A DNA stretch of 64,000 nt, taken from assembly GCF_024498175.1 (NCBI RefSeq), contig NZ_CP101823.1:2672987-2736986 (forward strand), read 5' to 3'. The notes beneath the pieces are model-generated. The model worked only from the letters and a program-made list of their open reading frames with translations. It ran no database searches and was not told where the DNA came from. The stretch is from Haloplanus salinarum (GTDB lineage Archaea > Halobacteriota > Halobacteria > Halobacteriales > Haloferacaceae). Positions 1 through 64,000 of the stretch are shown one piece after another. Numbering within the stretch: position 1 is the first letter of the stretch; each line of letters starts with the position of its first letter. Both the position numbers and the translations under genes were made by a program.

Positions 1-2
1 GG

Positions 3-152
3 TTCGAGCGCCTCATGGAGGAGGGGATTCCGCTGCCGGAAGTCGAGTTCCGACTCAGGGCGGTCGACGGGGAGATCAAGCCTGCGACCGTCGCGACCGC
101 TCCCGGGTACTACCGCGGCGAGAAAGTCGCACAGGCGATGGCCTACCGGTGA
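3..152 (+). CDS. C-terminal fragment of an unidentified protein
   Basis: An open frame enters from the left edge and stops at TGA 150-152, giving 49 residues that end in QAMAYR. The piece is soluble, carries no membrane segment, and has no motif I recognise. The next gene, gap, starts 49 nt downstream with its own TATA-like element, so the two are probably separate transcripts. No function is assigned because most of the protein lies outside the window. Confidence 0.5.
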
Positions 153-170
153 CCCGCCGCGGCTCGAAAC

Positions 171-178
171 GATTATTG
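171..178 (+). promoter_or_regulatory. TATA-like element of gap
   Basis: GATTATTG lies about 24 nt before the gap ATG at 202. That spacing fits a haloarchaeal promoter producing a leaderless or nearly leaderless mRNA. Assigned from position and AT content only. Confidence 0.4.
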
Positions 179-201
179 CCGTCGCTACGCGACTCCGCGC
201 T

Positions 202-1221
202 ATGACACAGGTCGGCGTCAACGGCTACGGAACCATCGGCAAGCGCGTCGCGGACGCGGTGACGGCACAGCCGGACATGGAACTCGTCGGCGTCGCCAAG
301 ACGCGGCCGAACTTCGAGGCGGAGGCGGCCGCGCGCAAGGGGTACCCCCTCTACGCGGCCGTCCCGGAGCGCGCCGACCGGTTCGGCGAGGCGGGACTCG
401 ACCTCGCCGGCGAAGTCGAGGATTTGGTCGACGCCGCGGACGTCGTCGTCGACTGTACGCCCTCCGGCGTCGGCGCCGAGAACCGCTCGCTCTACCGCGA
501 CCACGACACCCCGGCCGTCTTCCAGGGCGGCGAGGACGCGGACGTGGCCGAGGTGAGCTTCAACGCCCGCGCCAACTACGCCGAGGCCGTCGGCGCCGAC
601 TCCGCGCGCGTGGTCTCCTGTAACACGACGGGGCTATCCCGCATCCTCGCCCCGCTGGAGGAGGCCTACGGCGTCGGGAAGGCACGTGTCACGTTGGTCC
701 GTCGCGGGGGCGACCCCGGACAGACCGGCCGCGGACCGATCGACGACATCCTCCCCGACCCGGTGACCATCCCCTCCCACCACGGACCGGACGTGAACAC
801 CGTCTTCCCCGACCTCGACATCGACACGCTCGGGATGAAGGTGCCGGCGACGCTGATGCACACCCACAGCGTCAACGTCACGCTGGAGAGCGAGGCCGAC
901 GCCGCCGCGGTCCGTGAGCTGTTCGCCGACGAGTCCCGACTGTTCCTGATCCCCGAATCGGCCGACATCGACGGCTCGGGCAAGCTCAAGGAGTTCGCGA
1001 ACGACGCCGGCCGGCCCCGTGGCGACCTCTGGGAGAACTGCATCTGGGCGGAGTCGATCACCGTCGAGGGCCGCGACCTCTACCTCTTCCAGGCGATCCA
1101 CCAGGAGAGCGACGTGGTGCCCGAGAACGTCGACGCGGTCCGGGCGCTCACCGGCGGCGCCGACGCCGCGGAGAGCAGGGCGACCACCGAGGACGCGATG
1201 GGCGTCGGCATCGACTACTGA
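202..1221 (+). CDS. gap: Type II (archaeal) glyceraldehyde-3-phosphate dehydrogenase
   Basis: The 339-residue protein oxidises glyceraldehyde-3-phosphate to 1,3-bisphosphoglycerate with NAD(P), or runs in reverse during gluconeogenesis, in the cytoplasm. It opens with a Rossmann glycine motif ([11 protein letters not shown], residues 5-15). The catalytic cysteine is Cys140 in SCNTTG. Length and motifs match the archaeal class rather than bacterial GapA. Phosphoglycerate kinase, the next enzyme in the pathway, is encoded convergently at 1627-2829. Haloarchaea often carry a bacterial-type glycolytic GAPDH as well, so a gluconeogenic role for this copy is likely but inferred. Confidence 0.95.
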
Positions 1222-1292
1222 TCCGGGGCGAAGGTCGTGCCGTCGGTCACGACGGCGTGACTTTTGCCGTTCGGGTGTCTAGTCGTGGGAAC

Positions 1293-1613
1293 ATGAAACG
1301 AAAGAAGTCCATCCGTCAGGGGAAGCTAGTAGTCGTCGGCCTGCTGTTGTTGTTCGTGCCGGTGTTGATACTCGTCGCGACGCTCGCGTTCCTCCTGGTC
1401 GCGGAGGGCCTCGTTCTCGGCGAGCTGTCGGTCGTCGAACTGCTGGAACTCTACGTGATCGAACTGCTCCTCACGGCCGTCGGCGCGTACCTCCTCTTTC
1501 GGTTGCTGGGGTACTCGATCGATGCGCACCTTCCCGGCGCACGCGAGGAGACGGGCGTGGACGGGGCAGTCGATGAGGAAGCGGCCGACGAGAAACCCGT
1601 CGAAGTAGAGTGA
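1293..1613 (+). CDS. Small two-helix membrane protein of unknown function
   Basis: From the ATG at 1293 the frame gives 106 residues. A GTG at 1257 would add 12 residues, but the ATG directly precedes a basic stretch (MKRKKSIRQGK) typical of the cytoplasmic side of a membrane protein. Two hydrophobic segments follow (about residues 12-36 and 46-68), then an acidic tail (about 75-106). It lies between gap and convergent pgk. I recognise no family; the two-helix shape with a charged tail is common among small haloarchaeal membrane proteins. Confidence 0.7.
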   Translation: MKRKKSIRQGKLVVVGLLLLFVPVLILVATLAFLLVAEGLVLGELSVVELLELYVIELLLTAVGAYLLFRLLGYSIDAHLPGAREETGVDGAVDEEAADEKPVEVE

Positions 1614-1626
1614 CGGGAGCGGGAAA

Positions 1627-2829
1627 TCAGTCGTCCCGTGACAGCGCCTCGACGCCGGGAAGCGACTGCCCGGTGAGCGCCCGCACGTAGGCGCCGCCGG
1701 CGATGGAGACGTGAGAGAAGTAGTCCTCGTCGAGGCCGTAGAGTTCGATCGCACGGGAGGTGTCGCCACCGCCGATGACGGAAAAGCAGTCCGTCGAGGC
1801 GATGGATTCGAGGATGCCGACGGTGCCGTCGGCGAAGCGTTCGTCCTCGAACACGCCGAGGGCGCCTTTCACGAAGACGGCCGCGGAGTCCTCGATGACC
1901 TCGCCGTAGTCGCCAACGGTGGTCGCTCCCACGTCGAGCAGCGGTTGGGTCTTCTCGACGCCCTCCACGGGAACCTCCGCCCGTTCCTCGTCGCGTTCGT
2001 ACGCCAAGTCGGCGGGGAGACGGATGCGATCGGCCCGCTCGGCGAGGAGCTCGCGGATGCGGTCCTCGTTGTCCGCCCACTGGTGGTCGTAGAGTTCGCC
2101 GTCGCCCACGTCGTAGCCCACGTCGTAGCCGGCCGCCCGGAGGAAGAGTTCGCCGACGATGCCGCCGAGCAGGTAGTTGTCGACCCCCTCGTCGAGGGCC
2201 GACATCACGTCGATGACGTCGGTGGCCTTCGCGCCGCCGAGCACCATCGTCACTGGGCCGTCGAACTCCCGGTTGGCGATGCTGGTGTTGGCCTCGTACT
2301 CCGCCTCCATGACGCGTCCGGCGTAGGCGGGGAGGTGGCGCGGGAAGCCGACGAGCGAGGCGTGCGAGCGGTGGGCCGCCGAGTAGGCGTCGTTCACGTA
2401 ACAGTCGAACTCGGGGGCGAGCGATCGGACGAACTCGCTGTCGGCGTGTTCCGTGGGGGATCTCTCCGGGAGTTCGTCCTCGCACATCCGCACGTTCTCG
2501 AGCAGGAGCACTTCGCCGGCGCCAAGGTCGCGGATGGCCGCGACGGCCGCCTCGCCGTGGACGTCGTCGACGAATGCGACGGGTGTCTCGACGTACTCGG
2601 CGAGGAGGTCCGCGTGCTGGTCGAGCGAGACGAAGGAGTCCCGGCCCGGTCGGCCCTGGTGGGCTATGACGACGACACGATGTTCGGCCTCGACGAGTTC
2701 CCGCACGGTCCGGGCGTGGCGTGCGAACCGCCGATTGTCCTTGACGATGCCGTCCTCGACCGGCGAGTTGAGATCCAAGCGGACGAGGACGCGTTTCCCG
2801 GACCCGATATCGTCGAGCGTCTTGAACAT
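1627..2829 (-). CDS. pgk: Phosphoglycerate kinase
   Basis: The 400-residue cytoplasmic enzyme interconverts 1,3-bisphosphoglycerate plus ADP with 3-phosphoglycerate plus ATP. The N-terminus carries the diagnostic VRLDLNSPVEDG motif (residues 17-28), followed by the substrate-binding HQGRPG region (residues 58-63). The C-terminal nucleotide domain contains VIGGGDTSRA, the usual Gly-rich GGGDT signature. Length is normal. It is convergent with the small membrane gene 1293-1613, and its start is divergent from the Hsp20 gene. Confidence 0.96.
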   Translation of the reverse strand: MFKTLDDIGSGKRVLVRLDLNSPVEDGIVKDNRRFARHARTVRELVEAEHRVVVIAHQGRPGRDSFVSLDQHADLLAEYVETPVAFVDDVHGEAAVAAIRDLGAGEVLLLENVRMCEDELPERSPTEHADSEFVRSLAPEFDCYVNDAYSAAHRSHASLVGFPRHLPAYAGRVMEAEYEANTSIANREFDGPVTMVLGGAKATDVIDVMSALDEGVDNYLLGGIVGELFLRAAGYDVGYDVGDGELYDHQWADNEDRIRELLAERADRIRLPADLAYERDEERAEVPVEGVEKTQPLLDVGATTVGDYGEVIEDSAAVFVKGALGVFEDERFADGTVGILESIASTDCFSVIGGGDTSRAIELYGLDEDYFSHVSIAGGAYVRALTGQSLPGVEALSRDD

Positions 2830-2956
2830 GTGCCTCGTCTCGTGGATGGCAGGTCGAGTATTTCAAACGGGCGATTCCGCCCGAACGAGCGTGTGAAATC
2901 CCCCCGTGGGTACCGGCGACGGAAAGTTTTTGACCGGGAGCGGTCTACGGTCGTCC

Positions 2957-3337
2957 ATGAGAGGCGACGACCGCGACGACCCGTTCGGCGACATCTTCGA
3001 CGAGATCGAACGGATGATGAACGAGATGACGGGAACGGGAGGCGCCGTCGGCGATGGCTCCGGGTTCTCCTCCGAGACCCACGTCGACGTCTACGACGAG
3101 TCGGGGCAGGTGCGGCTCGTCGCCGACCTCCCTGGGGTCGAGAAGGAGGGGATCGAGCTGAAGTGTGACGGCAAGACCCTCACCATCAGCGCCGCGTCTC
3201 CACACCGCGAGTACGACGAGCGCGTCCGCCTTCCCGCCCGCGTCGACGAGCACTCCGCCTCGGCCACCTTCAACAACGGCATCCTCGAGGTCACCATGGA
3301 CAAGCTCGGCGACTCCGCCGCCATCGACGTCGAGTAG
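2957..3337 (+). CDS. Hsp20-family small heat shock protein
   Basis: The 126-residue protein starts at ATG 2957; a longer frame from 2906 adds only unlikely leader residues. The alpha-crystallin domain occupies about residues 38-126, with the beta-strand signature VRLVADLPGVEKEGIELKC near residues 53-71. The N-terminal arm is short, acidic and Met/Gly-rich. Such proteins form oligomers that hold unfolding proteins for ATP-dependent chaperones. An AT-rich stretch (AAAGTTTTTGA, about 2929-2939) lies where a TATA element would be expected. Confidence 0.93.
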   Translation: MRGDDRDDPFGDIFDEIERMMNEMTGTGGAVGDGSGFSSETHVDVYDESGQVRLVADLPGVEKEGIELKCDGKTLTISAASPHREYDERVRLPARVDEHSASATFNNGILEVTMDKLGDSAAIDVE

Positions 3338-3349
3338 CGCGGTCCCGCG

Positions 3350-4213
3350 TTACGCCTCCGCGGTCCGCCGGATCAACGCCGCCAGCCGATCGTAGAACTC
3401 CGGGACGTACTTCGTCGCCGCGTCGACCGTCGGTCGCGCGTTCGTCTCCGCGACGACCGCCCGGTCGTCGGTCACCAGCAGGTCCACGCCCAGATAGTGG
3501 ACGTCGAGCGCGTCGGCCGCCCGCTCGGCCAGCCGCCGGAGGGCCGGATCGAGGTCCACCCCAGCCGCCTCGGCCCCCCGGTGGACGTTGTGTTTCCACC
3601 GCCCCGCCGCCCGGTCGGTCTCGGGGAGTCGCCGCTCCACCGCCCCCGCGTACGCTCCGTCGACGACCATCACCCGGTAGTCGCGGGCGTCGGGGAGGTA
3701 CTCCTGGAGGAGGAAGGTCTTGTCGCCGGTGGCGCGGTAGTCGTGGACCAGATCCAGGTAGTCGATCACGCCGAGCAGCGAGTCGAGGTCCGTCGCCTTC
3801 GTCACGCCCGTCCCGCGGGTCGTGGAGTTGGGCTTGACGACGACCGGCCACGACAGGTCGGCGGCGGCGTCGGCGACAGCCTCGGCGTCGACGGGACTCG
3901 AGACCATCGTCGTCTCGGGGACGGGGAGGCCCGCCGCGCCGAGCGTCGCGAGGACGCCGCCCTTGTTCCGCGAGGTGTGGACCGCCTCGCGGCCGTTCAC
4001 CCACGCGAGGTCGTGGAGCGCCGACAGGGCGGCGCCAGCCTGGGTGCGCGAGGGGAAGACGAAGCCGACGTCGAACCGCTCGTCCGGGGGCGCCGAGAGG
4101 TCGATCGTCCGCCCCTCCGCGGGGAGGTGTGCGACCTCGATACCCCGGTCGGCGAGCGGGTCGCACAGCCGGTCGAAGGTCTCGGCGCGGGTCGTCACCG
4201 CGAGGCGGAGCAT
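3350..4213 (-). CDS. RimK-like ATP-grasp ligase
   Basis: The 287-residue protein shows the ATP-grasp plan: an N-terminal region of about 90 residues, then SRNKGG, the nucleotide-binding WPVVVKPNSTTRGTGV segment (about residues 122-137), and a C-terminal VAETNARPTVD metal-binding motif. It resembles the RimK/LysX group, which joins an amine to a carboxylate using ATP. The substrate cannot be read from the sequence. It is convergent with the Hsp20 gene (12 nt apart) and lies downstream of the L10e gene on the same strand, 42 nt away, so co-transcription is possible. Confidence 0.85.
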   Translation of the reverse strand: MLRLAVTTRAETFDRLCDPLADRGIEVAHLPAEGRTIDLSAPPDERFDVGFVFPSRTQAGAALSALHDLAWVNGREAVHTSRNKGGVLATLGAAGLPVPETTMVSSPVDAEAVADAAADLSWPVVVKPNSTTRGTGVTKATDLDSLLGVIDYLDLVHDYRATGDKTFLLQEYLPDARDYRVMVVDGAYAGAVERRLPETDRAAGRWKHNVHRGAEAAGVDLDPALRRLAERAADALDVHYLGVDLLVTDDRAVVAETNARPTVDAATKYVPEFYDRLAALIRRTAEA

Positions 4214-4255
4214 ACCCTCAGTGACGGTGGCGCGGAGAAAAGTCCGAGGGTCGGA

Positions 4256-4786
4256 TCAGGCGACCAGCAGTTTCTCGCCCTTCTCGACGACGATGCGGCA
4301 GGGGGGCGAGATCTTGTTGTACGAGCGGCGGAACGCGTCCTTCACCGTGGCGGCGTCCTCGGGGTCGCAGTAACAGGTGAAGACGGTCTCGTTCGCTTGG
4401 ATGCGGGCGGCGGTGCCGACCGGCTTGCCGAACGCCTGTCGCATCCCGTCGGAGACACGGTCCGCGCCCGCGCCCGTCGCCTGCTTGTTCTCGCGGATGA
4501 CGTGGTGGGGGAACTTCCGGAGCACCATCTTGTAGTTCTCCTGGCCGACCTCCTTCAGGAGGCGGCGGTTGGCCGACAGCCGGGAGGCTTCGAGCGCGCC
4601 GTGGCGGATCTGACACTCCTCCTCGACTTCGAGGCTGATGTGGACCGGGTAGTCGTCGGGGTCGGTCTGGAGGTTACCCATGTTGTGCTGTGCGATCTTG
4701 GAGCCCGGGATGCCCGTGATGTACTCGCGTCGCGTGTACGGGCGCTTGCTGAGTTCCCGGTACATGGAGGCCGGTTTGTCCGTCAT
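4256..4786 (-). CDS. rpl10e: Large ribosomal subunit protein L10e (uL16 family)
   Basis: The 176-residue protein begins with the highly conserved archaeal L10e N-terminus ([20 protein letters not shown]), continues into [13 protein letters not shown], and keeps the full family length. It binds near the peptidyl transferase centre and the central protuberance of the large subunit. A TTTATTC stretch on the coding strand, about 30 nt upstream (plus-strand GAATAAA near 4817-4823), is a likely TATA element. Confidence 0.95.
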
Positions 4787-4858
4787 GATTACTTGTCGTA
4801 GCCGAGGCCGAGGCGGCGAATAAAGCCTTCGATGCCGTACGACGCCGGCAACGGGCGC

Positions 4859-7552
4859 CTATCCGGTGCTCTTCATCCCCGCGGCGATCCCCTTGACCGT
4901 CAGGCGGAGCGTCCGCTCCTCGGAGGGGGTGCGGTCGTCGCGGGCGAGCAGTCGCGTCTGCAGCAGGTTCAGCGGATCGACGTAGGGGTTGCGCCGATCG
5001 AGGCTCTTCCGGAGCCACTCCTCGCGCACCAGGTCGTCGCGGTCCGAGACCGTCAGGGCGAGCTCGACCGCGCGCTCGTACTCCCCGCTGATGCGCGGGA
5101 AGAAGCGGTCGCGCAACTCGGCGGGCGCCAGTCCCGCGTACACTTCCGCGATCTCCATGTCCGTCCGCGCCATCGACTGGGCGGCGTTGTCGAGGGTGGT
5201 CTTGAAGAACGGCCACCGGTCGTACATCCGCCGGAGCGTCTCCATCGATCCGCCATCGTCCAGATAGGCGTCGATACCGGTCGCGAGGCCGTACCACCCG
5301 GGGATGATACACCGGGACTGCGTCCACGAGAACACCCACGGGATGGCCCGAAGGTCCTCGACGGTCCGGTCGCCGGAGCGCGAGGCCGGCCGCGACCCGA
5401 GATTGAGGTCCTCGATGACCGTGATGGGGGTCGCCGTCTCGAAGTAGGGAATGAACCCCTCGGTTTCGAGGAGGTCCTTGTAGGCCTCCCTGGCGGCCGT
5501 AGCCATCGTCTCCATCGCCTCGGTCCACGCGTCGGGGGTCTCCTTGGCCGGCCCGTCCATCGACTGGTGACGGGCGCGCATCTGGGCGTCGAGCATCCGT
5601 TCGAGGTTCCGCTCGGCGATCCGTGGGTTGCCGTACTTCTCGGCGATGGCCTCGCCCTGTTCGGTGAACTTGATCTCGCCGGTGACCGTCTCGACGGGCA
5701 GGGCGAGCATCGCCTCGTGCATCGGGCCGCCGCCGCGGGAGATGGAGCCACCGCGCCCGTGGAACAGGCGCATCTGCACGTCGAACTCGTCGGTGATGCG
5801 GGCGAGACGCCGCTGGTTCCGGTAGAGGTCCCAGTTGGCCGCCAGGAAGCCGTTCTCCTTGTTCGAGTCCGAGTAGCCGAGCATGATCTCCTGGGTGTCG
5901 CCCCGACAGTCGAGCGCCGCGGCGTACGCCTCGTTCTCGAACAGCGTGCCCATGATACGCCGGGCGCCCTCGAGGGCGCTCTCGGTCTCCAGCAGTGGCA
6001 CCACGTCGAGGCCGCTGTACTCCGGGAGGTCGACCACGTCGGCCTGGTCCGCCAGGAACAGCACCTCGAGGACGTGACTCGGCTCCTCGGTCATGCTGAT
6101 GCAGTAGGTGTCGATGGCGTCGGCGCCGTACTCCCGCTGCCAGCGCCGGAGCGCCTCGAACCGCCGGCAGACACGTTCGGTCGTGTCGCTCACGTCGCCC
6201 GGGTCGCCGAGGTCGACCACGTCGGCGTCCTGGAGGATGGCCTCGGTGAGCACCTCGACTCGGCCGTCCTCGTCGCGGTCGTGGTAGTCGATACCCTCGC
6301 CGGCAAGCAACTCGCCGACCGCCTCGGTGTGGTTCTGCTGGTGGTCGCGCAGATCCAGGCTCGCGAGCGAGAACCCGAAGGTGTCCACCTTCCGGATCAG
6401 CGGCGCGACGTAGGCGTCGGCGATGGATTCGGCGTCGTTCAGCCGTAGGCTCGCGTCGATGGCTTCGAGGTCGTCGACCAGTTCGTCGGCGTCGGCGTAG
6501 CCGCCGGGGCGCACGTCGCCGACGCGTTCGAGTCGCTCGCGCATCAGCTTCAGCTTCTGGCGGTAAAACTCGTGGGCGTACCGCTCCTCGGCTTCGGCGG
6601 CGACGGTCGGGAGCCGGTCGCGGTCGGCGACGAGCGACTCCTCGAACCGCTCGCCGGGCGTGATCCAGGCGGCGTCCTGGCTGAGAACCCCCGAGAGCCG
6701 CTTCAGCTCGTCGCGGTAATTCGAGAGGACGACGGAGCGCTGGCGGTCGAGCGTCTCGCTCGTCACGTCGACGGTCACCGAGGGGTTGCCGTCGCGGTCG
6801 CTCCCCGCCCACGACCGGAACTCGAAGAGTTTGGGCACGTCCACCTCCGGATACGACTCACCGAGGGTGTCCTCGAGTTCGGCGTACACGTCGCCGACGA
6901 CGTCGAAGAGGGTGTTCTCGAGGTACCACTGGACGTTCCGTGCCTCGTCTTCGGGTTCGGGCGCCCGGTCGCGGACCTGCGGGGTCTGCCACAGGCTCGT
7001 CACTTCCGCCTCCAGCCGGTCCCAGGACTGTCGGCGCTCGGCGTCGGTCAGCCGGCGCTCGTCGAGTTCTTCGATCAGGGTCGTGATCGTCCGGAGTTTC
7101 GCCTTGATCGTCTTCCGGTGGGCCTCGGTCGGGTGTGCGGTGAAGGTGGGTTGGATGAGCACGTCGTCGAGCAGCCGCTGGACCGTCTCGGCGTCGGCCT
7201 CCGCTTCGACGAGCGCGGCGACCGTCGCGCGCTGGCTGTCCGTCAGTCCACCCTCCTGGGAACTGCGACGGATGGCGCGTACCCGTTCGCGCTCCTCCGC
7301 GAGGTTGATGAGCTCGAAATACGCCGTGAACGCCCGTGCGGCCGCCCCTTCGAGGTCGGAGTCGAGCGAGCCGAGCGTCGTCCGCAGCGGCTCGCGCGAC
7401 GGCAGGCTCCCGTCGCGGTAGTCGATGGCCGCGGTGCGGAGCTCCTCGACCGCTTCGAACGCCTGCGTGGAGGACTGTGCCTCCAGCACGTCGCCGAGGA
7501 GTTCGCCCAGTTCCCGGACGTCCTGTCGGACGGTTCGGTGGTGGAGATCCAT
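4859..7552 (-). CDS. ppc: Phosphoenolpyruvate carboxylase
   Basis: The 897-residue enzyme fixes bicarbonate onto PEP to give oxaloacetate, replenishing the TCA cycle. The catalytic histidine motif TAHPTEAHRKTIK is at residues 138-150 (His140). The second signature, FHGRGGSISRGGGP, lies in the C-terminal half, and the active-site QxR-type C-terminus is replaced by GIAAGMKSTG, the usual one in this family. Length is that of the bacterial-type enzyme, not the shorter archaeal type. The coding strand has TTTAATG about 20 nt before the start, consistent with leaderless expression. Confidence 0.97.
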   Translation of the reverse strand: MDLHHRTVRQDVRELGELLGDVLEAQSSTQAFEAVEELRTAAIDYRDGSLPSREPLRTTLGSLDSDLEGAAARAFTAYFELINLAEERERVRAIRRSSQEGGLTDSQRATVAALVEAEADAETVQRLLDDVLIQPTFTAHPTEAHRKTIKAKLRTITTLIEELDERRLTDAERRQSWDRLEAEVTSLWQTPQVRDRAPEPEDEARNVQWYLENTLFDVVGDVYAELEDTLGESYPEVDVPKLFEFRSWAGSDRDGNPSVTVDVTSETLDRQRSVVLSNYRDELKRLSGVLSQDAAWITPGERFEESLVADRDRLPTVAAEAEERYAHEFYRQKLKLMRERLERVGDVRPGGYADADELVDDLEAIDASLRLNDAESIADAYVAPLIRKVDTFGFSLASLDLRDHQQNHTEAVGELLAGEGIDYHDRDEDGRVEVLTEAILQDADVVDLGDPGDVSDTTERVCRRFEALRRWQREYGADAIDTYCISMTEEPSHVLEVLFLADQADVVDLPEYSGLDVVPLLETESALEGARRIMGTLFENEAYAAALDCRGDTQEIMLGYSDSNKENGFLAANWDLYRNQRRLARITDEFDVQMRLFHGRGGSISRGGGPMHEAMLALPVETVTGEIKFTEQGEAIAEKYGNPRIAERNLERMLDAQMRARHQSMDGPAKETPDAWTEAMETMATAAREAYKDLLETEGFIPYFETATPITVIEDLNLGSRPASRSGDRTVEDLRAIPWVFSWTQSRCIIPGWYGLATGIDAYLDDGGSMETLRRMYDRWPFFKTTLDNAAQSMARTDMEIAEVYAGLAPAELRDRFFPRISGEYERAVELALTVSDRDDLVREEWLRKSLDRRNPYVDPLNLLQTRLLARDDRTPSEERTLRLTVKGIAAGMKSTG

Positions 7553-7652
7553 CGGCAGTTGGTTCCGTGACCACGTACATTAAACGCCGGGATAGTGCAG
7601 GGTTGACGGCGCTGTCGTCGTATCGTGGCGGTCGTTCGTGTCGGTGCTCGGG

Positions 7653-8399
7653 CTACGACGTCGCGTCGTCGGGCGGGCGACCGGTCGCCGGATCGAGCGC
7701 GACGAACTCCAGCCCGTCGCGTTCCAGTAGCGACGCCGCCCGATCGGTCACGGAGGGCGCGACGAGGACGCCGCGGATCGACGCCTCGTCGCCGAACTCG
7801 CGTTCGAGCGCGTCGACGTAGCGGCGGAGTTGACCGACGGCGTCCGGCCCCACCCGCCGGCGCTTCAACTCGACGGCCACCGGCCGCCCTGCCGCGTCTT
7901 CGCCGAAGACGTCGACGGGGCCGGCGTCGGTCTCGCGTTCCGTCGCCAGCGGCTCGAACCCGGGGTCGATCCGCTCGGGGTTGGCGACGACGTGTTCCTT
8001 GAGGTCGGCCTCGCTCCCCTGCAAGTCGAGTTCGTCGGGGTCGGTCACGTCGTAGGCGGCGAGGTGGTGGACCCGATCGAACCGGACGTCGAGGAGTTCC
8101 TCGGGCGATCGGCGGACGCTCCGCACGCGCAGTCCGCCGTCCCGAACGCTCGCGAAGTGGTCACAGCCCGGCGGTTGCCAGTTGACCGGCGTCCGCCCCT
8201 CGTCGGTGTGGACGAGCGCCGAGCCGTCGGGTTTGAGCAAGAGAAGTCGGTCACCGGAACCGAGGCTGCTCGACGCGCGGCCGTCGTATTCGACGGTACA
8301 CCGCCCGAAGACGGTGATCAGGTCGCCGCGACGGAAGGCGTCCTCGAGGTGGGTGAGCGCGTCCCGGTGGGCGGGGCGGTGGAGCGTGGTGACCGTCAT
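7653..8399 (-). CDS. nucS: NucS/EndoMS mismatch-specific endonuclease
   Basis: The 248-residue protein starts at ATG 8399; a longer frame to 8483 adds low-quality sequence. The N-terminal DNA-binding domain includes GRCTVEYDGRASS and NWQPPG. The C-terminal RecB-like nuclease shows GPVDVFGED...VAVELKRRR, carrying the Asp and the Glu-x-Lys of a PD-(D/E)XK site. Family members cut both strands around mismatches (EndoMS) or act on branched DNA, and bind PCNA, often through a C-terminal peptide. Its presence near mutS and mutL is discussed as a finding. It is divergent from the DICT gene. Confidence 0.9.
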   Translation of the reverse strand: MTVTTLHRPAHRDALTHLEDAFRRGDLITVFGRCTVEYDGRASSSLGSGDRLLLLKPDGSALVHTDEGRTPVNWQPPGCDHFASVRDGGLRVRSVRRSPEELLDVRFDRVHHLAAYDVTDPDELDLQGSEADLKEHVVANPERIDPGFEPLATERETDAGPVDVFGEDAAGRPVAVELKRRRVGPDAVGQLRRYVDALEREFGDEASIRGVLVAPSVTDRAASLLERDGLEFVALDPATGRPPDDATS

Positions 8400-8510
8400 C
8401 CGTCGCCGGCCGTACGCCGTCGCCGTACAAAAGGAGCGCGTCGGGGGCACGGCCACGGATCGGTGTACGGGATAAAAGCACAAATAGCGCCCGCCCGTCT
8501 ACGGGGACGA

Positions 8511-9266
8511 ATGGGGCTGTTCGAACTCATCGCGGCGGTCGAAGCGGAGGAAAAGACGCTGACGGTGTTCAACCCGGAAGCGGGCGTAGCGACCGCGCTC
8601 CGCGAACACTTCGCCGACCGCAACCTCACCATCGAACGGACCGAGAGCGACGCGGGGCCCCACAACTACGCGGTGTTGAGCCGCGACGACGACTTCCTCG
8701 CCGCCATCGACGTGAGCGACGTCCTCGGGACGACGGGCGGTGTCACCCCGGAGTTCTCCCGGGAGACCTACGAGACGGTCCTCGACGAACTCGACGAGAC
8801 GCTGTTTACCTCCTACGACACCGAGCGGATGGTGGCGGCCTCGAAGGAGATCGAGGACCGCGCCTGGCGTGGCGCGAGCGGCGAACTCCACGCCGGGTTC
8901 CAGACCTGCGCCCGATTCGCCTCGCAGGCCGACGTGTACACACACCTGGCCGAGCGGGGTGACCTCTCGATCCACGTCTACGCACATCCCGAGGGCCGCG
9001 AGGACGTAGGCGACGTCGGGGGGGCGAACCTCCATCTCTCGACGGCGACGGAGATCCACGACTCGTGGTTCGTCGCCTACGACGGCGGCGGCGTCGACGC
9101 CACGAAGTGTGCGCTCCTGGCCGAGGAACGGCTCCCGGGCTCGTTCTACGGCTTCTGGGCGTACGATCCGGAGACCGTCGACGCGATCATCGACCACCTC
9201 CGGGCCACCTACGTGGCTCCCGAAGCCGACGGCACCGCGCCCGACGGCGGGTGCGGCGGGACCTGA
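8511..9266 (+). CDS. DICT-type sensory domain protein
   Basis: The ATG at 8511 gives 251 residues. The N-terminal part (MGLFELIAAVEAEEKTLTVF) and the repeated alpha/beta pattern resemble the DICT domain, which is found with diguanylate cyclases and two-component proteins and is common as a stand-alone haloarchaeal protein. No kinase, DNA-binding or membrane segment is visible. The tail ends in GGCGGT. A sensory or protein-interaction role is inferred from the family. An HalX response regulator is encoded convergently just downstream. Confidence 0.7.
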   Translation: MGLFELIAAVEAEEKTLTVFNPEAGVATALREHFADRNLTIERTESDAGPHNYAVLSRDDDFLAAIDVSDVLGTTGGVTPEFSRETYETVLDELDETLFTSYDTERMVAASKEIEDRAWRGASGELHAGFQTCARFASQADVYTHLAERGDLSIHVYAHPEGREDVGDVGGANLHLSTATEIHDSWFVAYDGGGVDATKCALLAEERLPGSFYGFWAYDPETVDAIIDHLRATYVAPEADGTAPDGGCGGT

Positions 9267-9291
9267 GGCCGACCGATCGACGGTCCCGGAA

Positions 9292-9309
9292 GCGGCGGGC
9301 TCCCGCCGC
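9292..9309. terminator. Perfect GC-rich inverted repeat between convergent genes
   Basis: Arms GCGGCGGG (9292-9299) and CCCGCCGC (9302-9309) are separated by 2 nt, about 26 nt after the DICT gene stop and between two convergent genes. No T-tract follows, so it may only stabilise 3' ends. Confidence 0.35.
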
Positions 9310-9387
9310 CGGGAGAAACACGATATCGTACGCCATGGCCGGTAAGTCGGCCGACGAACCGAAAACGCGGACGGTCGCCGCGGAAGG

Positions 9388-9972
9388 TTACGGGTCGAGG
9401 GAGTGGTCGTCCCGTCCGCCGTCGGCGAGCGCACGGTTCAGGTACGGGTCGTCCAGTGGGCGGTAGTCGATCCGCGAGGCGAGACGCGACAGTTCGGCTT
9501 CGAAGGCGCTGTAGATGGGATCGGCTTGGAGAACCGACTGCGACTCCGATTCGAGCAGGGCCACCCGCTTCGAGAGCTTCTCGACGTACCGGTCGACCGT
9601 CTCGGGGAGCGACTCGCGACGGAACAACGACTCGACCATGTCCCCGAACTCGTCGCGGGACACCGGCTTGGTGAGGTAGGCGTCGATGTCGAGGTCGACG
9701 ATATCGACGTCCGGCGTCGCCGCCGTCACGAACGCGACCCGCGGACCCGCAGGGTCGTCACGGAGGGCGTCGAGCACCTCGTCGCCGGACACGCGGGGCA
9801 TATGTCGGTCGAGGACCGCCACGTCGACGTCGCCCTCGTCGCAGTGGGCGAGCGCCGCCGCGCCGCAGCCCGCGCGGACGACCTCCGCGTCGATGTCGCC
9901 GAGCCACGTCGCATAGAGGTCCAACAGCGCGGGTTCGTCGTCAGCGATCAGCACGCACGGCGCGTCGGTCAT
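9388..9972 (-). CDS. HalX-domain response regulator
   Basis: The 194-residue protein has a receiver domain (about 1-115) with acidic pair Asp11/Asp12, phospho-acceptor Asp55 in VLDRHMPR and Lys102 in LTKPVS. A HalX domain follows (about 120-190), a coiled-coil-like haloarchaeal output domain without a known DNA-binding motif. Its start overlaps the stop of the upstream gene by 4 nt (ATGA, 9969-9972), so it is very probably translated together with the secreted repeat protein. The cognate kinase is not adjacent. Confidence 0.93.
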   Translation of the reverse strand: MTDAPCVLIADDEPALLDLYATWLGDIDAEVVRAGCGAAALAHCDEGDVDVAVLDRHMPRVSGDEVLDALRDDPAGPRVAFVTAATPDVDIVDLDIDAYLTKPVSRDEFGDMVESLFRRESLPETVDRYVEKLSKRVALLESESQSVLQADPIYSAFEAELSRLASRIDYRPLDDPYLNRALADGGRDDHSLDP

Positions 9973-11324
9973 CGGTTGCCCCCGGCGTTGCCGTTGCCGC
10001 CCGAGCCGCCCGAGCCGCCCGAGCCACCCGAACCGCCCGAGCCACCCGAGTCGCCCGAACCACCCGAGCCACCCGAACCGCCCGAGCCACCCGAACCGCC
10101 CGAACCGCCCGAGCCACCCGAGTCGCCCGAACCACCCGAGCCGCCCGAGCCGCCACCGGCACTGTCACCATCGTCGGATCCGCCCGAACCGCCACCGGCA
10201 CTGTCACCATCGTCGGATCCGCCCGAACCGCCCGAGTTCCCGTTGCCACCGGCACTGTCATCGTCGTCGGAGCCGCCGGCATCACCGGAGCTGTCGTCGT
10301 CCGAGCCGTCCGAGTCGTCCGAGCTGTCCGAGTTGCCCGAACGGCCGTCACCGTTTCCCGAGTCGTCCGAGTTGCCCGAACGGCCGTCACCGTTTCCCGA
10401 GTCGTCCGAGTTGCCCGAACGGCCGTCACCGTTTCCCGAGTCGTCCTCCCGGCCGTTGCCGTTCCCGGCCTCGTCCGGGGGACCGGAGTCATCGTCGTTG
10501 CCCGCCTCGTCGGGAGAGCCTGCACCGTTGCCGTTGCCCTCGTCGTCTTCGTCGTCCTCGTCGTCCTCGTCGTCCTCGTCGTCCTCGTCGTCTTCGTCGT
10601 CCTCGTCGTCACCCTGTGCGGGCTCCGGCAACTCGCCCGGGCCGCGCTCGGGACCGACCCCCCGACCGGGGTTCTCGCCGGCGATGTCGCGGGCCATCTC
10701 GGCGACCTCCGGACCCTGCATTTCGTCGGCGTCCTCCCGCAGTCGGTCGAGTTCGGTCCGCTCCACGCCGGAGGATTCGAGCGCTTCGTCGGGAAGCTCG
10801 TTCGACACCTCGGAGTTCGCCTCGATCCGGGTCTGGAGCGAGCGCACCTGGGCACTGATCACGGCCATCCGGGAACGGAACTCACCGGTCGAAATCTCCC
10901 CGGATCGGTGCCGCTCGCGGAGGCGATCCTGGCGTTCGCGAAGGTCGGCGAGTCGGTCGCGGATCCGGTTGACGTCCGACGCGACCACCGCCGCCTTCGA
11001 GTCGTTGGATTCGGCTCGCGCGACGCGGGTCGCCAGCGACCGTTCGCCGATCTCTCCCTCGATTTCGGCGCCCTGAACGCCGATGACGCCGGCGAGTCGC
11101 TCCCCCGGCGCGACGGACGCGTTGTCGGTCCCCGCGGCTCCGCCGGTCGTCGTTTCGTTGTCGGTCCCCGCGTCGGTCGTCTGTGGCGACACCTCGTCGG
11201 TCGCCGTGTCGGGGGCTGCGGGCGAATCGGGCGCCCCCAGCGCCGACGCCGGCGCCGCCACCGCGCCGACGACGGCGACGAGGGCGAGTGCGAACACGAC
11301 GACGTTCGGAACGTCCCTGCTCAT
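9969..11324 (-). CDS. Secreted Gly/Ser/Asp-repeat protein (DUF7096-like)
   Basis: The 451-residue protein begins with a Sec-type signal (about 1-29, VVVFALALVAVVGAVAA core). An alpha-helical region (about 85-215) includes LRERQDRLRERH and resembles an uncharacterised haloarchaeal family I recall as DUF7096. From about residue 225 it becomes low complexity: runs of Asp-Asp-Glu, three copies of a 13-residue SGNGDGRSGNSDD unit, then Gly-Gly-Ser repeats to the end. The sequence suggests an exported, extended surface protein. It overlaps the response regulator by 4 nt. A TATA-like AGTTTATCC lies about 30-40 nt upstream on the coding strand. Confidence 0.8.
   Translation of the reverse strand: MSRDVPNVVVFALALVAVVGAVAAPASALGAPDSPAAPDTATDEVSPQTTDAGTDNETTTGGAAGTDNASVAPGERLAGVIGVQGAEIEGEIGERSLATRVARAESNDSKAAVVASDVNRIRDRLADLRERQDRLRERHRSGEISTGEFRSRMAVISAQVRSLQTRIEANSEVSNELPDEALESSGVERTELDRLREDADEMQGPEVAEMARDIAGENPGRGVGPERGPGELPEPAQGDDEDDEDDEDDEDDEDDEDDEDDEGNGNGAGSPDEAGNDDDSGPPDEAGNGNGREDDSGNGDGRSGNSDDSGNGDGRSGNSDDSGNGDGRSGNSDSSDDSDGSDDDSSGDAGGSDDDDSAGGNGNSGGSGGSDDGDSAGGGSGGSDDGDSAGGGSGGSGGSGDSGGSGGSGGSGGSGGSGGSGGSGDSGGSGGSGGSGGSGGSGGNGNAGGNR
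10330..10446. repeat. Three perfect 39-bp tandem repeats
   Basis: A 39-bp unit recurs at 10330-10368, 10369-10407 and 10408-10446 without visible change, encoding the SGNGDGRSGNSDD repeat of the secreted protein. Identity at third codon positions points to recent duplication or gene conversion. Confidence 0.9.
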
Positions 11325-11446
11325 CTTGTCCTTCGCTACGTGACTAGGGTGGATAAACTACGACGAACCTGAAGCACCGTTAACTCGGATTAAACCGTGT
11401 TTAGGTCGAGCCTGAACGGCGTCACGTCCCCCGGGGGATCCGTAGA

Positions 11447-12607
11447 TCACTCCTCGTCCGGAAGTTTCAGGACGTTCTCGCGGCCGAGGCGGAAGCCTTC
11501 GAGCGATCCGTCGTCCCGCAGGTCGCGGACGATCTGGCTCGTCCGGGCCTCGGTCCAGTCGAACGCCTCGACGATTTCCTGTTGTTTGACCCGGCCACCC
11601 TGCTCTCTGACGAACTGGAGGACGCGCTCCTCGTTGCTCAGGAGGTCCTCCCGCTCCGACTCGGGGGCGGCTCCGGCGGCTCCGGCGGCGGCTCCGACGG
11701 CGTCGCTCCCATCGGCGGCGTCGACGTCAACCGCGGGGCCGGACGCACCGTCACGGAGCCGGTCGCGGTAGCGCCACGCGACCCCGCCGACGAGCGCGAC
11801 CAACAGCCCGAGACCGAGCAAGGGGAGGGAGCCGGGGCCGCCGTCCGGCGCGGCGGTCGACGGGCCGCCGTCGCCGCCCGCCCCGTCGCCGCCCGCGGCG
11901 GTCGGGGTGGCCGTGGCGGCCGCCGATGTCTCCGGAGCGGGTTCGAGGACGATGATCGGCTCCCCGGAGACGAAGCTCGTCTCGGCGCCGCGCCAGACGA
12001 CGGCGTTGGTCCGCCGCTCGTCGGGCTCCGGCGTCACCCGGGCGGTGGTGTACTCCGCGGGCCACTCCACGACGAGGCGGGTCCGCTCGTCCAGGAAGAG
12101 CCCCTCGATGGCGTCCCCGACCCGGAGGGTGTCGCCATCCACGGCGGCGAAGCCGTCCCACTGGAAGGTGTAGGCGACGACGCCGTACTGCGGAGGGGTC
12201 CGCGTCTCGGCGCTCACCGCGAAGCCGCTCGCGTTCATCTCGCGACCGGTCGAGTTCTCGGCCGCGGACACCGTCGAACGCATCCGCGACGCGAACCGGT
12301 CGGAGTAGTTCGCGGGGTTCGCCCGGATGTCCTCCTGGAGCGACTCGAAGGCGGCGGTCGTGTTCTCGTCGTCGAGGCGGGTCCAGTACTGGACGGTCCA
12401 GGTCGCGGAGCCGTTCGGCGCGACCCCGACGATCAGTCGGACCGAATCGGTGTCGACTCCCTGCTGGAAGGTCGGCCCCGGAGCCATCTGGGCCGGCGGC
12501 GTCGACCGTTCCGTGGACGCGAGTACACCGATCCCCGGAACGGCCGCGACGACGAGCAGCGCGACGGCGACGACGGTAATGACCCGACCGGACGAGCGCT
12601 CCCACAT
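11447..12607 (-). CDS. Membrane-anchored protein with C-terminal winged HTH domain
   Basis: The 386-residue protein has an N-terminal hydrophobic segment (about 10-30), an extracytoplasmic domain (about 40-225) containing GSATWTVQYWTRLDD, a second membrane helix (about 255-275) followed by basic WRYRDRLRD, and a cytoplasmic tail. The last 75 residues form a winged HTH (VLQFVREQGGRVKQQEIVEA, then WTEARTSQIVRDL). The layout matches uncharacterised haloarchaeal HTH proteins (I recall DUF7345/DUF7343). It is likely a one-component sensor-regulator linking an external signal to transcription. The secreted repeat protein and response regulator lie downstream on the same strand. Confidence 0.8.
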   Translation of the reverse strand: MWERSSGRVITVVAVALLVVAAVPGIGVLASTERSTPPAQMAPGPTFQQGVDTDSVRLIVGVAPNGSATWTVQYWTRLDDENTTAAFESLQEDIRANPANYSDRFASRMRSTVSAAENSTGREMNASGFAVSAETRTPPQYGVVAYTFQWDGFAAVDGDTLRVGDAIEGLFLDERTRLVVEWPAEYTTARVTPEPDERRTNAVVWRGAETSFVSGEPIIVLEPAPETSAAATATPTAAGGDGAGGDGGPSTAAPDGGPGSLPLLGLGLLVALVGGVAWRYRDRLRDGASGPAVDVDAADGSDAVGAAAGAAGAAPESEREDLLSNEERVLQFVREQGGRVKQQEIVEAFDWTEARTSQIVRDLRDDGSLEGFRLGRENVLKLPDEE

Positions 12608-12682
12608 CTGCGTGTGCCTGCGTTTCCCCCGGGCATAGATAGGTCTTGTCGCTTCGGTCGAGAGCCACGGCGTCCATCATCG

Positions 12683-12690
12683 ATAAATAT
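12683..12690 (+). promoter_or_regulatory. TATA box upstream of thiDN
   Basis: ATAAATAT sits 22 nt before the ATG at 12712 and 87 nt before the thiDN start at 12777. Its position predicts transcription beginning at about 12710-12712, so the thiDN mRNA should begin with the small upstream ORF. Confidence 0.55.
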
Positions 12691-12711
12691 CAGCTCGTAA
12701 TAGTCGACACC

Positions 12712-12780
12712 ATGGCACCGACACTCGGTACGGAGCCGCTTCGGGAGCATCCGGCGAGCACGCACGGAGGGAACCGATGA
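12712..12780 (+). CDS. Putative 22-residue upstream ORF overlapping thiDN
   Basis: The ATG at 12712 opens a frame ([20 protein letters not shown] plus two residues) that stops at TGA 12778-12780, overlapping the thiDN ATG at 12777 by 4 nt (ATGA). A TATA box 22 nt upstream would put the transcript start at this ATG, so ribosomes could load on it without a leader. A GGAGGG at about 12767-12772 is also placed to drive thiDN directly. The peptide has no Thr/Ser run or other classic attenuator feature. Translation is inferred, not shown. Confidence 0.4.
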
Positions 12781-14156
12781 CGCGCCGTCGCGCGCCCGTC
12801 TCGTCGCCGGTCGCGCTCACCGTCGCCGGGAGCGACTCGGGCGGCGGCGCGGGCATCCAGGCGGACCTGAAAACCATGGAGGCCCACGGCGTCTTCGCCA
12901 CCTCGGTCGTCACCGCGGTGACGGCCCAGAACACCCTCGGCGTCGAGCGCTCGCACGTCCTGCCCGTCGCGGAGATCGACGCCCAGTACGACGCCGTCGC
13001 CACGGACTTCGACCTCGGGGCGGTGAAGACGGGGATGCTGGCGACCGAACCGGTGATCGACCTGGTGGCCGAGCGGGTGGCCGACGCCGACGCGCCGGCG
13101 GTCGTCGACCCGGTGATGGTCGCCGCGAGCGGCGACCGCCTGCTCGATCCGGACGCCGAGGCGGCCTACGAGTCGCTGATCGGCGAGGCGACACTCGTCA
13201 CGCCGAACGCCGACGAGGCGGCGGTGCTGACGGGCGTCGAGCCGACGGATCGCGAGCGCGTCCGCGAGGCCGGCGAGGAACTGGTGTCGATGGGCGCCGA
13301 CGCGGCGCTCGTGAAAGGCGGGCACGTCGGCGACGGCGGGACGGTGACGGACACGCTCGTCAGCACGCTCCCGGACGGGGAGCCGACGGTTCGGCGGTTC
13401 GAACACCCGCGGATCGACACCGACGCCACCCACGGCTCGGGCTGTACGCTGTCGAGTGCGGTCGCCGCGCACCTCGCCCACGGCGAGACGCTCGGCTACG
13501 CCGTCGAGGCGGCGACGGCGTTCATGGAGCGAGCGGTCCGGTACGGCCTCGACGTGGGCGAGGGACCGGGATCGGTCCACCACCTCGCCGCGCTCCGCGA
13601 GGCGGCCGACCGCCACCGGACGATGACGGACGTGGCGGAAGTCGTCGAGGCCTTCGTCGATCGGGACGTCTCGCGGCTCGTCCCGGAAGTGGGCATGAAC
13701 GTCGTTGGGGCTACGGAGTACGCCGAGCGGGTCGGCGAGACGGCCGCCGTCGAGGGGCGGATCACGCGCACGCTCTCGGGCGCCGCGCCGAACCGCGGCG
13801 TCAGGCTCGGCGCGTCGAGTCACGTCGCCCGGTTCCTGCTGGCGGCCCGCGAGTTCGACCCCGATCTCCGCTTTGCCGTCAACTGCCGGTTCGACGACGA
13901 AATCGAGGCGGCGACGGGCGAGCTGGACGGGCCGGTGACTGAGTACGACCGCGACGCCGAACCCGCGGACGCGAGCGGGACGATGGGCTGGGGCGCCCGG
14001 CGGGCGTTCGGCACCGTCGACGCCGACGAACCGACACCGGTCGCCGTCCTCGACCGGGGTGCCGTCGGCAAGGAGGCCATCGTGAAGGTCGTCGCCGAGA
14101 CGCCCGAACGGCTGGGCGAGCGCGTGTTCACGCTGCTGGACGCCGTCGACGCGTAG
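12777..14156 (+). CDS. thiD: Bifunctional HMP kinase/HMP-P kinase - thiamine phosphate synthase (ThiD-ThiN)
   Basis: The 459-residue protein makes thiamine precursors. Residues 1 to about 265 form the ThiD ribokinase-like domain ([17 protein letters not shown] at 18-34; [11 protein letters not shown] near 215-225), which phosphorylates hydroxymethylpyrimidine twice. Residues about 285-459 form ThiN, which condenses HMP-PP with thiazole phosphate ([26 protein letters not shown]). The start ATG overlaps the stop of a 22-residue upstream ORF, and a strong Shine-Dalgarno-like GGAGGG precedes it. No TPP riboswitch core (CTGAGA) was seen upstream. Confidence 0.93.
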
Positions 14157-14203
14157 CGCCCCGGACCCACAGCGTTTTACACGACGACGGCCCGGGTGGG
14201 AGT

Positions 14204-16831
14204 ATGACCGCCGATGGTATCGTCGGGGAGTTCCTCGCCCTGAAGGCGGAGACCGACGCCGACCTGCTGGCGATGCAGTGTGGCGACTTCTACGAGTTCT
14301 TCGCGGAGGACGCGGAGTTCGTCGGGGACGAACTCGACCTGAAAGTCTCGGAGAAGTCCTCGCACGGCTCGACGTATCCGATGGCGGGAGTGCCGGTCGA
14401 CGACCTCACGCCCTACCTGAAGGCGCTCGTCGAGCGTGGCTACCGCGTCGCCGTCGCCGACCAGTACGAGACCGATGACGGCCACGCCCGCGAGATAACG
14501 CGGGTCGTCACCCCCGGAACGCTGCTGGAGACGACGGATCCCACCGCCCGGTTCCTGGCGGCCGTCGTCGCCGTCGACGGCCGCTACGGGCTCGCGCTCG
14601 CTGACGTGACGACGGGCGAGTTCCTCGTGACGACGACGGACGCGGCCGCGGAGGTGCGTGCCGAACTCCACCGGTTCGACCCCGCGGAGGTGTTGCCGGG
14701 GCCGACCGTCCGCGACGACGACTCCCTCCCGAACGGGGTGGGGACCGACGCCCCGGTGATCGAGTACGACGACGCGGCGTTCGCCCCGGGGCGGGCCGAC
14801 CGGCGACTGCGCGAGCACTTCGGGGAGGGCGTCCTCGACAGCGTCGGCCTGACGGATCGGGCGGGCGTCGCCGCCGCGGGCGCCGTCCTCGCGTACGTCG
14901 ACGAGACGGGGGTGGGCGTCCTCGACGCGCTGACGCGGCTGGGAACCTACGACACCGGCGACCACCTCGACCTGGACGCGACGACACAGCGCAACCTCGA
15001 ACTCACGGAGACGATGCACGGGGAGCGCGAGGGGTCGCTCCTGGCGACGGTCGATCACACGGTCACGAGCGCCGGCGGGCGTCGCCTCCGGGAGTGGCTC
15101 ACCCGGCCCCGGCGCGACCGGGACGTGATCGACAGACGGCTCGACAGCGTGGCGGCGTTCGCCGAGGCGGCGCTCGCCCGTGACCGGGTTCGGGAGGTGC
15201 TGGACGACGCCTACGACCTCGAACGCCTGGCGGCGCGGGCGACGAGCGGGAGCGCGGACGCGACGGACCTGCTCTCGATCCGGGACACCCTCGATACCCT
15301 CCCCGCGCTCGCCGACGCAGTCGCGGACTCCCGGCTCGCGGAGTCGCCGCTGCCGGGGATCGTCGATCGCCCGGATCGGGAGACTGCGGCGTCGCTCCGG
15401 GCGGAACTCGACGCCGCGCTCGCGCCCGACCCGCCGGGGACGGTCACCGAGGGCGGCCTCTTTCGCCGCGGCTACGACGACGAACTCGACGACCTGATCG
15501 ACCGGTACGAGGAGGCCCGAGGATGGCTCGACGGTCTCGCCGACCGCGAGAAGGCCCGGACCGGGATCACCCACCTGCAGGTCGACCGCAACAAGACCGA
15601 CGGCTACTACATCCAGGTGGGGAACTCGGAAACCGACGCCGTCCCCGAGGAGTATCGGGAGATCAAGACGCTGAAGAACTCGAAGCGGTACACCACCGAC
15701 GAGTTGGCCGAGCGGGAACGCGAGGTGTTGCGACTGGAGGAGGCCCGCGGCGACCTGGAGTACGAACTCTTCGGCGAACTCCGCGACCGGGTGGCGGGCC
15801 ACGCCGAACTCCTGCAGGACGTGGGGCGGATGCTGGCGACGGTGGACGCCCTCGCCTCGCTCGCGACCCACGCGGCGAGCCAGGACTGGACGCGCCCCGA
15901 GGTGGTCGAACCCGGGCCGCTCGTCGTCGAGGCCGGCCGCCACCCGGTCGTCGAGACGACGACCGACTTCGTCCCCAACGACCTCCACCTCGATTCGGAC
16001 CGCGGGTTCCTGCTCGTCACCGGGCCGAACATGAGCGGCAAGTCGACGTACATGCGCCAGGCGGCGCTGATCGTCCTGCTGGCGCAGGCGGGGAGTTTCG
16101 TCCCCGCGCGGACCGCGACGGTGGGCGTCGTCGACGGCATCTACACCCGCGTCGGCGCCCTCGACGAACTCGCGGGCGGCCGGTCGACCTTCATGGTCGA
16201 GATGGAGGAGTTGAGCAACATCCTCCACTCGGCGACCGAGGAGTCGCTGGTCGTCCTCGACGAGGTGGGCCGCGGGACGGCGACCTACGACGGCATCTCC
16301 ATCGCGTGGGCGACGACGGAGTATATCCACAACGAGGTGGGCTGTAAGTGCCTCTTCGCCACCCACTACCACGAACTGACGGCGCTCGCCGACCACCTCC
16401 CGCGGGTCGAGAACGTCCACGTCGCCGTCGCGGGCGACGACGACGAGGACGGCGACATCACGTTCCTCCGGACGGTCGAGGAGGGGCCGACCGACCGGAG
16501 CTACGGCGTCCACGTCGCGGAACTGGCGGGCGTGCCCGCTCCGGTCGTCGACCGATCCCGGGACGTGCTCGACCGCCTGCGCGAGGACCGGGCCATCGAG
16601 GCCCGCGGGGCCGGGACGGGCGACGGGGGGACCACGCAGGCCGTCTTCGACCTCGGATCCGGCGACTTCCGGACCGACGGGACGGCGGCGGCGGACGACG
16701 CGGCGACGCTCGATCCGACCACTGAGACGGTCCTCGCGGAACTGCGGGAGACGAGCGTCGCGGAGACGTCGCCGGTCGACCTCATGACGCGGGTCCGCGA
16801 GTGGCAGGACCGACTCGACGACGGCGACTGA
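14204..16831 (+). CDS. mutS: DNA mismatch repair ATPase MutS
   Basis: The 875-residue protein recognises mismatches and signals to MutL. The mismatch-binding domain has MQCGDFYEFFAEDA near the N-terminus (the Phe-x-Glu type wedge motif, with FYEFF). The ABC-type ATPase domain has Walker A TGPNMSGKSTYMRQ (about 605-618), Walker B SLVVLDEVGRGT and THYHELT. The C-terminal about 100 residues are an acidic/alanine-rich linker plus a helical tail ending LMTRVREWQDRL. Length matches bacterial MutS1. mutL lies 2.8 kb downstream on the same strand with five genes between. Confidence 0.97.
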   Translation: MTADGIVGEFLALKAETDADLLAMQCGDFYEFFAEDAEFVGDELDLKVSEKSSHGSTYPMAGVPVDDLTPYLKALVERGYRVAVADQYETDDGHAREITRVVTPGTLLETTDPTARFLAAVVAVDGRYGLALADVTTGEFLVTTTDAAAEVRAELHRFDPAEVLPGPTVRDDDSLPNGVGTDAPVIEYDDAAFAPGRADRRLREHFGEGVLDSVGLTDRAGVAAAGAVLAYVDETGVGVLDALTRLGTYDTGDHLDLDATTQRNLELTETMHGEREGSLLATVDHTVTSAGGRRLREWLTRPRRDRDVIDRRLDSVAAFAEAALARDRVREVLDDAYDLERLAARATSGSADATDLLSIRDTLDTLPALADAVADSRLAESPLPGIVDRPDRETAASLRAELDAALAPDPPGTVTEGGLFRRGYDDELDDLIDRYEEARGWLDGLADREKARTGITHLQVDRNKTDGYYIQVGNSETDAVPEEYREIKTLKNSKRYTTDELAEREREVLRLEEARGDLEYELFGELRDRVAGHAELLQDVGRMLATVDALASLATHAASQDWTRPEVVEPGPLVVEAGRHPVVETTTDFVPNDLHLDSDRGFLLVTGPNMSGKSTYMRQAALIVLLAQAGSFVPARTATVGVVDGIYTRVGALDELAGGRSTFMVEMEELSNILHSATEESLVVLDEVGRGTATYDGISIAWATTEYIHNEVGCKCLFATHYHELTALADHLPRVENVHVAVAGDDDEDGDITFLRTVEEGPTDRSYGVHVAELAGVPAPVVDRSRDVLDRLREDRAIEARGAGTGDGGTTQAVFDLGSGDFRTDGTAAADDAATLDPTTETVLAELRETSVAETSPVDLMTRVREWQDRLDDGD

Positions 16832-16974
16832 CGGGGCGGAACGGACGCCCGGCGGTGACGGCCGCCACGGGCCACTGCCCAGCCAGTTGTGACGGATTCT
16901 AGACGGCCTTTGGATTCATCTACGACGCACCTTGAAAAATCTACTTTCGATCCCCGGTCGGCGTGTCGGACGTG

Positions 16975-17919
16975 ATGTCGAACCACGCGTCACGACGACG
17001 ATTCCTCGCGGTCGCGGGAAGCACGACCATCGCGGCGCTCGCCGGGTGTAGCGGCGGCGACGGCGGTGGCGGGAGCACGGAAACCGAATCCATGGACGGC
17101 GAAACGACCGAGTCCATGGACGGCGAGACGACCGAGTCCGCGTCCGATCCCATGGACGGAGGGACGACGGAGACCGATTCGATGGACGAGGGGATGGAGT
17201 CGGTCACCGTCACCGTCCGGGTGGCGAACGTCGCCCCGACGGACGTCTACGGCGCGGAGACGCCGACGGGCGGGGCCGTCTGGCTCACGCCGGGGGTCTT
17301 CGCGGTCCACACGGGCGAGAACCCCGTCTTCACCCCAGGCGAACCGGCGTCGGTCGGCCTCGAAGCGCTGGCCGAGGCCGGGCCACCGACCGGCTTCGAG
17401 GGCGAGACCGGTCTCCTGGGCGAACTCCGGGAGCGAACGGGGAGCATGGGCGTCGTCGCCGCGGGGGCGTACACGCCGGACGACACCGTCGCGGACCCGA
17501 ACGACCCCACCGGCGAGGTGCCCGGCGCGCCGCCGGTCGCACCCGGCGGTGCCTTCGAGTTCGACGTCGAGGCCCGGCCCGGACGCCGGCTCTCCCTGGC
17601 GAGCATGTTCGTGCCGTCGAACGACGTGTTCGTCGCGCCGGGAGCGTCGGGTATCGCGCTGTGGCCCGCCGACGGCACCCCGGTCGAGGGCGACGTGACC
17701 GCCGCCATCGACCTCTGGGACGCGGGGACCGAACCCAACGGCCCCCCGGGAGAGGGACCGGACCAGGCGCCCGCACAGGAGCGCCCGACGCAGGGCGCGG
17801 ACGAGGACGGCGTCGTGCGCCGTCTCAGCGACGTAGACGACGGCCACGAGTACCCCGCGGCGAGCGAGGTGGTGCGCGTGACGCTCACGCCACACGGAGC
17901 GATGGACGACGGGGCGTAG
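16975..17919 (+). CDS. Tat lipoprotein with spondin domain
   Basis: The 314-residue protein starts at ATG 16975; a GTG at 16963 would add four residues. It has a Tat signal with RRRFLAVAG and a lipobox LAGC, so it should be folded, exported and lipid-anchored. A Ser/Thr/Met-rich linker with two copies of a SMDGETTE unit precedes a spondin-N type domain (from VTVRVANVAPTDVYG to the end). Spondin domains are beta-sandwich extracellular modules; a role in adhesion or matrix is only inferred. No partner gene is evident. Confidence 0.85.
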   Translation: MSNHASRRRFLAVAGSTTIAALAGCSGGDGGGGSTETESMDGETTESMDGETTESASDPMDGGTTETDSMDEGMESVTVTVRVANVAPTDVYGAETPTGGAVWLTPGVFAVHTGENPVFTPGEPASVGLEALAEAGPPTGFEGETGLLGELRERTGSMGVVAAGAYTPDDTVADPNDPTGEVPGAPPVAPGGAFEFDVEARPGRRLSLASMFVPSNDVFVAPGASGIALWPADGTPVEGDVTAAIDLWDAGTEPNGPPGEGPDQAPAQERPTQGADEDGVVRRLSDVDDGHEYPAASEVVRVTLTPHGAMDDGA

Positions 17920-18013
17920 CGCCGTCGCTTCGGTCGCCGGACGGGGCGGTTCGGACTCGGAGGCGAGTGCCAGTTGAGACATCTATTTCAGTCGGGGCGA
18001 TGACATGGGAGGT

Positions 18014-18604
18014 ATGGCGTCAGTCATCGTCGTCGGCGGCGGTCCCGCCGGCCTGAGTGCGGCACTGTTCACGGCGAAGAACGGCCTCGACACGACGGTG
18101 TTCGACACCGACGAGACCTGGATGCACAAGGCCCACCTGTTCAACTACCCCGGGATCGGTTCCATCGGTGGATCGGAGTTCATGGGCGTCGCGCGACAGC
18201 AGGCCGACGACTTCGGCGTCGACCGGCAGCAGGGCGCGGAAGTGACCGACGTCGAGGACGGCGACGGGGGCTTCACCGTGACGGCCGACGGGGAGGAACA
18301 CGAGGCGGACTACCTCGTTCTGGCGACGGGAGCCGACCGGAGCCTCGCCGGGGACCTCGGCTGTGCGACGGACGACGACGGCGTGATCGAGGTCGGGGTG
18401 GAGATGGAGACGAGCGTCGCCGACGCCTACGCGACGGGCGCGATGGTCCGGGCCGAGGAGTGGCAGGCGGTCATCGCGGCGGGCGACGGCGCGGCGGCGG
18501 GGCTGAACATCCTGAGCAAGGAGAAGGGCGAACATTACCACGACTTCGACGTGCCCGCGGACGCGACGGAGACGTTCGGCGCGATGGCCGACGACGAGGC
18601 CTGA
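18014..18604 (+). CDS. Thioredoxin reductase-like FAD/NAD(P)-binding protein
   Basis: The 196-residue protein begins MASVIVVGGGPAGLSAALF, a GxGxxG FAD-binding motif, and later has YLVLATGADRS, the second FAD-contact motif. It covers only about two thirds of a normal thioredoxin reductase: the separate NADPH domain and redox CxxC are absent. It resembles the short haloarchaeal TrxB-like flavoproteins. An ATG at 18005 in the same frame is possible. A strong hairpin follows the stop codon. Confidence 0.8.
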   Translation: MASVIVVGGGPAGLSAALFTAKNGLDTTVFDTDETWMHKAHLFNYPGIGSIGGSEFMGVARQQADDFGVDRQQGAEVTDVEDGDGGFTVTADGEEHEADYLVLATGADRSLAGDLGCATDDDGVIEVGVEMETSVADAYATGAMVRAEEWQAVIAAGDGAAAGLNILSKEKGEHYHDFDVPADATETFGAMADDEA

Positions 18605-18626
18605 TACGGATTATTGTAACTGTGTC

Positions 18627-18662
18627 CCGGTGGTTCGCCGGACTGTCCTGGCGAACCACCGG
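18627..18662. terminator. Strong hairpin after the flavoprotein gene
   Basis: Perfect 13-bp arms (18627-18639 and 18650-18662, CCGGTGGTTCGCC and its complement) close a 10-nt loop whose inner GGA/TCC can pair further. It lies 22 nt after the flavoprotein stop. No T-run follows, so it could be a terminator, a 3' stabiliser or a protein-binding palindrome. Confidence 0.5.
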
Positions 18663-18736
18663 CAACGACGTACAGTGAACAGTGTGAGTCGGGGCGGAGC
18701 CGAACGTACAAACCATCGGCGCCCCTACGAACGTCC

Positions 18737-19090
18737 ATGTCCTCACTCGCGGACGAGCCGTGTGAAGCCTGCACCAGCGACGACGAACCCCTGACGAGCG
18801 AGGAGTACGAGTCGTATCTGGACGACCTCCGGACGGACGTGTGGGAGGTCGTCGACGACCACCACCTACACGCCCACTACGAGTTCGAGGACTTCAGGGA
18901 CGCCCTGGAGTTCACCTACGAGATCGGTGAACTCGCCGAGGAGGAGTGGCACCACCCCGACCTCGCGCTCGCGTGGGGCGAAGTCGAGGTGGAGATGTGG
19001 ACCCACAAGATCGACGGCCTCCACAAGACGGACTTCGTGATGGCCGCACGGATGGACCGTATCTACGAGGGATACGAGCCCGCGGAGTGA
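18737..19090 (+). CDS. Pterin-4a-carbinolamine dehydratase family protein
   Basis: The 117-residue protein carries the family motif [20 protein letters not shown] followed by GLHKTDF, near residues 73-100. Classical members dehydrate 4a-hydroxytetrahydrobiopterin; in archaea, where aromatic hydroxylases are often absent, a role in molybdopterin or other pterin metabolism has been suggested for relatives. The N-terminus has a CxxC pair (CEAC) not needed for the fold. The next gene, an FKBP, starts 38 nt downstream. Confidence 0.88.
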
Positions 19091-19128
19091 TACCAAGCCC
19101 TTATGGGTCCCACGCCACTGGATCGAGC

Positions 19129-19596
19129 ATGACGATTTCTACCGGCGATTCGGTCACCATCGCGTACACCGGCCGTCTCGACGACGGGACGGTCTTCGAC
19201 ACCACCGACGAATCGGTCGCCGAGGAGGCCGGCCTCCTCGACGAGCAGCCCGACCGCGAGTTCGAACCGCTCACCGTCGAGGTCGGGGAGGGCAACCTCA
19301 TCGAGGGGATGGAGCAGGGACTGCTCGGCCTCGAAGCGGGCGACTCCGAGACCATCACGGTCCCGCCGGAGGAGGCCTACGGCGAGGCCGACGGCGACAG
19401 CGTCCGCGAGTTCGAACCCGCGCAGTTCGAGGAGATGGTGGGCCAAGAGCCCGCCGAAGGACTCCAGGTTCGCGCACAGGGCGGCGCGGTCGGCACCGTC
19501 GTCGACGTGAGCGCCGACACCGTCAGCGTGGACTTCGAACATCCGCTGGCCGGCGAGACGCTGACCTTCGAGATCGACGTCCTCGACGTCGAATAG
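19129..19596 (+). CDS. SlyD-like FKBP peptidyl-prolyl isomerase
   Basis: The start ATG at 19129 gives 155 residues. The FKBP core (VTIAYTGRLDDGTVFDTT near 8-25; EGNLIEGMEQGLLGL near 53-67; PPEEAYGE near 78-85) is interrupted by an insert-in-flap domain (about 85-130), as in SlyD. These cytoplasmic enzymes speed prolyl isomerisation and act as folding helpers. The His-rich tail of bacterial SlyD is missing. mutL starts downstream on the same strand. Confidence 0.92.
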   Translation: MTISTGDSVTIAYTGRLDDGTVFDTTDESVAEEAGLLDEQPDREFEPLTVEVGEGNLIEGMEQGLLGLEAGDSETITVPPEEAYGEADGDSVREFEPAQFEEMVGQEPAEGLQVRAQGGAVGTVVDVSADTVSVDFEHPLAGETLTFEIDVLDVE

Positions 19597-19659
19597 CGGC
19601 GTCGAACCGCCACGGGCGGCACCGTGGCGTTGATGATCCTTCCTCCCGAGCTATCGAGC

Positions 19660-21945
19660 GTGAGCGAGACGCCGACCATCCACGCACTGGACGACGCGAC
19701 GGTCCGACGCATCGCCGCCGGCGAGGTGGTCGAGCGTCCGGCGAGCGTCGTGAAGGAACTGCTCGAGAACAGTCTCGACGCCGACGCCTCGCGCGTGACC
19801 GTCGCCGTCGAGGGCGGGGGCGTCGAGGGGATCCGCGTCCGCGACGACGGGGTCGGCATGACCGCCGCGGACTTGGAGCGGGCGGTCGAGGAGCACACGA
19901 CCAGCAAGATCACGGGGGGCGACGACCTCGACCAAGTGGGCACGCTGGGGTTCCGCGGTGAGGCGCTCCACACCATCGGCGCGGTGTCGCGGCTGACGAT
20001 CCGGTCGCGCCCCCGGTCGGGCGGGCGCGGGCACGAACTCACCGTCGAGGGCGGGACGGCCGGCGAGGTCACCCCCTCGGGCTGTCCGCCGGGAACGGTC
20101 GTCGAGGTCGCGGACCTGTTCTACAACACGCCGGCCCGGCGGAAGTTCCTCAAGACCGAGACGACGGAGTTCGACCACGTCAACCGCGTGGTGACCCAGT
20201 ACGCCCTCGCCAACCCCGACGTGGCGACGACGCTCGAACACGACGGCCGCGAGGTGTTCGCCACCGAGGGTGCGGGCGACCTCGAATCGACCGTCCTCGC
20301 GGTCTACGGCCGCGAGGTGGCGTCGTCGATGATCGAGGTCGACGGGGGGCGACCGGAACCCGGCGCCGACCCGTCGGGCCCCGTCGAATCGGTGTCGGGG
20401 CTCGTGAGCCACCCCGAGACGACGCGGGCGGGCCGGGAGTACCTCTCGACGTTCGTCAACGGCCGCTACGTCACCGCGGGGACGCTCCGCGAGGCCGTCC
20501 TCGACGCCTACGGCGGCCAACTGGCGACCGACCGCTACCCCTTCGCCGTCCTCTTCGTCGAGGTGCCGCCCGACGCCGTTGACGTGAACGTCCACCCCCG
20601 CAAGATGGAGGTGCGGTTCGACGACGAGGCGGCCGTCCGCGAGGCGGTGACGGCGGCCGTCCGCGAGGCGCTGCTTGAGGAGGGGCTGGTCCGGACGGCG
20701 GCCCCGCGTGGGCGCTCGGCGCCCGCGGAGACCGAAATCGACCCGTCGTCGCCGGATCGGGAGGTGGCCGGGGGGGAGGCGGCCCCCGATTCCGATTCCG
20801 ATTCCGATTCCGATTCCGATTCCGATTCCGATTCCGATTCCGATTCCGATTCCGATTCCGATTCCGATTCCGATTCCGATTCCGATTCCGATTCCGATTC
20901 CGATTCCGATTCCGATTCCGATTCCGATTCCGATTCCGATTCCCACGCCGGTGCCGGCTCGGACTCCGACGACGGATCCGACCGGGACACGAGCCCGACG
21001 CCCGACCGCGACGCGGGGACCGCCGCCGTCCCGACGGGGACCGAACCGGCGGACGAGCGCGGGTCCGACGACGTGGGGAGCGACACCCGCTCGGACGGGA
21101 CGACCCGAGCGTCGACCCTCGACGAGGCGACGGCGGACGGCGCGGTCGGGACCGGCGGGAGCGAGGAGGTGACGCCGGAACCCGTCGGTGACGACGGTGT
21201 CGAGGGAACGGCCAGCGACCCCGCCGAGCCGGCGGCCGACCGCGACGCGGACGCCGACGGCCCGTGGCACGCCGGCGGGATCCGTCCGCCGAGCGAGCAG
21301 CGGACGCTCGACGGCGACCGGGCGGCGCCGGACCGCGACTTCGAGCGCCTGCCCGCAATGTGCGTCCTCGGACAGTACGACGACACGTACCTGGTCGCGG
21401 AGACGGCCGACGGCCTGGCCCTGATCGACCAGCACGCGGCCGACGAGCGGGTGAACTACGAGCGGCTTCGGGCACAGTTCGACGGCGACACGACCACCCA
21501 GGTGTTGGCGGAGCCGGTCGAAATCGAACTGACCGCCCGCGAAGCGGCGGTGTTCGACACCTACGAAGACGCCGTCGCTCAGTTGGGATTCCACGCCGAC
21601 CGCGTCGACGACCGAACCGTCCGGGTGACGACCGTGCCCACCGTCGTCGCCGACTCGGTCGGCCCGACGCTGATCCGCGACGTTCTGACCAACTTCGTCG
21701 ACGACGAGCGGGATGCCGAAGGGACGATCGACGAAGTGGCCGACGACCTGCTGGCGGATATGGCGTGTCACCCGTCGATCACGGGCAACACGTCGCTGAC
21801 GGAGGGGTCGGTGTTCGACCTCCTGTCGGCGCTCGACGACTGTGACAACCCGTGGGCGTGCCCGCACGGCCGGCCGGTGGTGATCTCGTTCGACCACGAC
21901 GAGATCAGCGACCGGTTCGAGCGGGACTACCCGGGACACGACTGA
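19660..21945 (+). CDS. mutL: DNA mismatch repair protein MutL with a long Asp-Ser repeat linker
   Basis: The preferred start is GTG 19660 ([12 protein letters not shown]), which matches usual archaeal and bacterial MutL N-termini; ATG 19633 is possible. This gives 761 residues. The GHKL ATPase has ENSLDA (about 36-41), DDGVGM and GFRGEAL. The linker holds 26 Asp-Ser repeats (about 377-428) and further acidic low-complexity sequence. The C-terminal domain carries [12 protein letters not shown], which fits the DQHAx2Ex4E metal-binding endonuclease motif, plus ACHPSI and CPHGRP. It is therefore predicted to nick DNA in mismatch repair together with MutS. Confidence 0.96.
20788..20943. repeat. 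Perfect GATTCC hexanucleotide repeat, 26 copies
   Basis: A 156-bp run of GATTCC without a single interruption encodes 26 Asp-Ser pairs in the MutL linker. Neighbouring Asp-Ser codons outside the run (GACTCCGAC) differ, so codon identity inside is not explained by protein selection and indicates slippage-driven expansion. A change in copy number keeps the frame. Confidence 0.97.
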
Positions 21946-22155
21946 TCACGGGAAGGTTCGGCAGTTGAGCAGTCACCGCGACATCGGTCCCCAGGATCGT
22001 CGTAGAAGGGATCGAGCCGCGAAGCGAGTGAGTTTCGCCGCCGGATCGGACGCCGTCGCAACGAACGGGGTCACGAGGGCGGTCCCGTTCGCCCGCGAAC
22101 CACGCCGTCCGTGGGTGACGGCGAGACGGTCGGCTAGGAACCGAACCCGCGTACC

Positions 22156-22164
22156 ATATTTATA
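22156..22164 (+). promoter_or_regulatory. TATA box of receptor kinase A
   Basis: ATATTTATA ends 26 nt before the ATG at 22191, the classic spacing for a leaderless haloarchaeal transcript. The 245 bp between mutL and this gene holds no other feature I can support. Confidence 0.6.
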
Positions 22165-22190
22165 CATGTGGCTAACAAGTCACGATCGAA

Positions 22191-24518
22191 ATGTGTGCGT
22201 GCTGGACTCGACGGGAGGCTCTGCGGATGGCGGGCTGTACGGCCGTAGGAGGGCTGTTGCTATCGCCGGGTACTGCGAGTGGACAGAGCGGTGAATCGTG
22301 GCCGGAATCGGGGTACGACGACGGGAATACGGACTACGCTCCCGAGAATACGGGCCCGGTGGCGAACGTGGAAGAAGCGTGGCGTCACGAACTGGATTCC
22401 ACCCCCGGCGACATAACGGTCGCGAACGGGAACGTCTACGTGAGCAGTCTGCAACTCGACAACCCGCTATACTCGCTGGAAGCTACTTCCGGTGCCGAAC
22501 GTTGGACTGCCCAGGGTAACGACGTTGAGATAGCGGACGGCTCCATCTACACACACGACGAGAGAAACGTGCTCGCGTTGAATCCGGGCGATGGGACCGA
22601 GCGATGGCGGTCGGAGCGTACGTTTTCGGACGTCGATATCGGTCCCCCGTCGATCGCGGACGACCAAATATTCGCCGTATCGTACGACACTGGAAACGAA
22701 ACCAGTGGTGTACACGCATTAGGGATCGACAGTGGAGCCGAACGATGGCGTTTCGAGGGGAAGGGAAGAGTTATCGCCCATCCAGCGATAGGAGCCGATT
22801 CGGTGTTCGTAGGGACGAACAGCAATTATCTCTACGCGATCCGGAGGAGCGATGGGACCGAGCGGTGGCGGTTCCGTACCCAGAGCATGGTCCTATCAAC
22901 GGTTCTATCCGACGGGGTCGTGTACTTCGGCGGCGACGAGTACGTGTATGCCGTCGATGCCGCCACCGGGAGCGAGCGCTGGCGGTTCCAAGCGGGAACG
23001 CCGTCTACGGGGTCAACACCGACGGCGTCGGTACCCACGATAGTCGCCGAGGATACCGTATACGCCCGAGGTGACGATACCATCTACGCGTTGAACACGA
23101 CCGACGGTACGGAGCGATGGCGGATCGAAAGTGGGGGTACGGCAATTGCGATGGTCGGGGACGTGATCTATGCGTACGACGACCGTGGGCTCTATGCGCT
23201 GGATTCGGATGACAGAAGCGAACGATGGCGCGTTCAGCTGGACGATGGATTGGCAGGGTTCGCGGTGGCCAACGGAACGATCTATGCCGGAAGTCGGAAC
23301 GATTCCGTATATGCCCTGAGCGGTGACACGCCGAATCAGGGTCAGATGGCGTCCACGACGACGAACACGCAGGCCGACAACGGCAGTGATCTCGGAGGAG
23401 GAACGGGGAAGCCATCCCAAGGTACCGAAGGCGGGGAGGGTGGTTCGGGGGTCATGGTCCCGCTCGCGGGTGCACTCGCTGCCGGGGCGGGGGGCGGCCT
23501 CTGGTACTGGCACCGCAGTGACGACGACGGGGAGCGGAGTCAGGGTGGAGTGACCGACGACGACCGTTCGACAGCTAGCGGATCGATGGGCGAGCGGGCA
23601 CGGAGTTACGACGGCCCGGATCGGTCGTCCTCCTTAGGCGTCGCTACCCAGTTCGACCGCGCACCGGGCGAAATACCTCGCGCACCGGACGTCCCCATCG
23701 ACTACGAGGACCTCGTCGAGCGGGGGACGATCGGAACGGGCGAAGAAGCCGAAGTCGTGCGAGCTACGTACCCGACAGCGGAGGGAGACGTTGACCTCGC
23801 AGTGAAACGGCCCCGTATGAGCGGAACACTACACCAGGAGAGAGTCGAGGAGATCATGGAAAGTGCCGAGACGTGGGACAAGTTGGACGACCACGATCAC
23901 GTCGTCGGCGTCCTCGATTACGACGCGGACCCCGTTCCGTGGATCGCCATGGAGTACATGGACGGTGGGACGCTCTCCGAACGAGCGGGTGACCTCGACT
24001 TCGACCGCGCGTGCTGGGTCGCGGTGGCGATCGCCGACGGCGTCCACCACGCCCACCGAAGGGGGGTCGCTCACCTCGATCTCGTCCCCTCGAACGTACT
24101 CTTCCGATCGGTCGAGAACGCGTGGGACGTTCCAAAAGTCGGGGACTGGGGTATCGCGAAACGCCTGTTCGAACACTCGAAAAGCATCGAGACGATATCG
24201 CCACAGCACGCCGCACCCGAACAGTTCAGCGACGAGTACGGTGCGACGGACGATCTGACCGACGTATATCAACTCGGATCGATATTCTACGAGCTGTTCA
24301 CGGGGAAGCCACCGTTTACCGGCAGACCAGCTACGGTCATGGATCGCGTTCTACACGAGGAGCCGACCCCACCGAGCGAGGTGGCGGAGGTCCCCACGGA
24401 ACTCGACGACGTACTGTCGACCGCACTGTCCAAGCACAAAGACGAGCGGTACGAATCCGTTCTCCTACTGCAGCGGGCCATCCGTGACCTGTACGTCGAC
24501 CGACACGGCCAGCAGTAG
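22191..24518 (+). CDS. Receptor kinase A: Tat signal, PQQ-like propeller, membrane helix, Ser/Thr kinase
   Basis: The 775-residue protein starts with a Tat signal (WTRREALRMAG). Seven ERW-type motifs at about residues 103, 137, 184, 224, 262, 308 and 344 mark a PQQ-like beta-propeller, predicted outside the cell. After a Gly/Ser linker comes a single membrane helix (about 421-440), then a Hanks-type kinase (about 508-740) inside: Lys539 in LAVKRP, Glu588 in IAMEYMDGG, Asp630 in HLDLVPSN, Asp652 in DWG, and APEQF. Two departures stand out: HLD replaces HRD (non-RD kinase), and Val632 replaces the catalytic-loop Lys kept in its three paralogues. The Gly-rich loop GTGEEAEV also lacks the last glycine. 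It is likely a sensor; activity may be reduced. Confidence 0.85.
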   Translation: MCACWTRREALRMAGCTAVGGLLLSPGTASGQSGESWPESGYDDGNTDYAPENTGPVANVEEAWRHELDSTPGDITVANGNVYVSSLQLDNPLYSLEATSGAERWTAQGNDVEIADGSIYTHDERNVLALNPGDGTERWRSERTFSDVDIGPPSIADDQIFAVSYDTGNETSGVHALGIDSGAERWRFEGKGRVIAHPAIGADSVFVGTNSNYLYAIRRSDGTERWRFRTQSMVLSTVLSDGVVYFGGDEYVYAVDAATGSERWRFQAGTPSTGSTPTASVPTIVAEDTVYARGDDTIYALNTTDGTERWRIESGGTAIAMVGDVIYAYDDRGLYALDSDDRSERWRVQLDDGLAGFAVANGTIYAGSRNDSVYALSGDTPNQGQMASTTTNTQADNGSDLGGGTGKPSQGTEGGEGGSGVMVPLAGALAAGAGGGLWYWHRSDDDGERSQGGVTDDDRSTASGSMGERARSYDGPDRSSSLGVATQFDRAPGEIPRAPDVPIDYEDLVERGTIGTGEEAEVVRATYPTAEGDVDLAVKRPRMSGTLHQERVEEIMESAETWDKLDDHDHVVGVLDYDADPVPWIAMEYMDGGTLSERAGDLDFDRACWVAVAIADGVHHAHRRGVAHLDLVPSNVLFRSVENAWDVPKVGDWGIAKRLFEHSKSIETISPQHAAPEQFSDEYGATDDLTDVYQLGSIFYELFTGKPPFTGRPATVMDRVLHEEPTPPSEVAEVPTELDDVLSTALSKHKDERYESVLLLQRAIRDLYVDRHGQQ

Positions 24519-24549
24519 CTCCGTCGGGACAGGGGTTCAGTAGCGAACG

Positions 24550-24556
24550 ATTTATT
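24550..24556 (+). promoter_or_regulatory. TATA box of receptor kinase B
   Basis: ATTTATT lies 20 nt before the ATG at 24577, inside the 58-nt gap after kinase A. It suggests that kinase B has its own promoter and a nearly leaderless mRNA. Confidence 0.5.
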
Positions 24557-24576
24557 GAGAGACGAACACAGACGTC

Positions 24577-26904
24577 ATGTCGATGGGTCGACACTGGACG
24601 CGAAGAAAGGCGATACGGGTCGCCGGAAGCGCAGCTATCGGAGGCGGGGCACTGCTGTCGGGGGGAACGAACGGGGCCGCCGGCCAGCGCGCAGAAACGT
24701 GGACGCAGTACGGATACGACGGCGCAAATACGGGACACGCACCGGACAACACGGGGTTCACCGAAAACGTGGGGGTAGACTGGCGGTTTCAGGCGGAGCG
24801 AAGCGTGATGTCGTCGCCCGCAGTCGTCAACAACGTTCTTTACGTGGCCACCGGACCGCATCAAAACCCGGGGAACGGACACGTCTACGCGCTGGATACG
24901 GGCGCTGGGACGGAGATCTGGCGTTTCGAAACCGAAGACGAGTTCGGTGCGTTTGGCCTCTCGTCGCCGACGATCGTGGACGACAAAATAATATTGAATA
25001 ATGAAGGAAGAGTCCACGCACTCAGTCGGGACGATGGTAAGGCGCTGTGGAGCGAGTGGGTCAGTTCCAACGCACACACTTCCTCGACTGTCGTAGATGG
25101 GACCGTCTTCGTGGCGGGCGATTCCTCCGATGCGGGTCTGTACGCGCTATCGGCGAGCGATGGCACCGAGCAGTGGTTCTTCGGGACACAGGGGCGGGTG
25201 AGTACGACACCCGCAGTGGCAAACGGCACCGTGTACGTCGCGGCACGGGAGAGAGGGAGCGACGAAGCGACGGTGCATGCCATAGACACCGCGAACGGAA
25301 CCGAACGCTGGCGATTCGACGGAGCCAGCGACGCGATTCACTCCTCGCCAGCGGTGGCCGGGGATACGGTCTATTTCGGCAGTCACGATACTACCGTATA
25401 CGCCCTGAACACGGACGACGGAAGCGAACGCTGGCGATTCGAAGCAGAGCAAGAGATCTTTTCTTCGCCCGCGGTTGCGAACGGGACCGTCTACGTCGGG
25501 GCCGTCAGTCAACTCCATGCCCTGGATGCACAGGACGGAAGCGAACGCTGGCGCTTCGAGATGGGCACGTTCCGATCCTCACCGGTGGTGGTGAACGGAG
25601 TGGTGTATTTCGGCGGCACCAACGACTACGTGTACGCAGTAAACGCGAACGACGGGTCCCAACTGTGGCGGTTCGAGGCACTCAATTCGGTTTCGTCCTC
25701 TCCAGCGGTCGTGAACGGGACCGTCTACATCGGCAGCGAAGATAACAACGTGTACGCACTGACGGGCGACGCAACCTCACAGGTCGAGACGGAGAGCCGG
25801 ATCCAAACACCGACCGCGACCCAACCAGCAACCGCTTCGAGTACCGGGACCGACGGCGATGAAACCGACGAGAACGGTGTCGGTGGTGACGGACGGACGT
25901 CGAGTCGAACGCCCGAGGGAGACGGTGGTAACGGGGACCTCATCGTGCCGCTAACGGGCGTACTCGCGGGGGCTGGAGGCGGAATCTGGTACTGGCGACA
26001 CAACGGTGAGAACGGGGCCATCTGGACGCACGGTCCACTAGGGGGAACACAAAGTATGGGCCCCCCCGAACGAGTGCCGCAGGCCCCGGCAGTGGACGTT
26101 GTTTACGATGAGCTCACGGACGAGGAACCGATCGGGGCAGGAGGGAGCGCCGATGTGGTCAAAGTAACGCTACCGACATCCGAGGGCGACGTCCCCCTCG
26201 CGATCAAACGCCCACGGACGAGTAACACGCTGGAGGTTGACGAAGTCGAAACGTTGTTACGAGAGGCCGAGACGTGGGACAAACTCGACGATCACGACCA
26301 CATCGTCGGCGTGGTGGACTATGGAGCGACTCCGCTTCCCTGGATCGCCATGGAGTACATGGACGGCGGTGATCTCTCCGAGCGAACCGGCGATCTCGAG
26401 TTCGATCAGGCGGTGTGGACTGCGGAGGCGATCGCGAGGGGCGTCCGCCACGCTCACCGTCGCGGCGTCGCTCACCTCGATCTCAAGCCCGCGAACGTCC
26501 TCTTCCGGTCGATCGAGGACGCCTGGGACGTGCCGAAGGTCGCCGACTGGGGCCTTTCGAAACATCTGATCGAACGTTCGGAAACGGTCGAGGGACTGTC
26601 ACCACAGTACGCGGCACCCGAACAGTTCGATGACGACTTCGGAGTTCCCGACGACGTCACGGACGTGTACCAACTCGGAACGGTCCTGTACGAGTTGTTC
26701 ACGGGGAAGCCGCCGTTCGAGGGCCAGCCGGCGAAGGCGATGCACAGAGTGTTGAACGAACGACCGACACCACCGAGCGAGATATCGGATGTGCCCCCTG
26801 CGTTGGACGACATCCTTCTTCCCGCATTGGCCAAGGAGAAAAAAGACCGCTACGAGTCGGTTTTGCTGTTACAGAAGGCACTGCAAGAGCTACGAGACGA
26901 CTGA
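24577..26904 (+). CDS. Receptor kinase B: Tat signal, PQQ-like propeller, membrane helix, Ser/Thr kinase
   Basis: The 775-residue paralogue of kinase A is encoded 58 nt downstream on the same strand. It has a Tat signal (WTRRKAIRVAG), propeller repeats of the GSERWRFE type with SSPAV/NGTVYVG strands (about 65-395), a Thr/Ser/Gly linker, a membrane helix (about 454-473) and a kinase domain (about 510-765). Key residues are intact: GAGGSADV loop, Lys544, Asp635 in HLDLKPAN, Asp657 in DWG, and APEQF. HRD is HLD as in all four copies. No propeller PQQ-ligand set is obvious, so the propeller is better read as a binding or sensor module than a dehydrogenase. Codon use is visibly more AT-rich than in neighbouring core genes. 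Confidence 0.88.
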   Translation: MSMGRHWTRRKAIRVAGSAAIGGGALLSGGTNGAAGQRAETWTQYGYDGANTGHAPDNTGFTENVGVDWRFQAERSVMSSPAVVNNVLYVATGPHQNPGNGHVYALDTGAGTEIWRFETEDEFGAFGLSSPTIVDDKIILNNEGRVHALSRDDGKALWSEWVSSNAHTSSTVVDGTVFVAGDSSDAGLYALSASDGTEQWFFGTQGRVSTTPAVANGTVYVAARERGSDEATVHAIDTANGTERWRFDGASDAIHSSPAVAGDTVYFGSHDTTVYALNTDDGSERWRFEAEQEIFSSPAVANGTVYVGAVSQLHALDAQDGSERWRFEMGTFRSSPVVVNGVVYFGGTNDYVYAVNANDGSQLWRFEALNSVSSSPAVVNGTVYIGSEDNNVYALTGDATSQVETESRIQTPTATQPATASSTGTDGDETDENGVGGDGRTSSRTPEGDGGNGDLIVPLTGVLAGAGGGIWYWRHNGENGAIWTHGPLGGTQSMGPPERVPQAPAVDVVYDELTDEEPIGAGGSADVVKVTLPTSEGDVPLAIKRPRTSNTLEVDEVETLLREAETWDKLDDHDHIVGVVDYGATPLPWIAMEYMDGGDLSERTGDLEFDQAVWTAEAIARGVRHAHRRGVAHLDLKPANVLFRSIEDAWDVPKVADWGLSKHLIERSETVEGLSPQYAAPEQFDDDFGVPDDVTDVYQLGTVLYELFTGKPPFEGQPAKAMHRVLNERPTPPSEISDVPPALDDILLPALAKEKKDRYESVLLLQKALQELRDD

Positions 26905-26972
26905 GATACCGCGTCGAATAGTCGAACCGTCGGAAAACGAATCCCCGTCACGACCATCCAACACCCCCGAAG

Positions 26973-29333
26973 TCAGTGGTCCTGGTACAGTTCTTGGAGA
27001 TCGTTTCTGAGGAGGAGCGTCGACTGATATCGGTGGGATTTCTTTTTCGCCAAGGCCGTCAGTAGTACGTCGTCCAGCGCGGGAGGAACGTCGGCTATCT
27101 CGCTTGGCGGCGTTGGTGTCTCGTTCAGCACCTGGCCCATTATTTCGGTCGACGATCCTTCGAACGGTGGCCGCCCCGTGAACAGTTCATAGAGGACGGT
27201 TCCCAGCTGATACACGTCAGTAATGTCATCCGCTACACCGTATTCGTCGTCGAACTGTTCGGGAGCGGCGTACTGAGGTGAGAGGCCTTCGACGCTCTTG
27301 GAGTGCTCGAGCAGGTGTTTCGAGAGCCCCCAGTCGGCGACCTTCGGCGCGTCCCAGGCGCCATCGGTCGACCGGAAGAGGACGTTCGCGGGCTTGAGAT
27401 CGAGGTGGGCGACCCCGCGGCGGTGAGCGTGGCGGACGCCGCGGACGGTTGCGATCGCGGTCCACACTGCTTGAGCGAAGTTCAGGCGACCAGCTCTATC
27501 ACCGATATCGCCGCCGTCCATGTACTCCATGGCGATCCACGGGATCGGCTCGGCACCGTAATCAAGCACGCCGACGATATGGTCATGATCGTCGAGTTTG
27601 CTCCACGTCTCGGCCTCCCGAAGCAGCCGTTCAACCGTATCGGTGTGGAGCGTCCCGCGCATCCGAGGTTTCTTGATCGCTACTGTCACGTCCCCATCGG
27701 CGGTGGCGAGCGTCGCCTTCGTTACGTCGGCGTTACCTCCGCTGCCGATAGGTGGCCCCTCCGTCAACTCGTCGTAGGATACGGACAGGTCCGGTGCGCG
27801 GGGAACGGTATCGGGAGCGTCGGCTGGGACGTGAGTGTTCGGCGAAACCGCGTCGTCTTCGCTGTGAGTACTCGGAGGAGTAATCGTTCCAAGCACAGGG
27901 CCACTCTCAACCGAGCCACCCGATCCTGTTCCCGTTTCGGCATCGCTTCGCGCACTGCCGGCGGGACCCCCACCATCGCGGCGCCAGTACCAGAGGCCAC
28001 CCCCCGCCCCGGCGGCGAGTGCACCCGCGAGCGGGACGACGAGATCCGAGTCGTCGGCGAACCCGTCGGCGTTCGATCCGCCACCAGCATCACCCCCTCC
28101 GTCACCGGCACCACCGTTAGTGGTGACCGGCGCGGTACGGGTACGTTCGGTCGTGGGACGTGTGTTCGTGGATCTTGTTTCTGTCGACACTTGTTCCGGA
28201 GTATCCCCGGTCAGGGCGTACAGGGCGTTGTCCGAGCCGACGTAGACAGAACCGTCCACGATCGCCGGTGAATTCACCCGACCGCCCGCTCGGAAACGCC
28301 ATCGTTCGGTGCCCTCAGTCGCATCGAGTGCATAGAGATAGGTGTCTTGACTGCCGACGTACACGGTGTTGCCCGCGACGACGGGAGAGGCCACGCGGCC
28401 GCCGGTTTCGAAGCGCCACCGTTCGGCGCCACTCTCCGTATCAGCCGCGTACAGGGAGCCGCCGTCGCTCCCGAAATAAACGGTCCCGTCGGCTACCGCC
28501 GGCGATGAATAGAGACTGCCGTCGGTTTCGAAGCGCCACCGTTCGGTGCCGCCACCCGTGTCTACTGCAAAAAGAGTGTCCGCACTCCCGAAGTAGACGG
28601 TTTCCTCAACGACTGCTGGCGTGGAGCTGAACGTTAGCCCCGTCTCGAACCGCCAGATCCGGCTTCCATCCGCCGCATCCAATGCGTAAAAGTCGTCGTT
28701 CGAACCGGACTCCCCGTATGAGATATACAGGATGTCATCCGAAACCGTCGGGGCCGATCCGATGGGGCCGTCGGTTTCGAGACACCACCGTTCGGTCCCG
28801 TCACTCGTGTTCAGAGCACAGAGACGACTGCCGTTTGCGACGTAGATGGTGTCGTTCCATACCGTAAAGTTGCTCTGGGGCCGGTCGTCGACCTCAAAAC
28901 GCCAGCGTTCGCTTCCGTCGTCCGTGTTCAGAGCGAACACGTTACTATCCCCATCCAAACCAAAGACCGTTCCGTCCACCACCGCTGGTGGGGGATAAAG
29001 CGTCGGATTTTCCAGCTCGAACTGCCATCGCTCGGCACCATCGTCGGCGTCCAGTGCGTGGAAATCGCCACTGCCAACGTAGACGCTCCCGTCGACTACC
29101 GCGGGAGAGGAAGACCCTGCCCCGAACTCCCACGCGACTGATATATTGGCGACCGGTGAGGTGTTTTCGCGTGCATATCCCGTGTTCGCGGCATCGTATC
29201 CGTGCTGTGGCCACGATTCGCCGCTCTGTCCGGTGGCGATGTCGGAATCCCCCACAATCAGCGCACCCCCGAACACAGCCCCGCTGGCCGCCCGCAACGC
29301 CCCCCGCCTCGTCCATCCCGCCGAATCGGTCAT
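26973..29333 (-). CDS. Receptor kinase C: Tat signal, PQQ-like propeller, membrane helix, Ser/Thr kinase
   Basis: The gene is convergent with kinase B. ATG 29333 is preferred over GTG 29351 because a TATA element lies 24 nt upstream of it; this gives 786 residues. Numbered from this ATG, the Tat signal is WTRRGALRAASG (about 7-18), the propeller spans about 60-375, the membrane helix about 431-450, and the kinase about 520-780. Catalytic residues are present: Lys554 in VAIKKP, Asp645 in HLDLKPAN and Asp667 in DWG. The juxtamembrane linker is longer than in A or B. Its kinase domain is closest by eye to B and D. Confidence 0.88.
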   Translation of the reverse strand: MTDSAGWTRRGALRAASGAVFGGALIVGDSDIATGQSGESWPQHGYDAANTGYARENTSPVANISVAWEFGAGSSSPAVVDGSVYVGSGDFHALDADDGAERWQFELENPTLYPPPAVVDGTVFGLDGDSNVFALNTDDGSERWRFEVDDRPQSNFTVWNDTIYVANGSRLCALNTSDGTERWCLETDGPIGSAPTVSDDILYISYGESGSNDDFYALDAADGSRIWRFETGLTFSSTPAVVEETVYFGSADTLFAVDTGGGTERWRFETDGSLYSSPAVADGTVYFGSDGGSLYAADTESGAERWRFETGGRVASPVVAGNTVYVGSQDTYLYALDATEGTERWRFRAGGRVNSPAIVDGSVYVGSDNALYALTGDTPEQVSTETRSTNTRPTTERTRTAPVTTNGGAGDGGGDAGGGSNADGFADDSDLVVPLAGALAAGAGGGLWYWRRDGGGPAGSARSDAETGTGSGGSVESGPVLGTITPPSTHSEDDAVSPNTHVPADAPDTVPRAPDLSVSYDELTEGPPIGSGGNADVTKATLATADGDVTVAIKKPRMRGTLHTDTVERLLREAETWSKLDDHDHIVGVLDYGAEPIPWIAMEYMDGGDIGDRAGRLNFAQAVWTAIATVRGVRHAHRRGVAHLDLKPANVLFRSTDGAWDAPKVADWGLSKHLLEHSKSVEGLSPQYAAPEQFDDEYGVADDITDVYQLGTVLYELFTGRPPFEGSSTEIMGQVLNETPTPPSEIADVPPALDDVLLTALAKKKSHRYQSTLLLRNDLQELYQDH

Positions 29334-29356
29334 TGCCGACGTATGTGTCACCAGTG

Positions 29357-29366
29357 CATAATAAAC
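29357..29366 (-). promoter_or_regulatory. TATA box of receptor kinase C
   Basis: On the coding strand this reads GTTTATTATG, 24 nt before the ATG at 29333. It supports that start over the upstream GTG at 29351, which would sit too close to the TATA element. Confidence 0.55.
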
Positions 29367-29558
29367 GCTCCCCCGACGGCTCGGTGTCGCACCGTGGAGC
29401 CGTCCCCAGGAAGGCGAGCATCAAGGGGGCGACGATATTAGCGGCGCCCCACGGTCTGGGACACCGAACACCGTCACGAACCGGTCGTCAACGACGCGTG
29501 CGGCGCGGTCCACGTGACGGGGGCACAGCTTTTTGCGCCGGTCGGTCGAAACACGTCC

Positions 29559-30500
29559 GTGACGGATCTGGTCACCGTCGGCGACGCCACCCTTCGGTTC
29601 TCGCCGCCACGGGGCGAACGCATCGAGACGGCCGGCGACTTCGCCGCCCACGTCGGCGGCCCGGAGAGCAACGTCGCCGTCGCGGCGGCGACGCTCGGCC
29701 TCGACGCCGCGTGGCTGTCGAAGCTCCCGGACACCCCGCTCGGGCGGCGGATCGTCGGCGAACTGCGCCGCCACGGCGTCCGGACGGGCGTCGTCTGGGC
29801 GGAGTCGGGGCGGGCGTCGACGGCGTTCGTCGAGCGCGGCGGGGCGCCCGGCGCGCGGTCGGTGTCCGACCGCGAGGGCGCGGCCGTCGCCACGGCCACC
29901 GCCGAGGACCTCCCGCTCGGGGTGGTCCGGGAGGCCGACACCCTGTTCGTCAGCGGGGCCACGCCCGCCCGCTCGGAGGCGCTCTTGGAGACGACGGCGA
30001 CGCTCCTCTCGGTCGCCGGCGAGGCGGACACGACGCGGGCCTTCGACACCCGCTTCGAGGCGACGGGACTGGAGGCCGACCGGGCCCGCGACCTGTACGA
30101 CCACCTCCTCGACGCCGTGGACGTGCTGGTGATCGACGAGGCGGACGCCGAGGCGGTCTTCGGCCTCGACGGCGACGTCGTGCCCGCGGCCCACACTCTC
30201 CGGACGCGATACGACTGCACGACGGTTGTCGTCACCCGCGAGGAGGACCGTCACCCGACGGTCGGCCTCCACGGCGAGGAGATATACGAGGTGCCGCCGT
30301 TCGAGGGGGAGACCCGCGACCCGGCCGGCGTCCACGACGCGTTCGTCGGCGGGTTCCTCGCCGGGCGACGGCGCGGCGCGAACGTGAAAGAGGCGCTTCG
30401 CCAAGGGGCGGCGACGGCGGCACTCAAGCGAACCATCGTGGGGGACGTCGTCGTCGGATCGCCAGACGACGTGGCGGCGATCCGCGACGGTCGGGAGTGA
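29559..30500 (+). CDS. PfkB-family sugar kinase, probably 2-keto-3-deoxygluconate kinase type
   Basis: From GTG 29559 (MTDLVTVGDATLRFSPPRGE) the protein has 313 residues; the frame also extends to 29514 with unlikely residues. PfkB features include HVGGPESNVAVAAATLG near the N-terminus and AFDTRFEAT in the middle. The catalytic motif near the C-terminus reads AGVHDAFVGGFLAG, where most members have GAGDAF, so one glycine position is a histidine. Haloarchaeal 2-keto-3-deoxygluconate kinases of the semi-phosphorylative Entner-Doudoroff pathway look closest. Substrate is not certain. It is divergent from kinase C. Confidence 0.8.
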   Translation: MTDLVTVGDATLRFSPPRGERIETAGDFAAHVGGPESNVAVAAATLGLDAAWLSKLPDTPLGRRIVGELRRHGVRTGVVWAESGRASTAFVERGGAPGARSVSDREGAAVATATAEDLPLGVVREADTLFVSGATPARSEALLETTATLLSVAGEADTTRAFDTRFEATGLEADRARDLYDHLLDAVDVLVIDEADAEAVFGLDGDVVPAAHTLRTRYDCTTVVVTREEDRHPTVGLHGEEIYEVPPFEGETRDPAGVHDAFVGGFLAGRRRGANVKEALRQGAATAALKRTIVGDVVVGSPDDVAAIRDGRE

Positions 30501-30801
30501 TATCAAAAAGTGGCAGCAGCCGCGACCGGCCGGGACCCCGGTCGGGGAACTCGGGGCGAGGCCGGCGCGAAGCGTCGGTCGGGTCGGGGAGACGCGTTGC
30601 GGGGACCGACGCCACCGGCACACGGGGAACGTCCGGAGGGCGTCGGCATCCCAACGTACCGCCGCTTGTAACATAAATCCATCAGAGGCTTAGATGCCGA
30701 TTTCAGTCTCGGCAAGTGGGGTCCAACCAGCCAGTCCGCGGATCGGCGCCGACGACGGCATCCCGGCAGTGGCCCAACTTTATCGGCGGACAAGGCGAAT
30801 A
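30501..30801. other. Non-coding stretch left of the TnpB element
   Basis: About 300 bp between the sugar kinase and the IS left-end hairpin. It is GC-rich with several short inverted repeats at 30515-30630, then a more AT-rich patch (30666-30705). No convincing ORF, tRNA or known ncRNA consensus was found. It may contain IS left-flank debris. Confidence 0.4.
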
Positions 30802-30884
30802 CCCCGGGGCTTGACCCCGGGGATGAAGCCGACAACCCGTGACACAAACCATTAACTGAACACATCGCTAATCAAGAGACAGCG

Positions 30885-32126
30885 ATGGAACACAGTCACC
30901 GCTACCACGCTTACCCAACACAAGAGGTAGCGGAGGGACTGGAACATCATCTCGATGTTCATCGCCAACTCTACAACCACGTTCGCTGGGACTACGAGAA
31001 CAGTCCAGAAAACGACAAGCCGAGTGAGTACGCCCAGAACAACAAACTCCCCGAGTGGAAACAGCGGTGGCCTGTGTTCGGAGAACTGCACTCGAAAGCC
31101 GCGCAAGCCACCGTCGCCCGCTTCCACCGCAATCTCTCGAACCTTCGCAAGAAAAAAGAGAAGGGGTACAATGTTGGTCGGCTCAAGCGGCAAGCACCCA
31201 CCAAGTATCGAAGCGTGACGTACAACCAGTCTGGTTTCGACCTCGATGAAAAGAGGGGCCGAGACAGGTTCGCTTACGTCCGTTTCAGCAAGATTGGGTG
31301 GATCAAGATACGGTATCACCGCCCGATTCCCGACCACGCTACCATCAAGGAGGTCACGTTCAAGAAGGAGACGACCGGCGAGTGGTTCGTCTCCTTCGGC
31401 CTCGAAACCGACGACGCCGACCTACCCGAGAAACCCGCCGTGGACTCGTTGGACGCGAGCAACAGCGTCGGGATTGACCTCGGCATCCAGAACTACATCC
31501 ACATGTCTGACGGCAAGACTGTGGACTGGCTCGACCTCGAAGACGACTACGAGCGCCTTCGACGTGAGCAACGCAAACTCTCACGGAAAGAGAAAGGGTC
31601 GAGCAACTGGGAGAAACAACGCCAGGAAGTAGCTAACGTCAAGCGACACATCAGGCGGAAGGTGCTGGACTATCAGCACAAACTCACGACGTGGCTCGTC
31701 CGCGAGTACGACGCCGTATTCGTTGAGGACTTGAACGTGAAGGAGATGTTGGAGCAGTCGCATACTGCTCGGAACAAGCAGGAAGCGGCGTGGCGACAAT
31801 TCATCACGCTCCTCGAATACAAATCCGACCTGTACGGCACTCACGTCAAGCAGGTCGAAGCACGAGGCACCACGAAAGAGTGCGCGTCGTGTGGCGTGGA
31901 GACAACGAAGCCTATCTGGGTGCGGGAACACTCCTGCCCGTCGTGTGGGTTTGAGACGGATAGGGATGCGAATGCGGCGATGAACGTGTTGCAGAGAGGC
32001 TTTTCTGAGTTAGGGCTGGGATGGCCCGAAGACACGCCCGTAGAGACTGTGACCGCTACGGACACGACTCACTTCGAGTCCGTGTCTGCAAGTCACGCCG
32101 TAGAAACGGGAAGCCTCGGGGCTTGA
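30885..32126 (+). CDS. tnpB: TnpB RNA-guided nuclease of IS200/IS605 family
   Basis: The 413-residue protein has a complete RuvC-like site: Asp198 in SVGIDLGIQ, Glu281 in VFVEDLN and Asp361 in DRDANAA. It also has the zinc ribbon Cys333/Cys336/Cys351/Cys354. The N-terminal region is the usual helix-rich OrfB domain. TnpB proteins use an RNA from the element's 3' end to cut DNA next to a target-adjacent motif, favouring retention of the element. The stop codon (32124-32126) falls inside the right-end hairpin loop, so the guide-RNA scaffold must overlap the coding 3' end. Nothing suggests inactivation. Confidence 0.93.
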   Translation: MEHSHRYHAYPTQEVAEGLEHHLDVHRQLYNHVRWDYENSPENDKPSEYAQNNKLPEWKQRWPVFGELHSKAAQATVARFHRNLSNLRKKKEKGYNVGRLKRQAPTKYRSVTYNQSGFDLDEKRGRDRFAYVRFSKIGWIKIRYHRPIPDHATIKEVTFKKETTGEWFVSFGLETDDADLPEKPAVDSLDASNSVGIDLGIQNYIHMSDGKTVDWLDLEDDYERLRREQRKLSRKEKGSSNWEKQRQEVANVKRHIRRKVLDYQHKLTTWLVREYDAVFVEDLNVKEMLEQSHTARNKQEAAWRQFITLLEYKSDLYGTHVKQVEARGTTKECASCGVETTKPIWVREHSCPSCGFETDRDANAAMNVLQRGFSELGLGWPEDTPVETVTATDTTHFESVSASHAVETGSLGA

Positions 32127-32135
32127 CCCCGAGGC
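32113..32135 (+). repeat. Right-end hairpin of the TnpB element
   Basis: Perfect 9-bp arms around loop CTTGA. The tnpB stop codon TGA is part of the loop. An exact reverse-complement copy lies at 33521-33543. Confidence 0.9.
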
Positions 32136-32169
32136 GATTCACGGGGAAACCGATCCCACGGGAAGTGAG

Positions 32170-32298
32170 ATGCCGATCAGCGTCGCGTTGCAAGGAAGCG
32201 TCGGAATCGAGACGTCGGTGGCCGTCACCATCTGGGGGCTGATCGGCGTGTTGGGGCTGGTCACCGGATATCTGCTCGGCCTCACGGTCGGAGGGTAA
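32170..32298 (+). CDS. 42-residue single-helix membrane peptide upstream of kinase D
   Basis: The ATG at 32170 opens a 42-residue frame (MPISVALQGSVGIETSVAVT, then a hydrophobic IWGLIGVLGLVTGYLLGL segment) stopping at TAA 32296-32298. It is almost entirely one membrane helix. Kinase D begins only 4 nt later, and the kinase's GGAGGG Shine-Dalgarno-like site (32290-32295) lies inside this ORF, so coupled translation is likely. No family is recognised. A direct role as a membrane partner of kinase D is inferred from coupling. Confidence 0.6.
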   Translation: MPISVALQGSVGIETSVAVTIWGLIGVLGLVTGYLLGLTVGG

Positions 32299-32302
32299 AC
32301 GG

Positions 32303-33517
32303 ATGCGAACGCCGGTCACCGAGCCGGGCGTCGTCTCCCACGTGCCGGCTGTCCCGACCGTCGACGCCCCGCTACAGATGGCGCGCGTCGGCCCCGATCC
32401 CGAGACGGTCGCCCTCTACGCCGTCGTCGCCGTCGCGAGCCTCGGCCTCGGGTTCGGCGTCGGGGTCTACCGTGCGCGGCGCCGGGGGGGCGAGGACCCG
32501 TCGGCGTCGGGGCCCGAACGGGCCGGCAGCGGACCGCGAGGGTCGGCGTCGACCCCCGAACCGGGGCGCGACGCCGAATCGCAGGCGGGCGATCGGCTCG
32601 GGCAGTCACCGAGCGTGAGCGGCGGGAGAGAGGAAAGCGAGAGCGTGGCCGGAAGCGCGAACCAACCGCCCGACTCGGCCCCGCGGGCGCCCGACGTACG
32701 CGTCGATTACGACGCGTTGACCGACGAGGAGCCGATCGGCGGCGGGGGCAACGCCGACGTGACGAAGGCGACACTGCCAACGCCCGAGGGTAACGTGACG
32801 CTCGCGATCAAGCGCCCGCGGATGCAGGGGACGCTCCACGCCGACGCCGTCGAACGGATGCTCGACGAAGCGGAGACGTGGGACAAACTCGACGACCACG
32901 ACTACGTCGTCGGCGTCGTCGACTACGGCGCCGAGCCACTGCCCTGGATCGCCATGGAGTATATGGACGCCGGTCACCTCGGGGGACGGGCGGGCTCCCT
33001 CGGTTTCGATCAGGCGCTCTGGACGGCCGTGGCGATCACGAAGGGCGTACGTCACGCCCACCGTCGGGGAGTCGCCCACCTCGATCTGAAGCCGGCGAAC
33101 GTCCTCTTTCGCGAAGTGGCGGGCGCCTGGGACGTGCCGAAGGTCGCCGACTGGGGACTCTCGAAACACCTGCTCGAGCACTCCCAGAGCGTGGAGGGGC
33201 TCTCGCCGGGATACGCCGCACCCGAACAGTTCGACCGGTCCTACGGGACGACCGACGACATCACCGACATCTACCAACTCGGCGCCGTCTACTACGAACT
33301 CTTTACCGGCCGGCCGCCGTTCGAGGGCGAATCGACGCGCGTGATGCGTGCCGTCCTCGACGAGACGCCGACGCCACCGAGCGAGGTGGCGGACGTCCCC
33401 TCGGCGCTCGACGACGTCCTGCTGACCGCACTGGCCAAGGACAAAGCCGACCGCTACGACGACATCGTCTACCTCCGGGACGACCTACAGGCGCTGTTCG
33501 AGGGACGGCGAGCGTGA
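32303..33517 (+). CDS. Propeller-less membrane Ser/Thr kinase D
   Basis: The 404-residue paralogue of kinases A-C lacks both the Tat signal and the propeller. It has a short N-terminus, a membrane helix (about 36-56) followed by RARRR, an acidic/Ser-rich linker (about 62-128) and the kinase domain (about 137-400): GGGGNADV loop, Lys170, Asp261 in HLDLKPAN, Asp283 in DWG, and APEQF. Its base composition is high-GC like the core genome, unlike A and B. The stop codon lies in CGTGAACC, which is shared with the relict IS end immediately after it. It may receive its signal through the 42-residue membrane peptide encoded just upstream. Confidence 0.88.
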   Translation: MRTPVTEPGVVSHVPAVPTVDAPLQMARVGPDPETVALYAVVAVASLGLGFGVGVYRARRRGGEDPSASGPERAGSGPRGSASTPEPGRDAESQAGDRLGQSPSVSGGREESESVAGSANQPPDSAPRAPDVRVDYDALTDEEPIGGGGNADVTKATLPTPEGNVTLAIKRPRMQGTLHADAVERMLDEAETWDKLDDHDYVVGVVDYGAEPLPWIAMEYMDAGHLGGRAGSLGFDQALWTAVAITKGVRHAHRRGVAHLDLKPANVLFREVAGAWDVPKVADWGLSKHLLEHSQSVEGLSPGYAAPEQFDRSYGTTDDITDIYQLGAVYYELFTGRPPFEGESTRVMRAVLDETPTPPSEVADVPSALDDVLLTALAKDKADRYDDIVYLRDDLQALFEGRRA

Positions 33518-33543
33518 ACCGCCTCGGGGTCAAGCCCCGAGGC
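33512..33543 (-). mobile_element. Relict right end of a second TnpB element
   Basis: 33521-33543 is the exact reverse complement of the right-end hairpin at 32113-32135, and the adjoining bases (GGTTCACG on the minus strand) match GATTCACG next to the intact element. On the minus strand a short frame ends ...GECLGA with its stop in the hairpin loop, like the GSLGA end of TnpB. The remaining tnpB sequence is not recognisable. Confidence 0.65.
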
Positions 33544-33740
33544 ACTCGCCTTGCTCATCTGTAGACTCGTCGGCGACGTGTCGATGCTGGACGTCCCCCT
33601 CGAACGGGACGGCCACTCCGAGCGGTTTCACTACTGGCGAACGGAGTGAGCCAGCAGGGGTTTTCCCCACGTTTTTGCAAGGCGTGGTTCCCGCAGCGAG
33701 CCGAAGGCTCGCGAGGAAACCCGACGCAGCGAAAAGTGGG

Positions 33741-33765
33741 AATATGCCGCCTCCCCGATTTGAAC
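33741..33765 (-). repeat. Duplicated tRNA-Phe 3' end (att-like direct repeat, outer copy)
   Basis: 25 bp identical to 33860-33884, comprising four flanking bases plus the last 21 nt of the tRNA-Phe gene (acceptor strand and 3' half of the T arm). This is the usual footprint of tRNA-targeting integrases. The copies are 119 bp apart. Confidence 0.8.
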
Positions 33766-33815
33766 TCCGGAAGACGTGCTCGCTCCGCTGCACGCGGCTT
33801 CCGTGCTCAAATCGG
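33755..33815. repeat. Imperfect inverted repeat beside the att-like copy
   Basis: CCGATTTGA (33755-33763) pairs with TCAAATCGG (33807-33815); inside, GGAAG pairs with CTTCC and CGTGC with GCACG. The outer arm overlaps the duplicated tRNA 3' end, so the second arm may be an inverted fragment of the same tRNA. Confidence 0.55.
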
Positions 33816-33863
33816 CTCGGCGTCGTTTCTTCACCTGCTCGCTACGCTCACGGGTTCAGAATA

Positions 33864-33937
33864 TGCCGCCTCCCCGATTTGAACGGGGGACAGCTCGATC
33901 TTCAGTCGAGTGCTCTCCCAGTCTGAGCTAAGGCGGC
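33864..33937 (-). tRNA. trnF: tRNA-Phe (GAA)
   Basis: The minus strand folds as a standard tRNA. The acceptor arm GCCGCCT pairs with AGGCGGC, the anticodon stem is CTCGA/TCGAG with loop CTGAAGA (anticodon GAA), and the T arm is CCCCG-TTCAAAT-CGGGG. The discriminator is A; the CCA is not encoded. There is no intron. Its 3' end carries the att-like repeat. Confidence 0.97.
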
Positions 33938-33995
33938 GCAGTTCCGACGAAGTGGATTACGGTCAAAAGGATTTCGAAACACCGCCGGCGGGCGG

Positions 33996-34616
33996 TCAGG
34001 CGACCGTCCGTCGTTCGGTGAACGTCCGGGTGGCGTTCGCCGTCCGGACCGTCGTCTCGATCCGGATGCGGCCGTCGTTGGCCTTGATCCGTACGGCGTC
34101 GGCGTAGCCGACCCGGACCGTCCGGGTCCGTGTGACCGTCTCCCCGGCGTCCAGTCGCCCGACGTCGGAGCTCCCCTCCCAGACGAGGCGGTCACCGGTG
34201 GTGATTCGGGTGGCAACGCGGACGTCGCGGGCCGTATCCGTCCCCTCGTTCGACAGCCCGATGGTGACCGTCCGACACCGCGACCCGCAGGACTCGACCG
34301 AGCGGACGCGCATGGTGACGTTCGGCGACGTCGAACCGGTCGACGAGGGCGTCGGCGTCGCGGTCACGGTCACGGCGGCAGCGCCACCGTCATCCGTGTC
34401 CGCGGTGGTCGTGTCGCCGCCCGGCGCGACGAAGAGGGCGGCCGTGCCGGCGACGGCGACGACGAGCAACACGGCGAAGACCATCTCGGTCCGGCTCCAG
34501 GAGCCGAGGACGCCCGCCTCGTCGGCGTCGGCGTCGCCGTCGCTCCCCCCGTCACTCCCCGCGTCGCCGTCGGTTCCGGTCCCCGCCGGGGCCGACGGCC
34601 CGCGCTCTCCCGACAT
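33996..34616 (-). CDS. Single-pass membrane protein with beta-rich extracellular domain
   Basis: The ATG at 34616 (MSGERGPSAPAGTGTDG) gives 206 residues; upstream in-frame codons to 34760 look unlikely. An acidic cytoplasmic stretch precedes a membrane helix (about 46-65), then a Thr/Pro linker and a domain with NVTMRVRSVESCGSRCRTVT and GYADAVRIKA, including a Cys pair. It resembles haloarchaeal surface proteins with CARDB or BsuPI-like beta-sandwich domains, but I cannot name the family. It is encoded directly downstream of tRNA-Phe on the same strand. Confidence 0.65.
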   Translation of the reverse strand: MSGERGPSAPAGTGTDGDAGSDGGSDGDADADEAGVLGSWSRTEMVFAVLLVVAVAGTAALFVAPGGDTTTADTDDGGAAAVTVTATPTPSSTGSTSPNVTMRVRSVESCGSRCRTVTIGLSNEGTDTARDVRVATRITTGDRLVWEGSSDVGRLDAGETVTRTRTVRVGYADAVRIKANDGRIRIETTVRTANATRTFTERRTVA

Positions 34617-34833
34617 GAGTGAACGATGGGGATCGGCGCGCATAGCTCTGGTGGCAGGGGGCGAGACGCGTTCGCTCACGCCCGAATACGGTTCCACACG
34701 GCCGAGACGGCCGTTCGTCCGGTCCGCGACCACGAGTACGACCCACAACTGCCTGCGCAAACACCTGCAGGACCGCCATCACGAGAGCGAAATCGTCGAC
34801 CGGTACCCGTCGTCGCCGCCGGCGTGAGTGCCG

Positions 34834-35358
34834 TCACGCCGGGAGACGGTAGGTATCGACGTCGGTCCCGGTTCCGGGGTCGCGCTCGGCGGCGGCCGCG
34901 AGGGCGTCGCGGGCGAGCGCCGCAGCGTCGTCGAGCGACGCCTCGGGATCGTGACCGGCTTCGAGGACGCCGAGGGCGAGGGCCGCGCCGCTCCCCAGCG
35001 CCGCCAGCGACTCCTCGGTGACGCCGCCGTCGGGATCGATCGATCGGAGGCGCGGGACGCCCGCGTCGTCGGGGGCGGTGACGAGTACGGAGGCGTCGAA
35101 CTCGGTGGCGACGTCGGCGACGAGGCGGGCGACGGCGTCGATCCGGAGGCGACCGCGCTCCGTGCGGTAGGATCGGATCTCGGCGTCGAGACGGTCGGCG
35201 ACCGCGGGAACGTCCCCGCAGACCACGGCGGCGCCGACGCGGTCGAATTCGAGGACGTGCCGACGCGACCGACTCCGGATGCGGCCCCCGCTCGCGACGA
35301 CGCGGTCACCGGCGAGGACGACTCCGGCGGGGCAGGCGACTCCGGCGACCGTGCTCAT
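34834..35358 (-). CDS. Proteasome beta-subunit-like Ntn-hydrolase homologue
   Basis: The 174-residue protein resembles a 20S proteasome beta subunit: it starts MSTVAGVACPAGVVLAGDRV, the strand arrangement that normally follows the catalytic Thr1 (TTTVG...GVVLATD), and continues with LGSGAALALGVLE, like the conserved SGS region. There is no propeptide. After Met removal the first residue would be Ser, not Thr, and Lys33 of the active site is not evident in GRIRSRSRRH. It could be an inactive or Ser-type paralogue. The main proteasome genes are elsewhere. Confidence 0.7.
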   Translation of the reverse strand: MSTVAGVACPAGVVLAGDRVVASGGRIRSRSRRHVLEFDRVGAAVVCGDVPAVADRLDAEIRSYRTERGRLRIDAVARLVADVATEFDASVLVTAPDDAGVPRLRSIDPDGGVTEESLAALGSGAALALGVLEAGHDPEASLDDAAALARDALAAAAERDPGTGTDVDTYRLPA

Positions 35359-35396
35359 GGTCGTTCGTTCGCGGCGAACGGAGGTAGGCGTGTCGC

Positions 35397-36452
35397 TTAC
35401 GCCCCGAGGAGGTCGTCGACCAGCGCTTCGGGATCGAACCGTTCGAGGTCGTCGTACCCCTGCCCGGTGCCGAGAAAGAGGACGGGCTTGCCGGTCACGT
35501 AGGCGACGGAGATGGCGGCCCCGCCCTGGGAGTCGGCGTCCGCCTTCGTCAGCACGGCGCCGTCGATTTCGGCCGCCTCGTCGAACTGCTGGGCGCGTTC
35601 GACGGCGTCCTGGCCGGCGACCGCCTCGTCGACGAACAGGGTGAGGTCGGGGTCGACGACGCGGTCGATCTTCTCCAACTGGGCCATCAGGTCGCTGGAG
35701 GTGTGGAGGCGCCCGGCGGTGTCGCCGAGGACGACGTCCACGTCGTTGGCCTCCGCGTACTCGACGCCGTCGTAGACGACGGCGGCGGGATCGCCGCCCT
35801 GTTCGTGGGTGATCAAGCGCTTGTCGAGCGCCTCGGCGTGTTCCCGGATCTGCTCGTTGGCCCCCGCACGGTACGTGTCGCCGTTCGCGAGCACCGTGGA
35901 GTACCCGCGCTCCTCCAGATAGCGAGCCAGTTTGGCGATGGTGGTGGTCTTGCCGACGCCGTTGACGCCGGTGAAGACGATGGTCACCGGCTTCTCCGCC
36001 TGCGCGATGCGCTCGTCGAAGTCGAACTGGCCGACGCTGATGACCTCGAGCAGGGCGTCCCGAAGGGCGTCCTCGACGAGGTCACCCGTGCTCGCCATCT
36101 GGGATTTGGTCTCGCCGATCAGGTTCGACCGGATCTGATCCAGGATGGCCTCCGCGACGCCCATCTCGACGTCGCTCTCCAGCAGCGCCATCTCGAGGTT
36201 CCAGAGGGGATCCTCCAGGTCCTCCTCCTCGAGGACGACCTTACCGGTGGCGAAGGCCTTGGCCCGCTGGAGGCGACCGGGCGAGTCGGCGTCGGCCTCG
36301 TCGGGCGCGTCCGTCTCGTCGGCGGTGTCGGCGTCGTCCGCCGAATCCGTCTCGGCCTCCCCGTCCGGTTCCGCCTCCGGATCGGCGTCCTCGGCACTCT
36401 CCTCGACGTCGCTCCGGAAGGTATCCAGCTTGTCTTTCAGTCCGTCGAACAT
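35397..36452 (-). CDS. ftsY: Signal recognition particle receptor FtsY
   Basis: The 351-residue GTPase docks SRP-ribosome complexes at the membrane. An acidic A region (about 15-60) is followed by the N domain and the NG GTPase: G1 GVNGVGKTTT (162-171), DTYRAGA (192-198), DTAGRLH (244-250) and TKAD (near 307). Membrane contact is through the MFDGLKDKLDTF amphipathic start. It is the last gene of a ribosomal/prefoldin operon, 6 nt after pfdA, a classic archaeal arrangement. Confidence 0.97.
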   Translation of the reverse strand: MFDGLKDKLDTFRSDVEESAEDADPEAEPDGEAETDSADDADTADETDAPDEADADSPGRLQRAKAFATGKVVLEEEDLEDPLWNLEMALLESDVEMGVAEAILDQIRSNLIGETKSQMASTGDLVEDALRDALLEVISVGQFDFDERIAQAEKPVTIVFTGVNGVGKTTTIAKLARYLEERGYSTVLANGDTYRAGANEQIREHAEALDKRLITHEQGGDPAAVVYDGVEYAEANDVDVVLGDTAGRLHTSSDLMAQLEKIDRVVDPDLTLFVDEAVAGQDAVERAQQFDEAAEIDGAVLTKADADSQGGAAISVAYVTGKPVLFLGTGQGYDDLERFDPEALVDDLLGA

Positions 36453-36458
36453 CGGCCG

Positions 36459-36917
36459 CTACTCGTCGTCGCCCTGCTCTTGTTGGAGCTGCTGCATCTG
36501 CTGTTGTTGCATCTGCTGTTGCATCTGCTGGGCCTGCTGTTCGAGCTCCTGGCTCTCGGATTCGAGCTCCGAGATCTCGTCCTCGACGTCGTCGACGCGG
36601 TCGTCGAGCACGTCCCGCTTGCGTTCGAGGGCGTCGATGGCGTCGCCCTGGGGCTGTTCGGCCGCGTAACCGCCGCCGAGATCGACGATCACTTCGTCGA
36701 TGTCCTGGACCTCGGCACGGAGGTAGGCGCCGCCGCCGAGGGGGACCTGCACCGTCGAGCCGGTGTCGAGGGTCTCGATGGCCTCGACCGCCTCGTCGAT
36801 CTCGCTTTGGCGGGTGCGAAGCGATTCGATCTCGGCTTCCAGCTCCGCGATCTCCTCGTCGATGGCCTCGATCTCCTGGGTGAGCTGCTGGAGTTGCTGC
36901 TGACCGCCACCCATCAT
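36459..36917 (-). CDS. pfdA: Prefoldin alpha subunit
   Basis: The 152-residue protein has the prefoldin alpha plan: N-terminal helix (QQQLQQLTQEIEAIDEEIAE), a central beta-hairpin pair with VQVPLGGGAYLRAEV and VIVDLGGGYAAEQ, and a long C-terminal coiled coil ending in Gln/Met-rich repeats. With beta subunits it forms a hexameric holdase that passes unfolded proteins to the thermosome. Its start overlaps the stop of rpl18ae by 2 nt. Confidence 0.95.
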   Translation of the reverse strand: MMGGGQQQLQQLTQEIEAIDEEIAELEAEIESLRTRQSEIDEAVEAIETLDTGSTVQVPLGGGAYLRAEVQDIDEVIVDLGGGYAAEQPQGDAIDALERKRDVLDDRVDDVEDEISELESESQELEQQAQQMQQQMQQQQMQQLQQEQGDDE

Positions 36918-37090
36918 GCCGCGGTCACCCCCTCGATCTCGACCTGCGTGCGCTTGAGGCCGTGCTCGCTCCCGAGCTGGGCGAGGGTGTGCTCGCGCGC
37001 GACGTTCTCGTTGGTGGCCTCTACCGACTTCTCGAACTGTCGGTAGCCGGTTCGGTCCTGAAAGCGTCCGCTGACGACGAATTCGCTCAT
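36914..37090 (-). CDS. rpl18a: Large ribosomal subunit protein L18Ae (LX)
   Basis: The 58-residue protein (MSEFVVSGRFQDRTGYRQFE at the start, KRTQVEIEGVTAA at the end) matches archaeal ribosomal protein LX/L18Ae in length and pattern. It lies between eif6 and pfdA, where it is normally found in archaea. Its TGA (36914-36916) overlaps the pfdA start codon, giving tight coupling. Confidence 0.93.
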   Translation of the reverse strand: MSEFVVSGRFQDRTGYRQFEKSVEATNENVAREHTLAQLGSEHGLKRTQVEIEGVTAA

Positions 37091-37126
37091 GTACCGAAGG
37101 GTCGTGAGGAAGCGGGAAGTATCTTC

Positions 37127-37798
37127 CTACTGGCGCTCGATGTAGCCGAGCGTCTCCTCGATGCGGCCGAGCTCCGGGCCCGTGGTGTCCGTGCCGACGA
37201 CGTAGCCCGCGTCGGTGGCGACGAGTCCGGAGCCGACGAGGGGGGCGCCGTAGTTCACGGTGCCGATGTCGGCCCGCACGTCGAGACAGTCTTCGAGCGC
37301 CTCCAGTTCCGGCTCGCGCGATTTCGGGTGGCAGAGCACCCCCTCGTTGGTCGCGACGGCGGCGGTACCGACGGTGCGGACGTCCGCCAGGTCGCCGCGC
37401 TCGACGGGCACGTCGAGGGCGTCCTTGACCGTCCGGATGGCCTCCCGGCTCAGGTCCGGGTGGACGTACGCGCCGTAGTCGTTCGCGAGAACGACGTTGC
37501 CGGCGGCGTTGATGCGTCCCGGAAGTTCGGTCACGTCGAGTCCGGTCTCGTCCTCGATGGTCGAAATCTCGCGGTCCGTCGCCCGACCGGAGACGAGGAG
37601 CCCGTGCTCGTTGCCGACGGCGAGGGCGCCGACGGTTCCGGAGCCGCCGACCGTGGTCGACACGGGATCGACGTCGAGTTCGGCCGCGATGTCGGCCACG
37701 GTGTCCGCGTCGGCGTCCGGACGCACCAGCAGACAGTCGTTGGTCGCGCGGGCGAACACCCCGACGTACGACGATCCGGCGAAGGAGGCGCGTAACAC
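37127..37798 (-). CDS. eif6: Translation initiation factor aIF6
   Basis: The 223-residue protein is a pentein-fold factor built from five repeated motifs, with [20 protein letters not shown] at the start and repeats such as [14 protein letters not shown] and [14 protein letters not shown]. It binds the large subunit and prevents premature joining with the small subunit. It starts 1 nt after rpl31e ends, within the same operon. Confidence 0.96.
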
Positions 37799-37799
37799 G

Positions 37800-38078
37800 T
37801 TATTCTGCGGTCTCTGCTTCGACGATCGGTTCGCCGTCCTCGACGAAGCGAGCGGCGCGAACGCGGAGCTTGCTGGGCGGGTTGTTCCGGCCCTGGGCCC
37901 AGATCGCCTCGTTGATGTCCGGATCGAGACGGACCTCGCTCTCGTCGACCTTGAAGTGCGTAGCGAGGTGTTCGCGGACGATGGTCATCGCCCGGTCGGC
38001 ACGCTCGTTCGACGGCTCCGCCCGTGCGTCGCGGAGCGGGACGGTGACGACGCGCTCCTCGAAGTCGTTGGCGCTCAT
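37800..38078 (-). CDS. rpl31e: Large ribosomal subunit protein L31e
   Basis: The 92-residue protein has the L31e pattern ([36 protein letters not shown]), a eukaryote/archaea-specific protein near the tunnel exit. It starts directly after the rpl39e stop codon with no gap. Confidence 0.96.
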
Positions 38079-38231
38079 CTATTCGTCCGTATCGTTCCGG
38101 CGCCAGTTGCGGCGCTTCGGGTTGCGGGTGACCTGCCGGTCCGTCTTGAGCATGACCCACGCGGGGACGCGGCTGTTCTGGTTCTCCAGTTTGGCGAGTC
38201 GCTTCTTCTTCGCCTTCGATTTCTTACCCAT
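38079..38231 (-). CDS. rpl39e: Large ribosomal subunit protein L39e
   Basis: The 50-residue, strongly basic protein ([20 protein letters not shown], then [11 protein letters not shown] and [10 protein letters not shown]) lines the ribosomal exit tunnel. ATG at 38229-38231 gives the family length; the long upstream extension of the frame is spurious. It is the first gene of the rpl39e-rpl31e-eif6-rpl18ae-pfdA-ftsY operon. A TATA-like GATTTTATG lies about 25-32 nt upstream on the coding strand (near 38256-38264). Confidence 0.97.
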
Positions 38232-38996
38232 AGTGCCCCTGTCTACCCCGTCGCCGCATAAAATCTTGTTCTTTCGGGCGTTGGTCGGGGCACACCGTGG
38301 GACCGTTCGATATCGCGATATGCGATTGATGGACGGTGCGACCGTGACCCCATCCCCCGAACGGGCCTTCGGCGACCGAGCGGCGCGAAAACAGAGGGGG
38401 CGCGTGCAGCACCGGGAAATCGCCGTGCTCGCCGGCGTTTCACGTCGAACGGTAGTTCGAATCCACCCGATCCCACGCCGACGAGCGCGCCGGTGAAGTG
38501 GCTGGCGTGGATTCGAATCAGGGAGTGAAACGACCGTGGTTCGAATCCATCCGCGAACGACAGCGAGCGGATGGGAGGTTCGAGCCCAGAGGACGGAAGT
38601 CCTCGTGGTTCGAATCCATCCGCGAACGACAGCGAGCGGATGGGAGGTTCGAGCCCAGAGGACGGAAGTCCTCGTGGTTCGAATCCATCCGCGAACGACA
38701 GCGGTGCCGTCCACCCGGGACGCTCGCCCCGGAGACACCGGTGAGCGGGGAAAGGAATCCCGTGGGCGACCCGGGGACGAGGTAGCTTCGGGGCGACTCC
38801 GGACGTCGCGCATGCGGTCGTTCTCCCACGGCCCGCGAGGGATCGAACGAAAGGAGCGTGGTCGGCGTGCGCCGGTATCGAGTCCGATCGGCCGGGGTGT
38901 GGGTCGGGCGAAGAACGGGTGGCCCCGGACGGGATCTACCGGAGCCGACAGTTCCTGATAAATCTCATATCGCGATACGGAATCGATCGGGCGCGG
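38232..38996. other. Gene-free region with tandem repeats and palindromes
   Basis: 765 bp between the L39e operon promoter and thpR with no ORF that looks coding. It holds a 69-bp tandem repeat (38536-38703), TTCGAATCC-containing inverted fragments at about 38454-38515, and two ATATCGCGATA palindromes near 38310 and 38966. Confidence 0.6.
38536..38703. repeat. 69-bp tandem repeat, 2.4 copies, with two hairpins per unit
   Basis: Units at 38536-38604 and 38605-38673 are identical; a 30-bp third copy ends at 38703. Each unit contains GGTTCGAATCC (T-arm-like), a CATCCGC/GCGGATG hairpin and a GAGGAC-GGAA-GTCCTC hairpin, plus a second TTCGAGCCC motif. There are no spacers, so it is not CRISPR. No coding frame is supported. 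Confidence 0.9.
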
Positions 38997-39548
38997 CTAC
39001 AGCGGGTACCGACCGACCGTCTCGTAGACGGGGCCGTCGTCGGTGAGCGTACTCTCCGTGAGACGGACCTCGCACACCTCGACGGAGCCGACGTCCGGGT
39101 TGGCGTCCGCGACGACCCGCTGGACGGCTGCCTTCCCGCGGGCGTCGTCCATCCGGGCGAGGGTGACGTGGGGCGTGAAGTCGTGGTCGGCGGGATCGAA
39201 CCCCAGGGCCGTCGTCTCGCGTTCGACCGCCTCGTGGAGGCGGGTGAGTTCCGGGCCGCCCCGGCGGACGCCGGTCCAGACGACGCTGATGTAATCGAGC
39301 GAGGGGAAGACGCCGTAGCCGCCGAGGGTCAGTTCGAAGGGGTCCACGGCCGCGTCGTCGACGGCGGTGGCGAGGGCGGATTCGAGGGCGTCCCGGCGGT
39401 CGGGGGTAACCTCGCCGAGGAACTCGAGGGTCACGTGGGCGTTCTCGGGGTCGACGAAGCGGAGACTCCCGGCGTCGGGCAGGCGATCCTGGGCGTTCGC
39501 GATCCCGTCGGCCAGCGGGGCCACGTCGACGCTGACGAACAGTCGCAT
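38997..39548 (-). CDS. thpR: RNA 2',3'-cyclic phosphodiesterase (2H family)
   Basis: The ATG at 39548 gives 183 residues. Two HxTx motifs define the 2H phosphoesterase family: HVTLEFLG (about 38-45) and HVTLAR (about 127-132). Family members hydrolyse 2',3'-cyclic phosphate ends of RNA and may act in tRNA splicing-related end repair or ligation. It is divergent from the TPR protein gene. Confidence 0.93.
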   Translation of the reverse strand: MRLFVSVDVAPLADGIANAQDRLPDAGSLRFVDPENAHVTLEFLGEVTPDRRDALESALATAVDDAAVDPFELTLGGYGVFPSLDYISVVWTGVRRGGPELTRLHEAVERETTALGFDPADHDFTPHVTLARMDDARGKAAVQRVVADANPDVGSVEVCEVRLTESTLTDDGPVYETVGRYPL

Positions 39549-39628
39549 ACGCACGGCTCGCCGCGCCGAGGACGTAAGTGCTGGCCCGTGACGCAGGCCT
39601 TAACCGCCCCGACGTCCAATTCCAGGGC

Positions 39629-40360
39629 ATGGACGACGAGCAACCCCATCGCTTCTCGGAGGGGCAGGGGTTCGACGAGGAGTACGAGGAGTTCTCGCTC
39701 GATCCGCCGGAGCTGTCGGTCGATCCGACGGAGGTCGATCCGGTGGACTCGCGGGTACTGACGGACATGCTCGACGAACGCAACGTCGGGAGCGACCAGG
39801 TCGACGCCGAACAGCTGGTCGACGTCGGGCTCTCCTACATGGGTATCAACCGGTTCGAGGAGGCGACCGGGGCGTTCGAACGTGCGGCGCAGTTCGCGGC
39901 GGACGACCGGATCGAACAGGAGGCGTGGGTGAACAAGGGTGCGGCACACGCCGAACTCGAGGAGTACGACGAGGCCATCGGCGCCTACGAGGAGGCCCTC
40001 GACATCGACGGCGAGTCCGACCACGCCGCCACGGCCCACACGAACCTGGCGTACGCCCTCTGGGAGTGGGGGCGGACCGAGCAGGCGCTCGAACACGCCG
40101 AGCGCGCCGTGGAGGTCGACCCTCGGTTCGGACAAGCGTGGTACAACCGCGGTTTCTTCCTCTCGGAGCGAGGCCTCCACGAGAGCGCGGTCGACTGTTT
40201 CGACAACGCGATCCGACTGGGGATGCGCAACGCCTCGGTGCTGGAGGAGAAAGCGCGGGCCCTAGAGGAACTCGGCCAAGACGAGGAGGCCGAGCGCGTC
40301 CAAGAGCAGGCGGCGGAACTCCGCGAGGAGGCCGAGCGCGAACTCGTCGAGGATCGGTAG
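39629..40360 (+). CDS. Tetratricopeptide repeat protein
   Basis: The ATG at 39629 gives 243 residues. A strongly acidic N-terminus (about 1-65) is followed by at least four TPR units, for example AEQLVDVGLSYMGINRFEEA, AWVNKGAAHAELEEYDEAIG, TNLAYALWEWGRTEQALEHA and AWYNRGFFLSERGLHESAVD, and a helical tail. It is likely a protein-interaction scaffold in the cytoplasm. It ends immediately before the DUF424 gene, so the two are probably co-translated. Confidence 0.9.
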   Translation: MDDEQPHRFSEGQGFDEEYEEFSLDPPELSVDPTEVDPVDSRVLTDMLDERNVGSDQVDAEQLVDVGLSYMGINRFEEATGAFERAAQFAADDRIEQEAWVNKGAAHAELEEYDEAIGAYEEALDIDGESDHAATAHTNLAYALWEWGRTEQALEHAERAVEVDPRFGQAWYNRGFFLSERGLHESAVDCFDNAIRLGMRNASVLEEKARALEELGQDEEAERVQEQAAELREEAERELVEDR

Positions 40361-40651
40361 ATGCTGATCCGCGAGCGCGACACGCCCGAGGGACTCCTCG
40401 TCGCGGTCTGTGACCGGGAGTGTCTCGGCGAGACCTACGCGGACGGCGAGGTGTCGCTGACGGTGACCGAGGAGTTCTACGGCGGGGACCCCGGCGACGC
40501 CGAGGACGTGGTGGACGCGCTACGGCGGGCCTCGGTCGCGAACCTCGTCGGCGAGCGCTGTGTCGACGTCGCCGTCGAGGCCGGACTCGTCGACGCGGAG
40601 AACGTCCTCGAACTCGAGGGCACGCGCCACGCCCAACTGCTCTGGCTCTAG
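40361..40651 (+). CDS. DUF424 family protein
   Basis: The 96-residue protein begins MLIRERDTPEGLLVAVCDRE and contains VSLTVTEEFYGG and ANLVGERCVDVAVE, matching the small archaeal DUF424 family. Its function is not established as far as I know. The ATG directly follows the TAG of the TPR gene (0 nt gap), suggesting coupling. Its 3' end overlaps the convergent lipoprotein gene by 4 nt. Confidence 0.85.
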   Translation: MLIRERDTPEGLLVAVCDRECLGETYADGEVSLTVTEEFYGGDPGDAEDVVDALRRASVANLVGERCVDVAVEAGLVDAENVLELEGTRHAQLLWL

Positions 40652-41322
40652 CCGACCATCGAACTCTCGAGCATCTGTATCTCCGAGACGGGACCGATCT
40701 CGACGTAGTGGGTCTCGCCCGCGTCGCCGGTCGGGCGGATCTCGAGCCAGTAGGAACGGTCCGGGTCGAGGTCGAACACCACCGCACCCGCCGCCGACTG
40801 GCCCGCCGAGAGCGTCGTGGCGGCGACCGACTGGGCGTCGATCCGGTCGTCGTCGCCGATGCTCGTCGTCCCCCGGTCGTCGAAATACCGGATCTGATCC
40901 TCGTTAGTGGCGAGGAACGAGTTCTGGGGGAAGGTAGTGGAGTCGTCCTGCGGGTTCTCGAACTCCAGAAGCACGATCAGGAAGGTCCCGTCCGCGGTGG
41001 CGGGGTTGGCGCTGCTACCGACGCTGTCGGCGCGGAAGAAGTCGATAATGCGGTAACGGATCCGGTTGCCCTCGGTGCCGACGACGAACGACTCCTCGAG
41101 GGCGTGTGTGGGGCCACCGGGGCCGGATGCCGCCGTCTCGGTCGGCTCCGCCGTCGCCGTCGCCGTCGCCGTCTCGGTCGGCTCCGCCGTCGCCGTCGCC
41201 GTCGCCGTCTCGGTGTCGGTCGCCGTCCCCGTCGGCGTACTCTCCGAGCCACCGCCGCCACACCCCGCGAGCAGTCCTGCCGTGAGCGTTCCACAGATTC
41301 CCAAGACCCGTCGACGTTGCAT
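40648..41322 (-). CDS. Tat lipoprotein, DUF4352-like
   Basis: The 224-residue protein has a Tat-like signal (MQRRRVLGICGTLTAG) and lipobox LLAGC. A Thr/Ala/Glu-rich linker contains two near-identical ATATATAEPTET repeats (about 38-64), encoded by near-identical DNA. The C-terminal domain (about 70-224) has a conserved-looking FLIVLLEFENPQDDS strand and SAGQSAAGAVVFDL, like DUF4352/telomeric-repeat-binding-like lipoproteins. It is an external, membrane-tethered beta-sandwich of unknown role. Confidence 0.8.
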   Translation of the reverse strand: MQRRRVLGICGTLTAGLLAGCGGGGSESTPTGTATDTETATATATAEPTETATATATAEPTETAASGPGGPTHALEESFVVGTEGNRIRYRIIDFFRADSVGSSANPATADGTFLIVLLEFENPQDDSTTFPQNSFLATNEDQIRYFDDRGTTSIGDDDRIDAQSVAATTLSAGQSAAGAVVFDLDPDRSYWLEIRPTGDAGETHYVEIGPVSEIQMLESSMVG

Positions 41323-41443
41323 GGTTGCATGTAAGCGGTCGGATACCTGAAGAAAGTGGTGGGTCGGGGACGTAACCGGTCGGGGTTTCGTCGGGTGTGA
41401 GACACCGAAGGGGTGTTATTCCTCCGGATCCTACAACTGGGCG

Positions 41444-42721
41444 ATGGGAGTCCAGGAATCGTATCCGATCGACGTGGAGGCCATCCGGGCCGATTTCCCG
41501 ATCCTCGACCGCCTGGTCGGGGGCGACGTGGAGACGTCCGGACAGGGTCCCGACGACGACACGCCCCTCTACTATCTGGACAACGCCGCGACGAGCCACA
41601 CGCCCGAGCAGGTAGTCGAGACGATCAGCGACTACTACCGCGGCTACAACGCGAACGTCCACCGGGGCATCCACCAGTTGAGTCAGGAGGCGAGCGTGGC
41701 CTACGAGGAGGCCCACGACACCGTCGCCGACTTCGTCGGCGCGGCGGGTCGCGAGGAGATCGTCTTCACCAAGAACACCACCGAGGCGGAGAACCTCGTC
41801 GCCTACGCCTGGGGACTGGCCGAACTCGGTCCGGATGACTCGGTCGTCCTCTCGGAGATGGAACACCACGCGTCGCTCGTGACGTGGCAACAGATCGCCA
41901 AGCGGACCGGCGCCGAGGTGCGCTACATCCGCGTCGACGACGACGGCTACCTCGATATGGACCACGCCGCCGAGTTGATCGACGACTCCACGGCGATGGT
42001 GTCGGTCGTCCACGTCTCGAACACGCTGGGGACGGTGAACCCCGTATCCGACCTGGCCGACATGGCCCACGACCACGACGCGCTGATCTTCGTCGACGGC
42101 GCACAGTCGGCGCCGACCCGCCCGGTCGACGTGAAAGCCATGGACGCCGACTTCTTCGCGTTCTCCGGACACAAGATGTGTGGCCCGACCGGCATCGGGG
42201 CGCTCTACGGCAAGGAAGCGATCCTCGAATCGATGCAGCCGTACCTCTACGGCGGCGACATGATCCGTCGGGTCAGCTTCGACGACTCGACGTGGGAGGA
42301 CTTGCCCTGGAAGTTCGAGGCCGGTACTCCCTCCATCTCGCAGGGCATCGCCTTCGCCGCCGCCGTCGACTACATGGAGGATATCGGCATGGAGGCCGTC
42401 CAGGCCCACGAGGAACTGCTCGCGGAGTACGCCCACGACCGCCTCGACGAGTTCGACGACGTGACGATCTACGGCCCGCCGGGCGACGACCGCGGCGGCC
42501 TCGTCGCGTTCAACGTCGAGGGCGTCCACGCCCACGACCTCTCCAGTATCGTCAACGACCACGGCGTGGCCATCCGGGCCGGCGACCACTGCACCCAGCC
42601 GCTCCACGACAAGCTCGGCATCGCGGCCTCCGCGCGGGCCTCCTTCTACGTCTACAACACCCGCGAGGAGATCGATCGGCTGATCGACGCCATCGCCGAA
42701 GCCCGAGAGCTGTTCGCGTAG
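41444..42721 (+). CDS. sufS: Cysteine desulfurase (SufS/CsdA type)
   Basis: The 425-residue PLP enzyme removes sulfur from cysteine for iron-sulfur cluster and other sulfur transfer. It has YLDNAATSHTPEQV near the N-terminus, ANVHRGIHQLS, the PLP lysine in FFAFSGHKMCGPTGIG (about residue 243) and the persulfide cysteine in RAGDHCTQPL (about residue 382). The N-terminal insertion LVGGDVETSGQGPDDD is a little longer than usual. It stands alone; no SufB/C/D genes are nearby. Confidence 0.95.
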   Translation: MGVQESYPIDVEAIRADFPILDRLVGGDVETSGQGPDDDTPLYYLDNAATSHTPEQVVETISDYYRGYNANVHRGIHQLSQEASVAYEEAHDTVADFVGAAGREEIVFTKNTTEAENLVAYAWGLAELGPDDSVVLSEMEHHASLVTWQQIAKRTGAEVRYIRVDDDGYLDMDHAAELIDDSTAMVSVVHVSNTLGTVNPVSDLADMAHDHDALIFVDGAQSAPTRPVDVKAMDADFFAFSGHKMCGPTGIGALYGKEAILESMQPYLYGGDMIRRVSFDDSTWEDLPWKFEAGTPSISQGIAFAAAVDYMEDIGMEAVQAHEELLAEYAHDRLDEFDDVTIYGPPGDDRGGLVAFNVEGVHAHDLSSIVNDHGVAIRAGDHCTQPLHDKLGIAASARASFYVYNTREEIDRLIDAIAEARELFA

Positions 42722-42856
42722 CCGCGTTCGCGGCGTTTTCGACGGTGTCCACCGGTAGCCGTCGGCTCCACGCGTAGCGTCGAAAGAAAAACGGGATCGT
42801 TCGGTCGGGCGATGCGGTGCGGCGATGGATCGAGAGGGATGGGGCGCGCGCCTATC

Positions 42857-44551
42857 TCACATCGCGCCGCCCATGCCACCCATGCCGCCCATGCCGCCGC
42901 CCATGCCGCCGCCCATGCCGCCGGCGCCGCCGGGGCCGCCTTCGTCGCCGCCGTCGTCGCTGCCGCCGCCCTTGAGGTCGCCGGCCGCGATGACGTCGTC
43001 GATGCGGAGGATCATGACGGCCGCCTCGGTGGCGGACTCGATGGCCTGAGTCTTGACGCGGAGGGGTTCGACGACGCCCTCCTCCTCCATGTCGATGATG
43101 TCGCCCGTGTAGGCGTCCAGGCCGGCCGAGAGGTCGCCCCCGTCGTGCTGGGCGCGCAGGTCGACCAGCGAGTCGATGGGGTCGAGACCCGCGTTCTCGG
43201 CGAGCGTGCGCGGGATGACGTCGAGGGCCTCGGCGAAGGCCTCGACGGCGAGCTGTTCGCGCCCACCGACGGAGTCGGCGTAGTCACGCAGGGCGAGGGC
43301 GAGCTCCGCCTCGGGCGCACCGCCGCCGGGCAGGACCTTGCCGTCCTCCAGCGTGGTGCGCACGACGCCGAGGGAGTCCTCGACGGCGCGCTCGACCTCG
43401 TCGACGACGTGTTCGGTCCCACCGCGGAGGACGAGCGTCACGGACTTGGCGTCGGGGGTGTCCTCGACGAAGATGCGCTCGTCGCCGCCGATGTCCTTCT
43501 GGGCGACCGAGCCGGCGAAGCCGAGGTCGTCCTCGGTGATGTCGTCGACGGAGCCGACGACCGTGCCGCCCGTCGAGCGGGCGAGCCGGGAGAGGTCGCT
43601 GTCCTTCGCACGGCGGACGGCGAGGATACCCTCCTGTGCGAGGTAGTGCTGGGCCATGTCGTCGATGCCGCTGCCGACGACGACGGCGTCGGCGCCGACG
43701 TCGACCAGCTTGTCGACCATCTCGCGCAGCTGTTCCTCCTCCTGGTCGAGGAACTGCTGGAGCTGGTCGGGGTCGGTGACGTTGACCTCGGCGTCGATCT
43801 CGGTCTCCTTGACTTCGAGGTCGCCGTCGATCAGGGCGACGTTCGCGTCCTCGACGGCGTAGGGCATGCTGTCGCTGACGCGTTCCTTGTCGACGATGAC
43901 GCCCTCGATGAGCTCGGAGTTGTCGATGGCGCCGCCGACGACCTTCTCGATGGAGACGTTGTCCGTGTCGACGCTACCGTCCTCGTCGCGCACGGCGAGC
44001 ACGGCGTCGACCAGCAGGTCCGCGAGGTCGTCCTTGGCGCTCTCGGCGCCCTTGCCCGTCATCGCCGTGGAGGCGATCTTGACGAGGGTCTCGCGGTCGT
44101 CCGGCGACACGTCGATGGCGTTGTCCTCGAGGACCTCCTTGGCCTTCTCCGCGGCCTGGCGGTACCCCTGGGCCAGCGTCGTCGGGTGAATGTCCTGATC
44201 GATGAGCTCCTCGGCCTCGTCGAGGAGTTCGCCCGCGATGACGACGGCCGTCGTCGTGCCGTCGCCGACCTCGTCCTCCTGGGTCTCGGACACCTCGACG
44301 ATCATGTTCGCCGCGGGGTGGTCGATGTCCATCTCTTTCAGGATCGTGACGCCGTCGTTCGTGACGACGACGCTCCCGCCGGAGTCGACCAGCATCTTGT
44401 CCATTCCTTTCGGACCGAGTGTGGTCCGTACGGATTCCGCGACGGCCTTCCCGGCCGTGATGTTCATCGACTGAGCGTCCTTCCCTTGGGTTCGCTGGGA
44501 GTCCTCGCCGAGAATGATCATCGGCTGACCCTGCTGCATTCGCTGAGACAT
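42857..44551 (-). CDS. Thermosome (group II chaperonin) subunit
   Basis: ATG 44551 ([20 protein letters not shown]) gives 564 residues. It has [33 protein letters not shown], the ATPase GDGTTTAVV and the hallmark [10 protein letters not shown] near the C-terminus. The tail is a Gly-Gly-Met repeat ending GGAM, typical of haloarchaeal CCT subunits. It assembles into double-ring chaperonins that fold proteins using ATP. A strong TATA element with a small inverted repeat precedes it. Confidence 0.97.
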
Positions 44552-44566
44552 AATCAACCTTTGATT
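44552..44566. promoter_or_regulatory. Inverted repeat immediately upstream of the thermosome start
   Basis: AATCAA (44552-44557) and TTGATT (44561-44566) flank a 3-nt centre directly before the ATG, around the expected transcription start. It could be an operator or a start-site hairpin. Confidence 0.4.
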
Positions 44567-44577
44567 GATTGTGATTC

Positions 44578-44586
44578 TATAAAAAC
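44578..44586 (-). promoter_or_regulatory. TATA box of the thermosome gene
   Basis: On the coding strand TTTTTATAG preceded by CGAAACG lies about 27-35 nt before the ATG. This matches the strong TATA arrangement of haloarchaeal heat-inducible cct promoters. Confidence 0.6.
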
Positions 44587-44697
44587 GTTTCGTTTCGGCG
44601 TATGGTACGTCGTACCGCAGTCAGGTGATTAGCGGTCACGGCAACGGCTGTCACACCGGGGGGATATCGTCACTCGAAACCACGGATCGAGGAGGAG

Positions 44698-45228
44698 TTA
44701 CAGTTCGACGCCGCGGGTGAGTTCGTTGTGTTTGCGCTCGAGGAAGCCGTAGACGGCGCCGTGGGGCGCGCCGTCGAGGATCATCTCGGCGGCCCGGCGG
44801 ACGGCCTGGACCTCCTCGGGTTGGCCGATGATCCCGAGAGTGGTCCCGTAGATGACCACCTCGGCACCGGTAAGTTCCTCCATCAGTTCCCGGGTGCGAC
44901 CGTTCTCGCCGATGAGCCGTCCCTTCTGTCGCTGGAGGTCGTTCCTGTTTCGGGTGGCGTCCTCGATGTCGATCAACTCGAACATCCGCATCTCGTCGTC
45001 GAGGAGGGAGAGGGCCGCGTCGGGCTTGAACCCGCGACCGATAGCGCGGACGATGTCGGGGGCGACCATCGCGGTGACGGGGTCGCCGGTGGCGTCGATG
45101 GCGACGCTCCCGCTCTCGGAGTCGATGTCGAGGCGAACCTCGGCACGCCGCTCGATCTCGCGCATGGTCTCGCCGCCCTCGCCGATGAGGACGCCGAGGC
45201 GGTCCTGCGGAACCTTCACGTGCTGCAT
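44698..45228 (-). CDS. KH-domain RNA-binding protein (archaeal Dim2/Pno1-like)
   Basis: The 176-residue protein has two KH modules with GxxG loops: GVLIGEGGETMREIE (about 12-26) and GRLIGENGRTRELMEE (about 103-118). It matches the archaeal homologue of Dim2/Pno1, which helps small-subunit rRNA maturation in eukaryotes. It is the last gene after eif1A and rio1 on this strand, a conserved ribosome-biogenesis and initiation cluster. Confidence 0.93.
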   Translation of the reverse strand: MQHVKVPQDRLGVLIGEGGETMREIERRAEVRLDIDSESGSVAIDATGDPVTAMVAPDIVRAIGRGFKPDAALSLLDDEMRMFELIDIEDATRNRNDLQRQKGRLIGENGRTRELMEELTGAEVVIYGTTLGIIGQPEEVQAVRRAAEMILDGAPHGAVYGFLERKHNELTRGVEL

Positions 45229-45274
45229 ACCGCGGACTACCGGGCGGAGCCGTTTAAGCGTTCTCGCTCGGGGA

Positions 45275-46138
45275 TTACGTCTCCGCGCCCGTCACGAACG
45301 CACGCAGGTCCGTGGGGTCGACGTCGATCCCCTGTCGCGTGAAAAAGGCCGCCACGTTCCGGCAGTCCCGGTCGAGGAAGTCGTCGGCGTTCGGATGGTG
45401 GACCGTCACCGCCTGCCCCAGGTCGATGACGACCAGTTCCCCGTCGTGGATGATCAGGTTGTACTCGGAGAGGTCGCCGTGGACGAGTCCGGCGTCGTAG
45501 AGCCGGCGCATGTACTCCCGGACCACCTCGAAGGCCGTCTCGGGGTTCTCGACGTTCACCTCCGCGAGCCGCCGGGCGCGCTCCTCGACCAGCCCCACCA
45601 GCTCCATCACCAGGACGTTGCGCTCGACGGCGATGGGTTCGGGCACCCGGACGCCCGCGCTCCGCGCCCGCCGCAGGTTGGCGAACTCCTTTTTGGTCCA
45701 CGCGAGGACGACTTTCTTCTTGTCCGAGCCGATCCCCTCGAACCGCGGATCGCCCTCCAGATACGCCCGCATCTCCTGGAAGTTCGAAGCGTTGATGCGG
45801 TAGATCTTCACCGCCACGTCCCGGTCGTCGGCGCCGAGTGCCTCGTAGACGTTCGCCTCCTTGCCCGTCGAGATGGGGCCGCCGAAGGCGTCGATGTGGC
45901 CGTCTTGGACCAGCTTGTAGATGGCCGCGAAGGTGGCGTCGTCGAACACCGACTGTGCGACCTTGAACTGGTCGGCGTCCTTCAGGCGCTTGCGGAACTC
46001 GGCGAACTCGCGGTCCCGCTTTCTGGCGATGCGGTCCGCGTCGGTGTCGGAAACGTCGATCTCCTCCCACTCGTCGCCGAAGTCCTCGCCTTCCCCCTCC
46101 TCGGGGTCGAGCAGGCCGTACTCCTCGCGGTCACTCAT
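45275..46138 (-). CDS. rio1: RIO1-type serine protein kinase
   Basis: The 287-residue atypical kinase has GPISTGKEANVYEA as a flexible ATP loop, the ATP-contact VAVKIYRI, the catalytic VHGDLSEYNLIIHD (about 220-233) and the metal motif VVIDLGQAV. An acidic N-terminus (about 8-35) precedes the domain. RIO1 acts in late maturation of the small ribosomal subunit. It lies between eif1A and the KH protein gene. Confidence 0.96.
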   Translation of the reverse strand: MSDREEYGLLDPEEGEGEDFGDEWEEIDVSDTDADRIARKRDREFAEFRKRLKDADQFKVAQSVFDDATFAAIYKLVQDGHIDAFGGPISTGKEANVYEALGADDRDVAVKIYRINASNFQEMRAYLEGDPRFEGIGSDKKKVVLAWTKKEFANLRRARSAGVRVPEPIAVERNVLVMELVGLVEERARRLAEVNVENPETAFEVVREYMRRLYDAGLVHGDLSEYNLIIHDGELVVIDLGQAVTVHHPNADDFLDRDCRNVAAFFTRQGIDVDPTDLRAFVTGAET

Positions 46139-46177
46139 TCGTTCCCGTTACGTCGTCACGCCTCAAAAGTCCCGCCG

Positions 46178-46468
46178 CTACTCGATGTGGCCTTCGCGCC
46201 GCAGCTGGTCCGCCTCCGACTTCTCGTAGCGCCACGAGATGTCGGCCTTCTCGTCCTGCCAGTCCCACGGCTCGACGAGGACCACGTCGTCCTCCCGGAT
46301 CCAGATGCGCTTTTGCATCCGCCCGGGGATGCGGGCGGTGCGCTCCTGGCCGTCCGCACACCGTACCTGTACCCGGTTGGCCCCGAGCATGTCCGTTACG
46401 ACGGCGAACACCTCGTCGTCGTCGGGCATTCGAAGGTCCTTGCGCCCGCCGTTTTCGTTCTCGCTCAT
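46178..46468 (-). CDS. eif1A: Translation initiation factor aIF1A
   Basis: The 96-residue protein has the OB-fold pattern of eIF1A/IF1: [40 protein letters not shown] and [19 protein letters not shown]. It binds the small-subunit A site during initiation. It begins the eif1A-rio1-KH cluster. Confidence 0.96.
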
Positions 46469-46521
46469 GGCTGACCGTTCGCGGTCGCGAGTTTTAAAAC
46501 CGCCGACGTATCGTCGCGCCC

Positions 46522-47523
46522 TCAGGCGTCGGACGTGGCGTCACGCAGTTTCGCCCGTCCGGGCGCGATGAGTTCGTCGAGGTACGTTGCCAGCGCCCCC
46601 TTCGCGTCCGCCGGGTGCAACTCGCCCGACTCCAGATCCGCCGCCAGCGACTCGTAGTCGCCGTAGGTCAGGTCGCCGCCGTACTCGTCGGGCCGTTCGA
46701 CGACCACGGTGTCGTACCGCGGGAAGACGTGGTACTCGAAGATCTGGAGGACGGGGTTCTCCCGCTCGCGGCCCGCGTCGTCCGGCTCCGGATCGCGAGT
46801 CGGCGGACAGAAGGCGCCGTTGACCTTCCCCTCGATGTCCGCCGTCGAGTCCTCCATCGAGATGGAGACGCCCTCGCTCGCGGACATCTTCCCCACGCCC
46901 GTATCGAGGTCGGCGATCAGCGGCGTGTGGAGGCAGGTCGGGGCGTCCTCGCCGATCTTCGGCAGGACGTCGCGGGCGAGCATGTGGACCTTGCGCTGTT
47001 CCATCCCGCCGATCGCGAGGTCGACGTCGAGATAGACGATGTCGAGCGCCTGCATCAGGGGGTAGACCGCCTGCGAGACGGTGACCGAGTCGCCGCTCTT
47101 GATCTCCGCCATCGCCCGCTCGGCCCGGGAGAGGGTCGTCTCCAGTTCGAGGGCGTGCAGGTCGAGGACGTACTCGCGGTCGAACTGGAACTCGGAGCCG
47201 TAGACGAACTCGGTGCGCTCCTCGTCGAGACCGTACGCGAGGAACTGCGCCTTCATACGTTCGGCCGTCTCCCTGATCTCCTCGAAGGTGCCCTTGTCGT
47301 TGAGGTAGGCGTGGACGTCCGCGAGCAGGACCGTCACCTCGAAGCCGGCCTCCTGGAGGTCCATCAGCTTCGTCGCGGTGAGCATGTGGCCGATGTGCAG
47401 GACGCCCGACGGCTCGTAGCCGACGTACGCGCGCTTGCCCTCGGGGTCTTCGGCCAGTTCCCGTCCCTCCGCCTCGGTGACCACCTCGGTCGCGTTCCGG
47501 GTGATCCGCTCGTAGACGTCCAT
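46522..47523 (-). CDS. tyrS: Tyrosyl-tRNA synthetase
   Basis: The 333-residue class I synthetase charges tRNA-Tyr. It has HIGH at residues 43-46 (SGVLHIGHM), the KMSKS-equivalent GKMSASEG (about 211-218) and the archaeal/eukaryal short form without a bacterial S4 tail. It lies upstream of eif1A on the same strand, 53 nt away, so co-expression is possible. Confidence 0.97.
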
Positions 47524-47560
47524 ACCGTATACCGCGGGAGCGGGAAAATATGACTTCCCC

Positions 47561-48163
47561 TTACGATCCCGGGAGGATGTCGCCCAGCGCCGCCCCGACG
47601 CTCATCGGGACGAACGCCACGACGACGTTGGCGAAGGCGAGCGTCGGCGCCGCCCAGTCGACCCGTCCCCACCCGGTCAGCAGGACGAACGCCATCGTCA
47701 AGGAGACGCCGACGACGCCGGCCAGTCGACGCGGGATCACCCCGAGGATGGGTTTGTGGACGCGGACGTCCTGGAAGTCGGCGACGTAGATGATCCCGAC
47801 GACGAGCCCGACGCCGAAGACGATGGTCGCACCGAGGTGGAGCGGCCGGGCAGCGAGGAACTCGCCGACCTCCTGGGTGCCGCCCTCGACGGCCATCGGA
47901 ATTCCGAACAGGAAGCTCCCGAGCAACGCCTCCGCGAGGTCGCCGCGGTCGTACCCCCGGATCACGCGTCCGAACGGGCTCGCCGCGGTGCTCGCGCTCG
48001 CCGCCATCGCCACGCGCATCGTCTCGCGGACCTGTCTGCGGCCCGCCGGCGTGTCGACGATGCCCTCTAGCTCTTCGAGTTCGTCGAAGAGGTCCCCCAT
48101 GTCGGTCGGCTCGTCGCCGTCGCGGGTTGGGTCGGTCGTCGTCCCGGACGCGTCCTCGCTCAT
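47561..48163 (-). CDS. DUF2391-like integral membrane protein
   Basis: The 200-residue protein has an acidic cytoplasmic N-terminus (about 1-50) and four or five hydrophobic segments, for example ALLGSFLFGIPMAVEGGTQE, LGATIVFGVGLVVGIIYVAD, GVVGVSLTMAFVLLTGW and LAFANVVVAFVPMSVGAALG. The GIPMAVEGGTQEVGE pattern fits DUF2391/TIGR02587-type proteins. Function unknown. It lies between tyrS and the DUF460 gene on the same strand. Confidence 0.75.
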   Translation of the reverse strand: MSEDASGTTTDPTRDGDEPTDMGDLFDELEELEGIVDTPAGRRQVRETMRVAMAASASTAASPFGRVIRGYDRGDLAEALLGSFLFGIPMAVEGGTQEVGEFLAARPLHLGATIVFGVGLVVGIIYVADFQDVRVHKPILGVIPRRLAGVVGVSLTMAFVLLTGWGRVDWAAPTLAFANVVVAFVPMSVGAALGDILPGS

Positions 48164-48206
48164 ACCCCCACGTCGCGGGCGGGGATCAAAATCGTAGGGG
48201 CCGCGA

Positions 48207-50174
48207 TCAGTCGCCGCTCTCGGCCCGGTGTTCGCTGATGATCTGGTCCACCATCTCCGATTTCCGCTCCTTGGAGCGCTCCTCGGCGCGTCGCTCCCAG
48301 TCCTCGACTGCGGCCACGACCTCGCTCTCGCGGGCGACCGCGAGTTCGTCCACCTCCTGGACGGTCACGTCGTCGGCTGGCGCGACGGGGACCTCGGCCT
48401 CGAACAGGACCTCGTCGGCGGCGTTCGAGAGGTTCCCCGACCGGAGGACGAGACGTGGCTCCGTCGCCGCCAGGCGCTCGGCGGTCGACCGGCCGGCGCC
48501 GCTGGCGTCCCGGAGGTAGACCACGTCGCCCGCCGCCAGCCCGTAGGCCGCGTCGGCGTCGTCGATGGCGTCCCGGGTGAACTGCTCGATCACCTTCACG
48601 GGGACGAGGTCACGCCCCTCCGAGACGTCGGCGAAGTCGGAGTGATCCAACTTCCAGAGGGTCTTCAGCCGCTCCAGCTTCGATTCGAGTTCGTCCGCGC
48701 GCTCGCGCTCCCGGTCGCACTCCCGCTCCAGCCGCTCGGTCTCGCGTTCCAGCCGGTTGACCTCGCGGCGCTCGCGGACCTCGCGGCGCTCCTCGCGGCG
48801 GGCCTCGGAGAGTTCCTCCTCGTACTCCGCGATGCGCTCGTCCCGCTCCGCCAACTGTCCCTCCAAGTCGTCGACCTGTGACTCCAGCCGCTCGACCTGG
48901 CGTTCGAGGCGCTTGATGCGACGCTCCTCCGGCGAGAGTTCCCGGGGTTCGTGGGTCGACTCCGCCTCCTCGTCGCCGTCGTCGTCGGCCAGGTCGTGGA
49001 GGACGGCCTCGACGGAGGCGTCGCCGGTGACGACCCGCTCGATCACCTCCCCGCGGTCGAACTGCGGCGGCACCTTCCGGGTGATCCGCTCGAACCGGTC
49101 GGCGTAGGCGTCGAAGGCGAAGAGCGCGGCCGCCATCGCGTCGCGTTCGTGGTCGTTGTCGTAGGACTGCTCGCGGGTGCGGTGGAGCTTCTCGTCGATC
49201 GGCAGGTCGGCGTCGGGGGCCCAGCCCGCGGCGTCGAAGCTCCGGCGGAACTTCTCGACGGTTTCGGGCATCGGCTCCACGTCGGCGGCGACGACGACCG
49301 GCCGCCCGCGCTCGATCAGCCACTCGATGACACCCGCCGTGTCCGCGGTGCGCGTCGAGAACACGTCGAGCACCTCGCCGTCGAGCGAGACGACGGCCGC
49401 GGCGGTGGTCGTCCCGGGGTCGATGCCGACGAGGACGCGGTCACGCCGTTTCACCAGCGGTTCGAACTCGATACCGTCGCGGCGCTCGCGCTCGATTTCG
49501 ACGCGCGTGTCGCCGGCGCGGGACTTGCCAACCGGGAGATCCTCGGGCGCCGCCTCGACGGTGAAGGTGGCGTTGGCGTAGCCGCCGTACTTCTCGGTCA
49601 CTTCGCGCTCGTAGTCGAGGTTCGCCGAATCGAGCGCGTCGGCCACCTCGCGGGTGCGCTTCTTGACGTTCCCGTGGATGCGGCGGGTGTAGCGGTCCTG
49701 GCTCCACCCGCCCGACCCCGTCGAGCGCCCGCGGGACACCTTCACCGTCGTCGTGTCGGTGAAGGCCGTCACCTCGTGGCCGACGTTGGCGGCGGCGAGG
49801 CGGGCCGCGGCCTCCGCCTCCTCCATCGGCTGCTTGCCGTAGGGGACGCCGTGACGCGAGGCGACCCGCGAGAGGGGTTCCGGTCGCTCGGCGCCGGTCA
49901 CCTGGACGAGCCGCGTCCCGCCGGGCAGCCACCGGAGGAACCGCACGAGGTCGTCGTGGTCGGTCGCGAGTTCGTAGACGTTGTCCGTGGCGACGATGGC
50001 CGGCTCCTCGCGTTCGATCAGGCGCCGGAGCTTGCGAAAGGAGACGACGTCCCGGTCGAAGTTCTCGCCGTCGTAGGCGACCACCGCGTAGGAGGGGGCG
50101 TCCCCGCGGACGTCGCCGCTCTGTACGTCGACGCCGAACACCAGCGCGTCGAGCGCACTCGTCCGGGCGTTCAC
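48207..50174 (-). CDS. DUF460 family protein (RNase H-like nuclease domain plus coiled coil)
   Basis: GTG 50174 (MNARTSALDALVFGVDVQSG) gives 655 residues; the frame extends to 50210 without support. An N-terminal domain, an RNase H/Holliday-resolvase-like domain starting VLVGIDPGTTTAAAVVSLDG (about 240-260) and a long charged coiled coil (about 415-530, RRIKRLERQVERLESQVDDL) are visible, followed by a C-terminal VVYLRDASGAGRSTAERL domain. DUF460 proteins are archaeal and their nuclease activity is predicted rather than established. Confidence 0.85.
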   Translation of the reverse strand: MNARTSALDALVFGVDVQSGDVRGDAPSYAVVAYDGENFDRDVVSFRKLRRLIEREEPAIVATDNVYELATDHDDLVRFLRWLPGGTRLVQVTGAERPEPLSRVASRHGVPYGKQPMEEAEAAARLAAANVGHEVTAFTDTTTVKVSRGRSTGSGGWSQDRYTRRIHGNVKKRTREVADALDSANLDYEREVTEKYGGYANATFTVEAAPEDLPVGKSRAGDTRVEIERERRDGIEFEPLVKRRDRVLVGIDPGTTTAAAVVSLDGEVLDVFSTRTADTAGVIEWLIERGRPVVVAADVEPMPETVEKFRRSFDAAGWAPDADLPIDEKLHRTREQSYDNDHERDAMAAALFAFDAYADRFERITRKVPPQFDRGEVIERVVTGDASVEAVLHDLADDDGDEEAESTHEPRELSPEERRIKRLERQVERLESQVDDLEGQLAERDERIAEYEEELSEARREERREVRERREVNRLERETERLERECDRERERADELESKLERLKTLWKLDHSDFADVSEGRDLVPVKVIEQFTRDAIDDADAAYGLAAGDVVYLRDASGAGRSTAERLAATEPRLVLRSGNLSNAADEVLFEAEVPVAPADDVTVQEVDELAVARESEVVAAVEDWERRAEERSKERKSEMVDQIISEHRAESGD

Positions 50175-50218
50175 GACCGGCGGTAGGGAGCCGCGGAATA
50201 AATACTCCACGCCGGGGG

Positions 50219-50602
50219 TTACAGCACGGCGACGACCAGCGCCGTCGCCACCGCGGCCAAGGCGACGCTGATCACGCTGATGCGGAAGGCGTGGCGCCGG
50301 TCACGCCGGCGGTGTTCCGGATCCGAGACCCCGCCGGTCGCCTTCGCGTCGTTGCCGGCGCCGGAGAAGTCGTACCGACCGAGGAGCGCGAGACGCACGC
50401 AGAACCCCTCGTAGGCCTGAATCCCCCACTCGAAGGCCACGGCGAAGGGGACGAAGACGCCGGCGAGTAGCAGTTCGGGGAGGTGGCCGGCGAGGTGTGC
50501 GACGACGATGGCACCCGCGGCGACCAGTCCACCCACGGAGAGCGCGGCCCGGCGGCGGCGTTGCTGGGGACCGATGTTGCACTGGGCGGGGCGGTAGTCC
50601 AC
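50219..50602 (-). CDS. Small membrane protein of unknown function
   Basis: The 127-residue protein has three hydrophobic segments: VGGLVAAGAIVVAHLAGHLP, LLLAGVFVPFAVAFEWG and, at the C-terminus, ISVISVALAAVATALVVAVL. The loop FCVRLALLGRYDFSGAGND is polar. I recognise no family. It lies between DUF460 and RNase Z on the same strand and might be expressed with RNase Z, 43 nt away. Confidence 0.65.
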   Translation of the reverse strand: MDYRPAQCNIGPQQRRRRAALSVGGLVAAGAIVVAHLAGHLPELLLAGVFVPFAVAFEWGIQAYEGFCVRLALLGRYDFSGAGNDAKATGGVSDPEHRRRDRRHAFRISVISVALAAVATALVVAVL

Positions 50603-50645
50603 GTCGGATCGACGGACTGGAGGCAGTTGACGGTTCCGTTTCCGG

Positions 50646-51569
50646 TCACTCGGGGTAGGGAACCTCGACGGTCTGGCCGTCGCTCGCGACGAAGCACTCG
50701 CCGTCGAAGACCTCCCGTGCGTCCCGTTCGAGCCGCTCCCACTCCCCGGCGTACCGCGAGGAGATGTGGGTCAGGGCGAGTCGCTTGGCGCCGGCGCGGG
50801 CGGCCACCTCGGCGGCCTCGCGCGCGGTCGAGTGGCCGGTCCGGCGGGCCCGCGCGGCCGCGTCGGCCGCGAACGTCGCGTCGTGGATCAGGAGGTCGGC
50901 GTCCGCGGCCGCCTCGACGACCGCCTCGACCGGACGGGTGTCGCCGGTGTACACCAGCCGCCGACCGGGGCGTGGCTCGCCGACCACCTGTTCGGGGTCG
51001 ATCACGCGCCCGTCGTCGAGTTCGACCGACTCGCCCTCGTGGAGACGGCCGAACTTCGGCCCGACCGGCACGCCGAGTTCCTCGGCCCGCTCCCGGTCGA
51101 AGCGCCCGGGGCGGTCGTCCTCGACCAGCGCGTACCCCATCGAGCGGGTGCGGTGTTCGGTCTCGACGGTGCGGACCGCGAACGCCTCGGCGTCGTAGGC
51201 GACCGACCCCGGCGCGACCTCGTGGATCCGGACCGGGTAGCCGGGACGGTGACCGCCGGCGTGGACCAGACTCTCGATCTCCCCGCGGGCGCCCGGGGGG
51301 ACGTGGATCGCCAGCGGGTCGGTGCGGTCGTTGAAGTCGAGCGACTGGATCAGCCCCGGAATCCCGAGGATGTGATCGCCGTGGAGGTGCGTGACGAAGA
51401 TGTGAGAGACGTCGAAGCCGGTTCCGAACCGCATCATCTGCCGCTGGGTCCCCTCGCCGCAGTCGAAGAGGAACCGCTCCCCTTCGCGGTTGACGAGGAG
51501 GGCACTCGGCGCCCGCTGTGTCGTCGGAACGGCCCCGCTGGTGCCCAGAAACGTCACGCGCATCGACAT
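50646..51569 (-). CDS. rnz: Ribonuclease Z (tRNA 3' processing)
   Basis: The start is ATG 51569 (MSMRVTFLGTSGAVPTTQRA) or 51563. The 307-residue metallo-beta-lactamase-fold enzyme has the zinc motif THLHGDHILG (about 62-71) and later LVYTGDTRP and LALTHISSRY, typical of the short tRNase Z. It trims tRNA 3' trailers so that CCA can be added. That matters here because tRNA-Phe has no encoded CCA. Confidence 0.96.
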   Translation of the reverse strand: MSMRVTFLGTSGAVPTTQRAPSALLVNREGERFLFDCGEGTQRQMMRFGTGFDVSHIFVTHLHGDHILGIPGLIQSLDFNDRTDPLAIHVPPGARGEIESLVHAGGHRPGYPVRIHEVAPGSVAYDAEAFAVRTVETEHRTRSMGYALVEDDRPGRFDRERAEELGVPVGPKFGRLHEGESVELDDGRVIDPEQVVGEPRPGRRLVYTGDTRPVEAVVEAAADADLLIHDATFAADAAARARRTGHSTAREAAEVAARAGAKRLALTHISSRYAGEWERLERDAREVFDGECFVASDGQTVEVPYPE

Positions 51570-51636
51570 ACGATCCGATCCGGGCGGCGACCGTAAACCC
51601 GTATCGGTGTCGACGGCGACGCCCGACACGGGATTT

Positions 51637-52083
51637 ATGTCGGCCTCGGGCGAAGCCACGCGCGTGCCTGGGGACGATGCCGACCCGGTCGTCGCGACCG
51701 TCTCCCTCGCCGTCCTCGCCCTCGGGTTCGTGGCGATGGCGGTCGACCTGCCGGCGTTCTGGATCGTCTGGGCCGTCGGCTTCGGCGCCGTCGTCCCCGC
51801 GCTCGCGTATCTCCGGCGGGACGGCGGGGAGACGGACGCAGACGCCGCGTCGCGAAACGACCGCGACGTCGACGACGCGCTGTCGACCCTCCGCGAGCGG
51901 TACGCGCGCGGCGAACTCTCGGAGGCGGCGTTCGAGTCGAAGCTGACGGCGTTGCTGGAGACGGAGACGCCGGAGAGAGCGAGGGAGCGGCTCCGACGGG
52001 AGGGCGGGGACCGGGACGGTCCGCCGACCCCGGAGCGGGAGCCGAACCGGCGGTCCGACGCCGACGCCGACGCCGAGACATAG
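51637..52083 (+). CDS. SHOCT-domain membrane protein
   Basis: ATG 51637 gives 148 residues: two membrane segments (VVATVSLAVLALGFVAMAVD and AFWIVWAVGFGAVVPALAYL) and a soluble tail with the SHOCT motif LRERYARGELSEAAFESKLT (about 89-108), then an acidic end. SHOCT modules are short helical hairpins often attached to membrane proteins; function is unknown. It is divergent from rnz and 34 nt upstream of rfcC. Confidence 0.85.
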   Translation: MSASGEATRVPGDDADPVVATVSLAVLALGFVAMAVDLPAFWIVWAVGFGAVVPALAYLRRDGGETDADAASRNDRDVDDALSTLRERYARGELSEAAFESKLTALLETETPERARERLRREGGDRDGPPTPEREPNRRSDADADAET

Positions 52084-52117
52084 GGATTCTTACCCGTCGG
52101 TCGACTAGGGAGCGGCG

Positions 52118-53134
52118 ATGGACGCCCCGCTCTGGACGGACGAACACTCGCCGAGCCTCGACGACCTACCGCAGTCGTCGGTCCGCGACCGACTCCGGCG
52201 GGCGGTCGACGAACCGATGAACCTCGTCGTCCAGGGGCCGCCGGGGGCCGGCAAGACGGCGGCCGTCCGCGCCCTGGCCGAGACCGCCCACGCGGACCCC
52301 GCGAACGACCTCGTGGAGATCAACGTCGCGGACTTCTTCGGCCGCACGAAGAAGGAACTCCGCGAGGACCCCCGGTTCGAGCAGTTCCTCGCCGGGCGGT
52401 CCCGGATGGCGAAACGCGACATGATCAACCGCGTCCTGAAGGAGTCCGCGAGCTACGCCCCGGTGTCGGGCGAGTACAAGACCATCGTCCTCGACAACGC
52501 CGAGGCGATCCGGGAGGACTTCCAGCAGGCCCTCCGGCGGGTGATGGAGCAGTACCACCGAACCACCCAGTTCGTGATCGTCACCCGCCAGCCCTCGACG
52601 CTCATCGCCCCCATCCGATCCCGGTGTTTCCCGGTGCCGGTCCGAGCCCCGACGACCGACGAGATCGAGGCCGTCGTCGAGGGGATCCTGGAGGCCGAGG
52701 ACGTCCCCTACGACGACGACGGGTTGGAGTTCGTGGCCGGCTACGCCGAGGGCGACCTCAGGCGAGCGATCCTCGGCGCGCAGACGACGGCCGAGCAGGC
52801 CGACGAGGTGACGATGTCGACGGTTCACGAGACGCTGCGGGACGTGGGGCACGACGACGACCTGGAGTCCATCCTCGCGGCCGCGGAGTCGGGGGACCTG
52901 ACCGACGCCCGGAAGACCGTCGGGACGCTCCTCGACGACGAGGGGTACGACGGCCAGTCCCTGCTCGCGGACCTGCTCTCCGTGGCCCGCAAGCGCTACG
53001 ACGGCGAGGAACTCGCCCGCCTCCACCGGCTGGCCGGCGACGTCGACCACGACCTGGTGACCGGAACCGACGACCGACTCCACCTCGCGCACCTCCTGGC
53101 GACGTGGGGGGCGCGGGGCGAGGGGCGGCCGTGA
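52118..53134 (+). CDS. rfcC: Replication factor C subunit homologue RfcC
   Basis: The 338-residue AAA+ protein has Walker A QGPPGAGKTAAVRAL (about 39-53), a Walker B-like TIVLDNAEAI (about 127-136) where canonical small subunits have LDEAD, and the arginine-finger SRC motif (IRSRCFPVPV). It fits the third haloarchaeal RFC subunit (RfcC), part of the PCNA clamp loader. The last codon overlaps the next start: TGA 53132-53134 shares GTGA with GTG 53131. Confidence 0.85.
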   Translation: MDAPLWTDEHSPSLDDLPQSSVRDRLRRAVDEPMNLVVQGPPGAGKTAAVRALAETAHADPANDLVEINVADFFGRTKKELREDPRFEQFLAGRSRMAKRDMINRVLKESASYAPVSGEYKTIVLDNAEAIREDFQQALRRVMEQYHRTTQFVIVTRQPSTLIAPIRSRCFPVPVRAPTTDEIEAVVEGILEAEDVPYDDDGLEFVAGYAEGDLRRAILGAQTTAEQADEVTMSTVHETLRDVGHDDDLESILAAAESGDLTDARKTVGTLLDDEGYDGQSLLADLLSVARKRYDGEELARLHRLAGDVDHDLVTGTDDRLHLAHLLATWGARGEGRP

Positions 53135-53730
53135 GGCTGGCTCCCGGTGCCCGGCGGTACGCCCTCCCGCCGCTCGTCGCCGCGGTGGCGCTCGCGTTCG
53201 TCTCACCGCCCCTGGCCGCCCTGGCGCTCGCCCTCGGCGGGTTCGTCGTCCACTTCTTCCGCGACCCGGACCGGTCGCCGCCGCCGCGGGGCGTGGTCGC
53301 GCCCGCGGACGGCCGCGTCTCCGTCGTTCGCGAGGAGGACGGCCGCCTCCGCGTCGGCGTGTTCATGAACGTCACCGACGTCCACGTCCTCCGGGCGCCG
53401 CGGACGGGCGTCGTCGAGTCGCTAACCCACCGACCGGGCGCCCACCGCCCGGCCTTCAGCAAGGACTCGGACCGCAACGAGCGCGTGGACGTGACCCTCG
53501 ACACCTGCGAGTGCTCGATGATCGCCGGCTGGTTCGCCCGCCGCATCCACCCCTACGTCTCGACGGGCGAGGAGGTGACCCGCGGCGACCGGATCGGCCA
53601 CATCGCCTTCGGCAGTCGGGCCGACGTGCTCCTGCCGCCGGCCTACGACCGTGGGGACCTGCTCGTCGCCGAGGGCGACGCCGTGCGCGCCGGGGAGACG
53701 GTCGTGGCGCTCCGCGCGGCGGACGACTGA
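53131..53730 (+). CDS. asd: Archaetidylserine decarboxylase (short PSD type)
   Basis: The start GTG 53131 overlaps the rfcC stop by 4 nt and gives 199 residues. An N-terminal membrane hairpin (about 10-40, FFRDPDR after it) precedes the catalytic part. The self-cleavage region is IAFGSRADVLLP, the FGS-type site of short phosphatidylserine decarboxylases, where Ser becomes the pyruvoyl group. In haloarchaea such enzymes make archaetidylethanolamine and are linked to the archaeosortase-dependent protein sorting pathway. Confidence 0.88.
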   Translation: MRLAPGARRYALPPLVAAVALAFVSPPLAALALALGGFVVHFFRDPDRSPPPRGVVAPADGRVSVVREEDGRLRVGVFMNVTDVHVLRAPRTGVVESLTHRPGAHRPAFSKDSDRNERVDVTLDTCECSMIAGWFARRIHPYVSTGEEVTRGDRIGHIAFGSRADVLLPPAYDRGDLLVAEGDAVRAGETVVALRAADD

Positions 53731-53735
53731 GCCGT

Positions 53736-54728
53736 TCACCGGAGCAGGTGGACGTGGCGCACGAGCGATCCGTGGACCCGTCGCTCGAAGGTCGCCTCGA
53801 CGGTCCACCCGGCCGCGCGCGCCGCCTCGCTCCAGGATCGGTCGCCGACGACGACCGCCCGGGGTGCGACCCGGCGTGCCGCCGTCAGCGCACCGCCCAC
53901 GAGGTCGGCGAGCGTGTGGCGTTCGATCTTCGACTGCCGACCGTAGGGCGCGTCGAAGACGACGGCAGAGACGGCATCGTCGCCGAGGGGGAGACGGGTG
54001 GCGTCCCCACGGACGATCGACGGCTCGGTGTCGAGGTACGCTCGACAGTTCTCGCGGGCGCCACGCACCATCTTCCGCTGGGCGTCGATCCCGACGGGCC
54101 GGGCGCCGACCAGTCCCGCCTCGATCAGGACGCCGCCGGTGCCACACATCGGATCGAGGAGGCGGTCCCCGGGGTCGACGCCCGCGAGGTTGACGAGCGC
54201 ACGGGCGTCGAGGGGCGCCATGCTCCCCGGCTGGAAGAAGGGGCGGTCGGTGGGGCGGCGGTCGCCGTAGTCGCGGACGCTCTCGGCGACGAGCCAGCCG
54301 ACGAGACAGGTGTCGCCCGCGAAACACGCCCGGAGTTCGTGATCGGGGGTGTCGAGGTCGACGGTGAAGCCGCGGTCGACGAGGGCCGAACCCAGGGCTC
54401 GCTCGGCGCGGCGGGTGTCGACCCCCGCGGTGCCCCGCACGTCGCGGGCGCGGACGGCGACGCTGCCCGTCCGGTCCATCGTCGCCGCCTCGACCAGCGC
54501 CCGGGCGTCCGCGACGCTCGCGGCGGCGTGTCCGAGCAGGTGGCTGGCGCGGTGGGTGTAGGCGAGCGACCGGAGGCGGTCGGCGTCGACGCCGCGGGCC
54601 GTCGCGAGGCCGGGCGCGACCACCTCGACCCCCGTCGCCGCACACGCGGCTTCCCGGGCGGCGAAGGCGTCGTCCTCGCCGGCGAGTTCGAGACCGTACA
54701 CGCGTCGTCGTCCGTGGCCCGGCGCCAT
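53736..54728 (-). CDS. trmG10: tRNA (guanine-10-N2) methyltransferase, Trm-G10 type
   Basis: The 330-residue protein has an N-terminal THUMP-containing region (about 1-150) and a Rossmann methyltransferase domain with RLLDPMCGTGGVLIEAGL (about 189-206) and the catalytic DAPYGRQSK (about 260-268), the usual DPPYG with Ala. These enzymes methylate guanosine 10 of tRNA using S-adenosylmethionine. It is convergent with asd, 5 nt apart. Confidence 0.92.
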   Translation of the reverse strand: MAPGHGRRRVYGLELAGEDDAFAAREAACAATGVEVVAPGLATARGVDADRLRSLAYTHRASHLLGHAAASVADARALVEAATMDRTGSVAVRARDVRGTAGVDTRRAERALGSALVDRGFTVDLDTPDHELRACFAGDTCLVGWLVAESVRDYGDRRPTDRPFFQPGSMAPLDARALVNLAGVDPGDRLLDPMCGTGGVLIEAGLVGARPVGIDAQRKMVRGARENCRAYLDTEPSIVRGDATRLPLGDDAVSAVVFDAPYGRQSKIERHTLADLVGGALTAARRVAPRAVVVGDRSWSEAARAAGWTVEATFERRVHGSLVRHVHLLR

Positions 54729-54798
54729 GAGGATACCGGACCGGCGCCGACCGCTCGCGGCGTTGACTTATCAGTTGCTCGCACCAACCTTTTTGAAC

Positions 54799-54817
54799 CT
54801 TAAATACGACACTTAAG
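54799..54817. promoter_or_regulatory. tbp promoter with overlapping inverted repeat
   Basis: CTTAAATAC (54799-54807) lies 17 nt before the tbp ATG and serves as a TATA box. CTTAA (54799-54803) and TTAAG (54813-54817) form an inverted repeat over it, so a repressor or TBP itself could bind here. Confidence 0.5.
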
Positions 54818-54824
54818 TCGACAC

Positions 54825-55385
54825 ATGACCGATCCCAAGGAGACGATAAACATCGAGAACGTGGTGGCTTCTACCGGCATCGGACAGGAACTCGACCTCC
54901 AGAGCGTCGCCATGGACCTAGAGGGGGCGGATTACGACCCCGAACAGTTTCCCGGCCTCGTCTATCGGACACAGAACCCGAAGTCGGCGGCGCTGATCTT
55001 CCGCTCGGGCAAGATCGTCTGCACGGGCGCGAAGTCGACGGCCGACGTCCACGAGAGCCTGCACATCGTCTTCGACAAGCTCCGCGACCTGCGGATCGAC
55101 GTCGACGAGGAACCCGACATCGTCGTCCAGAACATCGTCACGAGCGCGGACCTGGGGCGCAACCTCAACCTGAACGCCATCGCCATCGGGCTGGGTCTGG
55201 AGAACATCGAGTACGAACCCGAGCAGTTCCCGGGACTGGTCTACCGGCTCGACGACCCCGACGTGGTCGCGCTCCTCTTCGGCTCCGGCAAACTCGTCAT
55301 CACGGGTGGCAAACAGCCCGAGGACGCCGAGGAAGCCGTCGACGTCATCGTCTCCCGACTCGAAGACCTCGGTCTCCTGGAGTAG
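54825..55385 (+). CDS. tbp: TATA-box binding protein
   Basis: The 186-residue protein has the two-fold TBP repeat. The halves share EQFPGLVYR, an IVxS..LG(R/Q)xL start and a GK(I/L)V.TG strand (about 43-70 and 130-160). It binds TATA elements and recruits TFB and RNA polymerase. The acidic surface and short tails are typical of haloarchaea, which often have several copies. The TATA box 17 nt before the ATG predicts a nearly leaderless mRNA. Confidence 0.97.
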   Translation: MTDPKETINIENVVASTGIGQELDLQSVAMDLEGADYDPEQFPGLVYRTQNPKSAALIFRSGKIVCTGAKSTADVHESLHIVFDKLRDLRIDVDEEPDIVVQNIVTSADLGRNLNLNAIAIGLGLENIEYEPEQFPGLVYRLDDPDVVALLFGSGKLVITGGKQPEDAEEAVDVIVSRLEDLGLLE

Positions 55386-55395
55386 TCCGTCGCAG

Positions 55396-55770
55396 ATGGG
55401 TCCCCTGCAGACGGGCGTCGGATCGGCGCCGCCGCTCGCCGTCGCCGGCACCGTCGCCCTCTTTGCCCTGTTTCTCTCCGTGACCGCCCACATCGCCGCC
55501 AGAAACGTCCTCGGCGACGTCCCGATCAAGAACGCGTTCCTGATCGGCCCCGTCCCCGCCGCCGTCGCCGTCGTCGCTGCGGCACTCGAACTGCCCTCCA
55601 TCCCCGCCGTCCTGGTGGCGCTCGGCCTCGACGCCGTCCTCGTCCACTACGTCTACGACCTCGACCGTCGGCTCACCGCCGGCGTCACGGCTATCCACGC
55701 CGTCGTCAGCGTCATCCTGGGCAGTGTCGTCTTCAGCCTCTACGTGCTCGTCCGCTCGGCGCCGGGGTGA
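55396..55770 (+). CDS. Multi-pass membrane protein next to tbp
   Basis: ATG 55396 gives 124 residues with four hydrophobic segments (AVAGTVALFALFLSVTAHIA, GPVPAAVAVVAAALELP, AVLVALGLDAVLVHYVYDL, VVSVILGSVVFSLYVLV). Little charge is present apart from DRRL. I recall a haloarchaeal membrane family of this size beside tbp (DUF7473-like), but the function is unknown. The gene begins 10 nt after tbp stops. Confidence 0.75.
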   Translation: MGPLQTGVGSAPPLAVAGTVALFALFLSVTAHIAARNVLGDVPIKNAFLIGPVPAAVAVVAAALELPSIPAVLVALGLDAVLVHYVYDLDRRLTAGVTAIHAVVSVILGSVVFSLYVLVRSAPG

Positions 55771-55998
55771 TCACAGCGCGTCGACGGCCGTCCGGGCGCT
55801 CCGCGCCCCCAGCGCCCCGAACACGGAGACGACGCCGAGTCCGACGCCGGTCGTCGCCGCCCCGACGTCGCCCACCAGGAGCCCGACCCCGTAGGTGACG
55901 ATACCGAGCGCGGCCCCGACCGAGCAGAGCGAGTCGACCGCGTCGACGGGCGATTCGACCGATGGCAACAGGTCGTGGTCGGTGGTGGCGGAGCTCAT
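55771..55998 (-). CDS. Small two-helix membrane protein
   Basis: ATG 55998 gives 75 residues: a short polar start (MSSATTDHDLLPSVESPVDA) and two hydrophobic stretches (LCSVGAALGIVTYGVGLLVG; AATTGVGLGVVSVFGALGA). It is convergent with the membrane gene 55396-55770, with no spacer. An AT-rich stretch (plus-strand 56026-56050) upstream could hold its promoter. No family is recognised. Confidence 0.6.
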   Translation of the reverse strand: MSSATTDHDLLPSVESPVDAVDSLCSVGAALGIVTYGVGLLVGDVGAATTGVGLGVVSVFGALGARSARTAVDAL

Positions 55999-56112
55999 GG
56001 CGTGTCCTTCGTTCCCTACCCACACATAAATTGTGTATATATTCATTATGGATTCTCGTTGAACTTTCTGCGGGCGAGTCGACGGCAACTCCTATGCGTG
56101 CACGCCACCCAG

Positions 56113-57150
56113 ATGCGGGCGATGGGGCCACGGACGCTGCTGTGGAACGACGGCGAACGTCGGCCGCGGGCGCTCCTGCGGGTCGCGTTGCTGGTCGTCG
56201 TCACGGCCTCGCTGGTCGTCGGGACGAGCCTGGGAGTCGGGAGCGTCGGGGGCGTCGGCGCGTTCCGGGCGGCGCTGGCGGCGTCGGTCGGCGAGGCCGT
56301 CGCCGCGGCCGCCGGCGCCGCCGCGGGCATCGTGCTCGTGGGCGGCGTCGTCTCCCTGTCGATCCTGATCGCCGGGCGGTACGTCGACCGGCGTCGCCTG
56401 CGGGACTTCGGGTTCCGGACGGACCGGGGGTGGTGGCTCGACTTCGGGTTCGGCCTCGCGCTCGGCGCGGGGCTGATGACGCTGATCTTCGCCCTCTCGC
56501 TCGCCGCCGGGTGGGTCCGGATCACGGGAACCCTCCGCCCGCGCGACGGCTTCGCCGCCCGGTTTCTCGGCCTCGTCGTCGTCTTCGTCGTCGTCGGCGT
56601 CTACGAGGAACTGCTCGCGCGGGGCTACCTCCTGACGAACGCCGCGGAGGGGCTGGTCGGGTGGACCGGGGAGCGGGGCGCCGTCGTCGGGGCCGTCTGC
56701 CTCTCGTCGCTCGTGTTCGGCCTCGCACACGCCAACAACCCGAACGCGACGGCGCTGAGCACCGTCGCCATCGTGCTCGCGGGGGGAATGCTCGCGGCGG
56801 GGTACGTCCTGACGGGCGAACTCGCCGCGCCGATCGGCCTGCATATCACCTGGAACCTGTTTCAGGGCGGCGTCTACGGCTTCCCCGTCTCCGGCCTCGG
56901 CGTCGACGCGAGCGTCCTCGTCGTCGTGGTGTCGGGGCCACGGCTCCTCACCGGCGGCGACTTCGGGCCCGAGGCGGGGCTGCTCGGAGTCGGCGCGATG
57001 GTCGTCGGCACGGCCGTCATCGCCCTGTGGACACGGTGGCGGACGGGCGCCCTGCGCATCGACCCGTCGGTGACGACCCCGGACCTGCGCGAGACGGGTC
57101 CCGAGGACGACGTCGACCCGAACCGATGGGAGCCACGGCCCGAGGAGTGA
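56113..57150 (+). CDS. CPBP-family intramembrane metalloprotease
   Basis: ATG 56113 gives 345 residues (ATG 56122 is possible). Eight or so hydrophobic segments surround the CPBP/CAAX-protease motifs: EELLARGYLL (about 165-174, EExxxR), FGLAHANNP (about 202-210, FxxxH) and HITWNLFQGG (about 245-254, HxxxN). Homologues cleave within the membrane or protect against bacteriocins; the substrate is unknown. An acidic tail follows the last helix. Confidence 0.85.
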   Translation: MRAMGPRTLLWNDGERRPRALLRVALLVVVTASLVVGTSLGVGSVGGVGAFRAALAASVGEAVAAAAGAAAGIVLVGGVVSLSILIAGRYVDRRRLRDFGFRTDRGWWLDFGFGLALGAGLMTLIFALSLAAGWVRITGTLRPRDGFAARFLGLVVVFVVVGVYEELLARGYLLTNAAEGLVGWTGERGAVVGAVCLSSLVFGLAHANNPNATALSTVAIVLAGGMLAAGYVLTGELAAPIGLHITWNLFQGGVYGFPVSGLGVDASVLVVVVSGPRLLTGGDFGPEAGLLGVGAMVVGTAVIALWTRWRTGALRIDPSVTTPDLRETGPEDDVDPNRWEPRPEE

Positions 57151-57156
57151 CGGGCG

Positions 57157-58002
57157 TCACTCCACCAGCCGCTCGATTTCGGTGACGAGGATGTCGCTCG
57201 CGCCCATCGCCTTCAGGTCGTTGATGACGCCGAAGACGGCCCGTTCCTCGACGACGGCGTGGACCGCCACGTCGTCGGTGCCCGCCACGTCCATGACGGT
57301 CGGGCCGCCCATGCCGGGCAACACGTCGCGCACGTCGTCGAGGCGTTCCTCCGGAACGTTCAACATCAGGTACCGTCGGTCCTCGGCGGCGAGGACGGAC
57401 TCGAAGGCCGTCACGAGCTGCCTGACTTTCTCGTCGTCGACGGCGTCGGGGTGGGCGAACAGGCGGACGGAGCTCGACAGGACCTCCGCGATCTCGGTCA
57501 GGCGGTTCACCCGCAGGGTCGTCCCCGTCGACGTGATGTCGACGATGGCGTCGGCCATGTCGACGTGGGGAGTGAGTTCGGTCGCGCCCGTCACCTCGAC
57601 CACCTCGGCGTCGACACCCTGCTCGGCGAAGAAGTCGCGGGTGATCCGGGGGAACTCGGTGGCGACGGTGCCGCCGTCGAGGTCGGCGACCGCCCCGATC
57701 CGGCCGTCCTCGGGCGCCGCGACGACGAGTCGGCATCGGCCAAAGCCCAGGTCGAGCAGGTCCACCAGATCGTGACCCGACTCGCGGACCTGATCGAGGC
57801 CGGTGATGCCGACGGCGGCCGCGCCGTCCGCGACGTACTCGGGGATGTCGGCGGCGCGGGCGAAGAGCGCGGTCACGTCGGGGTCGACCGTGTCCGCGTA
57901 CAGTTTCCGGTCCGCGCCGCCCTGGAGGTGCAGGCCGGCGCGTTCGAGCAGGTCGATCGACGGGTCGTGCAGGCGGCCCTTGTTGGGGACGGCGATGCGC
58001 AT
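57157..58002 (-). CDS. hisG: ATP phosphoribosyltransferase (long form)
   Basis: The 281-residue protein starts [20 protein letters not shown] and has [18 protein letters not shown] near the PRPP site (read in the sequence as [14 protein letters not shown]). It catalyses the first step of histidine biosynthesis. The extra C-terminal about 75 residues ([18 protein letters not shown] to the end) form the ACT-like regulatory domain, so this is the HisZ-independent, His-inhibited form. No other his genes are nearby. Confidence 0.96.
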
Positions 58003-58166
58003 TGTCGGACTGTGGCGGGCAGGGGGGAACTGCTTTTCGGGGGCGAGGTCGCGTGACCGAAGGGAACCGCGACCTCGAACCGGAACGGCGAGCGTTGCGA
58101 GCCGTGGAGCGCGAACCGCGGAGCGGGGCGGGAAACCGCGGGGAGCGTCGCTCCGAAACGGCCCGC

Positions 58167-59474
58167 CTACCCCGTCCGCAACGCCTCGGCGACCCGTCGG
58201 CTCGCCGCCGGCGTCGCCCGCGCCCGTGCCTCGACGGTCAGGAACGTCGCGGCGTCGTTGCGGAGCCAGGCCGCCCGGACGCTCCCCTCCTGGGTCAGCA
58301 GTTCCTCGTCGGCCCACGCCAACTGATCGGCGAGTTCGGTCGTGGAGTGTCGCGTCAACGCCGGTTCCCCCGGCGACTCCTCGGCGGCGCGAAGCGCCTC
58401 GACGGCGGCCGTCCGCACGGCACCCACGTCGGCGGCCGACTCGATGGCGAACGTCTCGCCCTCGCGCACCCGCTCGCGGAGGGCGAGGAAGGCCTCCAGC
58501 GTGACGAAGGAGGCGTGAGCCCACGTCAGCGCCTCGGCGGGCGTCCCGTCGGCCCAGCCGTCGTCGTCGTCCGCGGGATCGACCGGCCGAAAGAGTTCCT
58601 CCAGCGCCTCGGCGGCCGGCGTGTCCGCGACGTCGACCCCCTCGACCCGCCAGGGCTCCCGCGGATCGACCGACGACAGGGCGTCCTGTTCGTCCTCGAA
58701 CGCCTCGTGCAGTCGCCGCCGGGCGTCGTCCAGCCGCGGGCGCAGGTCGACGGGATCGTCGAGCGACGCGGTCAGCCGGTCGTAGCAGTGGGCGGCGTCC
58801 TCGACGGCGACGCGGGCGCGCTCGACCGCCTCGGCGACTTCGCCGACCCCGAGCGGGTTGCCGGGGCGGTAGCGGTGCGGTTGGTCGACGACGACGTCGT
58901 GTCGTCCGGACGCGATCCGATCCTCGATGGCGGCGTGGACGAGCGTCGCCTCGACGGGATCGGCACCGACGTAGCGCCACCGCTCCCGGAGTGTCCGCCG
59001 GTCCGCGCGGACCGTCTCGGCCTCGGCCGCGAGGTCCTCGCGGGTCAGTCCCTCGTCGATGGCGCGCCACGCGCCGGCGGCGAAGCGGGCGTCGGCCCGG
59101 GCGTCCGCGAAGGCCACCAGCCGCTCGAACGGGGTCGGGGCCTCGGTCGCCGCCGAGAGCCGCTCGGCGGCGTGGCTGCGCGCGTCGCGAACCCGCTCGC
59201 GGATGGCGCCGTTCGGAACCTCGTCGGGACCGAGGCTCGCGGGCACCGCATCGAGGAGCGACCGCGCCCGGCGTTCGGTCGCGGCGAGGTGGTCGGCTCC
59301 GATATCGATCGGGAGCCGGGCGGGAACCGTCGGCGCCGAACCGTCGACGGCGGCACGGATCGCGGCGGCGTCGAGTTCTGGGGACTCCGACCCCGAATCG
59401 AGGGGGTTCGCGTCGCTACAGCCGGCGAGGGTTCCGAGGAGGGCGAGCGCGCCCCGTCGGGTGAGACGGCTCAT
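58167..59474 (-). CDS. Haloarchaeal Tat lipoprotein of unknown function (helical)
   Basis: The ATG at 59474 gives 435 residues. The signal ([19 protein letters not shown]) carries an RR pair and lipobox LAGC at Cys19. The rest is predicted almost wholly alpha-helical, with Arg/Glu/Ala-rich amphipathic stretches such as [20 protein letters not shown] and [20 protein letters not shown]. No catalytic motif is seen. Its start overlaps the stop of the upstream lipoprotein by 4 nt (ATGA), so the two are very probably co-translated and may work together outside the membrane. Confidence 0.7.
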
Positions 59475-60124
59475 CGGGCCCCTCCGTCGTCGCTCCGGTT
59501 CCGTCGGCGTCGCAGGTGCTCGTTGCTCCGCTCGCAGGTCCCCGAGCCGCGGCTCGACCCGTAGCTGTTCACGCCGCCGGGGTCGAACGCCTCGGGGATG
59601 CGGATCAGCGTCACGAGCACGTCGCGGGCGTCGGTCTCGCAGGCGACGTCCGCGTCGCGGTAGTGGCGGGCGTAGTCGGTGTCGACCTCCGTCTCCGACC
59701 AGCGGACGTGACAGAGTTCCTGCGTGAAACACTCGCGGATGCCGATCTGCTCGACGTACACCGTGGCGGCGTCGTAGTCGGTCGAATCGAGGAACTCGCG
59801 GGCGCCCGCGGCGCCGTCGACGTCGGCGATGGACACGGCGGCCGCGTCGTCGGCGTCGGCGACGAAGCGGTGATCGGCCAAGTGCCGGATCCGCGCGTCG
59901 TCGTCCGTGCCGGGCTCGGTCGTCGGCCGGTCGCCGGACCAGAGGATCGGCTCGAGGTCGGCGTTGCGGAGGCTGTACGACTCGGGGTCGAAGGCGACGT
60001 TGCCGGTGGCCTCGGCCGGGTGGGTCGACGTCGACGACGACTCGCCGGAGCAGCCGGCGAGGCCGACCCCCGCGAGCAGCGTCGCTACGCCGTGGAGGGT
60101 GCGTCTTCGCGTGGTGGAGGGCAT
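59471..60124 (-). CDS. Haloarchaeal Tat lipoprotein of unknown function
   Basis: The ATG at 60124 gives 217 residues with signal MPSTTRRRTLHGVATLLAGV and a lipobox LAGC. The mature part has a conserved-looking VYVEQIGIRECFTQELCHVR with a CFTQELC cysteine pair, and another cysteine pair (ACETDARD and GTCERSN), suggesting disulfides outside the cell. A basic Arg-rich C-terminus follows. Function unknown. It is coupled to the next lipoprotein by a 4-nt overlap. Confidence 0.7.
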   Translation of the reverse strand: MPSTTRRRTLHGVATLLAGVGLAGCSGESSSTSTHPAEATGNVAFDPESYSLRNADLEPILWSGDRPTTEPGTDDDARIRHLADHRFVADADDAAAVSIADVDGAAGAREFLDSTDYDAATVYVEQIGIRECFTQELCHVRWSETEVDTDYARHYRDADVACETDARDVLVTLIRIPEAFDPGGVNSYGSSRGSGTCERSNEHLRRRRNRSDDGGAR

Positions 60125-60206
60125 CTCCCGCACACTCCCGGAGCGACGCCTAAAGCTCTTTCCGCCGATCCCCGGCGCTTAACCCGCCCGGGGGTCCAGA
60201 GGGGAT

Positions 60207-61496
60207 ATGGGGACGCTCCTGATCCGCGACGGTCGCGTCCTGCGCCCGGACATGACCGTCGTCGACGCGGACGTACTGGTGGACGGCTCGGCGGGCGAGA
60301 TCGTCGAGGTCGGTCCGGATCTGTCGGGCGAGGAGACCCTCGACGCCGACGGCGGGCTGGTGATTCCGGGGCTGGTGAACGCACACACCCACGTCGCCAT
60401 GACGCTCCTGCGGGGCCACGCCGACGACAAGCCCCTGGATCGGTGGCTCCGCGAGGACGTCTGGCCGGTCGAGGCGGCGCTCGAACCGGCCGACATCGAG
60501 GCCGGGGCCGAACTCGGCGTCCTGGAGATGATCCGCTCGGGGACCACCACCTTCGCCGACATGTACTTCGAGATCGATCGCACGGCGGCCGTCGTCGAGC
60601 GGGCGGGCCTGCGGGCCGTCCTCGGGCACGGCGCCATCTCGGCCGGGAAGGACGACGATGCGGCCCGGGCCGACATCGAGGAGAGCATCGAGACGGCACG
60701 GACGTTCGACGGCGCCGCCGACGGCCGGATCTCGACGGCGGTGATGCCCCACAGCCTCACGACCGTCACGCCGGACCTGCTCTCGTTCGCCGCCGAGGAG
60801 GCCGCCGAGGCCGGCGTGCCGGTTCACTACCACGCCAACGAGACCGCCGCCGAGGTCGACCCGATCGTCGAGGAGCGGGGACGCCGGCCCCTGGAGTGGG
60901 CCCGGGACCTCGGCCTCTGTCGGGAGGCGGACTTCCTGGCACACGGCGTCCACCTCGACGGGGACGAGATCGACCTCCTGGCGGAGACGGGGACGGGCGT
61001 CGTCCACTGCCCGGCCTCGAACATGAAACTCGCCTCGGGGATGGCGCCGGTCCAGCGCCTGCTCGACGCGGGCGTCGCGGTGGGACTGGGCACCGACGGC
61101 GCCGCCTCGAACAACGACCTCGACCTCTTCGACGAGCTGCGCGACGCGGCCATGCTCGGCAAGCTCGCGGCCGACGACGCGAGCGCGGTCGCCGCCCCCG
61201 ACGCCGTCCGCATGGCGACCGCGGGCGGGGCCGCGGTGCTCGGCATCGACGCCGGGCGGATCGAACCGGGCGCCGCGGCCGACCTCGCCGTCGTCGACCT
61301 CGACGCCCCGCACCTGACGCCCGATCACGACCTCGTGAGCCACCTCGCCTACGCCGTCCGGGGGTCCGACGTTCGCCACACGGTCTGTGACGGAACGGTA
61401 CTCATGCGCGACCGCGAGGTGTTGCCGCTGGACGAACGGGCGGTGATGGCGCGGGCCGAGCGGCGCGCCCGCGATCTGCTGGCGCGGGCGGGTTAG
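60207..61496 (+). CDS. mtaD: SAH/MTA/5'-deoxyadenosine deaminase-type amidohydrolase
   Basis: The 429-residue zinc/iron amidohydrolase has VIPGLVNAHTHVAMTLLRG (about 53-71), HYHANETAAEVD, the metal His in LAHGVHLDGDEID, and GLGTDGAASNNDLDLF. It matches MtaD/DadD, which deaminate S-adenosylhomocysteine, methylthioadenosine or 5'-deoxyadenosine. The exact substrate cannot be read. AhcY is encoded 1.2 kb away, so both act on SAH-related nucleosides. It is convergent with the histidine kinase gene, overlapping by 4 nt. Confidence 0.88.
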   Translation: MGTLLIRDGRVLRPDMTVVDADVLVDGSAGEIVEVGPDLSGEETLDADGGLVIPGLVNAHTHVAMTLLRGHADDKPLDRWLREDVWPVEAALEPADIEAGAELGVLEMIRSGTTTFADMYFEIDRTAAVVERAGLRAVLGHGAISAGKDDDAARADIEESIETARTFDGAADGRISTAVMPHSLTTVTPDLLSFAAEEAAEAGVPVHYHANETAAEVDPIVEERGRRPLEWARDLGLCREADFLAHGVHLDGDEIDLLAETGTGVVHCPASNMKLASGMAPVQRLLDAGVAVGLGTDGAASNNDLDLFDELRDAAMLGKLAADDASAVAAPDAVRMATAGGAAVLGIDAGRIEPGAAADLAVVDLDAPHLTPDHDLVSHLAYAVRGSDVRHTVCDGTVLMRDREVLPLDERAVMARAERRARDLLARAG

Positions 61497-62623
61497 TCGG
61501 CGGCCGGCAGCCGGATCGTCACGGCGGTGCCGCCCTCGTCCGGGCGCTCGATGTCGACCGTCCCCCCCGAGCGCTCGGCGATCCACGCGACGAGCCACAG
61601 GCCCAGACCGTCGCTGTGGTCGAGCGACGTCTCCTCGGCCGCGCGGTGGACGGCCACCTCCGCGGGCGGGATCCCCGCCCCGTCGTCGCGGACGGTCAGG
61701 GCGACGACCCCGTCACGGCGGGTGGCCCCGACCTCGATCCGCGGGGCGTCGTTGTGCCGGGCGGCGTTGTCGAGGAGCTCCTCGACGGCACGACCGACGA
61801 GCGGCGACGCCCGGACCGGCAGCGTCTCGGGGAGGGTCGTGACGACCGTCGCGTCGGGGAACGTGGCACCGACGGTGGCGACGGCCGCGTCGACGGCCGC
61901 CACGAGGTCCATCCGCCGGGGATCCATCACGGCGTCGGTCCGGAGCCGCTCCAGTTCGCGGAACTCCTCCGTGATCCGCCCGAGTGCCGTGCCGGCGTCC
62001 TGGATCGTCCGCGCCCGCGTGCGAACCGTCTCGGCGTCGACGGCGTCGGCCCCGTCGGCGTCGGTACGGAGGCGGTCCGCGGTCCCGACGATCAGGTTGA
62101 GCTTGTTGCGGAAGTCGTGACGGTGGACGCGGCTCAGGACGCTGAGTCGCTGGCGGAAGTCGTCGGCGCGACGGTGTTCGTCGGTGAGCTGTCGCCGGAG
62201 GCGGCGCTGCCGGGCGTCGTAGAGGCCGACCAGCAGACCGAGGACGGCCCCGCCGGCCGCGACGTTGAGCAGGACGACCGGGAACGCGGCGGGATCGACG
62301 GGGTCGGGGCCGAGCGCGAACAGGGCGCCGCCGATGACGGCGGCGAAGGCGAGCGTCCCGAAGAGGGTCCAGCCGCTGATCCGGAGCGCCGACTCGGCCA
62401 GGCCGTAGCGGTAGACGCAGATGGCGCCGACGAAGAGGGTGGCCGCGAGGCCGAGCGGGACGACCAGCCCGAAGATCGAGCCAAGGCGGCCGGTCGAGTC
62501 GAGGGCGGTCGCGGTGTGGACGGCGACGAAGGCCCACCCGAGGGCGACGAGGATGCCACCGCCGGCGACGGCGCGGGGGTCGGCGCCGCGGACGGCGTGC
62601 TCCCGGAGCGGCCACTGGTCCAT
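61493..62623 (-). CDS. Membrane histidine kinase
   Basis: The ATG at 62623 gives 376 residues. Four hydrophobic segments (about 22-40, 50-72, 86-105, 114-134) form the input domain. A coiled segment leads to the H-box HRHDFRNKLNLI (His169 preferred) and the GHKL ATPase with ELLDNAARHN, RDDGAGIPP and SDGLGLWLVAWI. It likely phosphorylates an unlinked response regulator. Its promoter region is shared with ahcY, to which it is divergent. Confidence 0.93.
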   Translation of the reverse strand: MDQWPLREHAVRGADPRAVAGGGILVALGWAFVAVHTATALDSTGRLGSIFGLVVPLGLAATLFVGAICVYRYGLAESALRISGWTLFGTLAFAAVIGGALFALGPDPVDPAAFPVVLLNVAAGGAVLGLLVGLYDARQRRLRRQLTDEHRRADDFRQRLSVLSRVHRHDFRNKLNLIVGTADRLRTDADGADAVDAETVRTRARTIQDAGTALGRITEEFRELERLRTDAVMDPRRMDLVAAVDAAVATVGATFPDATVVTTLPETLPVRASPLVGRAVEELLDNAARHNDAPRIEVGATRRDGVVALTVRDDGAGIPPAEVAVHRAAEETSLDHSDGLGLWLVAWIAERSGGTVDIERPDEGGTAVTIRLPAAD

Positions 62624-62708
62624 CGTGTGGGCCTCGGCGACCACGATGAAATAACTTCCCGCCGTGGGGAGACGGTAGGGTTTTGCCACCGCTCGCGCAA
62701 CGGGGCGT

Positions 62709-63986
62709 ATGACACGCACGATAGCCGAGCGCCTCGACGACCCCGCGAGCGCACGGGCCGCGGGGCGACGGAAGATGGACTGGGCGGAGGCCCACATGCC
62801 CATCCTCGCCGAACTTCGGGAGTCGTTCGCCGCCGGGAAGCCGCTCGCCGGCGAGCGGATCGCCATGGCGATGCACGTCGAGGCCAAGACCGCCGTTCTG
62901 GTCGAACTCCTCGCGGTCGGCGGCGCGGAGGTGGCCATCACCGGCTGTAACCCGCTGTCGACACAGGACGGCGTGAGCGCGGCGCTCCACGCCGTCGACG
63001 GCGTCACCTCCTACGCCGCCCACGGGGTCGACACCGACGAGTATTACGACGCCATCGAGGCCGTCGTCGGCGTCGATCCGACGATCACCGTCGACGACGG
63101 CGCCGACATGGTCACCCACATCCACGACGAACACCCCGACCTGATCCCCCAGCTCAAGGGCGGCTGCGAGGAGACCACCACGGGCGTCCATCGCCTGCGG
63201 TCGATGGCCGACGACGGCGCGCTGGAGTATCCGATGTTCGCGGTCAACGACACGCCGATGAAGACGCTGTTCGACAACGTCCACGGCACCGGCGAGTCCG
63301 CGCTCGCCAACATCGCGATGACGACGAACCTCGCCATCGCGGGCAAGACGATCGTCGTCGCGGGCTACGGCTACTGCGGCCGCGGCGTCGCCAAGAAGGC
63401 CGCGGGCATGAACGCCGACGTGATCGTCACGGAAGTCGACCCCCGGCGGGCGCTAGAGGCCCATATGGAGGGGTACGACGTGATGCCGATGCACGAGGCC
63501 GCGGGCGAGGGCGACCTCTTCGTGACGACGACCGGCAACCGCGACGTGATCACGCGCGAGGATTTCGAGCGGATGGAAGACGGCGCCCTGCTGGCGAACG
63601 CCGGCCACTTCGACGTGGAGATCAACCTCGAAGAACTGGACGAGATGGCCGTCTCGACCCGCGAGGTCCGCGACGGCGTCGAGGAGTACGAACTCCCGGA
63701 CGGTCGCCGACTGAACGTGCTCGCGGAGGGCCGGCTGGTGAACCTCGCGGGCCCGCTGTCGATGGGTCACCCTGTCGAGGTGATGGACCAGAGCTTCGGC
63801 GTCCAGGCCGTCTGCGTCCGCGAACTCGCCGTCAATCCCGACGCGTACGAGGCCGGCGTCCACGAGGTGCCCGACCGGCTGGACCGCGAGATCGCGGAGG
63901 TGAAACTCGACGCCGAGGGCATCGCCATCGACGCCCTCAGCGACGAGCAACGCGAGTACATGGACTCCTGGGACCACGGGACGTAG
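62709..63986 (+). CDS. ahcY: Adenosylhomocysteinase
   Basis: The 425-residue NAD-dependent enzyme splits S-adenosylhomocysteine into adenosine and homocysteine, relieving inhibition of methyltransferases. It has GCNPLSTQDGVSAAL, the NAD-binding VAGYGYCGRGVAKKA (about 218-232), TTTGNRDVITREDF and NAGHFDVEINLE, and ends normally at TAG 63984-63986. Length is that of the bacterial/archaeal short form, without the about 40-residue insertion of some bacterial enzymes. Confidence 0.97.
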   Translation: MTRTIAERLDDPASARAAGRRKMDWAEAHMPILAELRESFAAGKPLAGERIAMAMHVEAKTAVLVELLAVGGAEVAITGCNPLSTQDGVSAALHAVDGVTSYAAHGVDTDEYYDAIEAVVGVDPTITVDDGADMVTHIHDEHPDLIPQLKGGCEETTTGVHRLRSMADDGALEYPMFAVNDTPMKTLFDNVHGTGESALANIAMTTNLAIAGKTIVVAGYGYCGRGVAKKAAGMNADVIVTEVDPRRALEAHMEGYDVMPMHEAAGEGDLFVTTTGNRDVITREDFERMEDGALLANAGHFDVEINLEELDEMAVSTREVRDGVEEYELPDGRRLNVLAEGRLVNLAGPLSMGHPVEVMDQSFGVQAVCVRELAVNPDAYEAGVHEVPDRLDREIAEVKLDAEGIAIDALSDEQREYMDSWDHGT

Positions 63987-64000
63987 GGCTCACTCGGCCC

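Follow-up and report, generated by a model that had tools for sequence, protein, structure and literature searches.

The stretch of DNA analyzed here (the window, 64,000 nucleotides of the Haloplanus salinarum genome) carries mismatch-repair genes and, within one of them, an uninterrupted array of identical hexamers. The features on which the analysis rests are the following.

7680-8015, minus strand: match to nucS/endoMS, an alternative mismatch-repair gene (PF01939, 100.9 bits)
14228-16591, plus strand: mutS1, the nearby partner gene (TIGR01070, 824 bits, over the cut-off)
19660-21945, plus strand: mutL, of the MutL endonuclease family (open reading frame with TIGR00585 and Pfam matches; the longest frame opens at the GTG at 19624)
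20707-20730, plus strand: 5' linker anchor RGRSAPAE, part of an RSxAPRGRS-like motif
20731-21297, plus strand: hypervariable linker middle that holds the tract (column conservation and a weak structure model)
20788-20943, plus strand: perfect (GATTCC)26 hexamer tract, read in frame as (Asp-Ser)26 (exact string comparison, Tandem Repeats Finder and whole-genome pattern search)
21298-21315, plus strand: 3' linker anchor QRTLDG, a QxTLxG-like motif
21427-21462, plus strand: intact DQHA(X)2E(X)4E motif (placed on the sequence by DQHAADER)

The identification of the host gene as mutL, made in a first-pass annotation of the window, is upheld by a full-length match to TIGR00585 (E 1.6e-160, 535.7 bits against a cut-off of 180) and by the Pfam domains DNA_mis_repair at residues 226-350 and MutL_C at residues 582-725 (E 1.5e-36). 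Homologous MutL proteins align from about SETPTIHAL onward, and the GTG at 19660 is therefore a likelier start than the GTG at 19624. The DQHA(X)2E(X)4E motif is one that we take to mark endonuclease-type MutL. Comparison with three congeners gives the N-terminal domain a dN/dS of 0.13-0.21, the C-terminal domain one of 0.26-0.33 and the linker one of 0.45-0.66, and the low values of the two terminal domains indicate that the folded parts of the protein are under purifying selection. The middle third of the C-terminal domain (about 21508-21717) shows 85.2% identity to one congener (G002) versus 60.5-73.5% to nine others, while the N-terminal domain shows no preference for G002, a pattern that looks like a mosaic left by recombination between Haloplanus lineages inside mutL. 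The mutS1 gene lies about 3 kb upstream of mutL, and a second mutS-mutL pair is found near 3.135-3.139 Mb of the genome.

Several other features of the window were recorded. Encoded at 9969-11324 on the minus strand is a probably secreted protein of 451 residues that opens with a hydrophobic stretch, and its second half stacks low-complexity arrays (DDE, GNGDGRSGNSDDS, GGSGGS) that correspond to 9-bp and 39-bp tandem repeats. Two adjacent proteins of 775 residues each (22191-24518 and 24577-26904, plus strand) both show, by eye, a repeat domain followed by a kinase-like domain, and are apparently tandem duplicates. Lastly, a perfect 69-bp unit is repeated 2.4 times at 38535-38703, with T-arm-like GGTTCGA stretches inside and no tRNA called.

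The hexamer tract and its rarity

Letter-for-letter string comparison confirms the 26 perfect GATTCC hexamers described at 20788-20943, which span 156 bp. Tandem Repeats Finder delimits the array as 20786-20943, with 26.3 copies at 100% match and a two-base partial copy in front. The encoded (DS)26 occupies residues 389-440, numbered from the GTG at 19624 (open reading frame 19624-21945, plus strand), and the six-base unit lies inside the coding frame, so that changes in copy number keep the frame, as the first-pass annotation had stated.

A pattern search of the whole genome, assembled as one contig (3,450,905 bp, 99.96% complete), finds the mutL tract to be the sole locus with at least four GATTCC copies in a run. 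Perfect repeats with units of up to 12 bp reach at most 33 bp in a 400 kb sample of this genome and, the tract aside, at most 64 bp in 1.2 Mb drawn from three genomes of Haloplanus; tandem repeats with units longer than 12 bp extend up to 490 bp in the same 1.2 Mb. Short tandem repeats have been described as scarce in archaeal genomes generally (PMC12699852). Of 391 genomes surveyed in the class, only 2 have a run of at least six GATTCC copies, namely the genome with the mutL tract and a second one (G043), and 7 have at least eight Asp-Ser pairs written in any form of GAYTCN, the next longest perfect Asp-Ser hexamer run read out in this survey being 15 copies of GACTCG. The other haloarchaeal Asp-Ser tracts in long reading frames mostly occupy, as judged by eye, spacer or tail regions of unrelated proteins, and their hosts include a lipoprotein, an S-layer-like stalk, a CheA-like linker and a trehalose-phosphate synthase-like tail, all named from their translations without a family search, some of the tracts perhaps lying outside real genes. 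The open-licence literature searched, in the portions available, yielded no prior account of the mutL (GATTCC)26 tract. The second genome with GATTCC runs carries three arrays outside mutL (L040, L042 and L046, with 6, 7 and 6 copies), two of them within spacer-like parts of apparent proteins, and its lineage seems prone to this unit.

Given its length, about that of a short read, and the ability of polymerase slippage to alter repeat counts, the tract might be real but assigned a wrong copy number, or stand for a mixture within the population. The single 3.45-Mb contig and its completeness suggest that long reads were used, and a perfect, in-frame array of 26 copies is not readily made by assembly error, which makes an assembly or consensus artefact highly improbable.

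A linker anchored at both ends

The setting of the tract was compared across 53 loci (30 plus 23 haloarchaeal), reduced to 43 distinct linkers after nine duplicates and one locus without a complete frame (L068) were dropped. The latter, the MutL of Halolamina pelagica CDK2, shows an apparent frame shift within the linker, which may be a frameshift or a draft error. Each anchor is present in 40 of the 43 haloarchaeal linkers at a fixed position, with the RSxAPRGRS-like motif starting 24 residues past the N-terminal landmark and the QxTLxG-like motif starting 43 residues ahead of DQHA. The latter resembles the opening of a clamp-binding peptide, with the aromatic pair missing. The tract lies after the N-terminal domain and between these conserved anchors, and its assignment to the MutL linker is thus borne out.

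Between the anchors, both sequence and length vary widely. Mean column conservation in blocks of 20 residues is 0.06-0.49 in the linker middle, whereas the two terminal domains score 0.43-0.95, and the middle spans 97-258 residues in the 37 haloarchaeal MutL proteins with both anchors. In Haloplanus salinarum it comprises 193 residues with the tract and 141 without it, both values inside this range, and in nine congeners it comprises 124-168, so that the tract-bearing linker has the greatest length in its genus and is unremarkable within the family. A MutL match was obtained in 141 of 148 genomes of the family. The open frames of these 141, a few short ones perhaps cut by contig ends, run from 437 to 975 residues with a median of 805; the tract gene, at 782, is longer than 49 of the 141. 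These comparisons show the MutL linkers of haloarchaea to be held by an anchor at each end and nearly unconstrained between the two. A weak structure model (mean pLDDT 49.5, 11 sequences) places all of residues 340-560 below a pLDDT of 50, with almost no secondary structure. The folded domains are themselves mediocre in this model, and the low linker values are hence consistent with disorder rather than diagnostic of it.

Perfect tandem repeats of at least 35 bp, counted identically across three classes of DNA, number 5 in 22.6 kb of MutL linker middles (0.22 per kb), 15 in 97.7 kb of other disorder-like coding DNA (0.15 per kb; three Haloplanus samples) and 5 in 653.8 kb of remaining coding DNA (0.008 per kb). 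A special enrichment of repeats in MutL linkers was rejected, with 5 observed versus 3.5 expected from disorder-like coding DNA (P about 0.27), in a comparison that sets linkers from many genera against three Haloplanus genomes with crude gene calls. The five linker repeats include the (GATTCC)26 tract itself and an array with an 18-bp unit in a second Haloplanus (G003).

Origin of the tract and its bearing on repair

Codon usage places the origin of the tract at the DNA level. Across 140 crude genes of the genome, GAT accounts for 9.6% of Asp codons and TCC for 22.3% of Ser codons, and mutL outside the tract uses GAT for 3 of 80 Asp and TCC for 3 of 40 Ser residues. Under independent codon choice, 26 GAT and 26 TCC codons would arise with a log10 P of about -43, and chance is therefore excluded. 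The reading of the identical codons as a mark of DNA-level expansion, put forward in the first-pass annotation, is supported by this uniformity against genome usage. Selection on the protein for a long acidic Asp-Ser spacer, acting through charge, flexibility or phosphorylation and with the DNA repeat as its route only, would accord with the recurrence of acidic Asp-Ser spacers in haloarchaeal proteins and with the acidity of the tract MutL linker, the highest of 43 (0.29, to which the tract itself contributes). Protein selection alone, however, would not keep a single codon pair, one member of which (GAT) is rare in the genome; furthermore, no other linker of the 43 has more than two Asp-Ser units in a row, and linker dN/dS is relaxed. 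Such selection is accordingly a very unlikely source of the tract.

A plausible seed for the expansion is visible in H. ruber, the nearest relative by the N-terminal domain, which has a single GATTCC at the aligned place followed by GACCCC, its GCC GAT TCC GAC CCC aligning to CCC GAT TCC GAT TCC of the tract gene. The tract is absent from all ten congeneric orthologues recovered, none of which has more than one Asp-Ser in a row in the linker; a twelfth Haloplanus genome, 79% complete, yields only the paralogue and thus falls outside this count. A stable hairpin as the driver of expansion was rejected, both strands of a 14-copy piece folding worse than shuffles (z 3.99 and 2.00) under a method that scores non-canonical G-A pairing poorly. 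The age of the tract, taken to be recent in the first-pass annotation, is weakly bounded: with about 4e-10 substitutions per site and generation (PMC9997560), a stretch of 156 bp is expected to acquire a single substitution in about 1.6e7 generations.

We consider it probable that the tract grew by slippage from an Asp-Ser seed, within a disordered linker that tolerates changes in length, and that it is nearly neutral. The process would have started from a pre-existing Asp-Ser codon pair, GAT TCC, within an acidic disordered linker, and slipped-strand replication or unequal recombination, slippage being the process we infer, would have multiplied it. Each step would add or remove two residues with the frame kept, and would be tolerated because such steps fall in a linker middle of almost unconstrained length. 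The tract is probably length-polymorphic among cells, and changes in its length would be expected to have little effect on repair. Neutral length polymorphism, the second of two alternatives offered in the first-pass annotation, is thus probably the best-fitting reading. Three observations count against tolerated expansion. The 26 copies are extreme beside the next longest run of 15, the tract is itself among the five repeats counted in MutL linkers, and linker length and sequence matter in yeast Mlh1-Pms1, where shortening, scrambling, lengthening and swapping cause mild to severe defects (PMC6393296). By analogy, this sensitivity of yeast linkers is the main result against assuming neutrality.

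The first-pass annotation offered a self-regulating mutator as the other alternative, and held that slippage in the tract would normally be corrected by MutS and MutL. Such correction is unsupported, given that E. coli MutS recognizes loops only to about four nucleotides; larger loops are reported to be beyond the reach of E. coli MutS and of the S. pombe pathway, and human MutS-alpha is reported to bind loops of up to eight (PMC8235422, PMC5427490). By analogy with E. coli MutS, a six-base loop is probably not a mismatch-repair substrate in this haloarchaeon, and no self-amplifying feedback between the tract and repair is therefore expected.

A mutability switch could nonetheless operate if copy changes altered linker length and, with it, MutL activity, generating subpopulations with different mutation rates. 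There is precedent in Salmonella, where the mutL switch has experimental support and a mutator arises when mutL loses one of its three GCTGGC copies (PMC2955026), and the yeast linkers again show sensitivity to length and sequence. For Haloferax volcanii, furthermore, a review mentions, as an unpublished result, a higher mutation rate once the canonical mutSL genes are deleted (PMC7776575). The Salmonella repeat, however, sits in the lid of the ATP pocket, whereas the Haloplanus tract sits in an unconserved linker, and tract-free relatives keep the conserved MutL domains. An E. coli MutL that has lost 40% of its linker is described as unable to bypass roadblocks and as no mutator in vivo (PMC6902014), and deletion of mutL in Halobacterium is reported to give no mutator (PMC2816208). 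The genome also holds the second mutS-mutL pair and nucS, and shows no genome-wide microsatellite excess: repeats of at least 18 bp (unit 2-9) number 7 in 400 kb, versus 5 and 13 in two congeners, and no mononucleotide run of at least 9 occurs in any of the three genome samples. With a microsatellite load between those of two congeners, a genome-wide repair defect was rejected as unsupported. A switch of this kind is therefore unlikely, and the self-regulating mutator finds no support in orthologues that have conserved domains and no tract, in a linker of free length and in the lack of any linker repeat excess. Quite unlikely, too, is a continuous rheostat, in which six-base slippage escaping repair would produce linkers differing by residue pairs and a corresponding spread of mutation or recombination-barrier levels, with linker length grading the MutL search, the bypass of bound proteins and the activation of incision.

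Relation to known repeat systems

Whatever its effect, the tract provides a clean natural case in which to gauge the effect of MutL linker length, since it combines one gene, one uniform tract and close tract-free species. The nearest known counterpart is the mutL switch of Salmonella and E. coli, likewise a six-base tandem repeat (GCTGGC, three copies) inside mutL that changes copy number in frame (PMC2955026). There, the three copies lie in the ATP lid and loss inactivates the protein; in Haloplanus, 26 copies lie in a disordered linker at residues 389-440, after the N-terminal domain, and relatives are tract-free. Should copy number prove both variable and able to change the mutation rate, the tract would be the archaeal equivalent of the enterobacterial switch, located elsewhere in the protein; variation without such an effect would make it a useful strain marker and an instance of tolerated repeat expansion.

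The other haloarchaeal Asp-Ser tracts share the dipeptide, the hexamer type and the spacer position with the mutL tract, which differs from them in being the longest perfect run seen and in having a mismatch-repair enzyme as host. The Ser-Asp repeat regions of MSCRAMM surface proteins, which are variable in their repeats, likewise form an Asp-Ser dipeptide spacer from short DNA repeats, but the likeness is one of composition only, without homology, and the weak NCBIfam matches fall far under the cut-off. With phase-variable contingency loci, lastly, the tract shares a long perfect simple repeat, of 26 copies, which is presumably prone to slippage. It does not share the switching of expression or frame by copy change, the six-base unit keeping the frame. 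The tract would seem to be an in-frame repeat expansion of uncommon length and commonplace mechanism.

Follow-up and report, generated by a model that had tools for sequence, protein, structure and literature searches.

Tat-signal propeller receptor kinases of Haloplanus salinarum and their possible link to an archaeal ESCRT system

Gene content of the locus

The window analyzed here is a stretch of 64,000 nucleotides from Haloplanus salinarum. It contains four kinase genes, K1 to K4, all present where an earlier note on this DNA had placed them. The following features were assigned.

21941..29526, no strand: mutL-pfkB interval, contains K1-K3 (comparison with relatives)
22191..24518, plus strand: K1, Tat signal, PQQ-like propeller, TM helix, and degenerate Hanks-type kinase, 775 aa (Pfam, motifs)
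24577..26904, plus strand: K2, Tat signal, eight-bladed propeller, TM helix, and intact kinase, 775 aa (Pfam, model)
24577..24690, plus strand: K2 twin-arginine signal WTRRKAIRVAGSAAIGGGALLSG (sequence; RR invariant in alignment)
24763..25767, plus strand: K2 propeller, residues 63-397, eight blades (AF2, Foldseek)
25939..26001, plus strand: K2 TM helix LIVPLTGVLAGAGGGIWYW, weakly hydrophobic, Gly/Ala-rich, followed by R/H (hydropathy)
26104..26901, plus strand: K2 kinase domain of HLD/DWG type (Pfam, motif alignment)
26973..29333, minus strand: K3, Tat signal, propeller, TM helix, and intact kinase, 786 aa (Pfam, motifs)
29514..30500, plus strand: pfkB-like sugar kinase, between K3 and K4 (synteny in relatives)
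32303..33517, plus strand: K4, one TM helix and intact kinase, without sensor (Pfam, motifs)

Pfam searches, including the models PF13360 and PF00069, gave matches far beyond chance in K1-K3, namely PF13360/PF01011/PF13570 repeats with E values of 1e-39 to 1e-69 and PF00069 with E values of 1e-26 to 1e-33; PF00069 was the sole Pfam match in K4. The proposed order of Tat signal, propeller, Gly/Ser-rich linker, helix, and kinase in three genes, and of helix plus kinase in the fourth, was thereby borne out. K1 and K2 are separated by 58 bp and are probably carried on one transcript. K3 is convergent with K2 and has an alternative GTG start at 29351; its minus-strand location is absent from the earlier note. 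The pfkB-like gene is a marker of the locus and lies outside the kinase system. About 41 bp separate mutL from pfkB in the sister species, and the two genes are adjacent in two further relatives. None of the relatives compared shares the K1-K3 array with H. salinarum; K4, at the same locus, has synteny in two relatives.

Export and membrane topology

The N termini of K1-K3 carry the motif WTRRxAxR followed by a hydrophobic stretch, which fits a Tat substrate, and the RR pair is invariant across the aligned propeller kinases. By these sequence features K1-K3 are predicted Tat substrates. The TM helix of the propeller kinases is weakly hydrophobic (Kyte-Doolittle 1.3-1.4, 19-residue window). Median hydropathy was 1.4 for Tat members versus 2.3 for non-Tat members (p 1e-5), where the picks for two loci, L107 and L119, fell outside the true helix, slightly lowering the Tat median and leaving the conclusion unchanged. 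Low hydrophobicity has been described as a Sec-avoidance property of Tat-dependent TM domains (PMC5449189). A helix this weak could in principle allow the whole protein to be exported, or to be kept inside. Elsewhere in the family, HSP70 or FtsZ, both of which are cytosolic, is joined to this same kinase, and in some members the kinase is N-terminal without a signal and is followed by an internal RR-hydrophobic segment plus a cupredoxin or lectin. The presence of the kinase in these contexts speaks for its placement inside the cell. These relatives argue strongly for a single-pass topology of K1-K3 that leaves the propeller on the outer face of the membrane and the kinase in the cytoplasm, and they support the earlier proposal of an outside-in receptor kinase with an N-terminal, Tat-exported propeller.

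Tat tail-anchored proteins also combine an N-terminal Tat signal with a downstream TM helix in an N-out, C-in orientation (PMC10924467). These proteins finish at or shortly after the C-terminal helix, whereas about 300 residues, including the kinase, extend beyond it in K1-K3; the short cytosolic tail typical of the class was not found in these three proteins. K1-K3 offer a test case for a rule of membrane biology, namely whether the Tat pathway, a mover of folded domains, is able to insert a receptor whose large folded enzyme stays in the cytoplasm.

Fold of the propeller

In the AlphaFold model of K2, eight four-stranded blades are present and the ring is closed by the N-terminal strand (residues 65-397, pLDDT mostly 80-95). 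The count of about seven repeats given in the earlier note is therefore to be corrected. Foldseek comparison gave a TMt of 0.92 with the designed protein Cake8 and about 0.8 with BamB, and the nearest solved natural folds were BamB and YxaL. BamB and Cake8 share the eight-bladed PQQ-like repeats of K2 but are stand-alone propellers without a kinase. Assignment as a PQQ-dependent dehydrogenase was rejected: TIGR03075 reached 39-105 bits against a cut-off of 480 and TIGR03074 25-63 bits against 833. The vicinal Cys pair of such dehydrogenases is absent, and the K2 propeller sequence is devoid of Cys. With regard to PQQ as a possible ligand, a search for PqqC had no match in H. salinarum and none in any of the controls either. 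Since the folds closest to the model belong to BamB and to designed propellers rather than to dehydrogenases, it is plausible that the propeller senses rather than catalyzes, as had been suggested before. The propellers of tandem copies are only 38-59% identical, i.e. they diverge fast, and the kinases are kept.

The kinase family

K2, K3, and K4 retain the VAIK Lys, the catalytic-loop Asp, Lys, and Asn, the DFG Asp, and APE, all as HLD and DWG variants; most family members likewise have HLD/DWG in place of HRD/DFG. K1 has lost the catalytic-loop Lys (HLDLVPSN versus HLDLKPxN), and its Gly loop is partly lost as well (GTGEEAEV versus GxGGNADV). Sixteen kinase-domain matches were found in this genome, K1-K4 included. 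On the conserved kinase, the sensors vary widely: propeller, polytopic membrane domain, HSP70, cupredoxin, binding protein, lectin, HEAT repeats, and FtsZ. This exchange amounts to a natural experiment in which input domains are swapped and the output is kept. Damaged copies also occur in this genome (truncated L026, frame-broken L023, and L021 with an eroded propeller), and tandem arrays in other genera repeatedly include degenerate kinase partners.

The near-identical kinase blocks from which local duplication had been considered likely are conserved family-wide, with a mean column identity of 79% across 11 members scattered over the genome, and hence are by themselves no sign of local duplication. 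The three propeller kinases do group together in the tree, with modest support (89/87), and local duplication has moderate support overall. A recent local duplication of K1-K3 was rejected, given a dS of 1.1 or more, which is close to saturation of the synonymous sites, and sensors that are 38-46% identical. Therefore, the array is either old or built from older copies.

Association with ESCRT genes

The genes recurring beside family kinases encode ESCRT-III-like, Vps4-like AAA, arCOG08177-like, arCOG09748-like, PP2C, FHA-like, and SPFH proteins, and family members lie in or beside ESCRT loci in many genomes. The ESCRT locus of H. salinarum itself (G000:C1, about 2.262-2.277 Mb, L018) includes a Tat-propeller kinase, and Tat-propeller kinases adjoin ESCRT genes in two other genera. 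K1-K4 are located about 0.43 Mb from the ESCRT-III/Vps4 locus of their own genome. In the tree, K1-K4 and the active ESCRT-locus kinases of L018, L156, and L168, which served as locus-borne representatives in place of the proteins of Makarova et al. 2024 themselves, form one clade of 35 rows (99/97).

Of the 23 kinase-bearing genomes among 391 Halobacteria, 17 have an ESCRT marker, against 7 of the other 368 (Fisher test, 1e-19), a test that ignores phylogeny and uses search models derived from kinase-linked loci, which biases it toward finding the association. Counted by genus, the marker occurred in 12/17 kinase-bearing versus 1/69 others. Six kinase-bearing genomes have neither ESCRT marker; in two of these, genes for SPFH and FHA-like proteins are neighbors of the kinase gene. 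Three of the 12 genomes of the genus, H. salinarum (G000), G003, and G005, carry the kinase expansion, and exactly these three also have ESCRT-III and a PP2C of about 240 aa. The sister species G006 (sister by two markers) is devoid of the kinase expansion, ESCRT-III, and the small PP2C. The kinase genes are dispersed over the chromosome, and five kinase loci of H. salinarum are syntenic with G003 and/or G005; at the sites checked in G006, those of K4 and the HSP70-kinase, clean gaps were seen. In G003 and G005 none of the kinase set is inside the ESCRT locus, so that the link there is one of co-inheritance only. The joint gain and loss of the kinase family and archaeal ESCRT, a membrane-cutting machine, suggests that the receptors control ESCRT.

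The top PDB matches of the FHA-like protein were FHA domains, Sulfolobus ArnA first (Foldseek E 0.004 to 0.02). At the position of this gene in relatives, the ESCRT locus of H. salinarum encodes a membrane/zinc-ribbon protein. A BLAST match to the FHA-like gene there was traced to the zinc-ribbon tail on the membrane protein; therefore, this locus was not counted as FHA-bearing. ESCRT-III/Vps4, the FHA-like protein, PP2C, and SPFH are strong candidates for partners of the kinases.

Comparison with known systems

A link between ESCRT and Ser/Thr kinases was published in 2024, when such kinases were noted in the main and Halo_FHA archaeal ESCRT loci (Makarova et al. 2024, PMC10936438). Those loci contain, as here, Vps4, ESCRT-III, arCOG08177-/arCOG09748-like, FHA-like, and PP2C proteins and a membrane-associated kinase. 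The family, which the earlier note put forward as a candidate undescribed one without naming partners, is thus kin to kinases already on record. By description, the published kinases have an N-terminal TM helix, Ig-like repeats, and a C-terminal PCI-like domain (PMC10936438), whereas K1-K3 carry a Tat-exported propeller N-terminal to the TM helix, and most family copies are away from the ESCRT locus. Neither Ig-like repeats nor a PCI-like domain was found by Pfam in K1-K4, which end with the kinase. AfsK of Streptomyces (NF053615), the closest NCBIfam model, also joins a PQQ-like propeller to a Hanks-type kinase, but in reverse order, with the kinase N-terminal, and scores of 147-237 bits did not reach its cut-off of 1300. 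The nearest solved kinase domains are of the PknB/StkP PASTA type (3f69, E 4e-30), single-pass receptor kinases like K1-K4. PknB/StkP have an N-terminal kinase, a C-terminal PASTA sensor, and HRD/DFG instead of HLD/DWG. RqkA (DR2518) of Deinococcus, a quinoprotein kinase likened to K1-K3 on its description, is a bacterial Ser/Thr kinase with PQQ-interaction motifs that is not known to be ESCRT-linked; it is stimulated by PQQ, and its targets include FtsZ and DivIVA (PMC11007091).

We found no prior description of Tat-propeller receptors, of the dispersed kinase expansion, or of its co-loss with ESCRT, the ESCRT-kinase link itself being known. Nor was literature found on Tat-exported haloarchaeal kinases or archaeal propeller pseudokinase receptors, in a search of a library with few subscription journals, which is thus weak evidence of absence.

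Possible mechanism and alternatives

With about even confidence, we regard K1-K4 as belonging to a family of modular haloarchaeal receptor kinases that all act on an ESCRT-type membrane-remodeling system. This reading builds on the architecture, family size, locus linkage, co-inheritance, FHA-like fold, and kinase motif state observed in this analysis; the signal, dimer step, substrates, and membrane-remodeling outcome are deduced. The propeller would be synthesized and folded in the cytoplasm and exported by Tat via the N-terminal RR signal, and export would halt at the weakly hydrophobic Gly/Ala helix, so that the propeller ends up at the cell surface while the kinase remains in the cytoplasm. 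Receptor pairing might then change when a ligand or surface protein binds; the small-xxx-small motifs of the helix would suit dimers, some perhaps with a degenerate partner like K1. ESCRT-associated proteins would be phosphorylated by the active kinase, the small PP2C would reset them, and in many relatives the FHA-like adaptor would read the phosphate. Remodeling of the membrane (vesicles or envelope shape) would be the outcome. More tentatively, these kinases may form a genome-wide network: about a dozen receptors, inserted by Tat or anchored by other means and fitted with exchangeable sensors, would all act on a single ESCRT-III/Vps4 output that has its own PP2C and, in relatives, an FHA reader, with active-kinase and pseudokinase receptors working in pairs. 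If so, this network would be a surface-to-ESCRT phospho-signaling route outside eukaryotes, and it would include membrane receptors that Tat inserts and that have a large catalytic domain on the cytosolic side. Should the receptors control ESCRT, the inputs of archaeal Ser/Thr receptor kinases and haloarchaeal ESCRT function could be addressed together.

The proteins might instead be general stress or metabolite receptor kinases of the RqkA or AfsK type, with broad targets in division, repair, and metabolism and an ESCRT link that merely reflects hitchhiking on islands. We consider this rather unlikely, although AfsK is the best NCBIfam model for the propeller part, the sensors are highly diverse, one member is fused to FtsZ, and RqkA phosphorylates division proteins in a PQQ-stimulated manner. 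Hitchhiking fails to explain why dispersed, syntenic kinase loci are lost in G006 along with ESCRT and PP2C, and PqqC went unmatched in this genome and in the control set alike. Improbable, too, is a purely structural role, in which propellers in the style of BamB or YxaL, their nearest natural folds, serve adhesion or complex assembly and position the kinase at complexes of the S-layer or envelope with no diffusible ligand. Rapid divergence of tandem propellers over conserved kinases would fit such scaffolds, but they are compatible with the ESCRT-directed reading, and protein partners and small ligands are not separated by these data.

Patchy presence, clean gain and loss, and dense multi-kinase clusters in relatives are also what would be expected of antiviral defense, with island-forming kinases sensing infection at the envelope and acting via ESCRT or cell shut-down. 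PADLOC kinase models do match, with E values down to 1e-46, but only the generic kinase domain is covered, and the matches are divided among many alternative kinase models; the kinase part alone matched the anti-phage systems PD-T4-6, MAD6, and PglW, whose partners were not seen, and the neighborhoods read contained no nuclease, methylase, or other effector partner. We judge a defense role very unlikely. Least probable of all is a decaying cluster in which K1 and K4 are remnants and K2 and K3 alone work. The degenerate motifs of K1 and the three damaged copies elsewhere in the genome would agree with decay, but K4, like K2 and K3, keeps all catalytic residues and its synteny in two relatives, and degenerate partners such as K1 recur in the tandem arrays of other genera.

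Architecture and topology of the kinases

The four open reading frames that the earlier note had assigned to propeller and kinase genes were all found at the positions given there, as listed below, and Pfam supported the proposed domain architecture.

Kinase genes K1-K4 in the window
22191-24518, + strand: K1; twin-arginine signal, PQQ-type repeats, Gly/Ser/Thr-rich linker, one hydrophobic segment, kinase
24577-26904, + strand: K2; twin-arginine signal, PQQ-type repeats, Gly/Ser/Thr-rich linker, one hydrophobic segment, kinase
29333-26973, - strand: K3; convergent with K2, domain order as in K1 and K2
32303-33517, + strand: K4; helix plus kinase

PQQ-type repeats were detected in K1-K3 with E 1e-39 to 1e-69 and kinase domains in K1-K4 with E 1e-26 to 1e-33. 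About seven propeller repeats had been proposed, but the AlphaFold model of K2 gave a confident propeller of eight blades (residues 65-397), whose ring is completed where the first strand pairs with the last blade. The closest solved folds were the designed protein Cake8, with a target-length TM-score of 0.92, and BamB, at about 0.8. With a shallow alignment of 6 rows, the linker, the helix and parts of the kinase of K2 were poorly modeled. PQQ-repeat kinases were named in Deinococcus and Streptomyces in a 2005 survey (PMC1262709). In the bacterial propeller kinase AfsK (NCBIfam) the propeller is C-terminal, whereas it is N-terminal in K1-K3, and no account of Tat-exported N-terminal propeller receptors was found in the open-access literature.

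The propeller very probably lies outside and the kinase inside, as indicated by the RR signal and the positive residues after the helix. Fusions of the same kinase to cytosolic HSP70 or FtsZ elsewhere in the family also suggest an inside kinase, as do members whose kinase stands ahead of an internal Tat-like segment. Tat-propeller members had a weakly hydrophobic helix, with a median maximum of 1.4 vs 2.3 for those that carry no Tat-exported propeller (22 vs 10 members; Mann-Whitney p 1e-5), two of the 22 values stemming from misplaced windows that pulled the median slightly down. Tat-dependent TMDs avoid Sec insertion by low hydrophobicity (PMC5449189). The known Tat tail-anchored proteins (PMC10924467), as described, lack a large cytosolic domain past the helix, whereas K1-K3 are predicted to have one.

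One kinase type with many inputs

The kinase domain matched 16 places in the 3.45-Mb genome of the window species, scattered from 0.39 to 3.05 Mb and, self-match aside, 45-78% identical to it. Surrounding reading frames and Pfam showed one kinase type joined to many inputs across this genome.

Further kinase loci of the family
L018, L019, L020 (own genome): four Tat-propeller receptors, two in tandem at L020
L017 (own genome): TM plus coil
L021:6922-9690 (own genome): Tat signal retained, propeller eroded to a stub, then strong TM
L022:8643-12062, - strand (own genome): HSP70/GrpE-like fusion to kinase
L023:2396-4884 (own genome): kinase, internal RR-hydrophobic segment, binding-protein-like domain (read by eye); gene frame-broken
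L024:7888-9480 (own genome): kinase, internal RR-hydrophobic segment, cupredoxin
L025 (own genome): C-terminal polytopic form
L026 (own genome): truncated kinase copy

Locus L113 of the same-genus genome G003, sister of L021 in the kinase tree, has a complete propeller; L109 and L123 are counterparts of L022. L115:7852-9435 and L112:7236-9224, like L024 and L023, start with the kinase and continue with an internal twin-arginine hydrophobic segment, read as an internal Tat-type signal, and an outside domain; in these four loci the outside domain is cupredoxin, lectin-like or binding-protein-like. In relatives the kinase was further found joined to an N-terminal polytopic region, HEAT repeats, a lectin-like domain or FtsZ. 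In G003, a family kinase is fused to a complete FtsZ-type GTPase (L116:6101-8059, - strand; PF00091 E 2e-32, PF12327 E 3e-19), a combination not found described in the open-access literature. Multi-kinase islands of mixed architectures within tens of kb were seen on G052:C2, G070:C1, G124:C1, G353:C5, G298:C3 and G048:C1.

Among about 145 aligned kinase domains, some from duplicate records of one genome, the catalytic loop read HLD in 112, which therefore have no RD arginine, and DWG replaced DFG in 131.

Association with ESCRT-type genes

Clustering of the genes neighboring about 140 family members showed that several types recur: a Vps4-like AAA ATPase, an ESCRT-III-like coiled protein, arCOG08177- and arCOG09748-like proteins, a small membrane protein, an FHA-like protein, PP2C and an SPFH/zinc-ribbon protein. 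AAA, PP2C and SPFH were directly confirmed by Pfam; the ESCRT-III and arCOG labels follow gene order, size and sequence character per PMC10936438 rather than a database match. The FHA-like protein was modeled as a beta-sandwich plus helices, and its ten best PDB matches, ArnA of Sulfolobus first, were FHA domains or proteins (E 0.004 to 0.02). The Tat-propeller-TM-kinase of L018, the ESCRT locus of the window's own genome, is flanked by an SPFH gene and a membrane/coiled-coil gene; the syntenic locus in G003 and in G005, another same-genus relative, lacks a kinase at that site. Tat-propeller kinases also adjoin ESCRT genes in G048 and G227. The L018 locus ends with a bactofilin-like beta-repeat protein (L018:13189-14340), kept in G003 and G005.

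Across 391 genomes of the class, the kinase family (E 1e-60 or better) was present in 23, ESCRT-III in 18 and arCOG08177-like proteins in 17. Either marker occurred in 17 of the 23 kinase genomes vs 7 of 368 others (p 1e-19), and in 12 of 17 kinase genera vs 1 of 69 others (p 5e-10); these p-values overstate the association because phylogeny is ignored and the ESCRT models were built from kinase-linked loci. In a phylum-wide sample (n=295), only two weak matches (E about 1e-51) fell outside the order, and by this sequence survey the family appears close to restricted to Halobacteria. Divergent arCOG08177-like genes were seen at G004:C7:3175026-3175544 and on G238:C10; G004, of the same genus, has neither ESCRT-III nor the kinase family.

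A 2024 paper described kinases and phosphatases within ESCRT loci of archaea and proposed phosphorylation as key (PMC10936438). The architecture given in the earlier note was confirmed, and a candidate ESCRT-type partner was added to its interpretation from the recurrent neighbors and co-inheritance. The likeliest reading, held at about even odds, is that the K1-K4 family comprises outside-in receptors for an ESCRT-type remodeling system.

Modular evolution and degenerate partners

In tandem pairs the kinase halves were far closer than the sensor halves, synonymous sites included. Protein identity was 95.5% (kinase) vs 59% (sensor) in the L020 pair (dS 0.17 vs 0.55) and 81% vs 56% in the L110 pair (dS 0.40 vs 0.79); at L119 the sensors were unrelated and the kinases 92.5% identical. 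That dS is lower on the kinase side suggests that the output domain undergoes gene conversion while the input diversifies. K1-K3 were more diverged (kinases 62-74%, sensors 38-46%, dS 1.1 or more), so a recent origin of the window cluster is excluded.

A propeller protein with a degenerate kinase stands beside an active propeller kinase in several arrays; the degenerate members are K1 (22191-24518), L027:3127 (HLGLTPRN), L168:14498 (HLHLKPGN, VAVA) and L155:7817; L122 unites an active and a degenerate kinase in a single chain. These pairs, tandem or fused, span four genera. Every kinase was active in the arrays at L020, L110 and L119. Active/degenerate pairing is, as read from the sequences, common and not a rule; receptor/pseudokinase pairing in this family was not found described in the open-access literature.

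Joint presence and probable loss within the genus

Among 12 genomes of the genus, the kinase expansion, ESCRT-III and a PP2C of ~240 aa were present in exactly the window's own genome, G003 and G005. G008 has a different, longer frame bearing PP2C, and in three other genomes all kinase matches were remote (E 1e-13 to 1e-18). By two loci (ftsY region tree, 100/100; oxidoreductase, 96%) the window species is closest to its sister species G006, in which the expansion, ESCRT-III and the ~240-aa PP2C were all sought and none was found. Five of the kinase loci in the window's own genome have syntenic counterparts in G003 and/or G005, so the kinase set is most likely ancestral in this comparison. In G006 the counterpart of the HSP70-kinase gene is missing from between flanks that are 90-91% identical and now abut, and the interval that follows pfkB contains neither K4 nor the adjacent transposase gene. 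Physical linkage does not explain the joint absence of kinases and ESCRT genes, since the kinases are scattered. Neither the large dispersed kinase expansion nor the coordinated loss was found described in the open-access literature.

In G003, G005 and G006 mutL lies next to pfkB and K1-K3 do not occur, so this array is private to the window species among the genomes compared. In the window, a TnpB-like transposase gene (30885-32126) lies between pfkB and K4, and mutL (19624-21945) contains a long Ser-Asp dipeptide run from a short tandem repeat that leaves other frames open.
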